Below, piece after piece: positions 1-64,000 of a stretch of DNA of 64,000 nt (its first letter is position 1; each line of letters opens with the position of its first letter). The notes under the pieces were generated by a model. The model saw nothing but the letters and a program-made list of their open reading frames with translations. It was not told the DNA's origin and made no database searches. The position numbers and the translations under genes were made by a program. Source of the stretch: Nocardia sp. BMG51109 (GTDB lineage: Bacteria; Actinomycetota; Actinomycetes; Mycobacteriales; Mycobacteriaceae); contig NZ_JAFQ01000004.1 of assembly GCF_000526215.1 (NCBI RefSeq), positions 2,232,001 through 2,296,000 of the forward strand, given 5' to 3'.

Positions 1-589
1 CTGCGACAGCCTCATCGGCTGAATCGTTGTCCAGGACACCGCTCTTCACGACGCGGCCGGTCACCGCGTTGCGATTCGCTACGCCGACGCTCACCGGATT
101 GCCGTGGGCGGCACCGCCACTCGCCGGGCCGTCATCGGCCATCGCCGGTTCGTCGTCGGACGTACGAGGCTTCGGGGCACTGTCGTCCGAGGTAGCGGGC
201 CTCACCGGATCGTCGTCCGGCACGCTGCTATTCGCAACACGACCATCCACGAAATTCCCTTGTGCGGCAGTGCCGAGCGCCGGACTGCCGTGTGCGGCAC
301 TGCTGTGCGACAGGCCACTCTCTTCAGCACCTCCGTTCGAGGCACTCTCGACCACCGGATGCCCGTCCGCGGCGCTGCCGTGCGTCGGATCGCTGTTCGC
401 GGCACCGTCGTGCGCCGGACTGCCGTGGGCAGAACCGCCGGCCGGACTGCTGTCCGCGGCACGGGACTTCGCCCGAATGTCGTTCGCGGCCACGCGGTTC
501 GCGGGACCGTGTTCGGGCGATTTCTTGTGCGCGGCACCGTCGGCCGAATTGATATTCGGGGCATCGGTTTTCGGGGGATTGTCGGTCAC
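1..589 (-). CDS. Partial protein with long disordered N-terminus, probably the ABC transporter ATP-binding subunit
   Basis: A frame on the minus strand starts with GTG at 589 and stays open to the left edge, about 196 codons. The GTG overlaps the TGA of the preceding permease gene (GTGA), so it is probably translationally coupled as the next gene of the importer operon. The visible residues are low complexity, rich in Ala, Gly, Ser, His, Asp and Pro, with loosely repeated Ala-His-Gly-Ser-Pro units, and contain no recognisable domain. In this transporter family the gene after the second permease is normally the ATPase (DppD/DppF type), so an ATPase with an unusually long disordered extension is my guess; its catalytic part would lie outside the window. 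The opposite strand is also open here, but only as a mirror of the codon periodicity. Confidence 0.55.
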   Translation of the reverse strand, partial: MTDNPPKTDAPNINSADGAAHKKSPEHGPANRVAANDIRAKSRAADSSPAGGSAHGSPAHDGAANSDPTHGSAADGHPVVESASNGGAEESGLSHSSAAHGSPALGTAAQGNFVDGRVANSSVPDDDPVRPATSDDSAPKPRTSDDEPAMADDGPASGGAAHGNPVSVGVANRNAVTGRVVKSGVLDNDSADEAVA

Positions 590-1407
590 GGGGACTCGCT
601 TGCTCGGGCCGTGCGGGTGGCGATGGTGCGTGGGTCGGCGAGAAGGTCGTCGCACAGTAGGTTGATCCCGACGACCAGCAGCACGATCAGGCCCGCCGGC
701 AGCGCGACCGACCATGGCGCGATGGTCAGCGCGTCCTTGTTGGCGGCCACCGAGACCGCCCAGTCCGTGGACGTGGTGTCGAAGCCGAGGCCCAGGAAGT
801 TGGCGGAGGCGAGGAAGTAGACCGCCGTCGTGAAGCGCACGCCGAGGTCGGCGGCGATCGGGCGGATCATCTCGCGCGCGGCGTAGTTCCCGTACCGGTA
901 GGCCCGGCTCTCGCCCTGCATCCGCAGGGCGTCCATCACCGGGCCGTGCACGACCGACCGGGCCGCCATCCGCACGAAACGGGCGATCGGCGCCACCAGC
1001 GCGATACCGACCGCGCAGGCGATCGCCACCGCCGACCCGCGCGTGCGCAGCGCGGCCACCATGATGATCAGCAGCGACGGCAGGCACAGCAGCACATCGA
1101 TCGGCCGCATCAGCAACTCGTCGAGCCACGCCCGCGGCGCCGCGGCGGCCGCCACACCGATCAGGAACCCCACGACGTAGGCGCCGAGCACGGTCAGCGC
1201 GGCGACCAGGAGAAAAGTGCGGCCGCCCGTCAGCGCCGCGGCGAGCACGTCCCGGCCGAGGCGGTCGGTGCCGAACGGCGACCACTGCGACGACTCGAAC
1301 GGCGCCTGCCGCTGCGCCGGCGCCGAGCCCGCGACGAACGGTCCGGCGACCGCGAACAGCAGCGGCACCGCCACCAGCGTGAGATATATCCACCGCCGCC
1401 GGGTCAT
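586..1407 (-). CDS. ABC transporter permease, DppC/OppC type
   Basis: This 273-residue membrane protein is the second permease of a peptide/nickel-type ABC importer. It shows an N-terminal transmembrane segment (about residues 6-24), the family's early loop with FGTDRLGRDV (about 47-56), and further hydrophobic helices. The EAA-like cytoplasmic loop, which contacts the ATPase, lies around ALRMQGESRAYRYGNY. Its ATG overlaps the stop of the upstream permease by four bases (ATGA), and its own stop overlaps the GTG of the next frame, so the genes are tightly coupled. The family carries di/oligopeptides, nickel or metal chelates; the substrate here cannot be read from the permease and is discussed under the riboswitch. 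Confidence 0.9.
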   Translation of the reverse strand: MTRRRWIYLTLVAVPLLFAVAGPFVAGSAPAQRQAPFESSQWSPFGTDRLGRDVLAAALTGGRTFLLVAALTVLGAYVVGFLIGVAAAAAPRAWLDELLMRPIDVLLCLPSLLIIMVAALRTRGSAVAIACAVGIALVAPIARFVRMAARSVVHGPVMDALRMQGESRAYRYGNYAAREMIRPIAADLGVRFTTAVYFLASANFLGLGFDTTSTDWAVSVAANKDALTIAPWSVALPAGLIVLLVVGINLLCDDLLADPRTIATRTARASESP

Positions 1408-2372
1408 CGCGGCATGCCTTCCGCGGAGCGGGGAACCAGCCGCCGGCCGACGAGATCGATCAGCAGGTTGACCACGACGGCGACGACACCGGTGATCGAG
1501 ACGATCGCGAGGATCACCGGATCGTCGCGGTTGCCGATCGCCCCGATCAGCTCCGACGCGATACCGGGCAGCACGAATACGGCCTCGACGATGAGTACCC
1601 CGGACAGCAGCCCGTCCCCGGTCCGCCCGAGCTCCTGCAACGCCGGCCCGAGCGCATTGGGCGCGACGTGCCGCAGCAACAGCGATCCGCGGCCGACGCC
1701 GAGCCGCCGGGCCTGCGCGATATAGGGCTGGTCCAGCACGTCGACGACCCCGGCCCGCACCTGCCGCACGAGCGGGGCCGCGACCCGGGCGACCATCACG
1801 ATCAGCGGCAGGACCAGATATTCGGGCCGCGCGAGCAGTGTGTCCTGATCGGTGCCGAGAAATGTCGCCGGCAGCAGCCGCAGATTCACCGCCAGATAGG
1901 TGACCAGCAGCACCGCCAGCACGAAATCCGGCACCGAGTCGAATCCGATACTGACCGAGGTGATTACGCGATCGCGCAGCGAGCCCGGCCGCAATCCGGC
2001 GGCGAAACCGGCCGCGACCGCGATCGGCAGCAACAGCGCCAGCGCCAGCACCGCCATCAGTCCGGTGGTCAGGAACGGCTGCAGGATCAGGGCGCCGACC
2101 CGCTCGCCACTGGCGTAGGAGACGCCGAAATCCCCGGTCACCGCGCGGGCGAGCCAATCCAGGAACCGCCGCACCGGAGCCACGTCCAGCCCCAGCAGCT
2201 GCCGGGCCTCGGCACGCTGATCCGCGCCGAGCACGTTGTTGTTCTGCACGTCGGCGGCGTCGCCGGGCAGCAGCAGCGACAGCACGAACACCAGCACGAG
2301 CAGCACGAGCAGTTGCCCGACACCGATTCCGGTCCGGCGCAGCACGAACCGGCCGAACGACGGCGCGGCCAC
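1404..2372 (-). CDS. ABC transporter permease, DppB/OppB type
   Basis: This 322-residue inner-membrane protein is the first permease of the importer. It has an N-terminal helix rich in Leu and Val (about residues 17-36), the usual DppB-type periplasmic stretch, and several C-terminal transmembrane segments. A family-typical RQVRAGVVDVLDQPYIAQAR loop is visible in the middle of the protein and should dock to the ATPase. The gene begins seven bases after the methyltransferase stop and overlaps the DppC-type permease by four bases. It should form the translocation channel together with that protein. Confidence 0.9.
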   Translation of the reverse strand: MAAPSFGRFVLRRTGIGVGQLLVLLVLVFVLSLLLPGDAADVQNNNVLGADQRAEARQLLGLDVAPVRRFLDWLARAVTGDFGVSYASGERVGALILQPFLTTGLMAVLALALLLPIAVAAGFAAGLRPGSLRDRVITSVSIGFDSVPDFVLAVLLVTYLAVNLRLLPATFLGTDQDTLLARPEYLVLPLIVMVARVAAPLVRQVRAGVVDVLDQPYIAQARRLGVGRGSLLLRHVAPNALGPALQELGRTGDGLLSGVLIVEAVFVLPGIASELIGAIGNRDDPVILAIVSITGVVAVVVNLLIDLVGRRLVPRSAEGMPR

Positions 2373-2378
2373 GATCGG

Positions 2379-3143
2379 CTACCGGATCCCGACCACGATG
2401 CGGTCGTCGCCGTACTGCCAGACGAATCCGGCCTCGGCGAACCCCGCCGCGCGCGCGAACGCGACGTAGTCGTGCGCGGTGGGGCGGTCGTGCACCTTGT
2501 GCTCGAACCCGCCGTTTCGCAGCCGGACCAGTTCGGCGAGTTCGGGCGCCTGCTCGACCGCCGCCCACCATGCCGCCCAGTCCTCGGCGTCCGCCGCGCC
2601 CGTCCGGTGCGCCCGGCGCGCGGTGATCGCCCGCCCCAGGCCGTCGAGCCGGGGACTGGCCTCGCCCTCGTAGAGGTGGTCGCCGTTGACGAACACCCCA
2701 CCCGGCGCCAGCGCACGCGCGCAGGTCTCGATCATCGCGCGCAGCGGCTCGCGGTTCATCCAGTGCAGCGCCGTCGTGCTCACGAACGCGTCCGGTGCCC
2801 GCTCGAGGCCCAGTTCGCCGAACCAGTCCGCGGCGCGCAGATCGGCGAAAACCGTTCGGAAGCGCGGCGATCCGAGCACTCGATCGGCCAGCGCCAGCAG
2901 CAGCGGATCCGCGTCCACCCCGACGATGCTCACCGCGGGGAACCGGCGCAGCAGCCGCTCCGACAGAGTGCCCGGCCCGACGCCCAGGTCGACGATCAAC
3001 GGATCGGGCCGATCGAGCTGCTCCGCCAGGATGTCGCCGATCACCTCGAACCGCTGTTCGCGATCGGGCATGTAGTGCTCCTGCTGGCGATCCCAGCGGT
3101 CCAGCCAGTACCGCGCCCGGTCGGCGTCCAGGGTGCCGGTCAT
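2379..3143 (-). CDS. Class I SAM-dependent methyltransferase
   Basis: This 254-residue soluble protein has the Rossmann-type SAM-binding motif I (VDLGVGPGTLSERLL, about residues 50-64), an acidic end of strand 2 (GVDADPLLLALA) and a motif IV region (FVSTTALHWM), typical of the trans-aconitate/UbiE-like methyltransferases. The substrate cannot be deduced. Its ATG overlaps the stop of the solute-binding protein (ATGA) and it precedes the permeases, so it is built into the importer operon. That position is unusual for peptide importers. It suggests a protein that modifies the imported compound, or a carrier molecule, after uptake, but this is inference. It is not one of the corrin-ring methyltransferases that I can recognise. 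Confidence 0.85.
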   Translation of the reverse strand: MTGTLDADRARYWLDRWDRQQEHYMPDREQRFEVIGDILAEQLDRPDPLIVDLGVGPGTLSERLLRRFPAVSIVGVDADPLLLALADRVLGSPRFRTVFADLRAADWFGELGLERAPDAFVSTTALHWMNREPLRAMIETCARALAPGGVFVNGDHLYEGEASPRLDGLGRAITARRAHRTGAADAEDWAAWWAAVEQAPELAELVRLRNGGFEHKVHDRPTAHDYVAFARAAGFAEAGFVWQYGDDRIVVGIR

Positions 3144-4666
3144 CGGGCGGCCACCTTGTCGAACCGTGCCCAGTCGTGCGAATTGGGCACCGCCGCAGGG
3201 GCGTTGCGGACGGTGTCGCGCGCGGCGCTCAGCCAGTTCGTGGTGCCGAAGAACACGAATCCTCCTCTGTCATACAGTATTTCGTGCATCGTGCGGTAGA
3301 TCGCCGTGCGCCCCTCCTCCGTCGGGGTGGCCTGCGCGCGGGCATACAGCCGGTCGAACTCCGGATCGGACCACTTCGTGCGGTTCTGCGGCGATCCGGT
3401 GAGCAGCCGGGAGGCGAAATGGTTGGGGATCGACAGCGGCCCGGACTGACCCATCGTGAGCTGGCCGGTGTTCAGCGCGTCGGCGTAGTAGCTGTCCTTC
3501 GAGCCGAGCACCACGTTCACCCGGACCCCGCAGCGTGCCGCCTGGTCGGCGAAAAGCCTTGCCACCTCCACGAATCCGTAGGCGACCGGGGCGGTGAACA
3601 GGTCGAACGACAGGTCGCGGACGCCGGCCCGGCTCAGCAGCCGCCCCACCTCGTCGGGGTCGTACCCGTGTTGCGGCAGGTCGGCGTAGTACTGATAGCC
3701 CTTGCCGAACACGTCGTTGGAGACCTCGCCCTCCCCCGCCAGCCCCACCTTCACCAGCTCCGCGCGATCCATCATCCGCATCACCGCACGCCGCACGTCC
3801 GGATTGTCGAACGGCGGCCGATCGGTCTTCATGGCGAAGAAGTAGATGCCGCTGTTCGGCGTCGACTCGAGCGAAACACCGCTCCGGCCACGCAATGTCC
3901 GGGCCGAGGCCGGCGTGAGGTTGTCCGCGAAGTCGATCTGGCCGCTCTGCACGGCCGCCAGCCGGGCGTCCGATTCCGCGCTGATGATCTCGAGCCGCCG
4001 CACCGAGGGCGCCCCGTCCCAGTAGCGGTCGTTCGCCGTGGCGACGAACTGCTTTCCCGGCTCGAACGATTCGAAGACGAACGGCCCGGTGCCGACCGGA
4101 CGGGTCAGGTCGGTGGCACCGTCCTGGATGATCTTCGTCCCGTAGGCCGACAGCGCCGCCGGGAATTCGAAAGACGGCTGCCGCAGGGCGATCTCGACGG
4201 TCAGGTCGTCGACGGCCCGGCACTGCCCGAGATCGACCTGGTCGAGTGTGCTGGCGGCGATGAAAGGTCGCCGCTGCGGCGGACCGAGCACCCGGGCCAC
4301 CGTGTAGAGCACGTCCCGGGAGGTGAACTTCTTCCCGTCGTGCCATTGCGCGTCGCGCAGCGCGATCCGCCACCTCGTGCCGTCGGCGTTCGGCTCGGCC
4401 GAGGCGGCCAGCCGGGGAGTCGGCCGCATCGCCCCGTCGATCTCGAACAGTCCGTCGTAGACCGCCTTCATCCGTGCCTCGTCGATGAACAGCGTGTTCA
4501 CACCGGGATCGATGCCCTCTCCGGCACCGGATCCCTGAAAGGCGGCGGTGAACGTCTCGGTGTCACCCGCCCCCTGCCCACAGCCCACGGCCAACGCTCC
4601 CGCGGCGGCGGCACCGCCCAGCAGGAAACCGCGGCGGCTCATTCCCGGCGGCACGACACTCCGCAT
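3140..4666 (-). CDS. ABC transporter solute-binding lipoprotein, peptide/nickel family (SBP_bac_5)
   Basis: This roughly 508-residue protein is the extracytoplasmic binding component. It begins with a twin-arginine-type signal (MSRRGFLLGG, residues 9-18 of this start) followed by a lipobox ending AVGCGQ, so it is probably a Tat-exported lipoprotein. The mature part has the DppA/OppA/NikA layout: DARWHDG-like motif (LRDAQWHDGKKFTSRDVLYT), then PVGTGPF, and late family signature stretches. I chose the ATG at 4666 because GGGAG lies just upstream; an in-frame ATG at 4642 is the alternative, and the frame extends further upstream without a better start. The gene leads the operon and lies directly behind a cobalamin riboswitch, which hints at cobalt, a cobalt chelate or a corrinoid-related ligand rather than a plain peptide. 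Confidence 0.92.
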   Translation of the reverse strand: MRSVVPPGMSRRGFLLGGAAAAGALAVGCGQGAGDTETFTAAFQGSGAGEGIDPGVNTLFIDEARMKAVYDGLFEIDGAMRPTPRLAASAEPNADGTRWRIALRDAQWHDGKKFTSRDVLYTVARVLGPPQRRPFIAASTLDQVDLGQCRAVDDLTVEIALRQPSFEFPAALSAYGTKIIQDGATDLTRPVGTGPFVFESFEPGKQFVATANDRYWDGAPSVRRLEIISAESDARLAAVQSGQIDFADNLTPASARTLRGRSGVSLESTPNSGIYFFAMKTDRPPFDNPDVRRAVMRMMDRAELVKVGLAGEGEVSNDVFGKGYQYYADLPQHGYDPDEVGRLLSRAGVRDLSFDLFTAPVAYGFVEVARLFADQAARCGVRVNVVLGSKDSYYADALNTGQLTMGQSGPLSIPNHFASRLLTGSPQNRTKWSDPEFDRLYARAQATPTEEGRTAIYRTMHEILYDRGGFVFFGTTNWLSAARDTVRNAPAAVPNSHDWARFDKVAAR

Positions 4667-4779
4667 GTCCGACTCCCATCGCGTCCGGCACCCCACGCGA
4701 GAAGACATGCACAAACAAGCCGGCGGCTCACTCGGCGCATCGACCATTTCCACGTGATCGTGACCGTTCCGTAGTTGTG

Positions 4780-4885
4780 CCCGCAGGTATCTGGCTTCGG
4801 CTCATGACGAGCCTCACAGTTGCGGGACAGCCCCGGACTCACACCGGTCTTCCCCACGGGCACGCGATATCTTACGCAGGCCACG
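4780..4885 (-). promoter_or_regulatory. Cobalamin (vitamin B12) riboswitch
   Basis: Read on the minus strand, this leader carries the conserved cobalamin-aptamer elements in order: GGGAAGACCGGTG, then GAGTCCGGGGCTGTCCCGC, then CAACTGTGA, and finally the B12 box AAGCCAGATACCTGC (4783-4797). It lies about 115 bases upstream of the start of the solute-binding protein gene and in the same direction. By family knowledge, binding of adenosylcobalamin should reduce expression of the operon, either by blocking translation or by termination. I did not fold the flanking P1 stem, so the ends are approximate. Confidence 0.92.
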
Positions 4886-4992
4886 CCGCCGGATCCGAGG
4901 TGACCGTCCGCGGGTACGCCGATCGCGGTGCGCGCGTGTCGCCACGCCGTCGGAACCGTGGCACATCCGGGCGATGGCCATAGTGTTGCGCT

Positions 4993-5328
4993 ATGACTTC
5001 CGGAGACGGTTCGGTCCTGGCCACCAGACACCTCGCCGTGGGCGGCAAACCCGTGCACGTGACGATCGGCCGGCCGCACCCGGATCCGGCGGCCGACGAC
5101 CGCGAATTCACCTGCCATATCGCCATCGAGGGTATGACCGTCGCCCCGATCCGGCTGCGCAGCAACGCCGGAACGCCCGCGCGCACCGTCGCCGTGGGCA
5201 TTCGCAAGACCGCCGAGCGCCTATCGGTCAGCGTGGCCGAACTGTTGTCCGACGCACAGGTGGGGGTCGGCCCGTACGGTCGGCGCCCACCACCGGACGT
5301 TTCGCTGGGCCGGTCGTCATCCCGGTGA
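4993..5328 (+). CDS. Small conserved-looking protein of unknown function
   Basis: This 111-residue soluble protein has no signal peptide or membrane segment. It begins MTSGDGSVLATRHLAVGGKP and its middle contains an alternating polar/hydrophobic pattern suited to a small beta-rich fold (CHIAIEGMTVAPIRL). It may belong to one of the short actinobacterial DUF families, but I cannot name it with confidence. It runs divergently from the cobalamin-regulated operon and overlaps the tail of the convergent large gene by 12 bases. The GC-rich codon pattern supports coding. Confidence 0.55.
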   Translation: MTSGDGSVLATRHLAVGGKPVHVTIGRPHPDPAADDREFTCHIAIEGMTVAPIRLRSNAGTPARTVAVGIRKTAERLSVSVAELLSDAQVGVGPYGRRPPPDVSLGRSSSR

Positions 5329-8172
5329 CCGGTCGCCCTCTTTCGGCGGGCACCACGCGGAGGGCGTATGTCCCTCCGCGGTCCCGCAGAATCCGATGAT
5401 GTCGGTGTTCACATCCCCGTGGACGACCTGCAGGATGGCGACCGGCTTATCTTTCGGTACCTGCCGGGTGATCTCGCCGCCGTAGTCGATGGTGCCGCTG
5501 ACACCGTCGATCTGGCGTTGCTCCGTGGGGTATCGGTGGATGTCGGTGATCTCGCGCCAGACGGTGCCCGGCGTCGTCGGATGGCTGACCGGGCCGGTGT
5601 GCAGGTAGCTCGTCGCCCGGATCAGAACCTGCGCGGCGTCGTAGGCCAGCGCCGCGTGCCCGTCGAGTGATCGGCCGTGTTCCGGGTTCCGCTCGAACGG
5701 GAACAGCTCCTCGAGCGTCTGATAGAAGTTCAGCTCCTCACCGTTACGCTCCGTGATCGGCGGAGCGACGGCGAACGAGGCGTAGTAGAAGTTCAGCGTC
5801 CGGTTGGCCTGGCGTTTCGGCGCGGCGGCCACGTACCGGCTGACATCGTCGTCACCGATGAACACGGCCTTGCTCGAGCACGCGCCGGCCGCGTCCAGAA
5901 AGTCGCCGTAATCGGGCAGCCCGCGCCCGGCGAAGAACACGTATCCGTCGTATCCACAGGTGCTCCGCCCGGCGTCAGCAGCCCGGCCCGGTGTGAACGA
6001 CCGCGGGTCGGCGTCGAAGCCCTTGGCCGAGAACTCGATTCGCGCGTTGTCGCGCAGGTCCGAACTGTAGGTATCGGCCGAGTCGTCGGAATAGTAGATC
6101 CGTACCTTACGGGCACCCGAGGACCCTTTCGCATGATCGTCCGCGAAGGCCGCCACGACCTGGGCCTCGGTCTTGTTGGTCGGAGCCACCTGGAAATACA
6201 TGGGGCGCCCGGTGCCCAGGCTCTCCTGCGACAGGGTCGAGGCGACCATCGGCAGGCCGGCATTGCTGAGGACCTCGATCATGTCCGCGGTCGCCCGCGT
6301 GCTCAGGTCCAGCCCGACCACACCGACCAGGCGCTCGTCCCGGTCGGCCAGTTCGCCGAGTTGCCGGGCCACCGTCGCCGCCTGCAGCATGCCCTTCCCG
6401 CCGTTCGCGATCAGCACGCGCACGATCGGAGCGTCGTCCCCCTGCCTGCTCGTCAACTGCCGTTGTTGTGCGGCCGCAACGCCTTCCAGCCCCTCGCGCT
6501 CGGCCGTGAGCGAATCGGCAGTGCCGTCGGACGAGGTGAGCGCCTGCGGGTAGGCGATGGTGATGTAGGGCCGTTTCGGGAAGTCCTCGTGCAGCCGTTC
6601 GGCCGCTTCGTTCTGTGCGGCAATGGTGTTTTCGACGCTGCGGATGTGCGGATCCGACGGCTCGAACAGACTGTGCGACCCGTCGCTGATGCCGATGCAC
6701 TCGGCCCCGACCCGGTGCACCGACGACGTGAAACTCCAGCAGTGGTCGCGGTGGTACCCGACCGGAATGGTGGCCAGCCCGGCGCACAGGATCACGACGC
6801 CGGAGATGCGGACCGCGCGGTTGTAGACCAGTGGTGGCCGCACAGCCTTTCTCTCGTCGTCGGTTTGGAGATCGAAGCCGCTGAATCCGTCCGGGCCGTC
6901 GTCGGAACTCCCGGTCGCCGAGCCGGGCGCGGGGAGGGAGATCGGCAGGTACCAGGTGATCGGCTTGCGTTTGCGCCGATTCACCGACAGCTCGTTCCGC
7001 CACTCCGTATAAGCGGACGATGCGGACACGGCCGCCGTGGGCGCCGCCGGATCGGAGCTGCGGCGGCTGGGACCGAGGTGCCGGTGCCGGCCGACACCGA
7101 CGATCAACAGCGGGTCGAACAGTCCGGTCTGGTTCCGGATCTCGTTCACCAGCCAGAGCAGGCGGTCTCCCCCGCCGACCAGGGCCGCGTCGTCGAGCAG
7201 CAGCACCGGATAGGTCATCCGGCGGGTGCGGGTGATGTTCCACCACGGCAATCGGTAGCCGCGCCGCAGGTCCTCGAGAAAGGCGTTCACCAGCAGGCGG
7301 GCAACATATTCCGGGTCCTCGCCCCGCCAGCGCCCGAGCCGGTCGGCGAACCGCACGAACGTTCCCGACAGGTCCGGCGCCAGGTGTGGTTGCCGCATGA
7401 ACCACCGGTATCGGCCGGACAGCAACGGAATTCGGCCGGTCAGCGCCAAGCGGAAGATTCCGAGCGTCACGACGTACATCAGCCACAGCGGGGCCCGCCA
7501 CCGGGTCTGTTCGAGGGCGATGTCCCGGTCCGCGGTCCGCACCGCGCTCTCGATGTGCCGCATGACGCCGTACTGCCGAAACAGGCGCCGGTACCAGCGA
7601 TCACGATCCGGCTCGTCTTCGCCGGGGCCGCTGCGCATCAGCAGATACACCAGCGAGAACAGCGGAAACTGTAGCCGCCGACCGCGTTTGTCGTCGCTGA
7701 CGAGTTTGTTGCGCGCCTCCCACAGCAGGTTTCGAACGGCCTCGACGTCGGCATAGGAGAACTCGCCACGTCGCGGTTCGTCCCAGGGCACCCCCTCGAA
7801 ACCTCCTGTGCCCGACTGCTTGTCACCGTCGGTACTCGATCGCTCGGCCCGGCTCCGCACGTGCGCATACGGTGGGCGCGCATCGGCGGGCGTCGCACCC
7901 TTCAAGAAGCCCGCGATGTTTCCGGTCACCAGGGCACTCAGGTCGTTGTCGCCCTCGGTCGCCGAATCATTCTCGGGCGTAACGAGATAGACCATGGGCA
8001 GGCCGCGCAGTTCCGACCGCCCGTCCTTGGAATACGCACCGCCCCACCGCAGATCGCCGGTCAGTTTGCGCGGCCAGTCGCTGTACCGCGGGCGCTGATA
8101 CAGCGCGCCGATCAACCGATAGACACGGCCTGCACCCGGGAAATTGGGGACCTTGTCCCCCGGTCTGTCCAT
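5317..8172 (-). CDS. Large membrane protein with C-terminal periplasmic-binding-protein-like domain
   Basis: From the ATG at 8172 this is a 951-residue protein; an upstream in-frame start at 8250 would add 26 residues. I prefer 8172 because GGGGAG precedes it. The first roughly 450 residues look cytosolic, with a hydrophobic segment near 227-250 (LWLMYVVTLGIFRLAL) and a Walker-B-like strand near 322-330 (PVLLLDDAAL); I see no P-loop. A clear transmembrane helix lies near 453-474 (VVILCAGLATIPVGY). After it comes a region resembling type 1 periplasmic binding (branched-chain amino-acid receptor) folds, with GVVGLDLSTRATADMIEVL and a Cys-rich surface. The most likely role is a one-protein sensor or receptor, not a transport subunit, as no permease or ATPase genes adjoin it. 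The ligand and function are unknown. Confidence 0.7.
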   Translation of the reverse strand: MDRPGDKVPNFPGAGRVYRLIGALYQRPRYSDWPRKLTGDLRWGGAYSKDGRSELRGLPMVYLVTPENDSATEGDNDLSALVTGNIAGFLKGATPADARPPYAHVRSRAERSSTDGDKQSGTGGFEGVPWDEPRRGEFSYADVEAVRNLLWEARNKLVSDDKRGRRLQFPLFSLVYLLMRSGPGEDEPDRDRWYRRLFRQYGVMRHIESAVRTADRDIALEQTRWRAPLWLMYVVTLGIFRLALTGRIPLLSGRYRWFMRQPHLAPDLSGTFVRFADRLGRWRGEDPEYVARLLVNAFLEDLRRGYRLPWWNITRTRRMTYPVLLLDDAALVGGGDRLLWLVNEIRNQTGLFDPLLIVGVGRHRHLGPSRRSSDPAAPTAAVSASSAYTEWRNELSVNRRKRKPITWYLPISLPAPGSATGSSDDGPDGFSGFDLQTDDERKAVRPPLVYNRAVRISGVVILCAGLATIPVGYHRDHCWSFTSSVHRVGAECIGISDGSHSLFEPSDPHIRSVENTIAAQNEAAERLHEDFPKRPYITIAYPQALTSSDGTADSLTAEREGLEGVAAAQQRQLTSRQGDDAPIVRVLIANGGKGMLQAATVARQLGELADRDERLVGVVGLDLSTRATADMIEVLSNAGLPMVASTLSQESLGTGRPMYFQVAPTNKTEAQVVAAFADDHAKGSSGARKVRIYYSDDSADTYSSDLRDNARIEFSAKGFDADPRSFTPGRAADAGRSTCGYDGYVFFAGRGLPDYGDFLDAAGACSSKAVFIGDDDVSRYVAAAPKRQANRTLNFYYASFAVAPPITERNGEELNFYQTLEELFPFERNPEHGRSLDGHAALAYDAAQVLIRATSYLHTGPVSHPTTPGTVWREITDIHRYPTEQRQIDGVSGTIDYGGEITRQVPKDKPVAILQVVHGDVNTDIIGFCGTAEGHTPSAWCPPKEGDRSPG

Positions 8173-8361
8173 TGCCGTGTTTCTCCCCACTCGCGCTCGA
8201 TCCGCATGCGCGCCGCACGACACGACGCTGCCCCCGGAACCCTCCGCCATCGTGGCACATGCCCGTGGGCCCGGTCCCGATACGCGCGGTATTCCCAGGT
8301 CGGTGCCGTCGGGCGAACCCGGTGAGCAGCGTCATGATGCCGAGCGCCGGACCGCGGCGTA

Positions 8362-8381
8362 ATTTCGTTTATAAGCGAAAT
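8362..8381. promoter_or_regulatory. Palindromic operator upstream of ArsR-family gene
   Basis: ATTTCGTTTATAAGCGAAAT is a 20-base inverted repeat with one mismatched pair. It lies 17 bases before the ATG of the ArsR-family gene and is AT-rich against GC-rich surroundings. Its length, symmetry and position fit an autoregulatory ArsR/SmtB operator that may also overlap the promoter. Confidence 0.75.
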
Positions 8382-8398
8382 AACGAACGGCGGTGGTG

Positions 8399-8692
8399 AT
8401 GCTCGACGAGTGCAAGGCGCTGGCGAACGAGACTCGGCTGCACATCCTGGAATGGCTCAAGGACCCGGAAGCGAATTTCCCGGGGCGGGCCGGGGACGCC
8501 GCGGAGTTCGGCGTCTGCGTCGGGCTCATCCAGCAGAGGGCGGGGACCTCGGCCTCGACGATCTCGGCGCATCTGGCGGTCCTGCAGCGCGCCGGATTCC
8601 TGCGCGCCACCCGGCGCGGGCAGTGGACCTACTACCGCCGCGACGACGCCCGCATCCGCGCCTTCACCGAACAACTCCACCGTGCCCTCTGA
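8399..8692 (+). CDS. ArsR/SmtB-family transcriptional regulator
   Basis: This 97-residue winged-helix repressor begins [20 protein letters not shown], the typical ArsR helix 1-2 region, and continues with the recognition helix [19 protein letters not shown] and a beta-wing ([11 protein letters not shown]). I see one or two cysteines (Cys5 and a Cys in GVCVGLI), but no full known metal site, so the effector may not be a metal. Two in-frame GTG codons precede the ATG (8393, 8396). A strong palindrome sits directly upstream. The luciferase-like oxidoreductase gene follows 85 bases downstream and is probably under its control. Confidence 0.88.
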
Positions 8693-8777
8693 CACCGGCT
8701 CCTCTCATGCCGAGCCTCCCGACACCGAGCCTCCCGATATCGGGCCCTCCGACCACTACTCGAAAGGCAGCGACGCC

Positions 8778-9782
8778 ATGCCCACCGCCCTGTCCGTCCT
8801 CGACCTGGCGACGATCTCGCCCGGCGACACCGCCCGCGACAGCTTCGACAACAGCGTCACCCTCGCCCGCGCCGCCGAGCGCAGCGGATACCGCCGCGTC
8901 TGGTACGCCGAGCACCACAGCATGGAGCAGATCGCGTCGAGCGCCACCAGCGTGCTGATCGGATACGTTGCGGCACATACCGAGACGATCCGGCTCGGCG
9001 CCGGCGGCATCATGCTGCCCAATCACTCGCCGCTGGTGATCGCCGAACAGTTCGGCACCCTCGAAACCATGTATCCGGGCCGGATCGACCTCGGGCTGGG
9101 CCGGGCGCCCGGCAGCGATCAGAAGACGATGCTCGCGCTGCGGCGCGACCCGTCCTCGGCCGACTCCTTCCCGCAGGACGTGCTGGAGTTGCAGGGGTAC
9201 CTGGCCGGGCGGTCGAGAGTCCCCGGCGTGCAGGCGGTCCCGCGACCCGACTCCGAGGTGCCGCTCTACATTCTGGGCTCGTCGCTGTTCGGCGCCCAGC
9301 TCGCCGCGCACCTGGGACTCCCGTACGCCTTCGCGTCGCACTTCGCCCCGGACGCGCTGCATCAGGCCGTCACCGCCTACCGCGACACCTTCCAGCCGTC
9401 CCACCAGCTGCCGGAACCGTACGTGATGGCCGGGGTCAACGTGTTCGCCGCGGACGACCACGACGAGGCGGCGGACCAGAAGGCGACGGCGTACCGCAAC
9501 CGCGCACGGATGATGATCAAGCGCGGCGCGGCGGACACCGTGCTTACCGACGCCGAGATCGACGCGTTCCTGGCCTCCCCGAACGGCCGCCCACTCACCA
9601 CCATGACGAAGTACACCGCCGTCGGCACGCCCGCCGAAGTCCGTTCGTACCTGGACGATTTCGCCGACTCCATCGGGGCCGACGAGCTGATCCTCACCCA
9701 CCAGGCCACCCGGATCGCCGACCGCGTACGGTCGGTCGAACTCACCGGCGCCGCCATGGCCGCGGACGTCCCGGCCGGCTGA
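8778..9782 (+). CDS. LLM-class flavin-dependent oxidoreductase (luciferase-like monooxygenase)
   Basis: This 334-residue soluble protein is a bacterial-luciferase-fold oxidoreductase, expected to use reduced FMN or F420. Family marks include VWYAEHHSM (about residues 40-48), [20 protein letters not shown] and the flavin-binding [16 protein letters not shown]. The pattern best matches the MsnO8-like subgroup. The ATG at 8778 has an upstream purine-rich GAAAGGCAG site; the frame is open further upstream but contains proline-rich repeats that look non-coding. The upstream ArsR gene and operator suggest inducible expression, perhaps for handling a xenobiotic; the substrate is unknown. Confidence 0.9.
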
Positions 9783-9860
9783 GCTTTCCGGAATTCGATC
9801 CGACACCGCCGAAATCGTTGATTATCCGAAATCAAGACACGTCCCGCTACGATTGCGCGC

Positions 9861-10472
9861 ATGCCATTTCGTCTCGCTAAATTCGTTCTGTCATGCGCGG
9901 CATCGGCTGCAACTATCGGAACCACGGTGATGTGCGCCGCGCCCGTATCGGCGGAGGTGGTGCCGATGGCACCGCACGAGAAGACCTTCACCTCACCGGA
10001 CGGACCGACATTCGTTCTCGGTCATCAGGACGAGCTGATCGACAAGGTACCGCCGCTGAACGCATCCGGCGCGGTCCGTGAAGTATTCATCTCCGAATCC
10101 GCGTATACCCGCTCTGACAGCGCCAGCGGGGGAACGCTGATGGTCGGTTACCACGTCGGGTGTGCCGTCGAACTGTCCGGCGCCAGCGTGGGAGAATCGC
10201 CCACCGCATACATCAATCCGTCGCAATTTGGCCAGACCGATCTCGGACCGACCGTTTCGGTGAACGTAGCGCCGGGCAGCGTGAAGGACGTACCACTAAT
10301 CAAAAAGGATGCAGTAAAGGGAGTCCCGGCCCGCGTCAACCTCCGCGACGTCCACCTGGTGATCAACGGATGCATCGGCCCCGCGGTCGTCCGCCAGTAC
10401 GCGGTCATGCAGCTGCACACCGACGAACTCGACGACATGGGCGTCGTTTATGGCGATCCATTGTGGATCTGA
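9861..10472 (+). CDS. MspA-family outer-membrane (mycomembrane) porin
   Basis: This 203-residue secreted protein has a signal peptide of about 31 residues ending CAAPVSAEV. The mature part shows the MspA layout: DGPTFVLGHQDELIDKVPPL, then GGTLMVGYHVGCAVELSG, a loop region with SVNVAPGSVKDVPL, and a closing two-cysteine segment (INGCIGPAVVRQYAVMQLHT). Members form octameric channels in the mycolic-acid outer membrane. The gene stands alone, so it is probably transcribed from its own promoter in the short AT-richer gap at 9783-9860. This is one of the features pointing to a mycolate-bearing genus. Confidence 0.9.
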   Translation: MPFRLAKFVLSCAASAATIGTTVMCAAPVSAEVVPMAPHEKTFTSPDGPTFVLGHQDELIDKVPPLNASGAVREVFISESAYTRSDSASGGTLMVGYHVGCAVELSGASVGESPTAYINPSQFGQTDLGPTVSVNVAPGSVKDVPLIKKDAVKGVPARVNLRDVHLVINGCIGPAVVRQYAVMQLHTDELDDMGVVYGDPLWI

Positions 10473-10505
10473 CCGTATCGGGGTCGGCAGATCGGCACCG
10501 TCGTT

Positions 10506-10724
10506 TCAGAACACGATGACGGCCACGGCGAGGAAGACAACGACCAGCACGACGATCACGACGATCGCACCGACGCCGGTGATCGGAAACCGTCGACGAG
10601 TGCGCGGTTCGGGTGCGGAAAGGCCGGCGGTTTGCGGTGTTTCCGGCGGTGTCGAGCCCGGCGGCACGCCGCCACCTGTCTCCAGGTCGGGCGTCCTCGC
10701 GGGGTCGGGATCCATAGCGGACAT
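10506..10724 (-). CDS. DUF6480-type small membrane protein
   Basis: This 72-residue protein has a short acidic/proline-rich N-terminus (PDPARTPDLETGGGVPPGST) and one C-terminal transmembrane segment (VGAIVVIVVLVVVFLAVAVI), ending right after it. The combination of the GGGVPPG motif and a terminal helix matches the actinobacterial DUF6480 family. The function is unknown. It lies 14 bases after a second tiny membrane protein frame on the same strand and converges with the porin gene. Confidence 0.75.
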   Translation of the reverse strand: MSAMDPDPARTPDLETGGGVPPGSTPPETPQTAGLSAPEPRTRRRFPITGVGAIVVIVVLVVVFLAVAVIVF

Positions 10725-10738
10725 GGCCCCTCCCTCCG

Positions 10739-10849
10739 TCAGGGATTACCGGTCGGTGTCGGTGGATCCGTCGGCTTACCGGACAGTTTCCGGCGTGCGA
10801 CCACCACACCGACCAGGACCGCCAAGGCGATGATTGCGACGAGTTCCAT
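10739..10849 (-). CDS. Candidate 36-residue single-helix membrane protein
   Basis: From the ATG at 10849 the frame encodes a helix MELVAIIALAVLVGVVVARR followed by a short polar tail. It lies just upstream of the DUF6480-type gene in the same direction, so they may form a two-gene unit. The frame is also open further upstream with unconvincing sequence. No family is recognised; it is listed because the composition is that of a real membrane peptide. Confidence 0.4.
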   Translation of the reverse strand: MELVAIIALAVLVGVVVARRKLSGKPTDPPTPTGNP

Positions 10850-11095
10850 GTTCGCCGCATACCCGCCGATGCGGATGCCAACCACGGCCCGGCTACCGAT
10901 CGATCCGGTGCCGACTCGACCGCCTGAACTCCGTGTATCCGCCGACAGTGTGGCCGACCTTACGTCCGTCGTCCGACTGAGATTCCGGATGTCCGGGTAC
11001 TGCGATCGTAAGCTGACAGGCGCGACCCGTCCTGTTGCAAACGGCCTGGTCGCCGATCGGCAGACGCGCACCACGCCGAGATCGAGAGGTGTTTC

Positions 11096-11239
11096 ATGCA
11101 GGAAATAAAGATCCCGCTGTACCACCCCGCCCGTCCCGAAGCCGTTGAATGGCCGGAGCCGAGCCCGTTGAAGTCCTGGTGGGAGCGGGTGATGTTCGCC
11201 CAGCGGGACGGCGGAGCCCCGGGTGACGGCGAAATATAG
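11096..11239 (+). CDS. Small unknown protein, 47 residues
   Basis: ATG at 11096 follows a GAGAGG ribosome-binding site and encodes a short protein beginning MQEIKIPLYHPARPEAVEWP, with two tryptophans in the middle (SWWERVMF). The amino-acid mix is not that of a random high-GC frame. It is convergent with the kmtR-like gene, leaving about 70 bases between them. I recognise no family; a small cytosolic protein is plausible. Confidence 0.5.
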   Translation: MQEIKIPLYHPARPEAVEWPEPSPLKSWWERVMFAQRDGGAPGDGEI

Positions 11240-11308
11240 CTCGGTGCAAGCGGACTGGAGAACACCGTCGCCGTGTACATCGGCGACGACGACCGTGAAT
11301 CGGAGGCT

Positions 11309-11704
11309 CTACTGCTGTTCGGCCCGTCGGCCTTCGGCGATCGGCCGGACATCGGCGTCGGCGCGATGGTGCTGCGGCACGCCGGGGCCGGCGTGTTCGG
11401 CATTGTGCACCGCGTCGGTGACCAGCTGGCGGATGTGTTCGTTCTCGAGCCGGTAGTAGATCGTCGTACCGGCGCGACGGGTCTGCACCAACCGCACCAT
11501 CCGCAGCTTCGCCAGATGCTGCGATACCGACGGCGCGGGCTTGCCGATGTGCTCGGCGAGTTCGTTCACCGACAGCTCCGCGTCGGCGAGCGCCCACAAC
11601 ACCTGGATACGGGTGGTGTCGGCCAGCATGCGGAACACCTCGACCACCAGACGCACCTGGTCCTCGTCGATCCGGGTTCTCGGTTTCCCGCTATCTGCGT
11701 TCAT
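11309..11704 (-). CDS. kmtR: ArsR/SmtB-family Ni/Co-sensing repressor, KmtR-like
   Basis: This 131-residue winged-helix protein is very close in sequence pattern to mycobacterial KmtR: LVVEVFRMLADTTRIQVLWA, then SVNELAEHIGKPAPSVSQHL, then RLENEHIRQLV and a C-terminal NAEHAGPGVPQHHR. The histidines and glutamate in this last part correspond to the region that binds Ni(II)/Co(II) in KmtR. It is divergent from a transporter gene with a His-rich tail, whose expression it probably represses. A TACTAT -10-like element lies only a few bases before the ATG on this strand, which suggests a leaderless mRNA. Confidence 0.85.
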   Translation of the reverse strand: MNADSGKPRTRIDEDQVRLVVEVFRMLADTTRIQVLWALADAELSVNELAEHIGKPAPSVSQHLAKLRMVRLVQTRRAGTTIYYRLENEHIRQLVTDAVHNAEHAGPGVPQHHRADADVRPIAEGRRAEQQ

Positions 11705-11778
11705 ACGTAGATAGTAAGGTAATCACCGGGCCCGGCCACAGCGAGCCAGTACGGCACGGGCAGGAGGTGGACGCGGCG

Positions 11779-13128
11779 GTGTGGGAGCTGTTCGGCCATC
11801 GCGATTATCGGCATCTGTTCACCGCACAGCTGTCGGCGCTGTTCGGTACCGGCCTGACCACCGTGGCGCTGGGGCTGCTGGCCTATGAACTGGCCGGCAC
11901 CGGGGCGGGGGCCGTCCTGGGTGCGGCGCTGACGATCAAGATGGTCACCTATGTGACGGTGGCGCCGGTGGCGGCGGGCTACGCCGGCCGGGTGCCGCGG
12001 CGATTGTTGCTGGTGACACTCGATCTGGCGCGGGCCCTCGTCGTCCTGGCCTTGCCGTTCGTGGATCAGGTGTGGCAGATCTACCTGCTGATCGCGGTGC
12101 TGCAGTCGGCCTCGGCGGCGTTCACCCCGACCTTCCAGGCGGTGCTGCCCGACATCCTGCCCGCCGAGGGCGACTACACCCGGGCGTTGTCGGCCGCACA
12201 ACTGGCCTCGACGATGGAGACCCTGCTCAGCCCGATGCTCGCGGCAATGCTGTTGAGCGTGATCAGCTTTCACTGGTTGTTCACCGGTACAGCGATCGGC
12301 TTCGTCGCCTCCGCGGCCCTGGTGGTCACCACCCGCATCCCCGACGCCATCCGCAGTCCGCTGACCGGGGTGTGCGACCGGACGGCGGCCGGCATGCGGA
12401 TCTTCGCCGCCACGCCCCGGCTACGCGGGCTGATGGGCCTGAATCTGGTTGTGGCCGCGGTCGGTTCGGTGGTCATGGTCAACACCGTCAACTTCGTCCG
12501 CGATGCCCTCGGCGGCTCGCAGGCGGAGGTGGCTGTCGTGTTGGCCGCCAACGGGTTCGGCACCATGGCCGCCGCCCTGGCACTGCCCCGGATCCTCGAC
12601 CGGACCGGAGAACGGCCGATCATGACGCTCGGCGCGACCGTATCGGGCACGGGCCTGATATCCGCGATCGCCCTGTCGTCGGCCGGGGACAGCGGGTGGC
12701 GATGGCCGATCGCGCTGACGGTCTGGGCGGTGATCGGCGCCGGCGCCGGATTGATCCTGACTCCCGCGGGGCGTGTGCTGCGGCGATCGTCGCGCCCTCC
12801 GGACCGTCCCGCGCTCTTCGCCGCCCAGTTCTCGCTGTCGCACCTGTGCTGGCTCATCGCCTACCCGATCGCCGGATGGCTCGCCACCACAACGAATTTC
12901 ACCACCGCCTGGCTGGTGCTGGCGGCCCTGGCCGCGATCGGCGCCGCCACCGCCGCCCGCTGCTGGCCCCGCCCCGACCCCGATGCCCTCGAACACACCC
13001 ACCACGGCGACGAGATCGACCCGGCCCACGTCCACGACGCCCACCCCGTCGGAGCCGGCCGCTACCGCCACACCCATATGTTCGTCATCGACGACAACCA
13101 CCGCCGCTGGCCGATCACCGTGAGCTGA
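11779..13128 (+). CDS. MFS transporter with histidine-rich C-terminus, probable Ni/Co exporter
   Basis: This protein of about 449 residues has the twelve-helix pattern of major-facilitator permeases, starting WELFGHRDYRHLFTAQLSAL. Its C-terminal tail is full of histidines (DALEHTHHGDEIDPAHVHDA, then RYRHTHM), a composition typical of metal-binding tails. I place the start at GTG 11779 because GGCAGGAGG ends 11 bases upstream; a GTG at 11767 overlaps that site. It is transcribed away from the KmtR-like repressor across a gap of about 70 bases, which should hold both promoters and the operator. The metal assignment rests on the tail and the regulator. Confidence 0.85.
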   Translation: MWELFGHRDYRHLFTAQLSALFGTGLTTVALGLLAYELAGTGAGAVLGAALTIKMVTYVTVAPVAAGYAGRVPRRLLLVTLDLARALVVLALPFVDQVWQIYLLIAVLQSASAAFTPTFQAVLPDILPAEGDYTRALSAAQLASTMETLLSPMLAAMLLSVISFHWLFTGTAIGFVASAALVVTTRIPDAIRSPLTGVCDRTAAGMRIFAATPRLRGLMGLNLVVAAVGSVVMVNTVNFVRDALGGSQAEVAVVLAANGFGTMAAALALPRILDRTGERPIMTLGATVSGTGLISAIALSSAGDSGWRWPIALTVWAVIGAGAGLILTPAGRVLRRSSRPPDRPALFAAQFSLSHLCWLIAYPIAGWLATTTNFTTAWLVLAALAAIGAATAARCWPRPDPDALEHTHHGDEIDPAHVHDAHPVGAGRYRHTHMFVIDDNHRRWPITVS

Positions 13129-13215
13129 TCGCCGGGCCGAGCACGGAATCCGGAGTGATGCTGCCTTCTCGCTGCCTACATCGGCGAAATCGACCGGGAA
13201 GCTCCCGGAATGACG

Positions 13216-13249
13216 ACAGCCCCTGACCGAAATGATCGGCCGGGGCTGT
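13216..13249. terminator. Hairpin terminator between MFS gene and tRNA-Ile
   Basis: An inverted repeat with arms ACAGCCCC and GGGGCTGT and further pairing inside (GACCGA...TCGGCC) lies between the transporter and the convergent tRNA. It could act on both strands, although no long T-run follows. Confidence 0.6.
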
Positions 13250-13259
13250 TCGTATGGTG

Positions 13260-13333
13260 TGGGTCTAGGAGGACTTGAACCTCCGACCTCTTCGTTATCA
13301 GCGAAGCGCTCTAACCGCCTGAGCTATAGACCC
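13260..13333 (-). tRNA. tRNA-Ile (anticodon GAT)
   Basis: On the minus strand a complete cloverleaf is visible: acceptor arms GGGTCTA and TAGACCC, D-arm around AGCTCAGGCGGTTAGAGC, anticodon loop CTGATAA with GAT, and T-arm GGAGGTTCAAGTCCTCC. The discriminator base is A and CCA is not encoded. As in mycobacteria, it follows gyrA and the DUF3566 gene; a neighbouring tRNA-Ala was not seen. Confidence 0.97.
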
Positions 13334-13440
13334 ATATGACTCTCGGACCGTGATCCCCGAGCCGAGTGCAGAGATTACCGGACTCGACCGGCTACAACCA
13401 AAACCGCTGGTGGCAAGGCTGTAGCCGGTCGATCGAGCTA

Positions 13441-14369
13441 CTAGTCCGGGTCGGCCAGGGTGACCTGGACGCCGCCCACCAGGTCGGTGCACTGGTTGTA
13501 GATGAATACACCGACGGTCGACAGCGCGGTCAGGAGAACGACGTTGATCAGGCCGATCACCGCCGCGTACCCGAATACCGAGCCGGCGTCGATCAAGGAC
13601 GACGACGAGCTGCTGCCGTTGGACATGATGTCGGTGAAGCTGCTGTTCAGCCGGTCCCACACACCCATGCCGGACAGCACGATGTACAGGAAGCCGACCG
13701 CCAGCATCCACACGAAGAACATCGACACGCTGATCACCAGCGAGACCTTGAGCGTCGACCACGGGTCGACGTGGCGCACCTGCACGGTCGCGCGCAACGG
13801 CGCACCGCCCGCGGCCGCGGCCACGGCAGCCGGCACGGCCGGCGAGACGCCCGTGGGCGGCTGGCCGGGCGCGGGCTGTTCGGCATGCGGTAGTGGATGC
13901 CGCAGTTCGGACAGATCCGGCATGTCCTTGACCAGTTCCGGCCGGGAGATGCTGCGCGTGGGCCCGTCGATACCGACGGACTTCACCATCGCCGCCTCCT
14001 TGCGGGCCGCCTTGGCCGCCAGGTCCGCGGTGGTGCGGGCGTTGGTGACGCCACCGCCGAGACCGACCGGCGCCGAGGGCGGACGCCCCGCCACCGGCGG
14101 CTGCCCGGGACGGTTCAGATTCGACTGGGGCTCCCGCTGCGGCAGCTGCGACCATCCCTCCTCGAACCGCGCCGTCTCGTTGTCGGCCGGTCCCTGCTGG
14201 TTCGCCGTCTCACCCTGCTGTTCGGGGGCATCTCGGAGTGGCCGCCCGAACCGCTGTCACCCGACCCCGGCCGCGGAATGGGCCGCGGCGGAATCGGGGA
14301 CGGCGCGATTCGCTCGGTCACGCCGTTGGCGTGATGCCGCTCGTCGTTCGGCTGATTCGGAGTGGTCAA
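13441..14369 (-). CDS. DUF3566 transmembrane protein after gyrA, apparently frameshifted
   Basis: The C-terminal half is a clear DUF3566 domain with two membrane helices (STLKVSLVISVSMFFVWMLA and YAAVIGLINVVLLTALSTVG), like the protein encoded beside gyrA in mycobacteria. The likely true start is TTG at 14369, preceded by GAGGAA, in another frame (MTTPNQPNDERHHANG). That frame switches to the downstream one at a run of five G on the plus strand (14224-14228); one extra base there would give one continuous protein of about 309 residues, near the family's usual length. Without the shift the only start in the downstream frame is GTG at 14094, giving 217 residues. A sequencing error or a real mutation fits equally. 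Role by family: membrane protein linked to envelope growth, not proven. Confidence 0.8.
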
Positions 14370-14430
14370 TTGGGATTCCTCAGATCCTTCGTGCCGCCGC
14401 TGCCTGTAAAGAAACTACTGCTACCCGAAC

Positions 14431-16941
14431 CTACTGCTTATCGCCACCGGTGGCTTCCTCTTCGTCGGAAACCTGGTCGGGCTCATCGGCGTTACGTGCG
14501 ATAGCAAGCAAGGTATCGCCCTCGCCGAGGTTCATCAATCGCACGCCCTTGGTCTGCCGTCCGGCCTTGCGTACCTGATTGGACGCTGTCCGGATGACGC
14601 CACCGCTCGAGGTGATCGCGTAGATCTCGTCCTCGTCGTCGACGATGAGCGCGCCCACCAGCGTGCCACGTTTGGGGTCGTATTGGATAGTCAATACGCC
14701 TTTACCCCCGCGGCCCTGTGCCGTGTACTCCTCTATCGCGGTGCGCTTGGCGTAGCCGCCGGAGGTCGCCACGAGCAGGTAGGTGTCGTTGCGGACCACG
14801 TTCAGCGAGAGCAGCCAGTCGTCGGTATTGAACCGCATGCCCTGGACGCCGGAGGTGGCGCGGCCCATCGGGCGCAGCACCTCGTCGTCGGCGGCGAAGC
14901 GGATCGACTGGCCGTGCGCGGACACCAGCAGCAGGTCGTCGTCGCCGGAACACAGTGCGGCGCCGACCAATTCGTCGGTTCCGCGCAGGTTGACCGCGAC
15001 GATGCCGCCCGAGCGGTTGGAGTCGAAATCGGTCAGCCGCGACTTCTTCACCAGGCCGTTCTTGGTGGCCAGCACCAGATACGGCGCGTCCTCATAGGAC
15101 TTGATCTGGATGACCTGGGCGATCTTCTCCTCGGGCTGGAACGCCAGCAGGTTGGCCACGTGCTGGCCGCGCGCGGTGCGGTTGGCCTCGGGCAGCTCGT
15201 AGGCCTTGGCCCGGTAGACCCGGCCCAGGTTGGTGAAGAACAGCAGCCAATCGTGCGTCGAACTCACAAAGAAGTGCTTGACCAGGTCGTCCTGCTTGAG
15301 CCCGGCGCCCATCACGCCCTTGCCGCCGCGCTTCTGGCTGCGGTAGAGGTCGGTCCGGGTGCGCTTGGCGTAACCGGTCTGGGTGATGGTGACGACCACG
15401 TCCTCGCGTGCTATCAGGTCCTCGTCGGCGACGTCGCCGTCGGCCGCCACGATCTTGGTGCGCCGGTCGTCGCCGTGCTTGTCGACGATCTCCTTCAGCT
15501 CGTCGCGGACGATCGCGCGCTGCCGCTCCGGCTTCTCCAGGATGTCCTTCAGATCGGCGATCTCGAGTTCGATCTTCGCCAGTTCGTCGACGATCTTCTG
15601 ACGTTCCAGGGCCGACAGCCGGCGCAGCTGCATGTCCAGGATCGCCGTCGCCTGGATCTCGTCGATCTCGAGCAGGTCCATCAACCCGGTGCGCGCGGTC
15701 TCGGTATCGGCCGAGCGCCGGATCAGGGCGATGACCTCGTCGAGCGCGTCCAGCGCCTTGACCAGACCGCGCAGGATGTGGGCGCGCTCCTCGGCCTTGC
15801 GCAGGCGGTAGCGGGTGCGCCGGACGATGACGTCCAACTGATGGTGGACGTAGAGCCGGATCAGCTGATCCAGCCGCATGGTGCGCGGCACGCCGTCGAC
15901 GATGGCGAGCATGTTGGCGCCGAAACTGGTCTGCAGCTGGGTGTGCTTGTACAGATTGTTCAGCACGACCTTGGCGACGGCGTCGCGCTTGACCGTGACC
16001 ACGATCCGCAGGCCGGCGCGGTCGGAGGATTCGTCGTGGACATCCGCGATGCCCGCGATCTTGCCGTCCTTCACCTGCTCGGCGATCGAGTTGACGAAGT
16101 TGTCGGTGTTGACCTGGTACGGCAGCTCGGTGATGACGATCGTGGTGCGGCCGCGGTTGTCCTCCTCGATCTCGACCACACCGCGCATGCGGATCGAGCC
16201 GCGACCGGTCTTGTACGCATCCTGGATGCCCTGACCGCCGACGATCAGGCCGTGCGTCGGGAAGTCCGGGCCCTTGATCGCCTCCATGCAGGCGGCGAGG
16301 GTGGTCTCCTCGTCGGCGTCGTGGTTCTCCAGCGCCCAGTAGATCGCGTCGGCGACCTCGCGCAGGTTGTGCGGCGGCACATTGGTGGCCATACCGACCG
16401 CGATGCCACCTGAACCATTGATCAACAGGTTGGGGACACGGCTGGGGAGAACGACGGGCTCCTGCGAGCGGCCGTCGTAGTTCGCCACGAAATCGACGGT
16501 CTCCTCGTCGATCTCCCGCAGCATCTCCATGGCCAGCGGCGTGAGCCGGCATTCGGTGTAGCGCATGGCCGCCGGGCCGTCGTTGCCGCGCGAACCGAAG
16601 TTGCCCTGTGGATCGACCAGTGGATAACGCATCGACCACGGCTGCGCCATGCGCACCAGGGTGTCGTAGATCGGCACGTCGCCGTGCGGGTGATAGTTAC
16701 CCATGGTCTCGGCGACCGGGCGGGCCGACTTCACGTATCCGCGATCGGGCCGGTACCCGTTGTCGTGCATCGCGTACAGGATGCGGCGGTGCACCGGCTT
16801 CAGGCCGTCGCGCACCTCGGGCAGCGCACGCCCCACGATCACGCTCATCGCGTAATCGATGTAGCTGTTCTGCATCTCCTGCTGGATATCGACCGGTTCG
16901 ATCCGGTCGCCCCCCTCGGGGGGCAGTGTGGTCTCGGTCAT
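14431..16941 (-). CDS. gyrA: DNA gyrase subunit A
   Basis: This 836-residue protein is the breakage-reunion subunit that with GyrB introduces negative supercoils. The catalytic tyrosine lies in [18 protein letters not shown], and the C-terminal beta-pinwheel carries the GyrA-box (QKRGGKG). The helix that determines quinolone sensitivity reads [13 protein letters not shown], with Val89-Pro90 where the M. tuberculosis enzyme has Ala90-Ser91; Asp93 (equivalent of Asp94) is kept. The nearby loop reads [14 protein letters not shown] instead of the usual VDGQGNFGSPGND. gyrA follows gyrB after a 124-base gap and is probably co-transcribed. Both Val and Pro at these positions are known resistance changes, so reduced fluoroquinolone binding is expected. 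Confidence 0.99.
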
Positions 16942-17065
16942 CGAGTCTCCTTACCCGCGAAGGAAATCCGGATGGTGCTCTCGGATAACCCCGGGCCGGG
17001 TTGTCATCTGGGAAGTCTGCACGAGTTGGGCGGCGCCGGACGGGTCGTCCGGGCGGCACACCGGA

Positions 17066-19550
<2,485 letters not shown>

Positions 19551-20135
19551 TCAGCCGTAGGTGTCGCGCGGGCCGCGCCCTCGGATGTGCCGCTCACCCT
19601 TGCGCCAACTCGGAGCTGCCGGGCCGCTGATCTTCAGCGAGGTGACCACGCCCTGCCCCACCGCGGCGTTGATCTTCGCCAGGATCTGGGACTGCAACAT
19701 GCGCAGTTGCGTTGCCCAGGCGGTGGATTCCGCCTGGATGCTCAGTACGCCGTCGGTCAGCGACACCGGATTCGCATGTGCCGCGACATCCTCCCCGACC
19801 ACGCTCGCCCACCGGCCGAACACCATGCCCTCGGCGACCTTGCCCGACCAGCCACGGCTCTTGGCCAGGGCGCCGGCCAGGTTGGACAGTCGCTGTGGAT
19901 CGCGCTCGTCGGGGCGGGCGCCGGACCACCCGGAACGCCTGCGCAAGGCGCGCACACCGCCCTTGCGCGGGGAGGCCCGGCCCTGGCCGACGGCCTTGCC
20001 ACTGGCCCTGGCCGCGGCACGGGCCTCCTCCAGGGCACGGCGGGCCAGGTCGATGCCGCGCGGTTCGGAACCGGGTTCGGCGGGTGCGGGCTGGGCGGGA
20101 CCGGTCCCGTCGCCGTACTCGGGCTCATCCGTCAC
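19551..20135 (-). CDS. dciA: DciA-type DUF721 protein, replicative helicase partner
   Basis: This 194-residue protein belongs to the DUF721/DciA family, which loads or assists the DnaB helicase in bacteria lacking DnaC. The family core is visible at [20 protein letters not shown], then [19 protein letters not shown], and the C-terminal tail [20 protein letters not shown] is the actinobacterial version. GTG at 20135 is chosen because GAAGGAG lies six bases upstream. The position between recF and gyrB is the same as in mycobacteria. The N-terminal 80 residues are basic and probably disordered. Confidence 0.93.
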
Positions 20136-20280
20136 CGTCGCTCCTTCCACCGACAGTCGATTTCCCGCCGCGGCCGGTTCGGCACACGCCGGGCATTGCA
20201 GGACAGGCTAGCGGCTCGGCACCCGACTTCCGGCGTGCCGCAGCGGGTGTCACGTGACATAGTCGCGGCGGGGCGTTTTC

Positions 20281-21504
20281 TCACCGCTCCGCGGTCGAAT
20301 CGATCGGCGGTGCGGCGGATTCGCCGGCCGGGTCATCGATCCGGGACGTGCGCTGATCGGCCTCCCCCGTGGTCTCGATCCGTACCGGGGCGGCCTCGAG
20401 TTCGGCCGGGACGTCGTCGGCGACGGCCGCGGTGATCAGGACCTGCTCCGCGGTGGCGGCCACCGAGGCCAGGGCGGACCGGCGGCGGCGGTCCAGTTCG
20501 GCGAATACGTCGTCGAGCAACAGCACCGGATCGGTGCCGACGCTGCGCAGCAGTTCGAAGGCCGCCAACCGCAGCGCAAGCGCATACGACCACGATTCGC
20601 CGTGACTGGCGAAACCCTTCGCCGGCGCCGAACCGAGCATCAGCTCCAGGTCGTCGCGGTGCGGTCCGACCAGACAGACTCCGCGTTCCAGTTCCTTGTT
20701 GCGGGCGGCGGCCAGCTCGCGCACCATGGTCGACTCCAGCGCCTCGGCGTCATCGGGCTGCGGCGCCCTGCCGAGTTCCAGGAACTCCGGTGGCAGGTAG
20801 GAGCTGCGGTAGCGGATCGCCGCGGGCCGCGATTCCGGGGCGATCGAGCCGTACGCCTGCTCCAGGTAGGGATGCAGCTCGTGCACCAGCCGCAGCCGCT
20901 GCGCCAGCAGTTGCGAACCGTGCGTGGCGAGGTGGCCGTCCCACACATCCAGCGTGCCGAGCTCGGCGGGCGTACCCGAGCGCGACCGAGACTGCCGCCC
21001 CGCGGTTTTCAGCAGCGCCGAGCGCTGCCGCAGCACCCGGTCGTAATCGGACCGAACCCCGGCGAGGCGGGGTAACCGCGCTGTGCACAACTCGTCGAGA
21101 AAGCGGCGCCGCTCCGACGGATCACCACGGACCAGCGCCAGATCCTCCGGAGCGAACAGGACCGTCTGCAGAATTCCCAGGATCTCCCGCGGTCGCCGCA
21201 CCGGCGAGCGGTTGATCTGGGCACGATTCGCCGAGCCCTGGTTCAATTCGATATCGATGCGCAGTTCCCGCCCGGAGTTCACCACGGTCGCACCGATCCG
21301 GGACCGCGTCGCGCCCAGGCGGATCAGGGGCGCGTCCGTCGCCACGCGATGCGACCCGAGGGTCGCGAGATAACCGAGCGCCTCGACCAGGTTGGTCTTG
21401 CCGTTTCCGTTCGAGCCGAGGAATACGGTCCGCCCGACGGGCAGTTCGACTTCGGCCTGCTCCCACGAGCGAAAATCACGCAGACTCAACGCTCTGACGT
21501 GCAT
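20281..21504 (-). CDS. recF: DNA replication and repair protein RecF
   Basis: This 407-residue SMC-like ATPase helps load RecA at gaps and stalled forks. Walker A is [14 protein letters not shown] (about residues 30-43), and the signature/Walker B end is [15 protein letters not shown]. The first residues [14 protein letters not shown] are typical for the family. The C-terminal tail of about 30 residues after the ATPase core is acidic and variable. recF lies 178 bases after dnaN; the gnd gene found here in some relatives is absent. Confidence 0.98.
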
Positions 21505-21682
21505 CGCTCAGTTCACCGTCCCCGCGGTCAACGCTGTGCACAACCTCGGCTCGGGGTACGTACCGTCCCCGCGCCGAGAGTTCTACACAGAGTTATCAAC
21601 AATGTTCACAGCCCGGCTCCGGCGGGAAGCCGGAGCCCGCCGCACGCTCGGTGCGGGCGAGCTACCGGGACACCCGGCGGCC

Positions 21683-22852
21683 TCAGCCCGGCAGCCGAAC
21701 CGGCATCAACAGGTAGGTGAAGTTGCCGGCAAGCGGGGCGAACGCTCCGGATTCGAGCACCTCGGGCTCCTCCTCACCGGTCGGGCACAGCACGGCCGGA
21801 CGGCTGGGGGTGGTGAATCCGAAGGTCACGCGGTCGGAATGCAGTGCCGAGAGACCGTCGTTGAGGTACCCCGGGTTGAAGGCGATGGTCAGCGCCTCGC
21901 CCCGGAACTCGGCCTCCAGCCATTCCTCGGCGCGGCCCGCGTCGTCGCCGCCGGCCGAGAGCTGCAACCCCTGATCGGAGAACTCCAACCGCACCTGCGC
22001 GCCGCGCTCGGCCACCAGGGCAACGCGCTTGATGGCATCGATCAGCGCACTGACCTGGAGGGTGGCGATCGAGGTGTGTTCCTTGGGGAGCAACTGGCGG
22101 AACTTGGGGAATTCCGCGTCGAGCAGCCGGGTGGTGGTGCGGCGGCCTCCGTTGACGATGCCGAGCAGGCCGTCCGTGCCGGTGCCGAAGGCCAGCTGCA
22201 CCGAGGAGGCGGAGGAGCCCAGGGTCTTGGCGGCCTCCGAGAGTGTCCGGGCCGGGACCAGGACGGCCGTTTCCACGTCCGGGCTGCCGGGCTGCCACTC
22301 CAGGTGCCGGACCGCGAGCCGGAACCGGTCGGTGGCGGCGAGGACGACCTTCGGCCCCTCGATCTCGACGCGGATGCCGGTCAGCATCGGCAGCGTGTCG
22401 TCCCGGCCCGCAGCGACCGCCACCTGGCCGACGGCCTCGGAGAACACATCGACGGCCAGTTCACCGGTCTGCGGCGGCAGCTCGGGCAGCTGGGGGTAAT
22501 CCTCGACCGGCATGGTCGGCAGCGAGAACTTCGCACTGCCGCAGGCGATCAGCACGCGGGTGCCGTCGACGGAGACGTCCACCGGCTTGTTGGACAGGGC
22601 CTTGGTGATATCGGCCAGCAGCCTGCCGGAGACCAGCACCTGCCCGGGGCCCGCCACCTCGGCGGCGACCCGCATCTGCGCGGAGACTTCGTAGTCGAAA
22701 CCCGAAACGGTCAGCCCGTCCTCGTCGGCAACCAGGAGAACGCCGCCGAGCACCGGAACCGGCGGGCGCGACGGCAGGCTGCGAGCCACCCAGGCGACGG
22801 ATTCCGCGAAATCCTCGCGAGCGACCCGAAACTTCATGCTTGCAAGCTCCAT
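21683..22852 (-). CDS. dnaN: DNA polymerase III sliding clamp (beta subunit)
   Basis: This 389-residue protein forms the ring-shaped clamp that tethers the replicative polymerase. It has the three-domain clamp pattern: the start [24 protein letters not shown], the middle [13 protein letters not shown], and the C-terminus ending in the conserved LLMPVRLPG. An ATG six codons in (MKFRVARED) is an alternative start. It lies between oriC and recF, and its promoter should be in the origin gap. Confidence 0.98.
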
Positions 22853-23405
22853 CGCCCGGTATGTCCTCTCCCAGTCTCGATCGGTCGTGATCCGTTCGGC
22901 TCATCGCCGGCTCATTCAGGGGTGTTCTGGAACGGGTTGTTCTGGATCGGCCGCTCCGCCGTGCAGTGTGGCACAGGCGACCGACATCAAACCGTACCCG
23001 TGCGAGCCCGAGATCACCACGCCACCCCTCCGCCCGGTGCGTCGCGCGGATCCGCGGGGGCTGCTTCCGGTTTCCTCCCTGCCGAATCGATTCGGTGGGT
23101 GACCGACTGCCGATCGTGTCGTTGCCTCCCGAACCGGATTTCCACACAGCCTGTCTTCAAAGAAGTAATAGAGGAAGAAGAACTGAAACAGTAGTAGGCG
23201 CTGTGGATTCTGTGGACTCCGCGCGAATCGGCTGCTCACGGAGCGTGGCACGCTGGGGATGTCCGGCTGGTGACTCGAGGATGAACGGCGAGGGCCTGTG
23301 GAGGTTACGAATCCGTCCCCCGTCCGTCCTCGAGCGGTCCTCGAGTTCTTCCATCATGATGCCCGGTTTGTACACACCTGTGTGCGAAGCAGTGGACAAC
23401 TCGGG

Positions 23406-23448
23406 GATTCCTCGAGGACCTGACAAGGACTCCTCGAGGAATCCACAG
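23406..23448 (+). repeat. oriC repeat, copy 1
   Basis: A 43-base unit containing two TCCTCGAGGA palindromes (23409-23418 and 23431-23440) exactly 22 bases apart, ending in ATCCACAG, a DnaA-box-like tail. It is nearly identical to the unit at 23581-23623. Confidence 0.85.
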
Positions 23449-23580
23449 GCACAACATCGGATCGACGCAGGTCGTGCCCCGTGGATGAGTTCGACTGTGG
23501 GATCTGTGAGCCAACGGGTGTGAGCGGCATCGTCAACACCCCTGCCGCCGAACTGTGAGTAAACCGGTGGAGAACACCGG

Positions 23581-23623
23581 GATTCCTCGAGGACTCCCCA
23601 AGGATTCCTCGAGGAATCCACAG
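23581..23623 (+). repeat. oriC repeat, copy 2
   Basis: Second copy of the 43-base unit, 175 bases from the first and differing at about five positions. The two palindromes lie at 23584-23593 and 23606-23615, again 22 bases apart, and it also ends in ATCCACAG. Confidence 0.85.
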
Positions 23624-23625
23624 CA

Positions 23626-23664
23626 CGAAAAAGCCGATCCACCCAGGTAGTCGGGTGGATCGGC
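23626..23664 (-). terminator. dnaA intrinsic terminator
   Basis: On the minus strand a perfect 12-bp stem (GCCGATCCACCC with GGGTGGATCGGC, loop of eight bases) is followed by TTTTTCG. It lies 28 bases after the dnaA stop and should end dnaA transcription before it enters the origin repeats. Confidence 0.88.
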
Positions 23665-23691
23665 CTGCGGATGAAGAAGTTGGGGAGAGCC

Positions 23692-25509
23692 TCAGCGAGA
23701 GCGCTGTTTGATTCGCGCTGTGAGCTCCTGGACTTGGTCGTAGACCCGTCGACGCTCGGTCATTTCCTTACGCACCTTTTTCTCGGCGTACATGACCGTG
23801 GTGTGGTCGCGGCCGAACGCCTGGCCGATCTTCGGCAGCGACAGGTCGGTGAGCTCGCGGCACAGGTACATCGCGATCTGCCGCGCCTGCGCCAGCGGCC
23901 GCGCCTTGCCGGGACCGGTGAGTTCTTCCAGCGTGGTGTTGAAGTACTCCGCGGTGACGGCCATGATCGTCGACGCGGTGATCTCGATGGTGGTGGTGTC
24001 GGGCATCAGATCGCGCAGCACGACCTCGGCCAGCGACAGATCCAGCGGCTGCCCGTTGAGCGAGGCGAACGCCGTCACTCGGATCAGCGCACCCTCGAGT
24101 TCGCGGATGTTGCGTTCCACCCGGCTGGCGATGAGTTCGAGGACGTCGTGCGGCACATCGAGCCGATCCATCCGCGCCTTCTTGCGCAGGATCGCTATCC
24201 GCGTCTCCAGTTCCGGCGGCTGCACGTCGGTGATCAGGCCCCACTCGAACCTGGTCCGCAGCCGCTCCTCGAGCGTGGCCAGCTGTTTCGGCGGCCGATC
24301 GGAGGACACCACGATCTGCTTGTTGGCGTTGTGCAGGGTGTTGAAGGTATGGAAGAACTCCTCCTGGATACCTTCCTTGCCCTCGATGAACTGGATGTCG
24401 TCCACCAGCAGCACGTCGGTCTCGCGGTAGCGCCGCTTGAAAGCCACCTTGCGGTCGTCGCGCAGGCTGTTGATGAAGTCGTTGGTGAATTCCTCGGTCG
24501 AGACGTACTTGACCCGCATCCCGGGAAACAGCCGCTGGGCGTAGTGACCGGCGGCGTGCAGGAGATGGGTCTTGCCCAAACCGGAAGCGCCCCAGACGAA
24601 CAGCGGGTTGTAGGCCCGCGCCGGCGCCTCGGCTATCGCGACCGCGGCCGCGTGCGCGAACCGGTTGGAGGCGCCGATGACGAACGTCTCGAAGGTGTAC
24701 TTCGCGTTCAAGCTCGCCGCGGAGGAGGCCGGTGCCGTCGCCGTCGGCTCGGGTGACTTGGTGAAGTAGGTGGGCCAGGAGTCGCGCACGTTGACGACCG
24801 GCTCCTCGCTGGGGCGATCGACGGCCGCCAAATGCGGCCGCGGTGCCGGCGTGGCATCCGGCTCCGGGGGAAACAGCGAGTCCTGCGTGGAAGGAGCCTG
24901 CGACCGGGGCATACCGCGCGGGTCGTTGGATGCCGCGGAAAGCTCCCACTCGCGGCGGATCGGGGCGGGCTCACCGGCGTCGACGCCGTCGGGCAATTCT
25001 CGAGCCACCGGCTGAGCGGGGAACTCGGTCTGGGGATAGTCGCCCCGGCCCGTGTAGTCGCCCGGGGATATGTGGTGCGGAGCGTCGTACTCGGGCCCCG
25101 GGGAGTACTCCGGCTGCGGGGGATGATTCACAGGCTCTCGCGGGGCCTCCCGCACCCGCTCCGGGCGGGAGGTCAGCCGGGCATGCCGGGGCGGGCCGGC
25201 CGGTCGGTCGGCCGGCGGGCTGGTCGGTGCGGCGATGCGGACGCCGAGCCCCTCGACCTGCGGTCCGAGCCGCCGGGCCAGCGACCGCAGGATGGGCTCG
25301 CGCAGATCGCGTTCGATCGCCTCCTGAGCCAGCGAGGAAGGTACCGAGAGCAGCGCGAATCCCTGTGCCACGGTCAGTGGTTTGACCAGCCCCAGCCATG
25401 CCTTCTGGGCGTTGGTCACCGGCGGGATGGCACCGTCTGCGGAGCCGGCCGTGAGCTCGGCGACCACCTTGGGCCACACGTCGGTCAACACGTTCTGCTC
25501 GTCGTCCAC
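23692..25509 (-). CDS. dnaA: Chromosomal replication initiator protein DnaA
   Basis: This 605-residue AAA+ protein opens the origin. The GTG at 25509 is the start, preceded by GGAGGAA. Domain I covers about residues 1-100 ([12 protein letters not shown]...). Domain II, about 100-265, is long, acidic and Pro-rich. Domain III has Walker [14 protein letters not shown] near residue 306 and Walker [13 protein letters not shown]. Domain IV carries the DnaA-box-binding signature [18 protein letters not shown]. The protein is about 100 residues longer than the mycobacterial one, almost all in the linker. Several DnaA boxes upstream (25641-25649) suggest autoregulation. Confidence 0.98.
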
Positions 25510-26080
25510 GTACGTTTCCTCCCCGGAATAGGTAGATAGGAGCAGACGGTCGGGCACCACCCGCAGATCCCCCCGTGGCGCGAGCGTCGGCGTGGCCGTC
25601 GGCCCTACGAATATGCCACTCCAGGGGTCTTTCCACACAATTATCCACAGATGTGGAGAACCACAGTGGTGTGAGTTGCGGCGTTGTGTAGCCGCCTTCG
25701 GTGCTGCGACCTGCAGATCTATAGCTATTTTTTGGCTACATTGCCGGTTCGGTGGACCACGGTCGCGGCAAGCCCGGTTCACGGGCGTGTCGTCGGTCAC
25801 CGGGCGGTGCTCCGAACTGTCCGCCGGATGGTGACACAGCGGGGTGTGGCAACCCATCGTACGAGGTCAATGCCGGATGGGTGGCCGGTACCCCGGTTTG
25901 ACCCGGCCAGACGCGATCAGTAGTCTCGTACAGTCACCCATTGACGCGGTGGCGGCTGCGTGCTGCCCGGTCCGCGATGGGTATTGCGCCGATGTCGAGA
26001 TCGTCACTCGTCGCAACACATGTTTCACCGACAAAGCTGCGGGTGCCGCCGGGTGCCCACCGACTCTAGGAGTATCGACC
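25510..26080. promoter_or_regulatory. dnaA/rpmH divergent promoter region
   Basis: This 571-base gap separates the divergent dnaA and rpmH genes and contains no convincing gene. It holds the best DnaA box in the window at 25641-25649, with weaker box-like sequences around it (CTTTCCACAC and ATGTGGAGAA). AT-rich stretches near 25715-25745 (CTATAGCTATTTTTTGG) are likely promoter elements. The rpmH ribosome-binding site CTAGGAG lies at 26066-26072. Confidence 0.8.
25641..25649 (+). promoter_or_regulatory. Consensus DnaA box upstream of dnaA
   Basis: TTATCCACA is an exact DnaA-box consensus. It lies about 130 bases upstream of the dnaA start codon, where DnaA binding could repress or tune its own gene. 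Confidence 0.9.
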
Positions 26081-26224
26081 GTGGCCAAGGGCAAGCGGAC
26101 GTTCCAGCCGAACAACCGTCGTCGGGCGCGGGTTCACGGGTTCCGCCTCCGGATGCGCACCCGTGCGGGCCGCGCGATCGTGTCGGGGCGTCGTCGCAAG
26201 GGCCGCGCCCAGCTCACGGCCTGA
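26081..26224 (+). CDS. rpmH: 50S ribosomal protein L34
   Basis: This 47-residue very basic protein begins at GTG 26081 after CTAGGAG and reads [20 protein letters not shown], the diagnostic L34 start. It closes with [13 protein letters not shown]34 is a small structural protein of the large subunit. rnpA follows 81 bases downstream in the usual order. Confidence 0.98.
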
Positions 26225-26305
26225 TCGGCTCCGGCATCGGCGCCATGTCTCCCTCGCCGTTCGGTTCGCCACATCCCGTCATCCGTTACGTGCTCGGACA
26301 CTCGG

Positions 26306-26734
26306 GTGTTGCCTGAGCCGTATCGGCTGCATCATCGTGCCGATTTCTCCCGGACGGTGCGGCGTGGCCGACGAGTCGGGAGGCGTGATCTGGTCGTGCA
26401 CGCGGTTGTATCGACCTCGGAGGCGGACGGCGCCGGGCGGGATCTATCCGGTCCGGCGGTTCGTATCGGGGGTCCCCGTTTCGGATTGATCGTCAGCAAG
26501 GCGGTGGGTTCCGCGGTGGTACGTCATCGTGTGGCTCGCCGCCTGCGTCATATCTGTACCCCTCTGACAGCCGAATTGCCTTCCGAGGCGGATATCGTCA
26601 TTCGTGTGCTGCCCGGCGCCGCACGGACTTCGTCGGACGAACTCGACCGGCAGCTGCGGGGGGCGTTGCGCAAGCTGTTCCCGGATGCGGCGGTGCGGTC
26701 CGAGACCGCCGACGACCGAGGCGGGTCCGGATGA
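26306..26734 (+). CDS. rnpA: Ribonuclease P protein component
   Basis: This 142-residue basic protein helps the RNase P RNA trim tRNA 5' ends. The family motif is [20 protein letters not shown] (about residues 65-84), and the start [20 protein letters not shown] is also typical. The start is GTG 26306. Its stop overlaps the yidD ATG (ATGA), so the two are coupled. It has an extra loop of about 15 residues between the first strands (EADGAGRD), seen in relatives too. Confidence 0.95.
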
Positions 26735-27141
26735 GTCACCTCGCGGTGTTGGCTCGAATACCCGCTCGTGTACTGATTTTCCTCATCGAGCTGTATCGCA
26801 CCTATGTCTCCCCCACCCGCATGCCGGTGTGCCGATTCACCCCGACCTGTAGCGAGTATGCGGTGACCGCGCTGCGCACCCGGGGCCTGTTCATCGGTCT
26901 CGGATTGACGGCCGTGCGACTGGCCAAATGCGCGCCCTGGCACCCTGGTGGGTGGGATCCCGTTCCGGAACCGAAACGGGAACGGGCAGCTGCCCATCCG
27001 ATGTCTCCCGATGCGCCAGCGAACGAGCCGGATCCGGCCCGCGGCAGTGCCGGTCACGAGAACTCGGGGACGGCCGCACACGAGCCTTGTAATGGGTCGC
27101 CGCGCGCGGTGGCCGGCGACACGACCGACGGGAGTACATAG
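26731..27141 (+). CDS. yidD: Membrane protein insertion efficiency factor YidD
   Basis: This 136-residue protein contains the YidD/DUF37 core, with [28 protein letters not shown] and [13 protein letters not shown], including the conserved cysteines. It assists membrane protein insertion together with YidC. The core ends near residue 83; the rest is a disordered tail rich in Ala, Pro and Glu, longer than usual. It overlaps rnpA by four bases and ends four bases before the yidC start. Confidence 0.94.
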
Positions 27142-27145
27142 AGCC

Positions 27146-28294
27146 GTGCTCGATTTCATCTATTATCCGGTGTCCTGGATCTTGTGGTTCTGGCACCGCG
27201 TCTTCGGGTTCGTCCTGGGGAAGGACAACGGCCTGGCCTGGGCGCTGGCCGTGGTGTTCCTGGTATTCACCCTGCGACTGGTGTTGTACAAGCCGTTCGT
27301 CAAGCAGGTCCGGACGACCAAGCAGATGCAGGAGCTGCAGCCACAGATCAAGGAGCTGCAGAAGAAGTACAAGAACGACCGCCAGAAGATGGCGCTCGAG
27401 ATGCAGAAGCTGCAGAAGGACCACGGCTTCAATCCGCTCATGGGCTGTCTGCCCGTGCTGGCACAGGTGCCGGTGTTCATCGGTCTGTACCACGTGCTCC
27501 GATCGTTCAACCGAGTCGGCGGCGGGATCGGCGGCTTCGGCGGCGGGATGAACATGGACGCGTTCACGAACGCGCACACGCCGAACTATGTCTTCAATGC
27601 CGACGATGTGCAGTCGTTCCTGCGGGCCCGCATCTTCGGCGCGCCGATCTCCGCCGCGATCACCACGCCGAAGGCACAGCTGGAAGCGTTCGCCGATTAC
27701 GGTGGCATCCCGACCGTGACGGCCATGGTGATCGTCGCGGTGCCGCTGATGATCGTCGCGGGCTTGGCGACCCACTTCAACGCGCGTGCCTCGGTCGCCC
27801 GCCAGAGCGCGGAGGCGGCGGCCAATCCGCAGGCCGCCATCATGAACAAGCTGGCGCTGTGGGTGTTTCCGCTCGGTGTCGTCGTCGGTGGTCCGTTCCT
27901 GCCGATCGCCATCCTGATCTACTGGGTCTCCAACAACATCTGGACCTACGGGCAGCAGCATCTCGTCTTCGGCCGCATGGAGAAAGAAGAAGAAAAGAAG
28001 AAGCAGGAGGCCGTCGAACGCCGCGCCGCGAACGCGCCGAAACCGGGTGCGAAGCCGAAGCCGGGAGCCAAGCCGGCCGCGAAGAAGGAGCCGTCGGCCG
28101 ACGAATCGGCGGATACCCCGGATGCGTCGGATGCGTCGGCCACCGACAGCGTCGGCGAATCGACCGCGGCGCGTAATGGTTCCGGATCCACTAAACCGCG
28201 GAAGACGACAACCTCGTCGGGTAAGCAAGGCGGACAAGGTAATCGCAAGCGATCTGGGAACCGCGGCCGTGCGAATCAGAAGCGACGGCGTTAG
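27146..28294 (+). CDS. yidC: Membrane protein insertase YidC
   Basis: This 382-residue insertase starts at GTG 27146 ([20 protein letters not shown]) just after yidD. It shows the five-helix YidC/Oxa1 pattern of Gram-positive type, with the cytoplasmic coiled-coil loop ([20 protein letters not shown]), the [20 protein letters not shown] segment and C-terminal helices ending near residue 275. A long Lys/Ala/Pro-rich basic tail (about 100 residues) follows, likely contacting the ribosome. Confidence 0.97.
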
Positions 28295-28320
28295 CCGAGC
28301 TCTCGGGCAGTGAGCACACG

Positions 28321-28353
28321 ACGGCCCGGCGGTCATGCGGGCCGCTGGGCCGT
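28321..28353 (+). terminator. Hairpin between yidC and jag
   Basis: Arms ACGGCCCGGCGG and CCGCTGGGCCGT pair over 12 positions with one wobble and a nine-base loop. No T-run follows, so it may be an attenuating or RNA-stabilising hairpin rather than a full terminator. Confidence 0.4.
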
Positions 28354-28426
28354 GGACGCCGAGGAACGACAACCCGGCGCGATGGAGCCGGGCACGACGG
28401 ATGATGCAAATTGAAGGAAACGGCAC

Positions 28427-29032
28427 ATGACTGTTGAGACCGACGGAGAGGACGCCACTGTGGCCCTGGGCGCACACGGTACGGCGACGGCGGACACCTC
28501 GGCGAGCGACGAATCGGAGACCACCGCGGATCTGGATTCCGGATCCGAATCCGAAGGGGCGAGCGAGGCGGAGGAAGCGCTCATCGAGGAGGGCGAGATC
28601 GCCGGTGATTACCTCGAACAGCTGTTGGATGTGCTCGACTTCGACGGTGATATCGATCTGGACGTCGAGGGTGACCGGGCGGTGGTGAGCATCGACGGCG
28701 GCCGCGATCTGTCGAAGCTGGTCGGCCGGCGCGGTGAGGTCCTGGACGCGTTGCAGGAGCTGACCCGATTGGCCGTGCAGCAGGCGACCGGTGTGCGGAG
28801 CCGGCTGATGCTGGACGTCGCGGGCTGGCGGGCGAAGCGTCGCGAGGAGCTGAGTTCGCTCGGTGTCGAGGCGGCGCGCCGCGTCCTGGAATCGGGTAAG
28901 GCGGAATCCCTGGCGCCGATGACGCCGTTCGAACGCAAGATCGTGCACGACGCCGTGGCGGACATCGACGGGGTCACCAGCGAGAGCGAGGGTGTGGAGC
29001 CGAACCGCCGCGTGGTGGTTCTACCGTCCTGA
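28427..29032 (+). CDS. khpB: Jag/KhpB-type RNA-binding protein (KH and R3H domains)
   Basis: This 201-residue protein begins with an acidic disordered stretch of about 60 residues. It is followed by the KH domain ([21 protein letters not shown]) and an R3H domain near the end ([20 protein letters not shown]). The family binds RNA and affects envelope and division functions. It stands in the conserved place between yidC and rsmG, and a strong hairpin separates it from rsmG. Confidence 0.93.
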
Positions 29033-29050
29033 GTGTGCGACCTCGAGCAG

Positions 29051-29083
29051 GTAGGGCCCCGGTTCGCGGAACCGGGGCCCTAC
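29051..29083 (+). terminator. Perfect 15-bp hairpin after jag
   Basis: GTAGGGCCCCGGTTC and GAACCGGGGCCCTAC form a perfect stem with a three-base loop, followed by CCTTGTT. It lies 18 bases after the jag stop, so the rpmH-to-jag transcript probably ends here and rsmG needs its own promoter. Confidence 0.8.
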
Positions 29084-29130
29084 CCTTGTTCAGGGGTCGG
29101 TATGTTCGATCCGTCGCCGAGTCCGGAAGG

Positions 29131-29871
29131 ATGTTTCACGTGGAACGAGGAACCGGTGCGACCACACCGGAGCACTGCCCTACCCCGGCGGCGGCCGAGT
29201 CGGAGCCGCCCGCCGCGGCGGAGCAGGTGTTCGGTGATCGACTATCGCTGGCCCGTCGGTACCATGCGGTGCTGGCGTCCGTCGGTGTGGAGCGCGGTCT
29301 GATCGGTCCGCGCGAGGTGCCGCGGTTGTGGGATCGGCACATTCTCAATTGTGCGGTGATCGGCGAACTCATTCCGGCGGCGGCGACCGTGGTGGATATC
29401 GGGAGCGGCGCCGGACTGCCCGGAATCCCGCTCGCGATCGCGCGTCCGGACCTCCGGGTGACCTTGGTCGAACCGTTGCTGCGTCGGACCATTTTCCTGG
29501 CCGAGTTCATCGAGTCGGTGGGGCTGGAGATGACAGTTGTGCGGGGGCGGGCGGAACAACCGGATGTTCGTAAGACGACCGGCGGCGCCGACGTGGTGAC
29601 GTCCCGCGCCGTAGCCCCTCTGGCCAAGCTCGCCAAGTGGTCCCTTCCGTTGGTGCACGATCGTGGACACATGTTGGCGCTCAAGGGAGCGAGCGTGGCC
29701 GAGGAATTGGAACGCGACCGGGCCGAGTTGGTTCGCGCGGGGGGCGGCCATGCGAAGGTGCTCGAGTGCGGCGCCGGTATCGTCTCTCCGCCGACGGTCG
29801 TCCTGAGCGTGGAGCGTCTCCCCCGCGCCGAGCGCAGGGCGGAGCGCGGTAAGCCGCCCCGCCGCCGATAA
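29131..29871 (+). CDS. rsmG: 16S rRNA (guanine-N7) methyltransferase RsmG
   Basis: This 246-residue enzyme methylates G527 of 16S rRNA (E. coli numbering). It has the SAM motif [20 protein letters not shown] (about residues 90-109) and the family stretch [15 protein letters not shown]. The ATG at 29131 follows GGAAGG and begins MFHVERG, a start encoded by a parS-like sequence. The C-terminal end is basic. Loss of this enzyme gives low-level streptomycin resistance in other species. Confidence 0.95.
29132..29147 (+). promoter_or_regulatory. parS-like site inside the rsmG start
   Basis: TGTTTCACGTGGAACG matches the parS consensus TGTTTCACGTGAAACA at 14 of 16 positions and keeps the central CACGTG. 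It overlaps the first codons of rsmG. Confidence 0.75.
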
Positions 29872-30181
29872 CGCGCTTCCCCACTGTCGTCTCCGATCGG
29901 GCTCACTGTCCGCGGGTATCACATGGACCCGGGTCCGATACCGGACTCCGATCCGAGTCTCTTGGTCGAACTCCCCTGCCGAGGTCGAGTAGCCAATCCT
30001 GGGCTTGGATTCGTGTGCGTCGGTGCACTTTGTCTCGACCGGGTCCGGCGACCGTCGTGGTGGACGAGAGAGCGCTCTACGGCACCAACGGATTCGGACG
30101 CGGCGACGGTTCTGAGGTCGAGCCAAAACAGGACCGGCCGACCATGGGTCCGGGGTGTACGGGTTGGTGTCGCGCCCGCTT

Positions 30182-30197
30182 CGTTTCACATGAAACA
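30182..30197. promoter_or_regulatory. parS-like site 1 of the array
   Basis: CGTTTCACATGAAACA differs from the parS consensus at the first base and at the centre, where CG is replaced by CA. Confidence 0.8.
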
Positions 30198-30640
30198 CGA
30201 GTGCTGTGAACGATTCGTGGCGATGCTTGGTTTACGCGGCATGCTCTCCAGTGTGGTGAAGTCGGATGGTCGTCTCGGGTAATCGGGCAAGAATGGATTT
30301 CCGTGGCGCCGAGGGCGACCGGATTCGCGTCACATGACAACCGGACCGCGGTGATGCTCACGCGCTTCGGCCGCACCCCCGGCCCAACTTCTCGCCGCTC
30401 GACATACCGTCAGGATCGGATTTCTGCTTCCGGACGTAGTGCCAGTCGATCGAACCGTCCGCCGCGGCATGGGTTTCGGACGTCAGTCGACCGTCCCTTG
30501 ATCGGCGCGGTGGGGCCGGAACGGGCGACTGGGTTCGGCGCCTCGTCAGTCGCGGCACTTGCTTCGCGACGAAGGTTCCGACGGTCGGTCCGCCGAGAGG
30601 TAAAACATCACCCGGATCGCGGGTTCGCCAGTCCCCGCGA

Positions 30641-30656
30641 TGTTTCACATGAACCA
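30641..30656. promoter_or_regulatory. parS-like site 2 of the array
   Basis: TGTTTCACATGAACCA carries the central CA change and one arm mismatch (AACC for AAAC). It is among the weaker sites. Confidence 0.7.
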
Positions 30657-30899
30657 ACGGTCCCTCGGTTCGGCGCGGAATCCCCTTCCGATTCTTCGGT
30701 CCGGTGTGCGGACGTTCGACCGTGGAGAGTTACCCAATCGCGAAGGTGTGGCTCCCTGTGGAGGCGACCGGTAATCGACAAGGTTGATCCAGTAGGTCGA
30801 TTTTGGTGGCTACCTGCGGTCGGCGCTCGTTGGGGAGCATCCCCTCGTATTCGTCCATGAGCCGCGGAGTTCCGGGTACTGGTGGCAGCACGGGATCGG

Positions 30900-30915
30900 T
30901 GTTTCATGTGAAACG
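30900..30915. promoter_or_regulatory. parS-like site 3 of the array
   Basis: TGTTTCATGTGAAACG has the central TG change and a final-base mismatch. Confidence 0.8.
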
Positions 30916-31206
30916 ACGACCGGGGACGCCTCAGCACGATGCGTTCGTGCGAACGAGCGGTGGCGCGTGTTGGATCTCGGTTGTCTGTCTCCGCGACCCC
31001 TGCCGGTGTCGACCGTTGCGACACTACGTGTACGCCGCTGGCCGAGTCGCGGGCGGCTGGCCATGCCGACTGTGCCGAGTGCGGCTGGGGGTGGAGTAGA
31101 CGCCCGCAGGGTTGGTCGAACGGGAACGGCGGAACCGTGAGAGGCGCGGCCCGGGCGACTCGATTACTGCCACCGATATCACGTCGGTGAGTCGGCGCCC
31201 GGTCCG

Positions 31207-31222
31207 TGTTTCATGTGAAACA
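31207..31222. promoter_or_regulatory. parS-like site 4 of the array
   Basis: TGTTTCATGTGAAACA matches the consensus at all positions except the central C to T. It is the best site in the array. Confidence 0.85.
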
Positions 31223-31525
31223 TCGATCCCCTCCCCTGTCTTGGAATCAGCGGACGTAATCGCCTCGCCGAGTTGGCGAGTGTTCGACTGATACAGGCCC
31301 GCCATTCGGTGTTCGCGGAGAGGTACCGGTGCGACGCCCGATCGCTCGGTGTCGCATGGTCCGGTATGTCCGCGAGAACTACCGGATCATTCGAAGGCCG
31401 GCGCGGCAGCCGCTGCCGGCGCGGAGCGGTCCTGAGCGAGTGGAGGGCGGTGCCGCGCAGAGAGCGGAGAGGTTGTCCCACAGCGCATGGAGAGGCCCGT
31501 AGCCAAACTGTTCGGACAGAGATTC

Positions 31526-31541
31526 GGTTTCATGTGAAACA
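31526..31541. promoter_or_regulatory. parS-like site 5 of the array
   Basis: GGTTTCATGTGAAACA has the central TG change and a first-base mismatch. Confidence 0.8.
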
Positions 31542-31818
31542 TCAGCGACGGAGACAGCAGCCGCGCCTGCGCACGAGGCGAGTACTGGGGACGGAACGTG
31601 GCCATGGCTGACTCCCATCGGGCCTCGCTGTCACCACTGGCGTCTCGACGCGCAACGCGCAGCTTGTCCGTGCCGGACCGGACGCACGATTACGAACGGG
31701 TCGAGTTCCGGATCGGTGCCTGACGATTCGGCTCCGACCGTCGCCGATGGGGGCGAGATTCGATGAGCCGCATCGGGATGCGATCGGCGCCGGCGACGTC
31801 TCCACGCCCGATCTGTTC

Positions 31819-31834
31819 CGTTTCATGTGAAACA
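31819..31834. promoter_or_regulatory. parS-like site 6 of the array
   Basis: CGTTTCATGTGAAACA has the central TG change and a first-base mismatch, like site 5. Confidence 0.8.
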
Positions 31835-32130
31835 CAGAGAGCCGCCGGCTCTCTCCGGACGAGTCCAAGGGTGGCAGTCGGCCGTCCGAAGCGCTTCTCG
31901 GCAACAAACTTTGTGTGTTGCGGTGTGATCGCAGCGGTTCAACTTCCGTAATGACTCCGGTACTGGCAAGCTAGGTGTCATTGAGTGTGAGCGCAGTTTC
32001 GCGATACCCGATAGGCCCGCCAGACGGGCACCGGTCTTCCTCTGAGCGTCCCGCGCTCCGCTTGCTCGAGCCGATGCGGCACTGATGCTGCTGGGGCACG
32101 TGTCTGAAGTTCTCGGGGTTAGGAGCCTGT

Positions 32131-33147
32131 ATGTCGAACGGTCCGGCGAATGTTTCACGGGAAACAACGTCGCGGGTGCCCGGAATGCTGGACGGGAGTG
32201 GCTTCGATGTGGAAGAACTCGGCCGGCCGTCGTTCGGGAGTATCTCCGCCGACACGCCCATAGCTGCCGAGGCACAGCGCGCCAGTCAGGTGTTGCATCC
32301 TGGTTCGATGACCATCCCCAAGCCGCGTGAGCAACGCATCATCACCATTGCGAACCAGAAGGGTGGTGTCGGCAAGACCACGACGGCGGTAAATCTGGCC
32401 GCCGCACTGGCGCTACAGGGGATGACCGTCCTAGTCATCGATCTCGACCCCCAGGGCAACGCCAGTACCGCGATGGGTGTCGAGCATCATTCCGGAGTTC
32501 CCTCCAGCTACGAGCTGCTGATCGGCGAGACCTCGGTGCAGGATGCCATCCAGCAGAGCCCGCACAACGAACGGCTGCTGTGCATTCCGGCCACCATCGA
32601 TCTGGCCGGCGCGGAGATCGAACTCGTCTCGATGGTCGCCCGCGAGGGCCGGCTCAAGGCCGCGATCCAGGAGGCGAATCTGGCCGGCTACGACATCGAC
32701 TATGTGATGATCGACTGCCCGCCCTCTCTCGGTCTGCTCACCGTCAACGCGTTGGTGGCCGCCAAGGAGGTGCTGATCCCGATTCAGTGCGAGTACTACG
32801 CGCTCGAGGGTGTGGGACAGCTGATCCGCAATATCGGTCTGGTGCAAGCACATCTGAATCCGGAGCTGCATGTGTCCACCGTCGTTCTCACGATGTACGA
32901 CGGTCGCACCAAGCTCGCCGACCAGGTGGCCGAGGAGGTACGTGGCCACTTCGGCGACGTGGTGTTGCGCTCGGTGATCCCGCGCAGTGTCAAGGTGTCC
33001 GAGGCTCCCGGCTACGGCATGACGGTGCTGGATTACGATCCTGGTTCCCGGGGCGCGATGAGCTATCTGGATGCCGGTCGCGAAATGGCCTCCCGGACTG
33101 CCGTCGTGAGCGCGGTTGGTGGAGTGAACGAGGAAAGGGGCCGGTAG
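32131..33147 (+). CDS. parA: Chromosome partitioning ATPase ParA (Soj)
   Basis: This 338-residue deviant-Walker ATPase moves the origin with ParB. Walker A' is [18 protein letters not shown], and the other motifs are [13 protein letters not shown] and [20 protein letters not shown] 32131 follows TAGGAG. The roughly 65 residues before the ATPase core are variable; they start [14 protein letters not shown], partly encoded by a parS-like site. parB follows after four bases, so the two are co-transcribed. Confidence 0.97.
32151..32166 (+). promoter_or_regulatory. parS-like site inside the parA start
   Basis: TGTTTCACGGGAAACA has a single mismatch to the parS consensus (T to G in the right half). 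It lies 20 bases into parA and encodes Val-Ser-Arg-Glu-Thr there. Confidence 0.8.
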
Positions 33148-33151
33148 GTCG

Positions 33152-34156
33152 ATGAGTCAGGCGAAAAAGGGTGGACTGGGGCGCGGGCTGGCCGCGCTGA
33201 TTCCGACCGGGCCGAGCGAGGTGCAGGGGCTCGGTAGCGCCGCCGCGAATGCCGTCATCGGCCTCGATCCGGTCGGTCCGCATCCGGCATCGGCCTATCT
33301 GCATCGGGTCCCCGACCCCGACGAGGCATCCGACGCCGGAGCGGTGTATCGGGAGATTCCGCCGGAGCAGATCGAGCCCAACCCCAAGCAGCCGCGCCAG
33401 GTCTTCGAACCGGAGGCGTTGGACGAGTTGATCCACTCGGTTCGCGAATTCGGGTTGATGCAGCCGATCGTGGTGCGTCAGCTGGACGACTCCCCTACCC
33501 CGCGCTATCAGATCGTGATGGGCGAGCGCCGCTGGCGGGCCTGCCAGGACGCGGGCCTGGAGACCATCCCGGCCATCGTCCGGGAGACCACCGACGGCGC
33601 GATGTTGCGCGACGCCCTGTTGGAGAACATCCACCGGGTCCAGCTCAACCCGCTCGAAGAGGCGGCGGCCTACCAGCAGCTGCTGGAGGAATTCGACGTC
33701 ACCCACGAGGAACTCGCCAGCCGGCTCGGCCGATCCCGGCCGGTTGTCACGAATATGATCCGCCTGCTGCGGCTGCCGATTCCGGTGCAGCGACGGGTGG
33801 CCGCCGGTGTGCTGTCCGCCGGTCACGCCCGCGCGCTACTGGGGCTGGAATCCGGTGCGGACGCGCAGGAAAAGCTGGCGGAACGGATCGTCGCCGAGGG
33901 GCTTTCGGTCCGCGCCACCGAGGAGGCGGTCACCCTCGCCAACCGGGACCCGAACGAGGAGAAGGAACGACGCCCCGCCGAGCGCAAGCCGGTGCAGATG
34001 CCGGGTCTGGACCGGCTGGCCGAGCGGTTGGCCGATTCGTTCGATACCCGTGTCACGGTCAGCATGGGCAAGAAGAAGGGCAAGATCGTCGTCGAATTCG
34101 GCGATCTTGCCGATCTGGAACGCATCGTGAAGATGATGGAGCAGCAGGACCAGTAG
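33152..34156 (+). CDS. parB: Chromosome partitioning protein ParB
   Basis: This 334-residue CTP-dependent clamp binds parS and spreads around the origin. The CTP-binding part has [20 protein letters not shown] and [20 protein letters not shown] (GERRxR motif, about residues 122-140). The helix-turn-helix is [20 protein letters not shown], close to the mycobacterial sequence, so no altered DNA specificity is obvious by eye. The C-terminal dimerisation domain ends the protein. It starts with ATG 33152, four bases after parA. Confidence 0.97.
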
Positions 34157-34338
34157 CGTCGGGATCCGCGGCCGAAATCCGCGAAATCGCCGGCGTACCT
34201 GGACCCCGGCATGGAAACGTCACTGTGACGGCCCCTTTCGGGTGCCGCGCTGCAGTCCTGATGAACAGCACAGCTATCGGAAATGAGGCGGATCCCTTTG
34301 ATCGCTTATTCTTGCTGGCGAGTAGATATTGATGCGGC

Positions 34339-35121
34339 GTGAGTGTGGATGAATCGGAGAGCTGGAGGCTGAGTAGAGCGGTGTCGACCAGCGTGACCGC
34401 ACTGACCCTGGACGGACTCGACAAGCTGCCGGTACACGCCCGCCGGTGTGTGTTCTGGGAGATCGATCCGGCCGTGGCGGCGGACTCTCGCGAATTCAGC
34501 GACCCGGTCTTCGAGAAGGAGGCCTGGCTGTCCACCGTCATGCTCCAATGGGGTTCGTGCGGTCAGGTGGCCCTGGTCGATGGTCAACCGGCCGGTTGCG
34601 CGTTGTACTCGCCGCCGAGCGCGGTACCGCGGGCCGCGCTCTTCCCCACCTCACCGGTCAGCCCGGACGCGGTGTTGCTGACCACCCTGCGCTCCGAACT
34701 TCCCTACCACGACAACGACGTCGCGGATCGGCTGATTCACGCGGTGGTCACCGATCTGGTGCGGCGCGGCGTGCGGGCCATCGAGGCGTTCGGCCTGCGT
34801 CAGGATCCCGCCGCCACCTCGCTGGCGACACGATCGGTCAGCTCGATGTTTCTGCTGGAGCGCATCGATACTCCGCCGCACGGTCTGTCGATGGCACCGG
34901 GTCGCCGGGCCGACGCCGGATGCTCGCCGGAGGGCTGCATGATCGACGCGGAATTCCTGGAGGATGTCGGCTTCACCGTGGTAGCGCCGCATCATCGGTT
35001 TCCTCGCCTGCGCCTGGAACTCGACAGTGATCACTTCTGGAAGGAAGACGTGGAGCACGCCCTCGATCAACTGCTGGCGGCCGCTTCCGTCGAGTCCCGG
35101 TCCCGGGTCGGGTGTCCCTGA
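34339..35121 (+). CDS. GNAT-family acetyltransferase-like protein
   Basis: This 260-residue protein matches the acetyltransferase-like gene found between parB and cwlM in mycobacteria. The segment IHAVVTDLVRRGVRAIEAFG and the end FLEDVGFTVVAPHHRFPRLR fit the GNAT fold, whereas the acetyl-CoA P-loop (Q/RxxGxG/A) is not obvious. The start is GTG 34339, with another GTG at 34381 as alternative. Two Cys-rich spots (GSCGQVALVDGQPAGCALY and AGCSPEGCM) stand out. Its substrate is unknown. It converges with cwlM. Confidence 0.82.
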   Translation: MSVDESESWRLSRAVSTSVTALTLDGLDKLPVHARRCVFWEIDPAVAADSREFSDPVFEKEAWLSTVMLQWGSCGQVALVDGQPAGCALYSPPSAVPRAALFPTSPVSPDAVLLTTLRSELPYHDNDVADRLIHAVVTDLVRRGVRAIEAFGLRQDPAATSLATRSVSSMFLLERIDTPPHGLSMAPGRRADAGCSPEGCMIDAEFLEDVGFTVVAPHHRFPRLRLELDSDHFWKEDVEHALDQLLAAASVESRSRVGCP

Positions 35122-35130
35122 CGAAAGCCG

Positions 35131-35167
35131 AACGGGGCGCCCCGGCCGATGCCGGTGGCGCCCCGTT
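35131..35167. terminator. Bidirectional hairpin between GNAT gene and cwlM
   Basis: AACGGGGCGCC and GGCGCCCCGTT pair perfectly over 11 bases and surround a second small hairpin (CCGGCCGATGCCGG). It lies between two convergent genes and ends in GTTTCC on the plus strand. Confidence 0.8.
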
Positions 35168-35182
35168 TCCGCTGTCGGACAC

Positions 35183-36382
35183 CTACATTCGGTCGGCGGC
35201 GGCGAGCTCCTCGGCCAGCAGTTCGGCGAAGGTGTAGGTACCGGTGGGCTGATCGTCCTGACCCAGCAGGTACAGCCGCTTCACCGAGATCAGGACGGCC
35301 TCGGCGATCACATCGCGCAGGCGCGGGTTGGTCAGCACCGAGGCGTCGTAATCGTTTGTCAGGTAACCGATATCGACCTGGACGGTCGGCATCTTGGTCA
35401 GCCGCAGCAGATCCCAGGTGCGGGAATGCGTCCGGCAGTCCTGCAGCGAGGTGCGTGCCACGATCTCGCGCTGGATGAAGCCGGCCAGGACCTGACCGAT
35501 CATCGAGACGGAGCCGTGCGAATTGCCGAAGTGGAAACTGGCCACGCCGTTGGCCATCGGGCTGGGGTTGTTGGCACAGCGCAGCGAGATCATCAGGTCG
35601 GCGTCGAAGGTGTTGGAGGTCTCGGCGCGTTCGGCGTCGGAGGGGTTGGCACCCCACGGCCGCGACAGGAACGTCTCCATACCGGTGGCGGCCATCCGGC
35701 CCTCCAGCCGGCTCGCCAGATCCCAGAGAATTTCCGACTCGTAGACATCGCCGAATTCGGTGGGGACGGCGAAACCTTTGTCGGGGCCGCCCATTCCGGG
35801 ATCGATGACGATCCGCTTACCGGTCAGCTGCGGGCCGGCGCGGTGCACGACCTCCTCCTCCGCGATCCGGTGCGGGTTTCCGCCGGTGACGCGGGCGCCG
35901 AGCAGCTCCAGCGAGCGCAGCGTGTCCGGACCGCAGATGCCGTCGGCGGACAGCCCGATCTCGCGCTGGAACGCCGTCAGGGCGTCGTGGGTCTGCGGGC
36001 CGAAATAGCCGTCGACACGGTGCACGTAGAATCCGAGATCCTGCAGGCGCCGCTGCAGCGTGGCCACATCGTCGCCGTACAGCGGTGCCGATAGCTGATA
36101 GATCAGCGTGCGCGCGCCCAGGCGATAGGACGCCTCCTTCAAGGCCCGGTAGGTGGCCGGGCCGACGACACCGTCGACCAGGAGGCCGCGCTGCTGCTGA
36201 AAGGCGCGAACGGCGGAATCGAGACCGTGATCGAAAACGGCTTCGGAATCCTTCCAGTACTCCCCGTTTCCGTCGGCGCGTTCGGCCGCGACGGGATGAA
36301 GGTGAAGAAATCCGAGACTTGCCAGGGTGCTCCGAACCTCAGCGACGGCTGGTCCAGTATCGCCGTGACGAAGTCGGTGCAT
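35183..36382 (-). CDS. cwlM: CwlM-type amidase-like regulator of peptidoglycan synthesis
   Basis: This 399-residue cytosolic protein has two N-terminal peptidoglycan-binding domains (AFQQQRGLLVDGVVGPATYR and FQREIGLSADGICGPDTLR) and an amidase_3-like domain from about residue 195. The motif that should carry the first zinc-binding His reads VIDPGMGGPDKG, with Met in place of His (mycobacterial CwlM has Arg). It is thus probably not an active hydrolase. In M. tuberculosis, phosphorylated CwlM stimulates MurA and interacts with FhaA and MurJ. The C-terminal TGTYTFAELLAEE keeps the Thr-rich stretch where phosphorylation occurs. The ATG at 36382 has GGAAAGGG upstream. Confidence 0.93.
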   Translation of the reverse strand: MHRLRHGDTGPAVAEVRSTLASLGFLHLHPVAAERADGNGEYWKDSEAVFDHGLDSAVRAFQQQRGLLVDGVVGPATYRALKEASYRLGARTLIYQLSAPLYGDDVATLQRRLQDLGFYVHRVDGYFGPQTHDALTAFQREIGLSADGICGPDTLRSLELLGARVTGGNPHRIAEEEVVHRAGPQLTGKRIVIDPGMGGPDKGFAVPTEFGDVYESEILWDLASRLEGRMAATGMETFLSRPWGANPSDAERAETSNTFDADLMISLRCANNPSPMANGVASFHFGNSHGSVSMIGQVLAGFIQREIVARTSLQDCRTHSRTWDLLRLTKMPTVQVDIGYLTNDYDASVLTNPRLRDVIAEAVLISVKRLYLLGQDDQPTGTYTFAELLAEELAAADRM

Positions 36383-36516
36383 GCGTGAGAGCCCTTTCCT
36401 TCCGCCATTCCGGGTACCCACTCATGCGACGGCTCATACCCTCGCACGACCGGAGCGTCGGTCGATTGTCTCAGACCCGGACCGAATTTCGGCAATCCTC
36501 CGGGTGTCGAGATCCT

Positions 36517-36583
36517 AACTCCGACGTTGTTGTCGGAGTTCGCCGACGGCAGCCCCGACCGAATGTTCGGAGCTGCCGTCGGC
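36517..36583 (-). terminator. Two hairpins downstream of trxA
   Basis: AACTCCGAC/GTCGGAGTT (36517-36540) and GCCGACGGCAGC/GCTGCCGTCGGC (36542-36583) are perfect stems in the 254-base gap between trxA and cwlM. They probably end the sigM-rsmA-trxB-trxA transcripts. The remaining 36422-36516 part should contain the cwlM promoter. Confidence 0.75.
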
Positions 36584-36636
36584 GCCGAAAGCCTACAGTG
36601 CGGATGCCGATCGCGTCGGCAGCCCCGCATGTGATC

Positions 36637-36966
36637 TCAGATGACACCCTCGAGTTCGCGCAGCAGGGCGGCCTTACCCTTGGCGCCGACGATCCGCTTG
36701 GCCTCCTGGCCACCGGAGAACAGGATCATCGTGGGCAACGACAGAACGCCGTAGTCCCGGGAGATCACCGGATTGGCATCGGCATCCACCTTCGCGATGG
36801 TCAGCTTGTCGCCGTGGGATGCCGCGATCTCCTCCAGCACCGGCGCGACCATCTTGCAGGGACCGCACCAGCTCGCCCAGAAATCGACGAGAACCGGCTT
36901 GTCACTGCCCAATACGTCCTGCGAGAACGTGTCGTCGGTGACGGTCTTGGTGGCGGATTCGGACAT
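36637..36966 (-). CDS. trxA: Thioredoxin
   Basis: This 109-residue disulfide reductant has the active site WCGPCK (about residues 34-39) and the cis-Pro region LPTMILFSGGQ. It begins MSESATKTVTDDTFSQDVLG and ends LLRELEGVI. It lies 31 bases behind trxB, its reductase. Confidence 0.97.
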   Translation of the reverse strand: MSESATKTVTDDTFSQDVLGSDKPVLVDFWASWCGPCKMVAPVLEEIAASHGDKLTIAKVDADANPVISRDYGVLSLPTMILFSGGQEAKRIVGAKGKAALLRELEGVI

Positions 36967-36997
36967 GGGTGACTCCTCGAGCTCTACCGGAGATGGA

Positions 36998-37984
36998 TCA
37001 ATTGACGGGGACTTCGACCGGCTCGCCGGCGTGGTCGAGAGTGTTGGAAGTGATGTCGCCCTTGTCGGCCAGCCAGCGCTCGGCGTCCATGGCCGCCCGG
37101 CAGCCGGTGCCTGCGGCGGTGATGGCCTGGCGGTAGACGTGGTCGACCAGGTCGCCGGCGGCGAACACGCCCTCGACGGAGGTTGCCGTCGTCGGCTGGT
37201 TCACCAGCACGTAGCCCTCGCCGTCCAGGTCGACCTGGCCGCGCACCAGTTCGCTGCGCGGGTCGTGACCGATCGCGACGAACAGGCCGGTCGCGGCCAG
37301 CTCCGAGGTTTCGCCGGTCCTGGTGTCGCGCAAGGTCAGTCCGGTCACGCTGTTCTCGCCGTGTACCTCGAGCACCTCGGCATTGGTGACGAAGCGGATC
37401 TTCTCGTTGGTCCTGGCCCGCTCCAGCATGATGCGCGAGGCGCGGAACTCCTCGCGGCGGTGCACGATGGTGACGCTGGCGGCGAACTTGGTGAGGAAGG
37501 TCGCCTCCTCCATCGCCGAGTCGCCGCCGCCCACGACCACGATGTCCTGGCCCTTGAAGAAGAAGCCGTCGCAGGTGGCGCAGGCGCTCACGCCGCGGCC
37601 CAGCAGCCGCTGCTCGCCCGGGACGCCGAGATAGCGCGCGGCCGAACCCATGGCGAGGATGACCGCGTACGCCCGGTATGCCTCACCGCCGACGGTGACC
37701 GTCTTGATCGGGCCGGAGAGGTCGATCGTCTCGACATCCTCGGTGCGGATGTCGGCGCCGAACCGCTTGGCCTGCTCGCGCATCTCTTCCATGAGGTCGG
37801 GGCCCATGATGCCGTCGCGGAAACCGGGGAAGTTCTCCACCTCGGTGGTCGTCATCAGCGCACCGCCGAATTGGGTGCCCTCGAACAACAGCGGTTCGAG
37901 TTCGGCCCGCGCGGCATAGACCGCGGCGGTGTAGCCGGCGGGGCCGGAGCCGACGATGATCAGGTCGCGAACAGAGGTGTCCAT
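36998..37984 (-). CDS. trxB: Thioredoxin-disulfide reductase
   Basis: This 328-residue flavoprotein reduces thioredoxin with NADPH. It has the FAD site [16 protein letters not shown], the redox-active CATCDG, the NADPH site [15 protein letters not shown] and the late FAD motif [20 protein letters not shown]. The ATG at 37984 ([12 protein letters not shown]) follows GGAAGGGCC. It probably belongs to the sigM-rsmA unit, as in mycobacteria where SigM targets and redox genes adjoin. Confidence 0.97.
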
Positions 37985-38103
37985 GAGGCCCTTCCGAGAA
38001 AGTGTGTCATCAGGCTTGTGAGTCAACACCAGGGTAAACGGTGTTGTTCCCCGGCTAGCGGCCGTTACCCCCGCACGATCCGGCCGGATCACCGGCCGCG
38101 CAG

Positions 38104-39051
38104 CTAACCGATGTCGCGCATTTCCAGCTTCTGGGCATTGCCGGGGCCGCACCCCGTCCCCACCACCAGCGCCGTGATCTTCGGCGGTTGCGGGCCGGTG
38201 AGGATGATCACCACCGCGGGCCGGCCGCGGTAGGTGACGTTCATCGAGCCGAGCACCGGGCGATTGAAGCCCGCCGCGGCGACGCAGCCGGTCAGCGCGC
38301 CGGGGCCGGCGAGCGGGCCGGTCACCTCGTTGCGGCCGATGGCGCTCAGCAGCGTGGCGGCGGGCAGGTCGTCGTCGAGTTCCACCGCGCCGGCCGGTGT
38401 GGTGGGCAGGGCCCTCGGCGCGGGATCGGGACCGCGGACGGCGTCCACGCCGATCAGGGCGCCGACGACGATCGCGATGACGGCTGCGGCCGCGGTGAGC
38501 CAGCGCAGCCGGCGGGAACGCCGCGCATCGAGGCGGATCAGTTCGGCGGGATCCTCCTCGTCCGGCGCGACCGCCGCCATCGGGCGGGTGGTGGGCGTGC
38601 CGTTGTCGCCGGGCGGGAGCGGAGGGACGGCGGTGTCGCCCGGGACGGGTGTTTCAGGGGCTGGTGTTTCAGGACGGTTGCCGTGGGCGAGATCATCGAG
38701 CAGCCGATCGAGCCGGGTGCCGACCTCGGACGGCATCGGGTGCAGGATCTCCGAATCCTGTCCGAGGGACTGCAATTCGACGGTTACGTCGTCCAGCGAG
38801 CGCAGGAACCGAAGGGATTCGGGATCGTCGCGGACCTGCGGCCACAGCTGCTCGGACAACTCCGGCGACACGTTGTCGGCGTGCAGATCGGCGAGCAGGT
38901 CCGTGGAGAAGGGAGGCCGTGGCACCGGGTGGACCGCCATTGCGTCTCCCGGCTCTCCGGCGCCTTCCCGGACCTCGGGGCCTTCCCGGACCTCGGCGCC
39001 TTCCCGGACCTCGGGTCGGCGCTGCCGGACGCCTTCGCCCTTGTCGTCCAT
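38104..39051 (-). CDS. rsmA: Anti-sigma-M factor-like membrane protein
   Basis: This 315-residue protein stands just after sigM, in the place of the mycobacterial anti-sigma-M factor. A cytosolic domain ([20 protein letters not shown]) precedes one transmembrane helix near residue 195-215 ([20 protein letters not shown]), followed by an extracellular domain with two cysteines ([16 protein letters not shown]). The N-terminus has three near-repeats of EVREG. The start at 39051 has GGAGAGG; an ATG at 38940 is an alternative. It should hold SigM at the membrane until a signal arrives. Confidence 0.8.
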
Positions 39052-39123
39052 CGCCTCTCCGGTCGGCCTGCTGTGGTTGGATATCCTAAGTTTTCGTTCG
39101 TCAGTAGTTATGACGCATCTCGG

Positions 39124-39759
39124 CTACATCCGGTTCCCGGGATCCCGTAGGAATGTCAACTCCTGCTGCAACCGTTTGCGGCCGCGAGAGCAGCGGCTCT
39201 TGATCGTCCCCTCTGCGACGCCCAGCAACTGCGCCGCATCCGCTACCGTATACCCCTCCATGTCGACCGCGACCAGCGCGGCGCGTTGATCGTCGGGCAG
39301 CCCGAGCAGCGCCGCGTCGACCACCATCGACATCTCGCGATGGGCGAAGTGGTCGTGCTCGTCGGCCGGTTCGGCGACGGCCTCGTCCGACAGCGAGACA
39401 CTGTGGCGAACCTTGTTGCGGCGCATCCGATCCAGGCACGCGTTGACGACGATGCGGTGCAGCCAGCTGCGGACCTCCGCATCACCGCGGAAGGCGGCGG
39501 CGTTGCGGTGCGCCGACAGCAGCGCGTCCTGCAGGCAGTCGGCCGCATCCTCGGGGACGCGGCAGGTGCGCAGCGCAAGCTGCCACAGGTGGTGGTAGTG
39601 GCGGCGGAACAGCACCCCGAAGGCGTCACGATCGCCGGCGACATGCGCGCGGAGCAGCGCGCGGTCGGAGGCCGCGTCGAGATCGGCCGAGCGGCGCCGC
39701 ACAGCAGGCGGCTCGGATGTCCCCGCGCCGGACCGCTCGCCCGCATCAAACGACAACAC
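39124..39759 (-). CDS. sigM: ECF sigma factor SigM
   Basis: This 211-residue extracytoplasmic-function sigma factor has region 2 (FGVLFRRHYHHLWQLALRTC, DAADCLQDALLSAHRNAAAF) and region 4 (VAVDMEGYTVADAAQLLGVA, EGTIKSRCSRGRKRLQQEL). The start is GTG 39759. It is followed by its anti-sigma factor after 72 bases and then trxB and trxA, the conserved mycobacterial order. The promoter should be in the 198-base gap behind murJ. Confidence 0.92.
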   Translation of the reverse strand: MLSFDAGERSGAGTSEPPAVRRRSADLDAASDRALLRAHVAGDRDAFGVLFRRHYHHLWQLALRTCRVPEDAADCLQDALLSAHRNAAAFRGDAEVRSWLHRIVVNACLDRMRRNKVRHSVSLSDEAVAEPADEHDHFAHREMSMVVDAALLGLPDDQRAALVAVDMEGYTVADAAQLLGVAEGTIKSRCSRGRKRLQQELTFLRDPGNRM

Positions 39760-39957
39760 AACCCCTAGGATCAGCGCTCATGCGGCGTCACGTCCGCAGC
39801 CGGACCTCACCGCCAATTTCGCGTTCATCCAGGACCGCAGCACCAGATCCCAGGAAGCTCCCCTGCCGAGAGCGCGGTGAGCATCATATCGGCAGTTTCG
39901 AACGAGCAGCAACCAGACCGGAGACCGGATATCGTGCGCCGCGCGGCGCCGCGATCG

Positions 39958-42900
39958 TCAGGGCGCGGCTTCGAAGCGAATGTCGGCGAACGTCGTCTGG
40001 AACTGGCCGCCGGACTCGGCCAGGTTGGTGATCCAGACCAGTACGTAGCGGCCCGGCTGGTCGGCGCGCAGCGGGATCTCGGTGGCGCCGTCGGCCAGGG
40101 TGGCCTGGCCGATCAGCTGCGTCTGGTCGAGGGTCGGCGTGGCCGTCGGCGAGGTACGGATCTCCACCACCGTGCCCGGGGTCGGCGAGTCGATGATCGC
40201 CTTGGTCGGCTTGCTGGGGCTGCCGAGGGTGGTTACGACGCCCACGCCCTTCTTCAACGCCGGGAACTGCTGGAAGTACTGGTCGGTGTGCCAGGTGGTG
40301 GTGGGATTGCCGTCCAGTACCGCCCCGATGTTGCCCGGACTGTCCGGCGTGCCCTCGGGCGAGAACACCGTGGCGCCGGTGGCGCGCACCGGGACGCTGC
40401 CCGGGGTGGTCGCCGAGGGCTCCGGCGAACCCGTATTCGGGTTGACCGGAGCCACATTCGCGGTGGTCAGGCCGAGCTTGCGCTGCTCGTTCAGCGGCGC
40501 CTCGGAATTGCTCGGGGCGAAGATACTCAGCAGCCACCAGATGATGACGCCGACCACCAGCGCCGCGAGCACGCCGAGCCCGACGAGAATCCACAGCATC
40601 CGCTGCGAGCGTTCTTTCTCCTGGGCCAGCAGCTCCGGGTCGGCCAGCGATTCGTCGGGGGCGCTCGTCGCCCGCTGGCCCAGGCGCAGGACCGGGATGA
40701 AGTCGGTCTTCTGATCGACCACCGAGGCCTGTTCCAGCACGTGCTGCACCGTGGCGGCCGTGCGCACGCCCTTGTTGGACTCGAGCGAACGCACCGCGAC
40801 CGCGGAGATCTCGAACGGGGTCTCGGGCCGGATCTGCCGCGGTTCCACAGGGGTGCCGTCGGCGCCGTAGTCGGCCGGCCGCAGTCCGCCGACCGTCGCG
40901 GCGGTACCGCTGACGCCGCCGCCGCGAATCGGCCAGCGGGCGGTGATCAGCGCATACAGCATCGCGCCGAGCCCGCGCACGTCGGACTGGGCATCGGAGT
41001 CGGCCAGCGTGCCCGGGAAGGCGAGCACGGCATCGCCGGAGGCGCTGATGCGTATCCGGTCGGGGTGGTCGATCGATAGCGCGCCGCCGCCGCGATGGGC
41101 CAGTTCGGCCGCCGCGGCCAGAACCCGGATCGAGCGGGCCGCGCCGATCGGCGACGGCTGGGTCTCGGCCATCTCCCGCAGCGACCTGCCGGGTGTCCAC
41201 TCGGCCACCACTATGCCGCCGGAACTGCCGCGGACCACGTCGAGCACGCGAGCCAGGCCGGGCGAATTGATCCGGCCCAGGCGCAGCGTGCGCGACAGAA
41301 TAGCCTGCGGTCCGTCGTGGCCGGCGTTGTCGGCCGCCTTCTGATCGGCATCCACGAACGTCAGCGCGACCTCGCGGTCCAGCTTCACATCCAGTGCCTG
41401 CCAGAACCGCAGGCCGCGGGATCCGCCGTGATCCGCCAGCAGGCGGTACCGGCCACCGGCGACCGATGCGCCCGGCATCAGCTTGGGACCACGCGGGCCG
41501 CGCCGCGAGGGCGGTTCGACCCGCATGGGCGGCATCTCCGGGGATCCGACCGGGAGCATTCCGGTGTCGTAGGCCGGGTCGCGCGGTGGCTCCGATCGAT
41601 CGTCACCGGCCGGCTCGTCCTCCGGCGGCGGCGCCGCGGACTGCTCGGCGTCGCCCATGCCCTGGTCGGCGGTGTGGTCGGCCGGCGTCTGCCCGGGCGG
41701 GACGTTGTCGGTGCGCACTGCGCCTGCCGCGTCGGCAGGGTCGGCGGCCGGGACACCTCCCGCCGCGTCGTCGCTCACCCTCGTGCCTCCTTCGCCCTGG
41801 TGTGTCGAAGTTCGATATGTCGGCGGCGCACCGGGGACGTCGCCGACTCGGCCGAAATCCGACTCCGCGCGGGTACCGGCATCGCCGGCCCCGCGGGTGC
41901 CGGAACCGGCGTTTGCGTTTCTCTGCCGAACAGGGTACGGGAACTCACCCCCGCCGGTGCGGTCAACGGCACCGGGTCGGATAACAGGTAGGACCATGGT
42001 CTGCTGGCTGTCGAGATATGGGTCGTACCGGTAGTAGTACGGCGCATCGAGGTCGGGCCGCGGCAGCACCATGGTGTCGTGTACATCCGCCTCGCCCTCG
42101 CCGAGACCGAGGTCGGGCGCGGGCGGCGTGATGCCGAGGCGGCGGGAGATCGCCACGGTGATGGCCACGATCTCCGGAATACCGGCCAGCCGCATCAGCC
42201 CGAAAGAGAGACCGAACATGACCAGGGCGTCGATGACGACCCGGAACAGCGAGCCCATCCCGCTGTGCAAGCGCGACAACCCGAGCAACTGGTCGATGAT
42301 GAGCGCCACCGCGGCACCGGCGACCGACGCCAGCACGACCCGGGTGATGGTGCGGCCGACATTGGACATCCGCAGATCGCCCAGACTGCGGTGCAGCAGC
42401 CAGGCGCCTATCACCGCGCCGGCGGCGTACCCGAGGCCGGTGGCCACGCCCAGGGCGACCACGACGTGGTCGTCGTCCACCACCAACGGCGCCGCCGCCG
42501 AGAGCACGATCCGGACGGCGGTGATGCCGAGGATGATCCAGGTGGGCGTCCACGCCTGCTCGCGGGCGTAGAAGACGCGGAGGTGGATCAGGACCAGGGC
42601 GTAGGGAATGAGCATGAACGCCGACCAGCTCACCGCCTGGCCGAGGCGAGCGGCGTCGTCGGTCCCCCAGTTGCCGTAGCCGTACAGCGCGGTGCCGACC
42701 TGCGGCCCGGCGATGGTCAGGAACAGCACCACCGGGATCAGCGCGATCATCGTCAGCCGGGTGGCGGCCGAGAGGTCGTCGACCACCGCGGGGGTGTCGT
42801 CGTCGGCGGCATTGCGGCTCAGGCGCGGCATGATGGCGGTCAGTACCGTGACGCCGAGGACGCCGTACGGCAACTGCAGCAGCAGGTAGGCGTTGTTGTA

Positions 42901-44445
42901 GATGGCCGGTCCGGCCTCGTCGGCGTGCGAGGAGATCCGGGTGCCGAACACCATGCCGGCCTGGCTGATGAATACGTAGAGGATGACGGCGCCCGCCATG
43001 CCGCCGAACTGTTTCAGCCGCGCGTCGACCCCCCACAGCGGCCGCAGATCGATACCCGCGCGCCGGATTGCCGGCATCATGCTTGCCGCCTGCACGACGA
43101 CGCCCAGGGTGACGCCACCGCCCAGCAGCAGCAGCTTGGGGTCGCTCATCCGGACCGGGTCCAGGGTGATCTCGCCCGGGGTGATCGCGTACAGGCCCAG
43201 GACGACGAGGACGACGAGATTGTTCAGCACCGGTGCCCAGGCGCCCGGCTTGAAGTTCTCCCGGGTGTTCAGGATCGCCATCAGCAGCGACGAGATGCCG
43301 TAGAACAGGATGGCCGGCAGCAGCAGAAAGGCCAGCGCGGTCGTCAGCGTGGTGCTGACCTTGCCGTCGTCGGACAGGAATACGTATTTGATCAGCAGCG
43401 GTGCGGCCGCCGTGCAGAGCAGCGCCGTGAAGGCCAGCACCGTGACCGCCGCGGTGATCAGGCGCCGCACGAATGCGGAGCCGCCGTCCGGATCCTCCTT
43501 CTCGGCCCGCACCAGCGTCGGCACCACGAACGCCGTCAGCACGGCGCCCAGGACCAGCTGCTCGACCATCGTCGGCATGGTGCTGGCGACGGTGAAGCCG
43601 CTGGCGATGGCCGGGCCGAGCACGGTCAGTAGCAGCAGCTGCTTGCCGAAGCCGGTGATCCGGCTGACCAGCGTCGCGAGCGCGATGGAGCCGGAGTCCC
43701 GGACCAGTCGCGCATTCGGGCTCTCCCGCTGCGCGACCGCGGCCTGCGGTGCGGTGCGGTGCGGCCCCGGACGGTCGGCGCGGGCGGGCCGGTCGGGTGG
43801 CGCGGACGGCCGGTGCCGGGGTTGCGGCCGGGGTTCGGGACGCGCCGGATCGCCGGCCCGGTCCGGTCGCGGGATACGCCGGGTGGGACCGTCGATCGGA
43901 TCCGCCGCGGGTGGGCGCCGGCCCGGCGGAGGTCCGGGTGGCGGAACGGGTCCGCCGGCATGGGGTGGCGCACCGCGACGCGGTGGTGCCGGGGGCGTCC
44001 CGGGATGGGCGCCCGGAGGCGGACCGCCCGGCCGGGGACCGGGCGGCGGACCGCTCGGTGGCATTCTGCTGTTCGGGCCGTTGGGTGGCACCGGTCGCGG
44101 GGGGCCGCCCGGCGGGCGCCGCCCGGGATCGTTCGGCGGCATCTGGCGCGGGGCGTCGTTCGGCGGTGGCCGCCGCGGTGCGTTGTTCGGGGGGCCCGGA
44201 CGCGGTCCGCTCGGCGGAGGCTGGTTCGGATTACCGGTGGACACCCGGGGAATCGGGCCGCTCAGCGGGACCTGTCGACGGGGACCCTGCGGACCCGGAT
44301 GTGGCGGCTCGTCCGGTGCGCCGTCCGGCGGCATCGGCGGGGCCGGGCGGGGCCGGTGGCGTTCCCACGGCGCGGACGGGGCGCGACGGGGTTCCGGGCC
44401 CTCGTCGGGCCCGGTCGGCCGGGGACGGCTGTCGTGTTCGCTCAC
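39958..44445 (-). CDS. murJ: MurJ lipid II flippase fused to a pseudokinase and a C-terminal extracellular domain
   Basis: This 1495-residue protein moves lipid II across the membrane. Residues 1-240 are Pro/Gly/Arg-rich and disordered. The MurJ membrane core spans about 245-770 (RDSGSIALATLVSRITGFGK, MPRLSRNAADDDTPAVVDDL). A linker of about 200 residues leads to a kinase-like domain (about 985-1270) that lacks the key residues: the VAIK lysine reads VALTFV, and no HRD or DFG is found. A helix near 1280-1305 and an extracellular domain with a discoidin-like pattern end it. In M. tuberculosis this domain, when phosphorylated, binds FhaA. It is about 300 residues longer than the mycobacterial protein. 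It starts at GTG 44445 after GGGAGG. Confidence 0.95.
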   Translation of the reverse strand: MSEHDSRPRPTGPDEGPEPRRAPSAPWERHRPRPAPPMPPDGAPDEPPHPGPQGPRRQVPLSGPIPRVSTGNPNQPPPSGPRPGPPNNAPRRPPPNDAPRQMPPNDPGRRPPGGPPRPVPPNGPNSRMPPSGPPPGPRPGGPPPGAHPGTPPAPPRRGAPPHAGGPVPPPGPPPGRRPPAADPIDGPTRRIPRPDRAGDPARPEPRPQPRHRPSAPPDRPARADRPGPHRTAPQAAVAQRESPNARLVRDSGSIALATLVSRITGFGKQLLLLTVLGPAIASGFTVASTMPTMVEQLVLGAVLTAFVVPTLVRAEKEDPDGGSAFVRRLITAAVTVLAFTALLCTAAAPLLIKYVFLSDDGKVSTTLTTALAFLLLPAILFYGISSLLMAILNTRENFKPGAWAPVLNNLVVLVVLGLYAITPGEITLDPVRMSDPKLLLLGGGVTLGVVVQAASMMPAIRRAGIDLRPLWGVDARLKQFGGMAGAVILYVFISQAGMVFGTRISSHADEAGPAIYNNAYLLLQLPYGVLGVTVLTAIMPRLSRNAADDDTPAVVDDLSAATRLTMIALIPVVLFLTIAGPQVGTALYGYGNWGTDDAARLGQAVSWSAFMLIPYALVLIHLRVFYAREQAWTPTWIILGITAVRIVLSAAAPLVVDDDHVVVALGVATGLGYAAGAVIGAWLLHRSLGDLRMSNVGRTITRVVLASVAGAAVALIIDQLLGLSRLHSGMGSLFRVVIDALVMFGLSFGLMRLAGIPEIVAITVAISRRLGITPPAPDLGLGEGEADVHDTMVLPRPDLDAPYYYRYDPYLDSQQTMVLPVIRPGAVDRTGGGEFPYPVRQRNANAGSGTRGAGDAGTRAESDFGRVGDVPGAPPTYRTSTHQGEGGTRVSDDAAGGVPAADPADAAGAVRTDNVPPGQTPADHTADQGMGDAEQSAAPPPEDEPAGDDRSEPPRDPAYDTGMLPVGSPEMPPMRVEPPSRRGPRGPKLMPGASVAGGRYRLLADHGGSRGLRFWQALDVKLDREVALTFVDADQKAADNAGHDGPQAILSRTLRLGRINSPGLARVLDVVRGSSGGIVVAEWTPGRSLREMAETQPSPIGAARSIRVLAAAAELAHRGGGALSIDHPDRIRISASGDAVLAFPGTLADSDAQSDVRGLGAMLYALITARWPIRGGGVSGTAATVGGLRPADYGADGTPVEPRQIRPETPFEISAVAVRSLESNKGVRTAATVQHVLEQASVVDQKTDFIPVLRLGQRATSAPDESLADPELLAQEKERSQRMLWILVGLGVLAALVVGVIIWWLLSIFAPSNSEAPLNEQRKLGLTTANVAPVNPNTGSPEPSATTPGSVPVRATGATVFSPEGTPDSPGNIGAVLDGNPTTTWHTDQYFQQFPALKKGVGVVTTLGSPSKPTKAIIDSPTPGTVVEIRTSPTATPTLDQTQLIGQATLADGATEIPLRADQPGRYVLVWITNLAESGGQFQTTFADIRFEAAP
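41778..41789 (-). promoter_or_regulatory. Possible internal translation start for the pseudokinase part of murJ
   Basis: Inside murJ, GAAGGAGG is followed seven bases later by an in-frame GTG (41778) at codon 890. It could yield a separate 606-residue protein with the pseudokinase, membrane helix and extracellular domain. In a Pro/Gly linker such a strong site may also arise by chance. Confidence 0.45.
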
Positions 44446-44654
44446 CGTTCCTCCCTGGCCGATCGGATGGATAAGGGGACCCGGTCGTGCCGGAGGTCGA
44501 CCTCGCGACCCGCGGCCCGGCCGTCGGTACCGCTCCGCGAACCGATGCGGGACGGGGCGCGGAGCCTGCTGCCATCATCCCGGTATCCGTCGCCGGGCCG
44601 GGACAGGACGCCCCGCGCGGCGGTGCCCGAAATACCCGGGCCGTCGTCGCTCAT
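44442..44654 (-). CDS. Candidate 70-residue small protein coupled to murJ
   Basis: ATG at 44654 overlaps the stop of the DUF6049 gene (ATGA) and has CAGGAGG five bases upstream. Its TGA overlaps the GTG of murJ (GTGA). The sequence starts [15 protein letters not shown] and is Arg/Gly/Ser-rich, with a basic C-terminal half and no membrane segment. No family is recognised. The double coupling suggests a real translated ORF, either a protein or a coupling leader for murJ. Confidence 0.5.
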   Translation of the reverse strand: MSDDGPGISGTAARGVLSRPGDGYRDDGSRLRAPSRIGSRSGTDGRAAGREVDLRHDRVPLSIRSAREER

Positions 44655-47209
44655 GGTGCCTCCTGTTGCCGGCGCACCCGCTTCCGTGCCCGCATATACC
44701 GGTTCAGCCTGCGGCGCATTCCCGTATCCAGGCCCTCGTCGGCCGGATCCGGCTGTCCCCGGAAACGGCGCCACAAACGGCGGCCGGCCAACAGGAACAG
44801 CAGTGCACCGGCGCATGCCGTAATTATCGCCAACGCGGGACCGTAGGCGTTGGACCGCACCGAGACCGAAGTGGGATCGCCGAGCGGGATTCCGTCCGCC
44901 GTGGTGATCGAGATCGGGATCACCAGATTGCGGCTGTCGCTGACCTGGGTGGGGATCTGGAAGGACCGGGTGCCCTCGGCCGGCAGCTGTTGCTCCCCGA
45001 TGTCGGTGATGTTCGTCTCGGCCGGTACGCCGATCTTCAGGCGGATCCGGATGGCGACCGGCAGCTCGTTGCGGGCCACCAGCAGCAGCGGGCTCTGCTC
45101 GGAGGCCAGCGTGTACACGCCGCCCGGCGGCAGCACGGTGACCGATCGGAACAGATTGTCCATCGTGCGGGTGACCTGGTCGACCCGGCGCTGGGCTGCG
45201 GTATCGGCCTGGGCGCCGGGGCTGGTGCGGTCCGAGGTGGTGAGCGCCCGGACCAGGTCGTCGCGCAGCGGGGTGACGAAACCGCGCGGCGTCGGTTCCT
45301 GCTGCGGCACCTCGACCAGCGCGCCCATCAGTTCGGTGATGCGCCGCCCCTGCTCCTGCGCGGGCGCGATGAACCGGTCCGGCACCGCGGCGTCGGCGAC
45401 CTCGGAACGGTAGTTCACCTCGAACGGGCGGGGGTCCGGTTGCTGTGCCGCCAGATCCCGGAACGAGCGCGGCGTCGCCAGCCCGCTGCGGAACATCAGA
45501 TCGAGCTGGTCGAGCAGCGCGGTCGCCTCGTCCCGGCCGGCGCCCCACTGCTGCGGCGGCATCAGCAACTCTGCGCGGGGTCGGCCGGACTGCGGGTTCA
45601 GCGCCGACCACGACACCGCGCCGAGCGCGTCCTGCAGCCGGGCCGTGCGGGAGTCGTTGGTGACCTCGTAGCGCACCGTATCGGGGGTGAACGGCGGGGT
45701 CGCCGGATTGGAGCCGACCGCGGCCAGCGCGGTGGCCGACCAGGAGTCGAACGTGGCCGCCCGCAGGGCGGAATCGGACTGCTGCGGCTGAGCGCCGTTC
45801 GACGGCACGGTGATATCGGGCAGGCGCACCATCTCCGGGCTGGGCGCATCGGTCGCCGCGGATACCGCGGCGGTGCTGCGGACCGTGGCGCCCTCGGTGC
45901 GCGATACCCCGGAACCCGTTGCGGTGCTGAGGGAATCGGCCTCCGCCACGGCGTTGTCGGCGAGTACCGCGGTGGTGTAGCCCTGCCCGGCGAGCAGCGT
46001 GGCGGCCTCGGAATCGATGCTCCCCGCCGCGGGCAGGGCGAGCCCGCGCATCGATCGGACCGACAGCAAGGAATCGACGATGTCGGCCGGTGACCGGAGC
46101 GCGCGGTTGGTCAGGTCGGCGTCGTGCACGGCGGCCAGGGCGCCGATGTCGACCTGCGCGTACGGCAGCGCCACGGTGCACACCGACTGCGCCACCGTGC
46201 GCAATCGGTCCAGCCAGTTCTGTGCGGCACTCGTCCCGGTGCCGTCGCGGGTCGGGCCGTCGGGATCCGACGGGCTGGCCAGCACTCGATATCCCTCGGT
46301 CATATCCGAGACGGTGAGCAACAGATCGGGGTCGACGGCCAGGCAGATGGCATCGGACAGGCCCGGTGCCGAGCGGGTGTCCCGCCCGGCCGTGGGGCGC
46401 AGGGTGGATTCCAGGGCCGACAGCAGTTGGTCCAGGCGGCCGCCCGGTGCCAGCTCACCGGCCAGTTCGTCGTCGGTCAGCAATTCCTGGCCGTCGACCG
46501 AACCGGGGATGCCGCCGACCCGCCGCGGCCGATCGGCCAGCGGCCAGATCAGGCTGGTGGCCACCGGGGAGTCGGTGGTCGCCGGAACGGACTGCGCTCC
46601 GGCATCTTCCGCATCGGTGGAGGTCGGCGGCAGGCCGAGCACGGGAAGCAGGAACCGGGCGTCGTCGAGGCGGGCCTGATTGCCGTAGGCGGGTTCGCCG
46701 TTGACGTTCAGCAGCAGCGGGTAGACACCGGGGTCGGTGATGTCCAGCGAGGAGGTGACCGGTGCGCTGCCCGCGCTGCCGTGCGCCTGCTCGCGGATCC
46801 CGATCCGCAGCGTGAACTGTTTGCGCTGACCCGGGCTCAGGCGATCGGTGACGTCCTGGAACGGGCCGACGACGTCGTAGTTCACCTGGTCCAGCTGCAG
46901 GGCGGAGCGCAGGCCGCTGGGGTCGTCGATGGCCCGCGCGCGCTGGGCGCGCACGCTGACGTCGTCGACCACCCGATCGCCGATATTGGTGACCGTCCCG
47001 GTCACCGTCAGCACCGAGTCGCTGCTGGTGGTCACCGTGTTCGGCGCCACCGAATCGAGGGTGAGCTTGAGGAATCTCGACGACGGCGAACCGCTACTGC
47101 CCGATGGCTGTGCGGTCGCCGGCCCGGCGAACGGTGCGGCCAGCACCGCCAGAGCCAGCGCGATGAGCATCGGCACGCAGCGGTGCCGACGGCGGCCCTC
47201 ACGCGTCAT
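44651..47209 (-). CDS. DUF6049 secreted/membrane-anchored protein
   Basis: This 852-residue protein is the counterpart of the large unknown gene before murJ in mycobacteria. It has an N-terminal signal ([20 protein letters not shown]) and a C-terminal transmembrane anchor ([20 protein letters not shown]) with a short basic cytosolic tail. The extracellular part is long and contains Ig-like stretches ([20 protein letters not shown]) near both ends. The ATG at 47209 overlaps the NUDIX stop (ATGA). Its position next to MurJ suggests an envelope-assembly role, which is inference. Confidence 0.88.
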
Positions 47210-47757
47210 TGTCTGCCGTTCTCCATCCGGTCGATCAGGCGGTTCGCGACCTCGGCCAGCCGGCGCTCGTCGGCGTAGGCGAGCCGGGAGTCCAGCTCGC
47301 TCAACGGCACCCAAGCCACCTTCGTGACCTCGATGTCCGCGTCCGACAGCTCGCCGCCCACCGACCGCATCAGATAGTGATGCACGGTCTTGTGTACCCG
47401 GCGGCCTTCGGTGACGAACCAGTAGTCGATACTCCCGAGCTCGGCGACGACCACCCCGTCGATGCCGGTCTCCTCGGCGACCTCGCGCACGGCCGTCTGC
47501 TCGGCGGTCTCCCCCTCTTCGATATGTCCCTTGGGCAGCGACCACAGTAACCGACCCCGGCGGTCGGTACGTCCGATGAGGGCCGCGGAACGGTTCTCGC
47601 GGGGCCCGTTCAGACCGTCGACGACCAGGCCGCCCGCGGAGGTTTCGCGGACGGTGCGCATGCGTGGTTTGCCCCTGCGGTTGTCCGCCGCATTACCGGC
47701 CGAACCGCGGCGCCGGGGCTGGCGACGTCGACTGTTCGCGCGATCGGCCGGAGACAC
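47206..47757 (-). CDS. mutT4: NUDIX hydrolase, MutT4-like
   Basis: This 183-residue protein contains the NUDIX box [20 protein letters not shown] (about residues 76-95) and the strand LLWSLPKGH before it. The N-terminal 35 residues are basic and disordered. It sits at the head of the mutT-DUF6049-murJ unit, divergent to pcnA, as in mycobacteria. The family hydrolyses nucleoside diphosphate-X compounds; the exact substrate is not known. Confidence 0.9.
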
Positions 47758-47881
47758 TGCGTCAGTCTAGCTGTGCCGAGTCCGTCGCCTCGTTCCGCTC
47801 GCCGGGCCACGGCGGCCCCGGGCGGCGTCCGCCGCGTAGCGGCGGCGGGCGGCGTTCGACGACCAACTAAGCTGCGTTCCC

Positions 47882-49375
47882 GTGGTTTCGCCGAAGTTCG
47901 AGGATGCAGCAGTGTCTGATCCGAGAGTGTCCGATCCGAGCGTGGATCGTCGTACTCGTCTACTCGCGGCCGCGGCGATAACCCTGGGCAGGCTGTCGGA
48001 TGTGCTGACGCCGCTCGGCGAGATGTTCGCCGCGCGCGGGCATCAGCTGTATCTGGTCGGCGGCAGCGTGCGCGACGCGGTGCTGGGCCGGCTGGGCACG
48101 GACCTGGATTTCACCACCGACGCGCGCCCGGACGACGTGCAGCAGCTCCTGCGCGGGTGGGCCGACAATCTGTGGGACACCGGCGGTTTGGCGTTCGGCA
48201 CGGTGAGCGCGTCGAAACTGGGCTGGCAGCTGGAGATCACCACCTTCCGCAGCGACAGCTACGACCGGATATCACGCAATCCGGAGGTGACCTTCGGCGA
48301 CACCCTCGACGGCGACCTGGTCCGGCGCGATTTCACCGTCAACGCCATGGCCGTGCGGATCGGCGCCGAGGGCGAGCTGCAGTTCCTCGATCCGCTGAAC
48401 GGCATGGACGCGCTGCTGGCCGGGGTGCTGGATACGCCTGCGGCGCCGGAGGATTCGTTTCACGACGATCCGCTGCGGATGTTGCGTGCCGCGCGCTTCG
48501 TGGCGCAGCTGGGATTCGATCCGGCGTCGCGGGTCCGTGCGGCGATCGCCGCCATGGCCGACGAGATCGACCGGATCACGGCCGAACGCGTGCGCGCCGA
48601 GCTGGACAAGCTGATCGCCGGCGAGCATCCGACCGAGGGCATCGACGTCATGTGCGAGACCGGCCTGGCCGAACGGGTGCTACCGGAGGTGCCGGCGATG
48701 CGGTTGGAGATCGACGAGCACCACCAGCACAAGGACGTCTACCAGCACTCCCTGACGGTGCTGCGGCAGGCCGTCGACCAGGAGGAGGGCGATCCGGACC
48801 TGGTGCTGCGCTGGGCGGCCCTGCTGCACGACATCGGCAAGCCGCCGACCAAGCGCAACGAGCCCGGCGGCGGGGTGAGCTTCCACCACCACGAGGTGGT
48901 CGGGGCCAAGATGACGCGCAAACGTATGCGCACGTTGAAGTATCCGAAGCAGTTCACCGAGGACGTGGCCCGGCTGGTCTACCTGCACCTGCGCTTCCAC
49001 GGCTACGGCAAGGGCCAGTGGACCGATTCGGCGGTGCGCCGCTACGTGACCGACGCCGGCGATCTGCTGCCGCGGCTGCACAAACTGGTACGCGCCGACT
49101 GCACCACCCGGAACAAGCGCCGGGCCGCCCAGTTGCAGTCGACCTACGACGACCTGGAGACGCGCATCGAACGCCTGCGGCAGCAGGAGGACCTGGAGCG
49201 GGTGCGCCCGGACCTGGACGGCAACGCCATCATGGAACTGCTGGGCCTGGAACCCGGTCCGCAGGTCGGCCGGGCGTGGCGGTACCTGAAGGACCTGCGG
49301 ATGGATCGCGGGCCGATGTCGCGGGACGAGGCGACGGAGGCGCTGCTGGAGTGGTGGAACTCCGGCGCGCCCTAG
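47882..49375 (+). CDS. pcnA: CCA tRNA nucleotidyltransferase
   Basis: This 497-residue enzyme adds or repairs the CCA end of tRNAs, needed here as the tRNA-Ile gene lacks CCA. The nucleotidyltransferase head has LVGGSVRDAVLGRLGTDLDF (about residues 57-76), and the motif VRRDFTVNAMAVRI follows. The HD domain reads LLHDIGKPPTKRNE, with FHHHEVVGAKM after it. The start is GTG 47882; later in-frame GTGs are possible because the first 20 residues are variable. Confidence 0.97.
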   Translation: MVSPKFEDAAVSDPRVSDPSVDRRTRLLAAAAITLGRLSDVLTPLGEMFAARGHQLYLVGGSVRDAVLGRLGTDLDFTTDARPDDVQQLLRGWADNLWDTGGLAFGTVSASKLGWQLEITTFRSDSYDRISRNPEVTFGDTLDGDLVRRDFTVNAMAVRIGAEGELQFLDPLNGMDALLAGVLDTPAAPEDSFHDDPLRMLRAARFVAQLGFDPASRVRAAIAAMADEIDRITAERVRAELDKLIAGEHPTEGIDVMCETGLAERVLPEVPAMRLEIDEHHQHKDVYQHSLTVLRQAVDQEEGDPDLVLRWAALLHDIGKPPTKRNEPGGGVSFHHHEVVGAKMTRKRMRTLKYPKQFTEDVARLVYLHLRFHGYGKGQWTDSAVRRYVTDAGDLLPRLHKLVRADCTTRNKRRAAQLQSTYDDLETRIERLRQQEDLERVRPDLDGNAIMELLGLEPGPQVGRAWRYLKDLRMDRGPMSRDEATEALLEWWNSGAP

Positions 49376-49417
49376 GACTTCGGCCGCACCAGGGACTTCG
49401 GAAGACGATCGGGGACT

Positions 49418-50236
49418 TCAGAACACGATCAGCGTGGTGCCGGCGACGATGGCGGAGCGGATCTGGGTGAGATCGAACGAGCCGGTGATCTCGGGTATAT
49501 CGATGCGGAAGTGAACCCGGTCCGTGTCCCGGTCGGCGCGCACGACGGTGAGGCGTTTCGGTAGGCCGGTCAGCGGTATCGGGGCGATCCGGATCCACCG
49601 CCGGGGAATACGGATGCCGAGGCGGGTCGCCCGGTGCACGGTGACGTGCAGGAGATTCTCCCTGATCGTCGCGTCTACCAGGGCACTGATTCGTCGGCGC
49701 CGGTGCCGTGCGGTGATCAGCCCGGTCTCCGCGTCGACGCCGAGCCGCCAGTCCAACCGCCACCGGTCGAGCCATTCGACCAGCGCCGTGGTGGAGACGG
49801 TGCCCGTGACGTCGAGGTTGGCGGTGCGCACCTTGGTCGGCATCCCCGGGATCAGCCGGACGCCGTGTGCGACGACGGTCATCTCCTCGATCGGGTGCTC
49901 GCTCCACACCAGATCGGTCAGCACCGTCCTGGTCCGGAAGTGCGCCCCGCGGCGGCGGACCTCGAGCGTCCGCAGCGTGGCCGTCATCTCGTGGCCGAGC
50001 AGGGTGGCGGTGACCTCCTTGCCGCCGAACTGGCTCAGGATGCCCTCGCTGAGCAGCGTCATCAGCACGTCGGGCAGCAGCGCGGTGACGGTGCCGGCGC
50101 CCAGATCGGCCACCGGATCCAGCCAGGCGGTCGTCCGGGCGCTCCACTGCTCCAGCCGGACCGGGGCGAACAGGCGACGGCCGAGGCCGACGGCGCGCAG
50201 CGGCGACCAGAACCGCGGGTCGAAATAGGTGGCCAT
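49418..50236 (-). CDS. DUF2993 lipid-binding protein, LmeA-like
   Basis: This 272-residue protein has the DUF2993 pattern found in the mycobacterial periplasmic lipid-binding protein LmeA, though I see no clear signal peptide here. Fragments include GGKEVTATLLGHEMTATLRT and VDATIRENLLHVTVHRATRL. It ends right after TTLIVF. The start is ATG 50236 (MATYFDPRFWSPLRAVG). It converges with pcnA and is divergent to the molybdate operon. Confidence 0.75.
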   Translation of the reverse strand: MATYFDPRFWSPLRAVGLGRRLFAPVRLEQWSARTTAWLDPVADLGAGTVTALLPDVLMTLLSEGILSQFGGKEVTATLLGHEMTATLRTLEVRRRGAHFRTRTVLTDLVWSEHPIEEMTVVAHGVRLIPGMPTKVRTANLDVTGTVSTTALVEWLDRWRLDWRLGVDAETGLITARHRRRRISALVDATIRENLLHVTVHRATRLGIRIPRRWIRIAPIPLTGLPKRLTVVRADRDTDRVHFRIDIPEITGSFDLTQIRSAIVAGTTLIVF

Positions 50237-50375
50237 GATTGCTTCGAGCGTACTGGGCGGCGTCGTCGGCGGACGCGCGCCGTGGGTGACTTCTCCGAAA
50301 ACAATGATTTCCCGTATCCGCAGATTCGGATCATTGAACGTTGTTGATCCGAAAATGCGGGCATATGCTGCTGCG

Positions 50376-50774
50376 GTGCCCAGCTTGCGTATCCGAGACG
50401 CCGCCGAACTGCTCGGTGTCAGCGACGACACCGTGCGCCGGTGGATCGATGCCGGCACGCTCGCCGCGCACAAGGACGACGCGGGCCGGCTGGCGATCGA
50501 CGGACGGGACCTGGCCGCACTGGCGGTCGACCACGCCCGGCCGCCACAGGCCCGGCTGGGCAGTGCCAGTTCGGCACGCAATCGGTTCCCCGGACTGGTC
50601 ACCCGTGTGGTGGCCGACGGGGTGATGGCACAGGTGGAGATGCAATGCGGACCGTTCACGGTGGTGTCGTTGATGAGCAGCGAGTCGGTGCGGGCGCTCG
50701 GTCTGGAACCGGGCAGCGTCGCGGTGGCGAGCGTGAAGGCGACCACGGTCGTGGTCGAGACGCCTCCGCGGTGA
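50376..50774 (+). CDS. MopI-like protein: helix-turn-helix plus molybdate-binding TOBE domain
   Basis: This 132-residue protein has an excisionase/MerR-type N-terminal helix-turn-helix (LRIRDAAELLGVSDDTVRRW) and a C-terminal Mop/TOBE domain (about residues 68-130). Such proteins store or sense molybdate and may regulate the operon. GTG 50376 is the start; ATG 50355, seven codons upstream, is an alternative. Its stop overlaps the modA start (GTGA), so it leads the mod operon. Confidence 0.87.
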   Translation: MPSLRIRDAAELLGVSDDTVRRWIDAGTLAAHKDDAGRLAIDGRDLAALAVDHARPPQARLGSASSARNRFPGLVTRVVADGVMAQVEMQCGPFTVVSLMSSESVRALGLEPGSVAVASVKATTVVVETPPR

Positions 50775-51559
50775 CCGGCGGCGACCGCCGTGGCGGCGGG
50801 CTGCGGCGGATCGGTGTGCTGTGCGCGGCGGCCGCCGTCACGATGGGATCGGTGGGCTGTGGCTCGTCGGACTCCGGCGGCGGCGCGACCACGGTGACGG
50901 TGTTCGCGGCGGCCTCGCTGAACCAGGTCTTCACCGGCCTCGGCACCGAGTTCGAGTCGGCGCATCCGGGGACGAAAGTGGCTTTCTCCTTTGCCGGTTC
51001 GTCGGATCTGGCCGCACAGCTGAATCAGGGTGCGCCCGCGGACGTCTTCGCCTCCGCCGATACCGCCAATATGGACAAGGTGGTGAAGACCGGCCGGATC
51101 ACCGAGCCGCCGCAGACCTTCGCCACCAACGTGCTGACCATCGTCACCCCGCCCGGCAACCCGAAACATATTGCGGCACTGACGGACCTGGCCCAGCCGG
51201 AGCTGCGGCTGGTGGTGTGCGCACCGCAGGTGCCGTGCGGTTCCGCGACGAAGAAGGTGACCACCGCCGCGCACGTGGCCCTCTCGCCGGTGAGCGAGGA
51301 GTCGGCGGTGACCGATGTGCTGGCCAAGGTGACCTCGGGCGAGGCCGATGCCGGGCTGGTGTACGTCACCGACGCCGCGGGTGCGGGTGACAAGGTCGCC
51401 ACCGTGCCCTTCCCCGAATCCGCGGGCGCGGTCAACACCTATCCCCTTGCCACCGTGGCCGATTCGAAGCAGTCCGAACTGGCGCGCCAGTTCGAGGAGC
51501 TGGTCACCGGGCCGCAGGGTCGCGCGGCGCTGTCGAGGGCCGGCTTCGGCGCGCCGTGA
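50771..51559 (+). CDS. modA: Molybdate-binding lipoprotein ModA
   Basis: This 262-residue protein is the solute-binding subunit for molybdate. It has a lipoprotein signal with lipobox SVGCGSS, then TVFAAASLNQVFTGLGTEFE, FAGSSDLAAQLNQGAPADVF and, near the end, SGEADAGLVYVTDA, the ModA signature. The two cysteines in VVCAPQVPCG follow the family. It is translated from a GTG overlapping the upstream stop. Confidence 0.95.
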   Translation: MTGGDRRGGGLRRIGVLCAAAAVTMGSVGCGSSDSGGGATTVTVFAAASLNQVFTGLGTEFESAHPGTKVAFSFAGSSDLAAQLNQGAPADVFASADTANMDKVVKTGRITEPPQTFATNVLTIVTPPGNPKHIAALTDLAQPELRLVVCAPQVPCGSATKKVTTAAHVALSPVSEESAVTDVLAKVTSGEADAGLVYVTDAAGAGDKVATVPFPESAGAVNTYPLATVADSKQSELARQFEELVTGPQGRAALSRAGFGAP

Positions 51560-51893
51560 ATCCGCTGGGCGGTCCCCGCACGACTCGGTGCTCCGGGCGG
51601 GAAAGCTCCTGTGGCACAGGATCGTCCCGTGCTGTCGGCGGCCGCGCGGTGGGCACCGGAATGATGTGTGGGCCGGAGGATCTCGCCCGGGCAGTCCTCG
51701 GTGGTGATACCGGTAGACCGCACCGTGGCACATCGCTGTCCGCTCGGTGCCGGTCGACGAGGTGCCGCATGCCGGTCGATTCCGTCGGGCGGGCCGTAGC
51801 GGCGGTCGGGTCCGGGTGGCCATGCCCGGTGGAGCCGCGATCGGGCCTGCGGCGTGTGACGGCTACTGTCCACCACCGCGTGACGAAGGAGCC
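51560..51893 (+). other. Gap between modA and modB
   Basis: These 334 bases separate two genes that are usually adjacent. The modB frame is open upstream to 51747, so a longer modB start cannot be excluded, but the translated sequence looks unlike a protein. I see no hairpin, tRNA or recognisable riboswitch. Confidence 0.4.
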
Positions 51894-52892
51894 GTGTCAT
51901 CCGAATCGGCCGGGCGCCGAGGGAGATCGGGGTGGTGCCGGTTGATCACCGATCGGTCCGCTGTACGGCCGGCTGATCCCGGGCAGGCGGGTGACCACGA
52001 TCTCGCGCCCGGGTCCAGGGCGGCTCGTGCGACGCGGATGTTGTTGCGCGGCCCCGGGCTTGCCGTGCCGCGGTGGGTGCTGGTACCGGCGTTGGCCGGC
52101 TTCGCGTTCGTGGCCGCGCCGCTGGTGGCGCTGGCGGGGGCGGTCGACTGGTCGGACTTCTTCGGGCTGGTGAGCTCGCCGACCTCGCGAGATGCCTTGT
52201 CGCTCAGCATGAAGACCGGCGTGGCCAGCACCGCGCTGTGCGTGCTGCTGGGGGTGCCGATGGCGGTGGTGCTCGCCCGGGTGCGCTGGCGGATACTGCC
52301 GGTGTTGCGCGCGATGGTGTTGCTGCCGCTGGTCCTGCCGCCCGTCGTCGGCGGCCTCGCGCTGCTGTACCTGTTCGGGCGCAACGGGATGCTGGGCGGG
52401 CACCTGGAGGCGGCGGGAATCCGGATCGCGTTCAGTACCACCGCCGTCGTGCTGGCACAGGTCTTCGTGGCGCTGCCGTTCCTGGTGATCACCCTGGAGG
52501 GCGCGATGCGCACCGCCGGGGAGCGGTACGAGCGGATCGCCGCCACCCTGGGCGCCGGGCCGAGCACGGTCTGGTGGCGAATCACGGTGCCGCTGTTGCG
52601 TCCCGCGCTGGTGTCGGGTGCGGTGCTGTCGTTCGCCCGGGCCCTGGGTGAGTTCGGCGCCACCCTCACCTTCGCCGGCAGCCTGCGCGGGCGCACCAGG
52701 ACGCTGCCGCTGGAGATCTATCTGCAGCGCGAGGACGATCCCGATGCGGCCGTGGCGCTTTCGCTGCTGCTGGTGCTGGTCGCGGTGGTGATCGTGCTGG
52801 TCGCGTACCGCCGGGTGGGGGTGGCCGGGGGGCGCGAGTGGGCGGGCGGACTGTGGCGCTGGGGCGGCTCCGGCCGAGGGCGGCGGCGATGA
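51894..52892 (+). CDS. modB: Molybdate ABC transporter permease ModB
   Basis: This protein of about 332 residues forms the molybdate channel. The start is uncertain: GTG 51894 follows AAGGAG closely, while ATG 52038 ([20 protein letters not shown]) lies just before the first helix and would give 284 residues. Several helices follow, and the family signature is [20 protein letters not shown]. The stop overlaps the ATG of a small ORF (ATGA). Confidence 0.93.
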
Positions 52893-53116
52893 GTTCGGCA
52901 CGGCGCCACGCATCGGGTTCCGCCCGAGACACATCCATGAACTCGGTCGGCAGGAGGGCGGTGCTCGATGGCCGTGGGCCGGACGGTCTTGCGGAGCAGG
53001 AGGTTTCGACCCGTGTTGCCGGGCGCGAGTCGGCTGTGGCCGTGATTGCCTTCCCCGGCCCGATTGCCCACCGCGAATTCCGCCGTAGGACTCGCGGAAA
53101 GGAGAGTGGGTGGTGA
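52889..53116 (+). CDS. Candidate 75-residue small ORF between modB and modC
   Basis: ATG 52889 overlaps the modB stop, and its TGA (53114-53116) overlaps the modC GTG at 53113. The frame is basic at the start ([15 protein letters not shown]) and ends [12 protein letters not shown]. No family is recognised. The double overlap would keep translation coupled from modB to modC across a 217-base gap. It could be a real peptide or only a translated link. Confidence 0.4.
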
Positions 53117-54306
53117 CCGGTGGGGCGGATGGTCGACCCGGGCTGGATGTTTCGGTTCGCGTCGCGGAGCGCGGTCTGACCGCGGAACTGAGTGTCGCCC
53201 CCGGCGAGGTGCTGGCGGTGCTCGGGCCGAACGGGGCCGGGAAGTCGACCCTGCTGGAGGTGGTGGCGGGGCTGGTGCGGCCGGACGTCGGCCACGTCCG
53301 GTGGGGCGGCCGGGTGCTCACGGATGTCGCCGAGGGTGTCGCGGTGCCGCCGCATCGCCGCGAAATCTCGCTGCTGGCACAGGATCCGCTCCTGTTCCCG
53401 CATCTGTCGGCGGAGGCGAACGTGGCGTTCGGGCCACGCAGCCGGGGAATGCGGGCGCGGGCCGCGGCGCGGGCGGCCCGCGGCTGGCTGGGCGCCGTCG
53501 ACGCGTCGGCGCTGGCCGGGCGGCGGCCGGGGGCACTGTCCGGTGGTCAGGCGCAGCGGGTCGCGCTGGCCCGGGCGCTGGCCGTCGAGCCGCGGGTGGT
53601 GCTGCTGGACGAACCGATGGCCGCCCTCGACGTGACCGCCGCGCCGGCCATGCGCACCCTGCTGCGCCGAGTGTTGCGCGAGCGGCGGGACACCAAGGGG
53701 CTCAGCGCGATTCTGGTCACCCACGACATCGTCGACGCCCTCACACTCGCCGATCGCGTGGTGGTGCTGGACTCCGGGCGGATCGTCGAACAGGGTCCGG
53801 TGGCCGCCGTGCTGGCGCGTCCCCGCAGCGCGTTCGCCGCCCGGATCGCGGGGGTGAACCTGATGATCGGTACCGCGGTGGCCGACGGCGAGGCCGGAAT
53901 GTCACGCCCGTCGGTCGAGGACGGCGCGGCCGCGAGCGATGCTGCGGCACCGGCGGATTCCCGACAGCTGACGGGTGCGGTGCGCTGCGGGGACGATCTC
54001 GTGCACGGATGTCGCGACAGCGCATGGCTGCCCGAGGTCCGGGCCGCGGCGGTCTTCTCCCCCGCCGCCGTCGCCGTGCACCGGGACCACCCGACCGGCA
54101 GTCCGCGCAACGTCTTTCGGGTCCGCGTCGCCGAACTCACCGACCGCGGCGGCATCGTCCGCGTGCACACCGACGACGGGCCCGACGGTGCGCCGGGCCC
54201 GATCGCCGACCTGACCCCGGCGGCCGTCGCCGAACTCGGCCTCGCTCCCGGCTTGGAGGTCTACTTCGCGGTGAAAACCACGGAGGTGCAGGTCTATCCG
54301 TGCTGA
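53110..54306 (+). CDS. modC: Molybdate ABC transporter ATP-binding protein ModC
   Basis: This 398-residue ATPase energises molybdate uptake. It has Walker A GPNGAGKSTLLEV, the signature LSGGQAQRVALARAL, Walker B VVLLDEPMAALDV and the H-loop VTHDIVDAL. The C-terminal third is a TOBE/Mop-type domain around RVAELTDRGGIVRVHTDDG, ending VYFAVKTTEVQVYPC. The start is GTG 53110 or 53113. It closes the mod operon and converges with the DUF4185 gene after only 21 bases. Confidence 0.95.
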   Translation: MVTGGADGRPGLDVSVRVAERGLTAELSVAPGEVLAVLGPNGAGKSTLLEVVAGLVRPDVGHVRWGGRVLTDVAEGVAVPPHRREISLLAQDPLLFPHLSAEANVAFGPRSRGMRARAAARAARGWLGAVDASALAGRRPGALSGGQAQRVALARALAVEPRVVLLDEPMAALDVTAAPAMRTLLRRVLRERRDTKGLSAILVTHDIVDALTLADRVVVLDSGRIVEQGPVAAVLARPRSAFAARIAGVNLMIGTAVADGEAGMSRPSVEDGAAASDAAAPADSRQLTGAVRCGDDLVHGCRDSAWLPEVRAAAVFSPAAVAVHRDHPTGSPRNVFRVRVAELTDRGGIVRVHTDDGPDGAPGPIADLTPAAVAELGLAPGLEVYFAVKTTEVQVYPC

Positions 54307-54327
54307 CGCGGACGGTCCGCGGTGCGA

Positions 54328-55995
54328 CTACGGGTCGGCGGGTTCGTCGAGGGTCGAGTGCATCAGGTAGACGTTGTAGCTGTCCCAGGCCGACATGGTG
54401 AAGTACAGGTCCTTGCCGGTCGACCACGGGTGGATGAAACCGCCGTAGGACGCCGGATACTCGGTCGTGTTCACCAGGGGCAGGCCCTCGTTCCAGGCGC
54501 CCTGGGGCTCGGCCGCGGTGCGCAGCACGATGGCCTGTCGCGCCGGATCCAGGTACACCATCTGCCATTGGCCGCTGGATTCGTCGTACCGGACCGAGAT
54601 CTCACCCGCGATGCCCGGAAGCACCGGGGTGGCGGTGTTCTCGGCGGCCGGCGCCCAGGTGCCGTTCACCCAGTACTGGTAGGCCGACTTGTTGAGCACC
54701 TCGGCGCGGGGCACCCGGGCCAGTCCGATGACGCCGACGCGGCCGTTCGGGGTGCCGAACATGTACACGTAGTCGCCGTGCGGGACCATCGTGGTGACCT
54801 GGAACCGGTGCAGCCCGAACATGTTGTCCCACTTGGCGTACTGGTCCTTGACCCAGGTGCGGCCGTTGTCGTCGGAGTAGGCGAGCCCGCCGTTGTTGGT
54901 CCACCACATGCCCGGGATGCGGTCCCAGTGATTGACCGACATGTAGCTCACGTACTGCCGGCCGCCGAGCGCGAAGCCGGAGGTCGGGATCACAGTGGTC
55001 TCGTAATTCTTGATCTTCCGGCTGTCCAGCAGTTCGGCGGCGTGACAACGGCTGTCCTGCACCATCGTATCGATGCTCAGACCCTTGGACAGGTCGCGTT
55101 CGGTGCTGTAGCCGAGGACGTTGCTGCGCCAGTCCTGATCGGCCCCGCCGGCCCCGCCCGGGTGCCAGCCCTTGCCGAAGGTGTCGCCGAACAGCACGGC
55201 GATCTCGTCCGGCTTGGTCTCCCACATGATGCCCAGGTCGGTGCCGTCGACGCCCCAGCGCATATCGGTGCGGTTGGTCGAGCCGTGACCGGTCACCTGG
55301 TTCACCAGTCGCGTCGACTCGAGGTGGCGAGGCGCCACCGGTGCGGCGATCGGTCCCGGCTCGGCCGGATGGACGATCGGCGGCGGCGGGGTCTGCGGCG
55401 CCGGCGGTTCGCCGCCCGGCACCGGGATCGGAATCGGTTCGGGCTCGGGCTTGATGCGCACGCTCGGCAGGTTGAAGGGGCCGGAGTTGGAGCCGGACCC
55501 GCTGCCCGAGCCGGAGTTCGATCCGCCGCCGGAGCCCGAGTCGCCGGAGCCCGAATTGGAGCCGGAGCCCGAGTCGCCGGAGCCCGAGTCGGCCGATCCC
55601 GACCCGGAACCGGAGGAGTCGGGGGCGGGCTCCTTCGGCTTCGCCGGTTCCTCGGCGGCGGCGGGCTTGGGTGTGTCGCGAATGTCGGGACACGGGTTGG
55701 CGCAGGGGTCGGGCGGCAGCGGCGCCGGATCGATGCGGGTGTTGTCCGGCTGCGGCCCGGGAACCGGAACCGGAACGATCTCCGGAATCGGCACCGGGAT
55801 ATCAATATTCGGCGGCAGCACCGGCGCCGGTGGCGCGTTCGGGTCGGGCTCGCGCGCCAGCGGGTCGAAACCCGTTTCGCCGCAGGCGTTCACCGGTGCC
55901 GGTGCCCACGGCGCGGGCGCCGCGGCGGCCGGAGCGGCGAGGCCGAGGGCGGTCAGCAGGACACCGAAAAGCGCAGGCGCAGTGCCTCTTCCCAT
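54328..55995 (-). CDS. Secreted DUF4185 protein, related to endo-D-arabinanases (GH183)
   Basis: This 555-residue protein has a signal peptide of about 26 residues (ending APAAAAPAP), then a long Pro-rich and Ser/Gly-rich linker to about residue 215, and a DUF4185 domain of five-bladed propeller type (about 225-550). Typical segments are GTDLGIMWETKPDEIAVLFG, YVSYMSVNHWDRIPGMWWTN and GGLAYSDDNGRTW. DUF4185 enzymes of mycobacteria have been shown to cut D-arabinan (family GH183), so a role in trimming arabinogalactan or lipoarabinomannan is plausible. I could not verify catalytic residues. Confidence 0.85.
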   Translation of the reverse strand: MGRGTAPALFGVLLTALGLAAPAAAAPAPWAPAPVNACGETGFDPLAREPDPNAPPAPVLPPNIDIPVPIPEIVPVPVPGPQPDNTRIDPAPLPPDPCANPCPDIRDTPKPAAAEEPAKPKEPAPDSSGSGSGSADSGSGDSGSGSNSGSGDSGSGGGSNSGSGSGSGSNSGPFNLPSVRIKPEPEPIPIPVPGGEPPAPQTPPPPIVHPAEPGPIAAPVAPRHLESTRLVNQVTGHGSTNRTDMRWGVDGTDLGIMWETKPDEIAVLFGDTFGKGWHPGGAGGADQDWRSNVLGYSTERDLSKGLSIDTMVQDSRCHAAELLDSRKIKNYETTVIPTSGFALGGRQYVSYMSVNHWDRIPGMWWTNNGGLAYSDDNGRTWVKDQYAKWDNMFGLHRFQVTTMVPHGDYVYMFGTPNGRVGVIGLARVPRAEVLNKSAYQYWVNGTWAPAAENTATPVLPGIAGEISVRYDESSGQWQMVYLDPARQAIVLRTAAEPQGAWNEGLPLVNTTEYPASYGGFIHPWSTGKDLYFTMSAWDSYNVYLMHSTLDEPADP

Positions 55996-56162
55996 GCTCT
56001 CCCTGTTCTCTCGGTAACCGGCCGAACTGCGGTGATATCACACAATCGGCCACCGCTGTCACCGGGGCCGAGCACAAGCCTGTCCAATCTAACCGACCGA
56101 TTTGCCCGTTCGCAGCACGGCAGGCGGGAACCGGTTGCGGTCCGGGCGCGTCGGAGTTGGTT

Positions 56163-56441
56163 ATGACCGATATCGAGTATGTCTTCGGCATCGGCGACGG
56201 GGTTCGCCAGGCCTGGTCGTCGGCGGCCGATCTGGAGCTGTCCGGCACCGGGGCAGCCGATGCGATCGCCCTGGACTTCGACGGCGACGGCCTGGCCGAC
56301 GACGCGCTGTGGGATTCGGACGGCGACGGCGTCGCCGACGTATCGGCACTGGATCTCGACGACGACGGCGCGCTGGACAGCTTCTTCACCGATCCGAGCG
56401 GTCTGGGTGTGTGGGACGAACAGATCGGTCCGGGCGTGTGA
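56163..56441 (+). CDS. Small acidic protein with Asp/Gly repeats resembling Ca-binding loops
   Basis: This 92-residue protein begins MTDIEYVFGIGDGVRQAWSS and carries three acidic repeats: LDFDGDGLADDALW, DSDGDGVADVSAL and DLDDDGALDSFF. The DxDxDG pattern is like dockerin or EF-hand calcium loops. No signal peptide is seen. Similar short repeat proteins occur in mycobacteria and Nocardia, but the function is unknown. Its end overlaps the convergent MFS gene by 56 bases. Confidence 0.75.
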   Translation: MTDIEYVFGIGDGVRQAWSSAADLELSGTGAADAIALDFDGDGLADDALWDSDGDGVADVSALDLDDDGALDSFFTDPSGLGVWDEQIGPGV

Positions 56442-57792
56442 CGGCGCGCCGCCGGGTGTCGAGCGCGATGGCGAGGATACCCAGCCCGTAGACCGCCGCC
56501 CCGGCCAGCGCCACCGCCGCCGAGCGGCCGTCGTCCGGGATCAGCATCGCCGTCCCGGCGACGGCCGCCACGAAGGTGATGTTGAAGACGGTGTCCTGCA
56601 GGGCGAACACCTGGCCGCGCCGGGCGTCGTCGACATCGATCTGCAGGCAGGCGTCGCCGGTCAGCTTGATGGTCTGGCCGGCCAGCCCCAGCAGGAACGC
56701 GCCGACCAGCAGCAGCTGATGGGCCCGCTGCTCGGCCGGACCGGTGGCCAGCGTGATGGGCGTGACCAGCGCCGCCTGCACCAGCACGGCGGTGGCCAGG
56801 CCCGCCAGCACCGTGCGCGGTCGGCCCAGCCACGGGATCAGCACCGGCGCCAGCACGGCGGCGACCAGCATCCCGGATGCCGCGGCCGCGATGGCCACCC
56901 CGAATCCGATCAGCCCGCTGCTCAGCGACAACTCCTCCGGCGAGCGCCGCAGCACCAGCACCATCAGCAGGGTGTCGGCGCCGAACACGATGCGGTGCGC
57001 GCCGATGCCGATCATCGCGGTGGTGCATTCGCGCGATTCCCACACCGCCCGCGCCCCGGTGCCCAGCCCGGTCACGATGGCACGCAGCGAACTGCGCGGT
57101 GCGGTCGCCGAGCGCTCCGGCCCGAGGCGGTGGCGGTGGAAGCTCAGCGCCGCCAGCGCGCCGACGACGGATCCGGCCGCACTGACGGCGACCGCCACCG
57201 CGGAGGCGAAATCGCCCGTGCCGATGCCGCCGATGATCGCGACCGAGGCGGCCGCGCCGGCCCCGGCGCAGCCCGAGGCCGCCGTGGCCAGCACCGAGTT
57301 CATCGGTACCAGCCAGCGCTGTTCCAGTACCCGCGGCAGCGCCGCACTGGCCCCGGACAACACGAATCGGCTGGTCCCGACCACCGCCAGCGCCAGCAGG
57401 AGCAGCGGGGTCTCGCCGATCCCGGCCAGCAGGACGGCGGCGGTCGCCGCGATCAGCGCGCCGCGCAGCACGTTCGCCACCAGCAGCACCATCCGCCGGT
57501 CCCAGCGGTCCAGCAGTGCCCCGGCGTACGGGCCGATCAGCGAGTACGGCAGCAGCAGCACGGTGAATCCGGCCGCGATGTCCAGCGGATCGGTGGCGCG
57601 CTCCGGATTGAACAGGATCGCGCCCGACAGCGCCGCCTGGAACATGCCGTCGCCGAACTGTCCGGCGAAGCGCACCAGCGCCAGCCGCAGCATGCCGGGA
57701 TTGCGGGCGGTGGCGGCCAGCGCGGCGGCCCAGCGGGAGCGGGGTTCCGCGGTGGCGGATTCGTCCGGGCCCGAGGCGAGGCGTTCGGTCAT
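56386..57792 (-). CDS. MFS transporter
   Basis: This 468-residue permease of the major facilitator superfamily starts MTERLASGPDESATAEPRSR and has around twelve hydrophobic helices (VTLLLPYSLIGPYAGAL-like near helix 2, then the loop LLDRWDRRMVLL, the superfamily motif A region). The cytosolic tail is basic and Pro-rich (THPDRSDR). The substrate is not known. The ATG at 57792 was chosen because the frame further upstream is Arg-rich and unlike protein. Confidence 0.88.
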   Translation of the reverse strand: MTERLASGPDESATAEPRSRWAAALAATARNPGMLRLALVRFAGQFGDGMFQAALSGAILFNPERATDPLDIAAGFTVLLLPYSLIGPYAGALLDRWDRRMVLLVANVLRGALIAATAAVLLAGIGETPLLLLALAVVGTSRFVLSGASAALPRVLEQRWLVPMNSVLATAASGCAGAGAAASVAIIGGIGTGDFASAVAVAVSAAGSVVGALAALSFHRHRLGPERSATAPRSSLRAIVTGLGTGARAVWESRECTTAMIGIGAHRIVFGADTLLMVLVLRRSPEELSLSSGLIGFGVAIAAAASGMLVAAVLAPVLIPWLGRPRTVLAGLATAVLVQAALVTPITLATGPAEQRAHQLLLVGAFLLGLAGQTIKLTGDACLQIDVDDARRGQVFALQDTVFNITFVAAVAGTAMLIPDDGRSAAVALAGAAVYGLGILAIALDTRRRAVTRPDRSVRPTHPDRSDR

Positions 57793-58419
57793 CCGCACGG
57801 TCTGACGGTCGCGGTCAGCAAGGCGGACAAGGTGTTTCGGATATCCGGTCGCGGCGCCCGGGCGTCCGGCGATCGCCCGTCGAGACAGCGCGTCGCCGGG
57901 CCGACAGCGCGCGTCGCGGGGCGCCGACTCGGTACCCGGCCGATCTCGCTCGCTCGCCCCTCGGATGCGCAACGATCCGGCGGCGCGGTGTCCGGGCCGG
58001 GCAGTTTGCCGCGACACGCCGTACTACCAGTGGTTTCGTATTGCGGAAGCGGAGTGGCGGACGATCCGGAGCCGACGACGCCCGACGAGCGGGCACGCTG
58101 CCGGAGAGTGCGTTCGAGACCCGTGAGCACCTCGGGTCGCATCCGCGATTCACCTCCGGTTCAGGTTGCGGCACACCAGGTTACGGTCGTCCGCGGGCGG
58201 GCACCGCGCCGCGGTGGTTGCCGGGCGCCGGCCGTGCCGGGCGTCGAGCGGGTGCCGCGGCGGTCCGGCAGATCCGCAGCCTACCGTGGGGTCCGACGCC
58301 CTCGCCGCCCGGGAGCGGCCGAGGTGGCGCGGTAGAATTCGCGGGGAATTCGTTACCTGGTCCGCGATGTGCTCCTACCCTGAAACATGATCGGTGCTCG
58401 GCCGGAGAGGAGGACCACG
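57793..58419. other. Gap between MFS gene and pirin
   Basis: These 627 bases lie between divergent genes. Open frames are arginine-rich and do not look coding. It should hold both promoters; I could not place them. Nothing else was recognised. Confidence 0.5.
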
Positions 58420-59202
58420 GTGTCCATACTCACGACACCACACATCGACGTCCATCGCGGCGGCGACCGCATGAAAACCCGTGTGGCATGGCTGGATTCG
58501 AAGCATTCCTTCTCCTTCGGCGAACACTACGATCCCGACAACACCCATCACGGCCTGTTGCTGGTGAACAACGAGGACATCGTCGCGCCGGGCCAGGGCT
58601 TCGACACCCATCCCCATCGGGATATGGAGATCGTCACCTGGGTCCTGAGTGGCGCACTGGTACACCAGGATTCGCTCGGGCACAGCGGCGTGATCTATCC
58701 GGGCCTGGCCCAGCGCATGAGCGCCGGCTCGGGGATCCTGCACTCGGAGAAGAACGATGCGCGCGGGCCGGCGCCGGACCGGGGTGATACCGCCGAGCCG
58801 GTGCATTTCGTGCAGATGTGGGTGGTGCCCGACGAGCCCGGTCTGGAGCCCGGCTACCAGCAGTGGGAGATCGATGACGAACTGGCCGGCGGCGGGCTGG
58901 TGACGGTGGCCTCGGGCCTGCCGCGCTACCGCGACCGCACCGCGATCGCCATCAACAGCAGCCATTCCGCACTGCACGTCGCGCGGATGCCGGCGGCGTC
59001 CGGGGCCCCGCCGGTGCATCTCCCCGAAGCCCCCTACCTGCACTTGTTCGTCGCCGCGGGCGAGATCGAGATGGAGGGCGTCGGAGCCCTCTACGCGGGC
59101 GACGCGGTGCGGCTGGCCCGCAGTGGCGGTCAGCGGATCGCGGTGAACTCGCCCGCGGAGATCCTCGTGTGGGAGATGCACGCACGGCTCGGGGCGCAAT
59201 AG
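58420..59202 (+). CDS. Pirin-family cupin protein
   Basis: This 260-residue bicupin begins at GTG 58420 after GAGAGGAGG. The metal-binding cupin motif reads GQGFDTHPHRDMEIVTWVLS with HSE later (SGILHSEKN), matching the pirin His-His-His-Glu set. Some pirins are quercetin dioxygenases; the reaction here is not known. A DUF4190 gene follows 54 bases downstream. Confidence 0.93.
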   Translation: MSILTTPHIDVHRGGDRMKTRVAWLDSKHSFSFGEHYDPDNTHHGLLLVNNEDIVAPGQGFDTHPHRDMEIVTWVLSGALVHQDSLGHSGVIYPGLAQRMSAGSGILHSEKNDARGPAPDRGDTAEPVHFVQMWVVPDEPGLEPGYQQWEIDDELAGGGLVTVASGLPRYRDRTAIAINSSHSALHVARMPAASGAPPVHLPEAPYLHLFVAAGEIEMEGVGALYAGDAVRLARSGGQRIAVNSPAEILVWEMHARLGAQ

Positions 59203-59256
59203 CATCCGAGGGTCGCCCGAATCCGGCATTTCGCCCAGGTGAACGAGAGGACCGCC

Positions 59257-59763
59257 ATGCCCGAGTATCCGCCGCCCGATCAGTACCCGCCCCCGCAAGG
59301 CCAATATCCCCCGCAAGGGCAGTATCCCCCGCCCCCGCCGGGCGACTATCCGGGTCAGCAGTACTGGCAGGAGTCGCCGAAGCGGCGGGGCCTCGCGATC
59401 ACCGCGCTGGTGCTGGGCATTCTGGCCGTGGTCGCACTGATCACCATCGTCGGCGCGATCGTCCTGGGCGTGTTCGCGGTGCTGTTCGGCATCATCGCGG
59501 CCGTCAAGGCACGCCGCGGCACGGCCGGCGGGTTCGGGATGGCGGTGGCTGGCATCGTGCTGGGCCTGCTGGCACTGATCGGCGGTGTGGTCGGGGCGAT
59601 CGTCATCTGGGGCTTCTTCGAGGACCACGGCGGCCGGGACTACATGGACTGTGTCCGCGATGCCGGCAGTGATCAGGCCAGGCTCGACCAGTGCCAGCGA
59701 GATTTCGAGGACAGGGTGGGGAACGATCTGGGTGTCACGCTCACCCCTGCCCCGACCAATTGA
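59257..59763 (+). CDS. DUF4190 membrane protein with Pro/Tyr-rich N-terminus
   Basis: This 168-residue protein has an N-terminal tract of Tyr-Pro-Pro repeats (about residues 3-40), then two helices with a short loop between them (LAITALVLGILAVVALITIV and GMAVAGIVLGLLALIGGVVG), as in the DUF4190 family. A short extracellular-type tail with two cysteines (DCVRDAG, LDQCQRD) ends it. ATG 59257 follows GAGAGG. The function is unknown. Confidence 0.85.
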   Translation: MPEYPPPDQYPPPQGQYPPQGQYPPPPPGDYPGQQYWQESPKRRGLAITALVLGILAVVALITIVGAIVLGVFAVLFGIIAAVKARRGTAGGFGMAVAGIVLGLLALIGGVVGAIVIWGFFEDHGGRDYMDCVRDAGSDQARLDQCQRDFEDRVGNDLGVTLTPAPTN

Positions 59764-59820
59764 CGTAGGGAATGACAATAGTCACCCACCGGTGAACGGC
59801 GCGGCGTAGCATCACGACTC

Positions 59821-60672
59821 ATGGCTCCCCTGTCCCCTACGGTTGCCCGCTGGGAATTGGTCCTGCGCCTGCGTGAACTGCGTGAACTACGCGGCTTCGA
59901 TTCGGCGACGTTCGCCAGGCAGGTCGGCTTCACCCCCGCCAACTGGTCGCATGTGGAGAAGGGCCGCCGGGTGCTGACGTCGAACACCATCGGACCCGTG
60001 CTGGATCTGCTGGAGGTGGGAGACGAGGAGCGCGACGAACTGCTCACCCTGCTCGCGGCCAGCAAGGATCGCGGCTGGTGGGCCAAGTCGTCGGCGCTGA
60101 TCGGGCCGGATCTGCAGCGCTACTACGGCATGGAGTACGGCGCCGACTCCGTCCGCAGCTACGACAGCCTGGTGGTGCCGGGCCTGCTGCAGACGGAGGA
60201 TTACGCGCGGGCGTTGATCAGCGCCGACGTGATGATCCGCCCGGTGCAGGTGGAACAGCTGGTCGCGGTGCGGATGCGCAGACAGCAGCGGTTGCGCGGC
60301 CCGGACCGGGTCGAACTCACCGCGGTGATGAGCGAGGCGACGTTGCTGCAGCAGATCGGCGGGCCGAAGGTGCTGCACGGCCAGCTGCGGTATCTGGCGG
60401 ATCTGCTCGAGGACATCGAGACGGTGGAGGTACGGGTGATTCCGTTCAGCGCCCCGGCGGGTGCCATTCTCGGCGGCTCCAGCTTCCACCTGCTGGACTT
60501 CGCCGACGAGAGCCTGCCGACCTTCGCCTGGGCCGAGAGCGCCGTCTTCGGCGGTGCGGTCGACAATCCGGAACAGGTCCGCGACCTGGCCTTCGCCTAC
60601 GTGCGCGCATTGGACCAATCGCTCGGCCGCACCGAGTCATTGGCGCTGATCAGGAAGCATGCCGACGTGTAA
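59821..60672 (+). CDS. XRE-family helix-turn-helix protein with DUF5753
   Basis: This 283-residue protein has an N-terminal helix-turn-helix (LRELRELRGFDSATFARQVG, FTPANWSHVEKGRRVL) and the DUF5753 domain from about residue 95 (YDSLVVPGLLQTEDYARALI; LLDFADESLPTFAWAE near the end). Such genes occur in large numbers in actinobacteria, usually paired with a short DUF397 protein, as here 10 bases downstream. The pairs affect development or secondary metabolism in Streptomyces. The target is unknown. Confidence 0.93.
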   Translation: MAPLSPTVARWELVLRLRELRELRGFDSATFARQVGFTPANWSHVEKGRRVLTSNTIGPVLDLLEVGDEERDELLTLLAASKDRGWWAKSSALIGPDLQRYYGMEYGADSVRSYDSLVVPGLLQTEDYARALISADVMIRPVQVEQLVAVRMRRQQRLRGPDRVELTAVMSEATLLQQIGGPKVLHGQLRYLADLLEDIETVEVRVIPFSAPAGAILGGSSFHLLDFADESLPTFAWAESAVFGGAVDNPEQVRDLAFAYVRALDQSLGRTESLALIRKHADV

Positions 60673-60682
60673 AATTTTGCGC

Positions 60683-61069
60683 ATGTCAACCGCCGCCAGG
60701 TATCGGCCGGAGGCCACCGGCTGGTTCACCTCGACCCGCACCAACAACGGCAACCAGTGCGTGGAGGTCCGGTTCGACGGTGCCGCGGTATTCGTTCGCG
60801 ACAGCAAGTTCCGGCGCGATCCGGCCGATCGCCCCGAGGACGAGCCCGTCATCGCCGTCACGGCCGGCGAGTGGATGGCCTTTCTCGACGCCGTGCTCGG
60901 GCGGGCCGCCGGCCCCACGCCGGGCGCACTGACCGCGGCCGTGTCCGGTACGGGCGGCGCGGTGGTGCGATGCGGAGATGTCGAGCTCGGCTATACGGCG
61001 GGCGAGTGGGCTGCCTTCGTGGCCGGGGCGCGCGACGGTGAGTTCGATCGCGTACCCGTTCCCGGGTAG
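60683..61069 (+). CDS. DUF397 protein, apparently with a second degenerate copy
   Basis: This 128-residue protein starts MSTAARYRPEATGWFTSTRT and has a full DUF397 domain (NQCVEVRFDGAAVFVRDSKF, VTAGEWMAFLDAVLG). A second stretch of about 40 residues (GAVVRCGDVELGYTAGEWAA) looks like a shortened repeat of the domain's second half. Typical members are 60-80 residues, so this one is about twice as long. It is the partner of the XRE-DUF5753 gene upstream. Confidence 0.85.
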   Translation: MSTAARYRPEATGWFTSTRTNNGNQCVEVRFDGAAVFVRDSKFRRDPADRPEDEPVIAVTAGEWMAFLDAVLGRAAGPTPGALTAAVSGTGGAVVRCGDVELGYTAGEWAAFVAGARDGEFDRVPVPG

Positions 61070-61196
61070 GCGCCGGTCCGGCCGGTGGGTGCACCCGTGT
61101 GCGCGGCGGGAACGTCCCGCGAGGCGGTGCCGGGCGGGGCGGTATCACGGTTCACGGGCCCGGCACGCACTCGTTCGGATCGGCATACTGGAGATC

Positions 61197-63179
61197 GTGA
61201 CTGCGGATGTGACGACCCCCTCCGGTATCGATCTGACCTATCGCGACGCGGCCGTGCGGGTGCAGGACGACCTGTTCGCGCACGTCAACGGCAAGTGGCT
61301 GGAGAGCTACGAGATTCCGGCCGATCGCGCGGTCGACGGCGCCTTCCGGACGCTGTACGACCAGGCCGAGCTCGACGTCCAGACGATTATTCTGGGCGCC
61401 TCGGCCTCGGACGCCGCGCCCGGTAGCGAAGAGCGCAAGATCGGCGACCTGTACAACAGCTTCATGGACGAGCCGGCCGTGGAGGCCGCCGGGCTGTCCC
61501 CGGTCGCCGACGAGCTGGCCGCGATACGCGAGGTGACCGACCGCGGGGAGTTCGCCGCGCTGCTGGGCCGCCTGCAGCGCACCGGCGTCGGCGGCGCGCT
61601 GATGTTCTACGTCGACACCGACGACAAGAACTCGCAGCGCTACCTGGTGCACGCGACCCAGTCCGGCATCGGCCTGCCCGACGAATCCTATTACCGCAGT
61701 GACGATTACGCGGATATCCGCACGGCCTATGTCGAACACATCGGCCGCATGTTCGCCCTCGCCGGGATCGACCACGACCCGCGGCGGGCCTTCGAACTGG
61801 AGCGCGAGCTTGCCGCCGGGCACTGGGACGTGGTGCGCCGCCGCGATGCCGAATTGAGCTACAACCTCACCACTTTCGCGGCGCTCGCCGAGGTGAACCC
61901 GGAATTCGACTGGGCCGCATGGGCCGCCGCGACGGCGTCGGGAGCCGACCGTCCTGCCTCGGAACTGTTCGCCGAAGTTGTTGTGCGCCAACCGGATTAC
62001 GTGCGCACCTTCGCCCGGCTGTGGGCGTCGGAGCCGCTGGAGGATTGGCGCGCCTGGGCGAGCTGGCGGGTGCTGCGGTCCCGCGCGGCGTATCTGACCG
62101 CCGCACTGGTCGAGGAGAACTTCGACTTCTACGGCCGCACGCTCACCGGGGCGCAGGAGAATCGCGAGCGCTGGAAGCGCGGTGTGTCGCTGGTGCAGGA
62201 CCTGCTCGGCGAGGCGGTCGGCAAGCTGTACGTGGCCGAGCACTTTCCGCCCGAGGCCAAGCAGCGCATGCGGCAGCTGGTGGACAACCTGACCGAGGCG
62301 TACCGCCGCAATATCGCCCAGCTGGACTGGATGGGGCCCGAGACCCGCGAGGCCGCGCTCGCCAAGCTGGAGAAGTTCACCCCGAAGATCGGCTACCCGG
62401 ATCGCTGGCGCGACTACTCCGCCGTGCAGATCGATCCGGCCGATCTGGTCGGCAACTACCGCAGCGGCTACGCCGCCGAACACGATCGCGACCTGAACAA
62501 GCTCGGAGGTCCGGTCGATCGCGACGAGTGGTTCATGACGCCGCAGACGGTGAACGCCTACTACAACCCGGGGATGAACGAGATCGTCTTCCCCGCCGCG
62601 ATCCTGCAGCCGCCATTCTTCGACATGAACGCCGACGACGCCGCCAACTACGGCGGTATCGGCGCCGTGATCGGCCACGAGATCGGGCACGGATTCGACG
62701 ATCAGGGCAGCAAATACGACGGCGACGGCAATATGATCGACTGGTGGACCGATGCCGACCGCACCGAATTCGGCAAGCGCACCAAGGCGTTGGTCGATCA
62801 GTACGACCGGTTCTCCCCCGCGGATCTCCCCGACAACCACACGGTGAACGGCGAGTTCACGATCGGCGAGAACATCGGTGATCTGGGTGGCCTCTCGATC
62901 GCCCTGCAGGCCTACCGGATTTCGCTGAACGGTGCCGAGCCGCCGGTCGTCGACGGGCTCACCGGCCTGCAGCGGGTGTTCTTCGGCTGGGCACAGGTGT
63001 GGCGCACCAAATCCCGCCGGGAGGAGGCGATTCGGCGCCTGGCCGTGGACCCGCACTCGCCGCCCGAGTTCCGCTGCAACGGCGTGGTCCGCAACCTGGA
63101 CGGCTTCCACGAGGCGTTCGACGTGACGGAGGGTGACGCGCTGTACCTGGATCCGGCCGAGCGCGTGCGGATCTGGTAG
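61197..63179 (+). CDS. M13-family zinc metalloprotease (Zmp1-like)
   Basis: This 660-residue enzyme is of the neprilysin/PepO family. The catalytic zinc motif HEIGHGFDDQG is at about residue 494, ENIGDLGG with the third ligand at about 557, and VNAYYNPGMNEIVFPAAILQ is the substrate-binding NAYY motif. The start is GTG 61197; no signal peptide is seen, as in mycobacterial Zmp1. It is followed by a strong terminator. Confidence 0.96.
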   Translation: MTADVTTPSGIDLTYRDAAVRVQDDLFAHVNGKWLESYEIPADRAVDGAFRTLYDQAELDVQTIILGASASDAAPGSEERKIGDLYNSFMDEPAVEAAGLSPVADELAAIREVTDRGEFAALLGRLQRTGVGGALMFYVDTDDKNSQRYLVHATQSGIGLPDESYYRSDDYADIRTAYVEHIGRMFALAGIDHDPRRAFELERELAAGHWDVVRRRDAELSYNLTTFAALAEVNPEFDWAAWAAATASGADRPASELFAEVVVRQPDYVRTFARLWASEPLEDWRAWASWRVLRSRAAYLTAALVEENFDFYGRTLTGAQENRERWKRGVSLVQDLLGEAVGKLYVAEHFPPEAKQRMRQLVDNLTEAYRRNIAQLDWMGPETREAALAKLEKFTPKIGYPDRWRDYSAVQIDPADLVGNYRSGYAAEHDRDLNKLGGPVDRDEWFMTPQTVNAYYNPGMNEIVFPAAILQPPFFDMNADDAANYGGIGAVIGHEIGHGFDDQGSKYDGDGNMIDWWTDADRTEFGKRTKALVDQYDRFSPADLPDNHTVNGEFTIGENIGDLGGLSIALQAYRISLNGAEPPVVDGLTGLQRVFFGWAQVWRTKSRREEAIRRLAVDPHSPPEFRCNGVVRNLDGFHEAFDVTEGDALYLDPAERVRIW

Positions 63180-63193
63180 ATCAACCTTCGAAA

Positions 63194-63234
63194 ACAGCGC
63201 GGGCCCCGAGCATTTCGCTCGGGGCCCGCGCTGT
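63194..63234. terminator. Bidirectional hairpin between M13 protease and L,D-transpeptidase genes
   Basis: An 18-bp perfect stem (ACAGCGCGGGCCCCGAGC with its complement) and a five-base loop sit between two convergent genes. AAAA before and TTCG after allow function in both directions. Confidence 0.9.
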
Positions 63235-63259
63235 TCGGTACGGAGTGCTCGGTACCGGA

Positions 63260-64000
63260 TCAGTTCCAGTCGCCCATGCCGTCACTGGCGCTGAGGGTGC
63301 CCTGGGAGTTCTGCACCACGACCGGATCGCCCTTCTGCGAGTTCTCGAAGAACCACTGGGCGTCCGCCGGGCTGACGTTGAGGCAGCCGTGGCTGGTATC
63401 CGAAACACCCTGCTGCGGAACCGACCACGGGGCGGAGTGCACGAAGATGCCGCTGTTGGACAGCCGGGTCGCGTACTCGACCTCGAGCTTGTAGCCCTCC
63501 GGATCGGTGGTCGCGACCCCGTAGGTGCTGGAGTCCATGATCATCTTCCGGTTCTTCTCGCCGACGTAGTAGGTGCCGTTGGGCGTTTCGTGCTTGGGCT
63601 TGCCCATCGACGTCGGCATCTCCTTGACCACCTCGCCGTTGCGGGTGACGGTGATCATGTGGGTGGCGTCGTCGGCCGTCGTGATCACCTCGTCGCCGAC
63701 CTTGTAGGCCACCGTGGTGCCGCCCGCCTCGACGGTGATGTCGGAGTTGGCCGTCCAGAAGCTCTCCGGCCGCCAGCGCACCTGCTTGTCGCCGTACCAG
63801 TAGAAGTGGCCCTGCACCGGGTTGGTGGAGGTGATCCGGATGGCCTTCTCGGCGGCGGCGTGATCGCCGACCGGTTCCTTGAAGTTGATCACGACCGGCT
63901 GGGCCACGCCCACGACCTCACCGTCGCCGGGCGCGATGTTGGGCGCGGCGAAATTGGCCGCCGGCAGTGCCGGCGGGTTGTTCATCGGCGCGGCGCCCGG
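63260..64000 (-). CDS. L,D-transpeptidase (YkuD domain), cut by the right edge
   Basis: At least 247 codons are visible; the frame is open to the edge, so the N-terminus and signal peptide lie outside. The visible part has an Ig-like domain (VVINFKEPVGDHAAAEKAIR, HFYWYGDKQVRWRP) and the YkuD domain with IFVHSAPWS and the catalytic SHGCLNVSPADAQWFF. The enzyme makes 3-3 cross-links in peptidoglycan, dominant in mycobacteria-like walls. It ends DGMGDWN, then the shared terminator. Confidence 0.95.
   Translation of the reverse strand, partial: PGAAPMNNPPALPAANFAAPNIAPGDGEVVGVAQPVVINFKEPVGDHAAAEKAIRITSTNPVQGHFYWYGDKQVRWRPESFWTANSDITVEAGGTTVAYKVGDEVITTADDATHMITVTRNGEVVKEMPTSMGKPKHETPNGTYYVGEKNRKMIMDSSTYGVATTDPEGYKLEVEYATRLSNSGIFVHSAPWSVPQQGVSDTSHGCLNVSPADAQWFFENSQKGDPVVVQNSQGTLSASDGMGDWN

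Follow-up and report, generated by a model that had tools for sequence, protein, structure and literature searches.

To our knowledge, most of what is said about cobalt uptake in B12-making actinobacteria is prediction and not experiment. Two arrangements close to the one described here are already known. One is the NikA-type importer under a B12 riboswitch, found in C. tetani and D. hafniense and presented, in the accessible part of PMC2667541, as an exception to the nickel specificity of NikABCDE systems. The other is CbtJKL of Sinorhizobium meliloti, a Co(II) ABC importer under an adenosylcobalamin riboswitch, whose CbtJ is BtuF-like and for which the accessible part of PMC7689651 mentions no methyltransferase. 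A third described case, the BtuFCD-like operon MSMEG_4558-4560 of M. smegmatis, has its three genes named and its function stated as unknown in the accessible part of PMC8088520.

The operon analysed here lies on the reverse strand, at the left end of a window of 64,000 nucleotides (the whole stretch of DNA that was analysed) from the 8.79 Mb genome of Nocardia sp. BMG51109, and is composed of five genes, since the two ABC domains of its ATPase are encoded in a single reading frame. The first gene (3140..4666, ATG start) encodes a family-5 substrate-binding protein of 508 amino acids (SBP; SBP_bac_5, PF00496, 235 bits), which, to judge from the RRGFL and the lipobox-like Cys of its N-terminus, is a probable twin-arginine lipoprotein. 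Its stop codon overlaps (ATGA) the start of the gene for a class I SAM-dependent methyltransferase of 254 amino acids (MT; 2379..3143; PF13649, 48.6 bits), whose nearest relatives are from Nocardia. Permease B (1404..2372, 322 amino acids; PF00528, 87 bits) and permease C (586..1407, 273 amino acids; PF00528, 65 bits on L007:10586-11428), both of the BPD_transp_1 type, are joined by a further ATGA overlap. The fused double ABC ATPase, with two ABC_tran stretches, occupies 1..589 with its 5' part and continues past the left edge of the window (full frame L007:8487-10589); the operon ends at about window coordinate -1513 (L007:8487), 1.5 kb outside. The first ~200 amino acids of the ATPase are of low complexity, and its true start may be located further inside the frame. 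Gene annotation bears out the preliminary description in that none of the five is a known B12 or cobalt gene, and the ATGA coupling of MT to SBP that it reported is seen.

The layout, with a family-5 SBP, two BPD permeases and ATPase domains in one operon, is that of NikABCDE, and as in C. tetani and D. hafniense (PMC2667541, in its accessible part) it is combined with a cobalamin riboswitch. The operon differs from NikABCDE, however, in the embedded MT and in the fusion of the two ATPases into one protein. The top NCBIfam models for permease B are nickel or nickel/cobalt permeases, all of them under cut-off. SBP and the NikA of E. coli share 24% identity, and SBP scores below the cut-offs of the corresponding NCBIfam equivalogs (104.8 of 600 bits and 75.7 of 393 bits). 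It does not have His416, which we take to be, in residue and numbering, the metal ligand of NikA; in a profile alignment that is uncertain at that place, this residue aligns with the Pro of an SPQ. In the fold comparison AapF, AgaA, NikA/NikZ, DppA and others were found within about 3 Z units. Peptide, opine and nickel-chelate binders all fit the SBP fold, and the fold therefore does not single out a substrate.

In systems of the CntABCDF type, a family-5 importer goes together with metallophore enzymes that use SAM. By this analogy MT could make a chelator, the operon providing the uptake of a metallophore that the cell makes itself and exports through a gene located elsewhere, and the overlap of MT with the SBP gene, as well as the presence of an MT near CbiMQO-like genes in another genome (see below), would suit such a role. 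Yet SBP lies far under the cut-off of the model for the staphylopine binder CntA (52.1 of 800 bits), and the gene calls showed nothing else next to the five that was noticed as a biosynthetic or export gene, so that we consider this the least probable of the explanations weighed here. The MT itself falls below the NCBIfam equivalog cut-off for trans-aconitate 2-methyltransferase (41.1 of 320 bits) and below that for the corrinoid protein-associated methyltransferase CpaM (35.8 of 180 bits). It has the class I fold in common with the O-methyltransferases BelI and CysG (PMC11408123, in its accessible part), at 18-25% identity. From the His-His-Asp metal motif of these enzymes MT keeps the first His (H127), while W128 stands in place of the second and the Asp falls outside the aligned stretch; H127 and W128 are invariant in 30 aligned MTs.

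Upstream of SBP, the Rfam covariance model RF00174 matched the reverse strand at window positions 4876-4765 with 41.4 bits, over a gathering score of 31.5 (E-value 4.9e-7 in the window search and 1.6e-8 in the whole-genome search). The match delimits a cobalamin riboswitch aptamer of the compact form, 112 nt in length (4765..4876). The preliminary description had recognized the aptamer and proposed a search with this model family, although its limits of 4780-4885 were displaced by 9-15 nt. In an alignment of 20 leaders from seven genera, 95.4% of the cells in the aptamer helices and one downstream hairpin were standard pairs, and two-sided changes occurred in 11 base pairs, 10 of them within the aptamer; none of 500 shuffles reached these pairing and covariation values. 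The core is thus conserved and the helices covary among the leaders of the relatives, as befits a member of RF00174.

The rest of the leader, from the aptamer to the start codon (4667..4764), contains a candidate translational switch. Most leaders share, 3' of the aptamer, the blocks CACGYGG, a TCGCGTG-like element and GACGCGA, the last one immediately 5' of the GGGAG ribosome-binding site and the start codon. A candidate hairpin, TCGCG...CGCGA, abuts the ribosome-binding site with 90% of its cells paired, although only one of its five pairs shows a two-sided change, and the TCGCGTG-like element could alternatively pair with the upstream CACGYGG. As a weakly supported candidate platform, this arrangement of conserved blocks would work as translational off-switches commonly do. 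At least three of the five Shine-Dalgarno positions were paired in 19 of 23 local leader folds. The folding energies were mostly no better than those of shuffles, which is not unusual for GC-rich sequence like this, and the expression platform is for that reason kept as a candidate only. The direction of the regulation, off with cobalamin, would be that expected from the riboswitch family.

Riboswitch and operon are conserved together. SBP is found at 74% identity or more in 12 of the 59 genomes of the genus (split across two contigs in G015), and RF00174 lies directly upstream, on the same strand, in all 12 copies. With MT as query 42 loci were retrieved from named genomes, 25 of which have the order SBP-MT-permease-permease-ATPase, distributed over nine genera (Nocardia, Prauserella, Pseudonocardia, Amycolatopsis, Saccharopolyspora, Rhodococcus, Marmoricola, Gordonia and a mycobacterium). 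A pattern scan for the core riboswitch motif that used no covariance model and allowed up to two mismatches placed it upstream of SBP in 22 of these 25 loci. Of the other three, L043 carries a long-form riboswitch (Rfam, 71.1 bits), L040 a sub-threshold one only (25.8 bits), and at L014 the contig begins within SBP. Among the relatives, the Marmoricola operon has only a sub-threshold match and the Pseudonocardia locus L030 gave no riboswitch match. More distant copies of SBP occur in the genus at 14 places, 13 at 35-37% identity and one at 40%, with a riboswitch upstream of 12 (the exceptions being G038 and G003:C98); MT was absent from the four of these operons that were looked at (L060-L063).

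These results bear on the interpretation given in the preliminary description. The real and conserved riboswitch, the embedded MT, kept in nine genera, and some metal-uptake neighbours uphold it in part, and the search that it suggested for the same gene order and riboswitch in other actinobacteria was productive. Neither a failure of the covariance model nor orthologues without riboswitch in peptide contexts were encountered, though a few relatives have no match. Its view that peptide-type importers stand outside B12 regulons is not supported, in view of the distant SBP copies just mentioned and of the precedent in the accessible part of PMC2667541.

Distant relatives of MT are found within a second class of B12-switched importers, and this is new. 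In mycobacteria and Conexibacter, MTs of 40-44% identity lie within FecB-MT-FecCD-ATPase operons, and RF00174 precedes all six of these loci (L049-L054), although at L053 the order is MT-FecB with the remainder absent and the MT of L054 is short and fragmented. Nonomuraea (L055) and two further genomes (L081 and L082) have the same four FecB-type genes with no Rfam riboswitch match, which gives six riboswitched operons of nine. The FecB-type MT is rare, being present in 2 of 296 genomes of the class at E 1e-60. The BtuFCD-like operon of M. smegmatis is of the same importer class as the mycobacterial loci, but the accessible part of PMC8088520 mentions no methyltransferase with it. In the open-access literature, searched by terms, no description of an embedded methyltransferase was found for either importer class, and the words "cobaltophore" and "metallophore" were absent among the literature matches listed; an earlier in-silico listing is possible, as the regulon supplements of PMC3766115 lie outside that search.

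A tree of 56 MTs groups the six FecB-type rows in one clade (100/99) and places the family-5 type elsewhere, with MTs from outside riboswitched operons in between. The program warned of long branches, L055 included, and matches under ~180 residues were left out, hence the absence of L054. The simplest reading of this topology would be two separate recruitments of MT into B12-switched importers; one old association followed by losses and a change of importer would be a less simple one. Other contexts are more diverse. A Streptomyces plasmid presents a third arrangement, SBP-permease-permease-ATPase-MT, with the cobalamin riboswitch on the opposite strand and pointing to a diverging PepSY_TM gene. 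At four Pseudonocardia loci MT and a family-5 importer (37-45% identity) are divergently oriented, and no riboswitch motif was seen (pattern scan on the four, Rfam on one). Several relatives occur singly in unremarkable neighbourhoods where no metal gene was noticed, and the MT family as a whole is therefore not tied to metals.

Some neighbours are nevertheless related to metal uptake. In Marmoricola the ATPase gene overlaps a gene for an FhuF_C (siderophore-reductase-like) protein, which is followed by an AdoCbl riboswitch match of 45.2 bits (cut-off 50) and then by CbtB-CbtA. A PepSY_TM gene diverges upstream of the same operon. As a general partner of the operon the FhuF-like gene was discarded, being seen in Marmoricola only (searched by tblastn in the window, L007 and L013-L059, and by motif scan in the window and L007-L059). 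In Brachybacterium an ABC-3 (ZnuB-like) permease and an ATPase come first, followed by MT, SBP, a permease, a fused permease-ATPase and a regulator of the DtxR type. Genome G053 encodes an MT of 75% identity without this importer. CbiM-CbiQ-CbiO-like genes precede it by ~1.4 kb on the same strand, a Fur-family gene intervenes, and a riboswitch was not found at this locus. The Fur-family gene, together with ArsR-like and His-rich remnants, could equally fit zinc. Moreover, CbiMQO transporters are thought to carry free ions, and an MT beside them counts against a function that depends on an imported chelator.

The B12 economy of the host was considered next to these data. Its other cobalamin riboswitches precede two FecB/FecCD importers (which we label BtuFCD-like ourselves, their best NCBIfam models being under cut-off), metE and the gene of a CbtA protein; another match, below threshold, lies ahead of cobN, and the genome also has a fused cobI-cobJ. 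On this gene content the host is probably a B12 producer. With metE under the same kind of riboswitch, the importer could in a like manner offset a missing B12-dependent reaction by taking up methionine or peptides, MT handling an imported methyl or methionine compound, and the peptide and opine binder folds, which score as high as the nickel binders for SBP, would agree with it. We find this explanation improbable, given the metal-transport neighbours in three lineages and the recurrence of MT with FecBCD importers, a class not known to carry peptides; the gene calls showed no methionine gene that was noticed, although most flanking genes in them have no annotation.

The riboswitched FecB/FecCD importers of the host are relevant to another explanation, as one of their FecB proteins is 45-52% identical to those of the FecB-MT operons. 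This BtuFCD-like sister context, and the fact that B12 uptake genes are the classic targets of the cobalamin riboswitch, would accommodate the salvage of corrinoids or corrinoid precursors, which MT would trim or remodel, and the FhuF-like reductase of Marmoricola could serve corrinoids too. We know, however, of no family-5 SBP that binds B12. Besides, CobN is present in all 59 genomes of the genus, the genes adjoining the operon in Marmoricola (CbtBA) and preceding MT in G053 (CbiMQO-like) encode ion transporters, and the BtuF-like function in M. smegmatis is itself putative in the accessible part of PMC8088520. Corrinoid salvage is accordingly regarded as quite unlikely.

The distribution of the known cobalt transporters was compared with that of the operon in all 59 genomes, by seven pairings run twice, with and without two genomes less than 90% complete; the p-values given are uncorrected and ignore relatedness. 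CbtA is missing in six genomes, 4 of the 12 operon carriers against 2 of the 47 others (p 0.013). Only G003, G004 and G014, all of them carriers, lack CbtA as well as NicO (p 0.007), and CbiM is absent from these too; two of the three, G004 and G014, match contigs labelled N. carnea, and the absences may represent one event. The operon is not associated with a missing NicO (4/12 carriers, 16/47 others). CbtA is encoded by eight of the 12 carriers and NicO likewise by eight, which makes the operon one candidate route for cobalt among others. Among the genomes with the distant SBP, NicO is missing in 10 of 13, compared with 10 of the 46 others (p 0.0004), and CbiM is present in 7 of 13, compared with 3 of 46.

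The riboswitch, its conservation, the recurrence of MT in B12-switched importers, some metal-related neighbours and a genome with CobN and CobIJ lead us to read the operon as a cobalamin-repressed importer of chelated cobalt. For this reading, in which we infer the cobalt, the chelate and the off-switching, the chances appear about even, and a cobalt chelate is favoured over a corrinoid precursor as the substrate. When cobalamin is plentiful, the riboswitch would close the ribosome-binding site. When it is scarce, SBP would capture the cobalt chelate outside the membrane, and the two permeases and the double ATPase would carry it in. The cytoplasmic MT, probably co-translated with SBP, would then methylate the chelator, perhaps at a carboxylate, and this would assist in releasing the metal or processing it for CobN and the synthesis of B12. 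Taken on its own, the action of MT on the chelator after entry is doubtful. Still more tentative, and in our opinion unlikely, is a dedicated cobalt-metallophore route in which the import of the chelate is under B12 control, methylating the chelator frees the metal, either in place of reduction or along with it, and one MT family serves importers of both the Nik/Opp type and the BtuFCD type.

The presence of related MTs in two unrelated B12-switched importers points to an unrecognised step in the handling of imported cobalt or corrinoid. The operon offers a defined enzyme, MT, and a defined binding protein, SBP, on which the substrate is directly testable.

More distant family-5 importers, whose substrate-binding proteins (SBPs) are 35-36% identical and which carry cobalamin riboswitches of their own, are present in the genus at L060-L063 (genomes G017, G041, G003 and G046, respectively), and the methyltransferase is absent from these riboswitched importers. 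Within the genus, distant riboswitched family-5 SBPs co-occur with a missing NicO metal transporter. At L062 about 18 kb of a single contig (G003:C73) holds two family-5 importer operons together with four cobalamin riboswitch matches. On a Streptomyces plasmid (L056) a PepSY_TM gene is divergent from an SBP-permease-permease-ATPase-methyltransferase cluster, and it is towards this gene that the cobalamin riboswitch is oriented (69.7 bits; L056:1-1083).

In the fused ATPase frame of the operon, approximately 200 residues of degenerate low-complexity repeats precede the first ABC domain (window 1-589; L007:9986-10589 on the locus that extends past the window's left edge), a stretch absent from the gene calls of relatives; the actual start codon may lie further downstream. 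Upstream of the operon, the 977-residue protein encoded at window 5317-8250 matched none of the Pfam and NCBIfam profiles at E 0.001. The SBP gene call of Nocardia brevicatena (L019) comprises only 180 residues, with the riboswitch motif and the remaining four genes retained, and in G030 a methyltransferase match of only 60 residues lies downstream of a full-length SBP match. In a riboswitched FecB operon of a mycobacterium the methyltransferase seems short and broken (L054:10001-10479), while the importer genes look intact.

In Marmoricola (L040:13984-16256) the importer is overlapped by an FhuF_C reductase-like gene, followed by a below-threshold AdoCbl riboswitch match and then by CbtB-CbtA. 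At the G053 locus L064, a Fur-family gene, an ArsR-like remnant and a His-rich peptide lie between the CbiMQO-like genes and the methyltransferase (L064:8125-9236), neighbours that could indicate zinc rather than cobalt.
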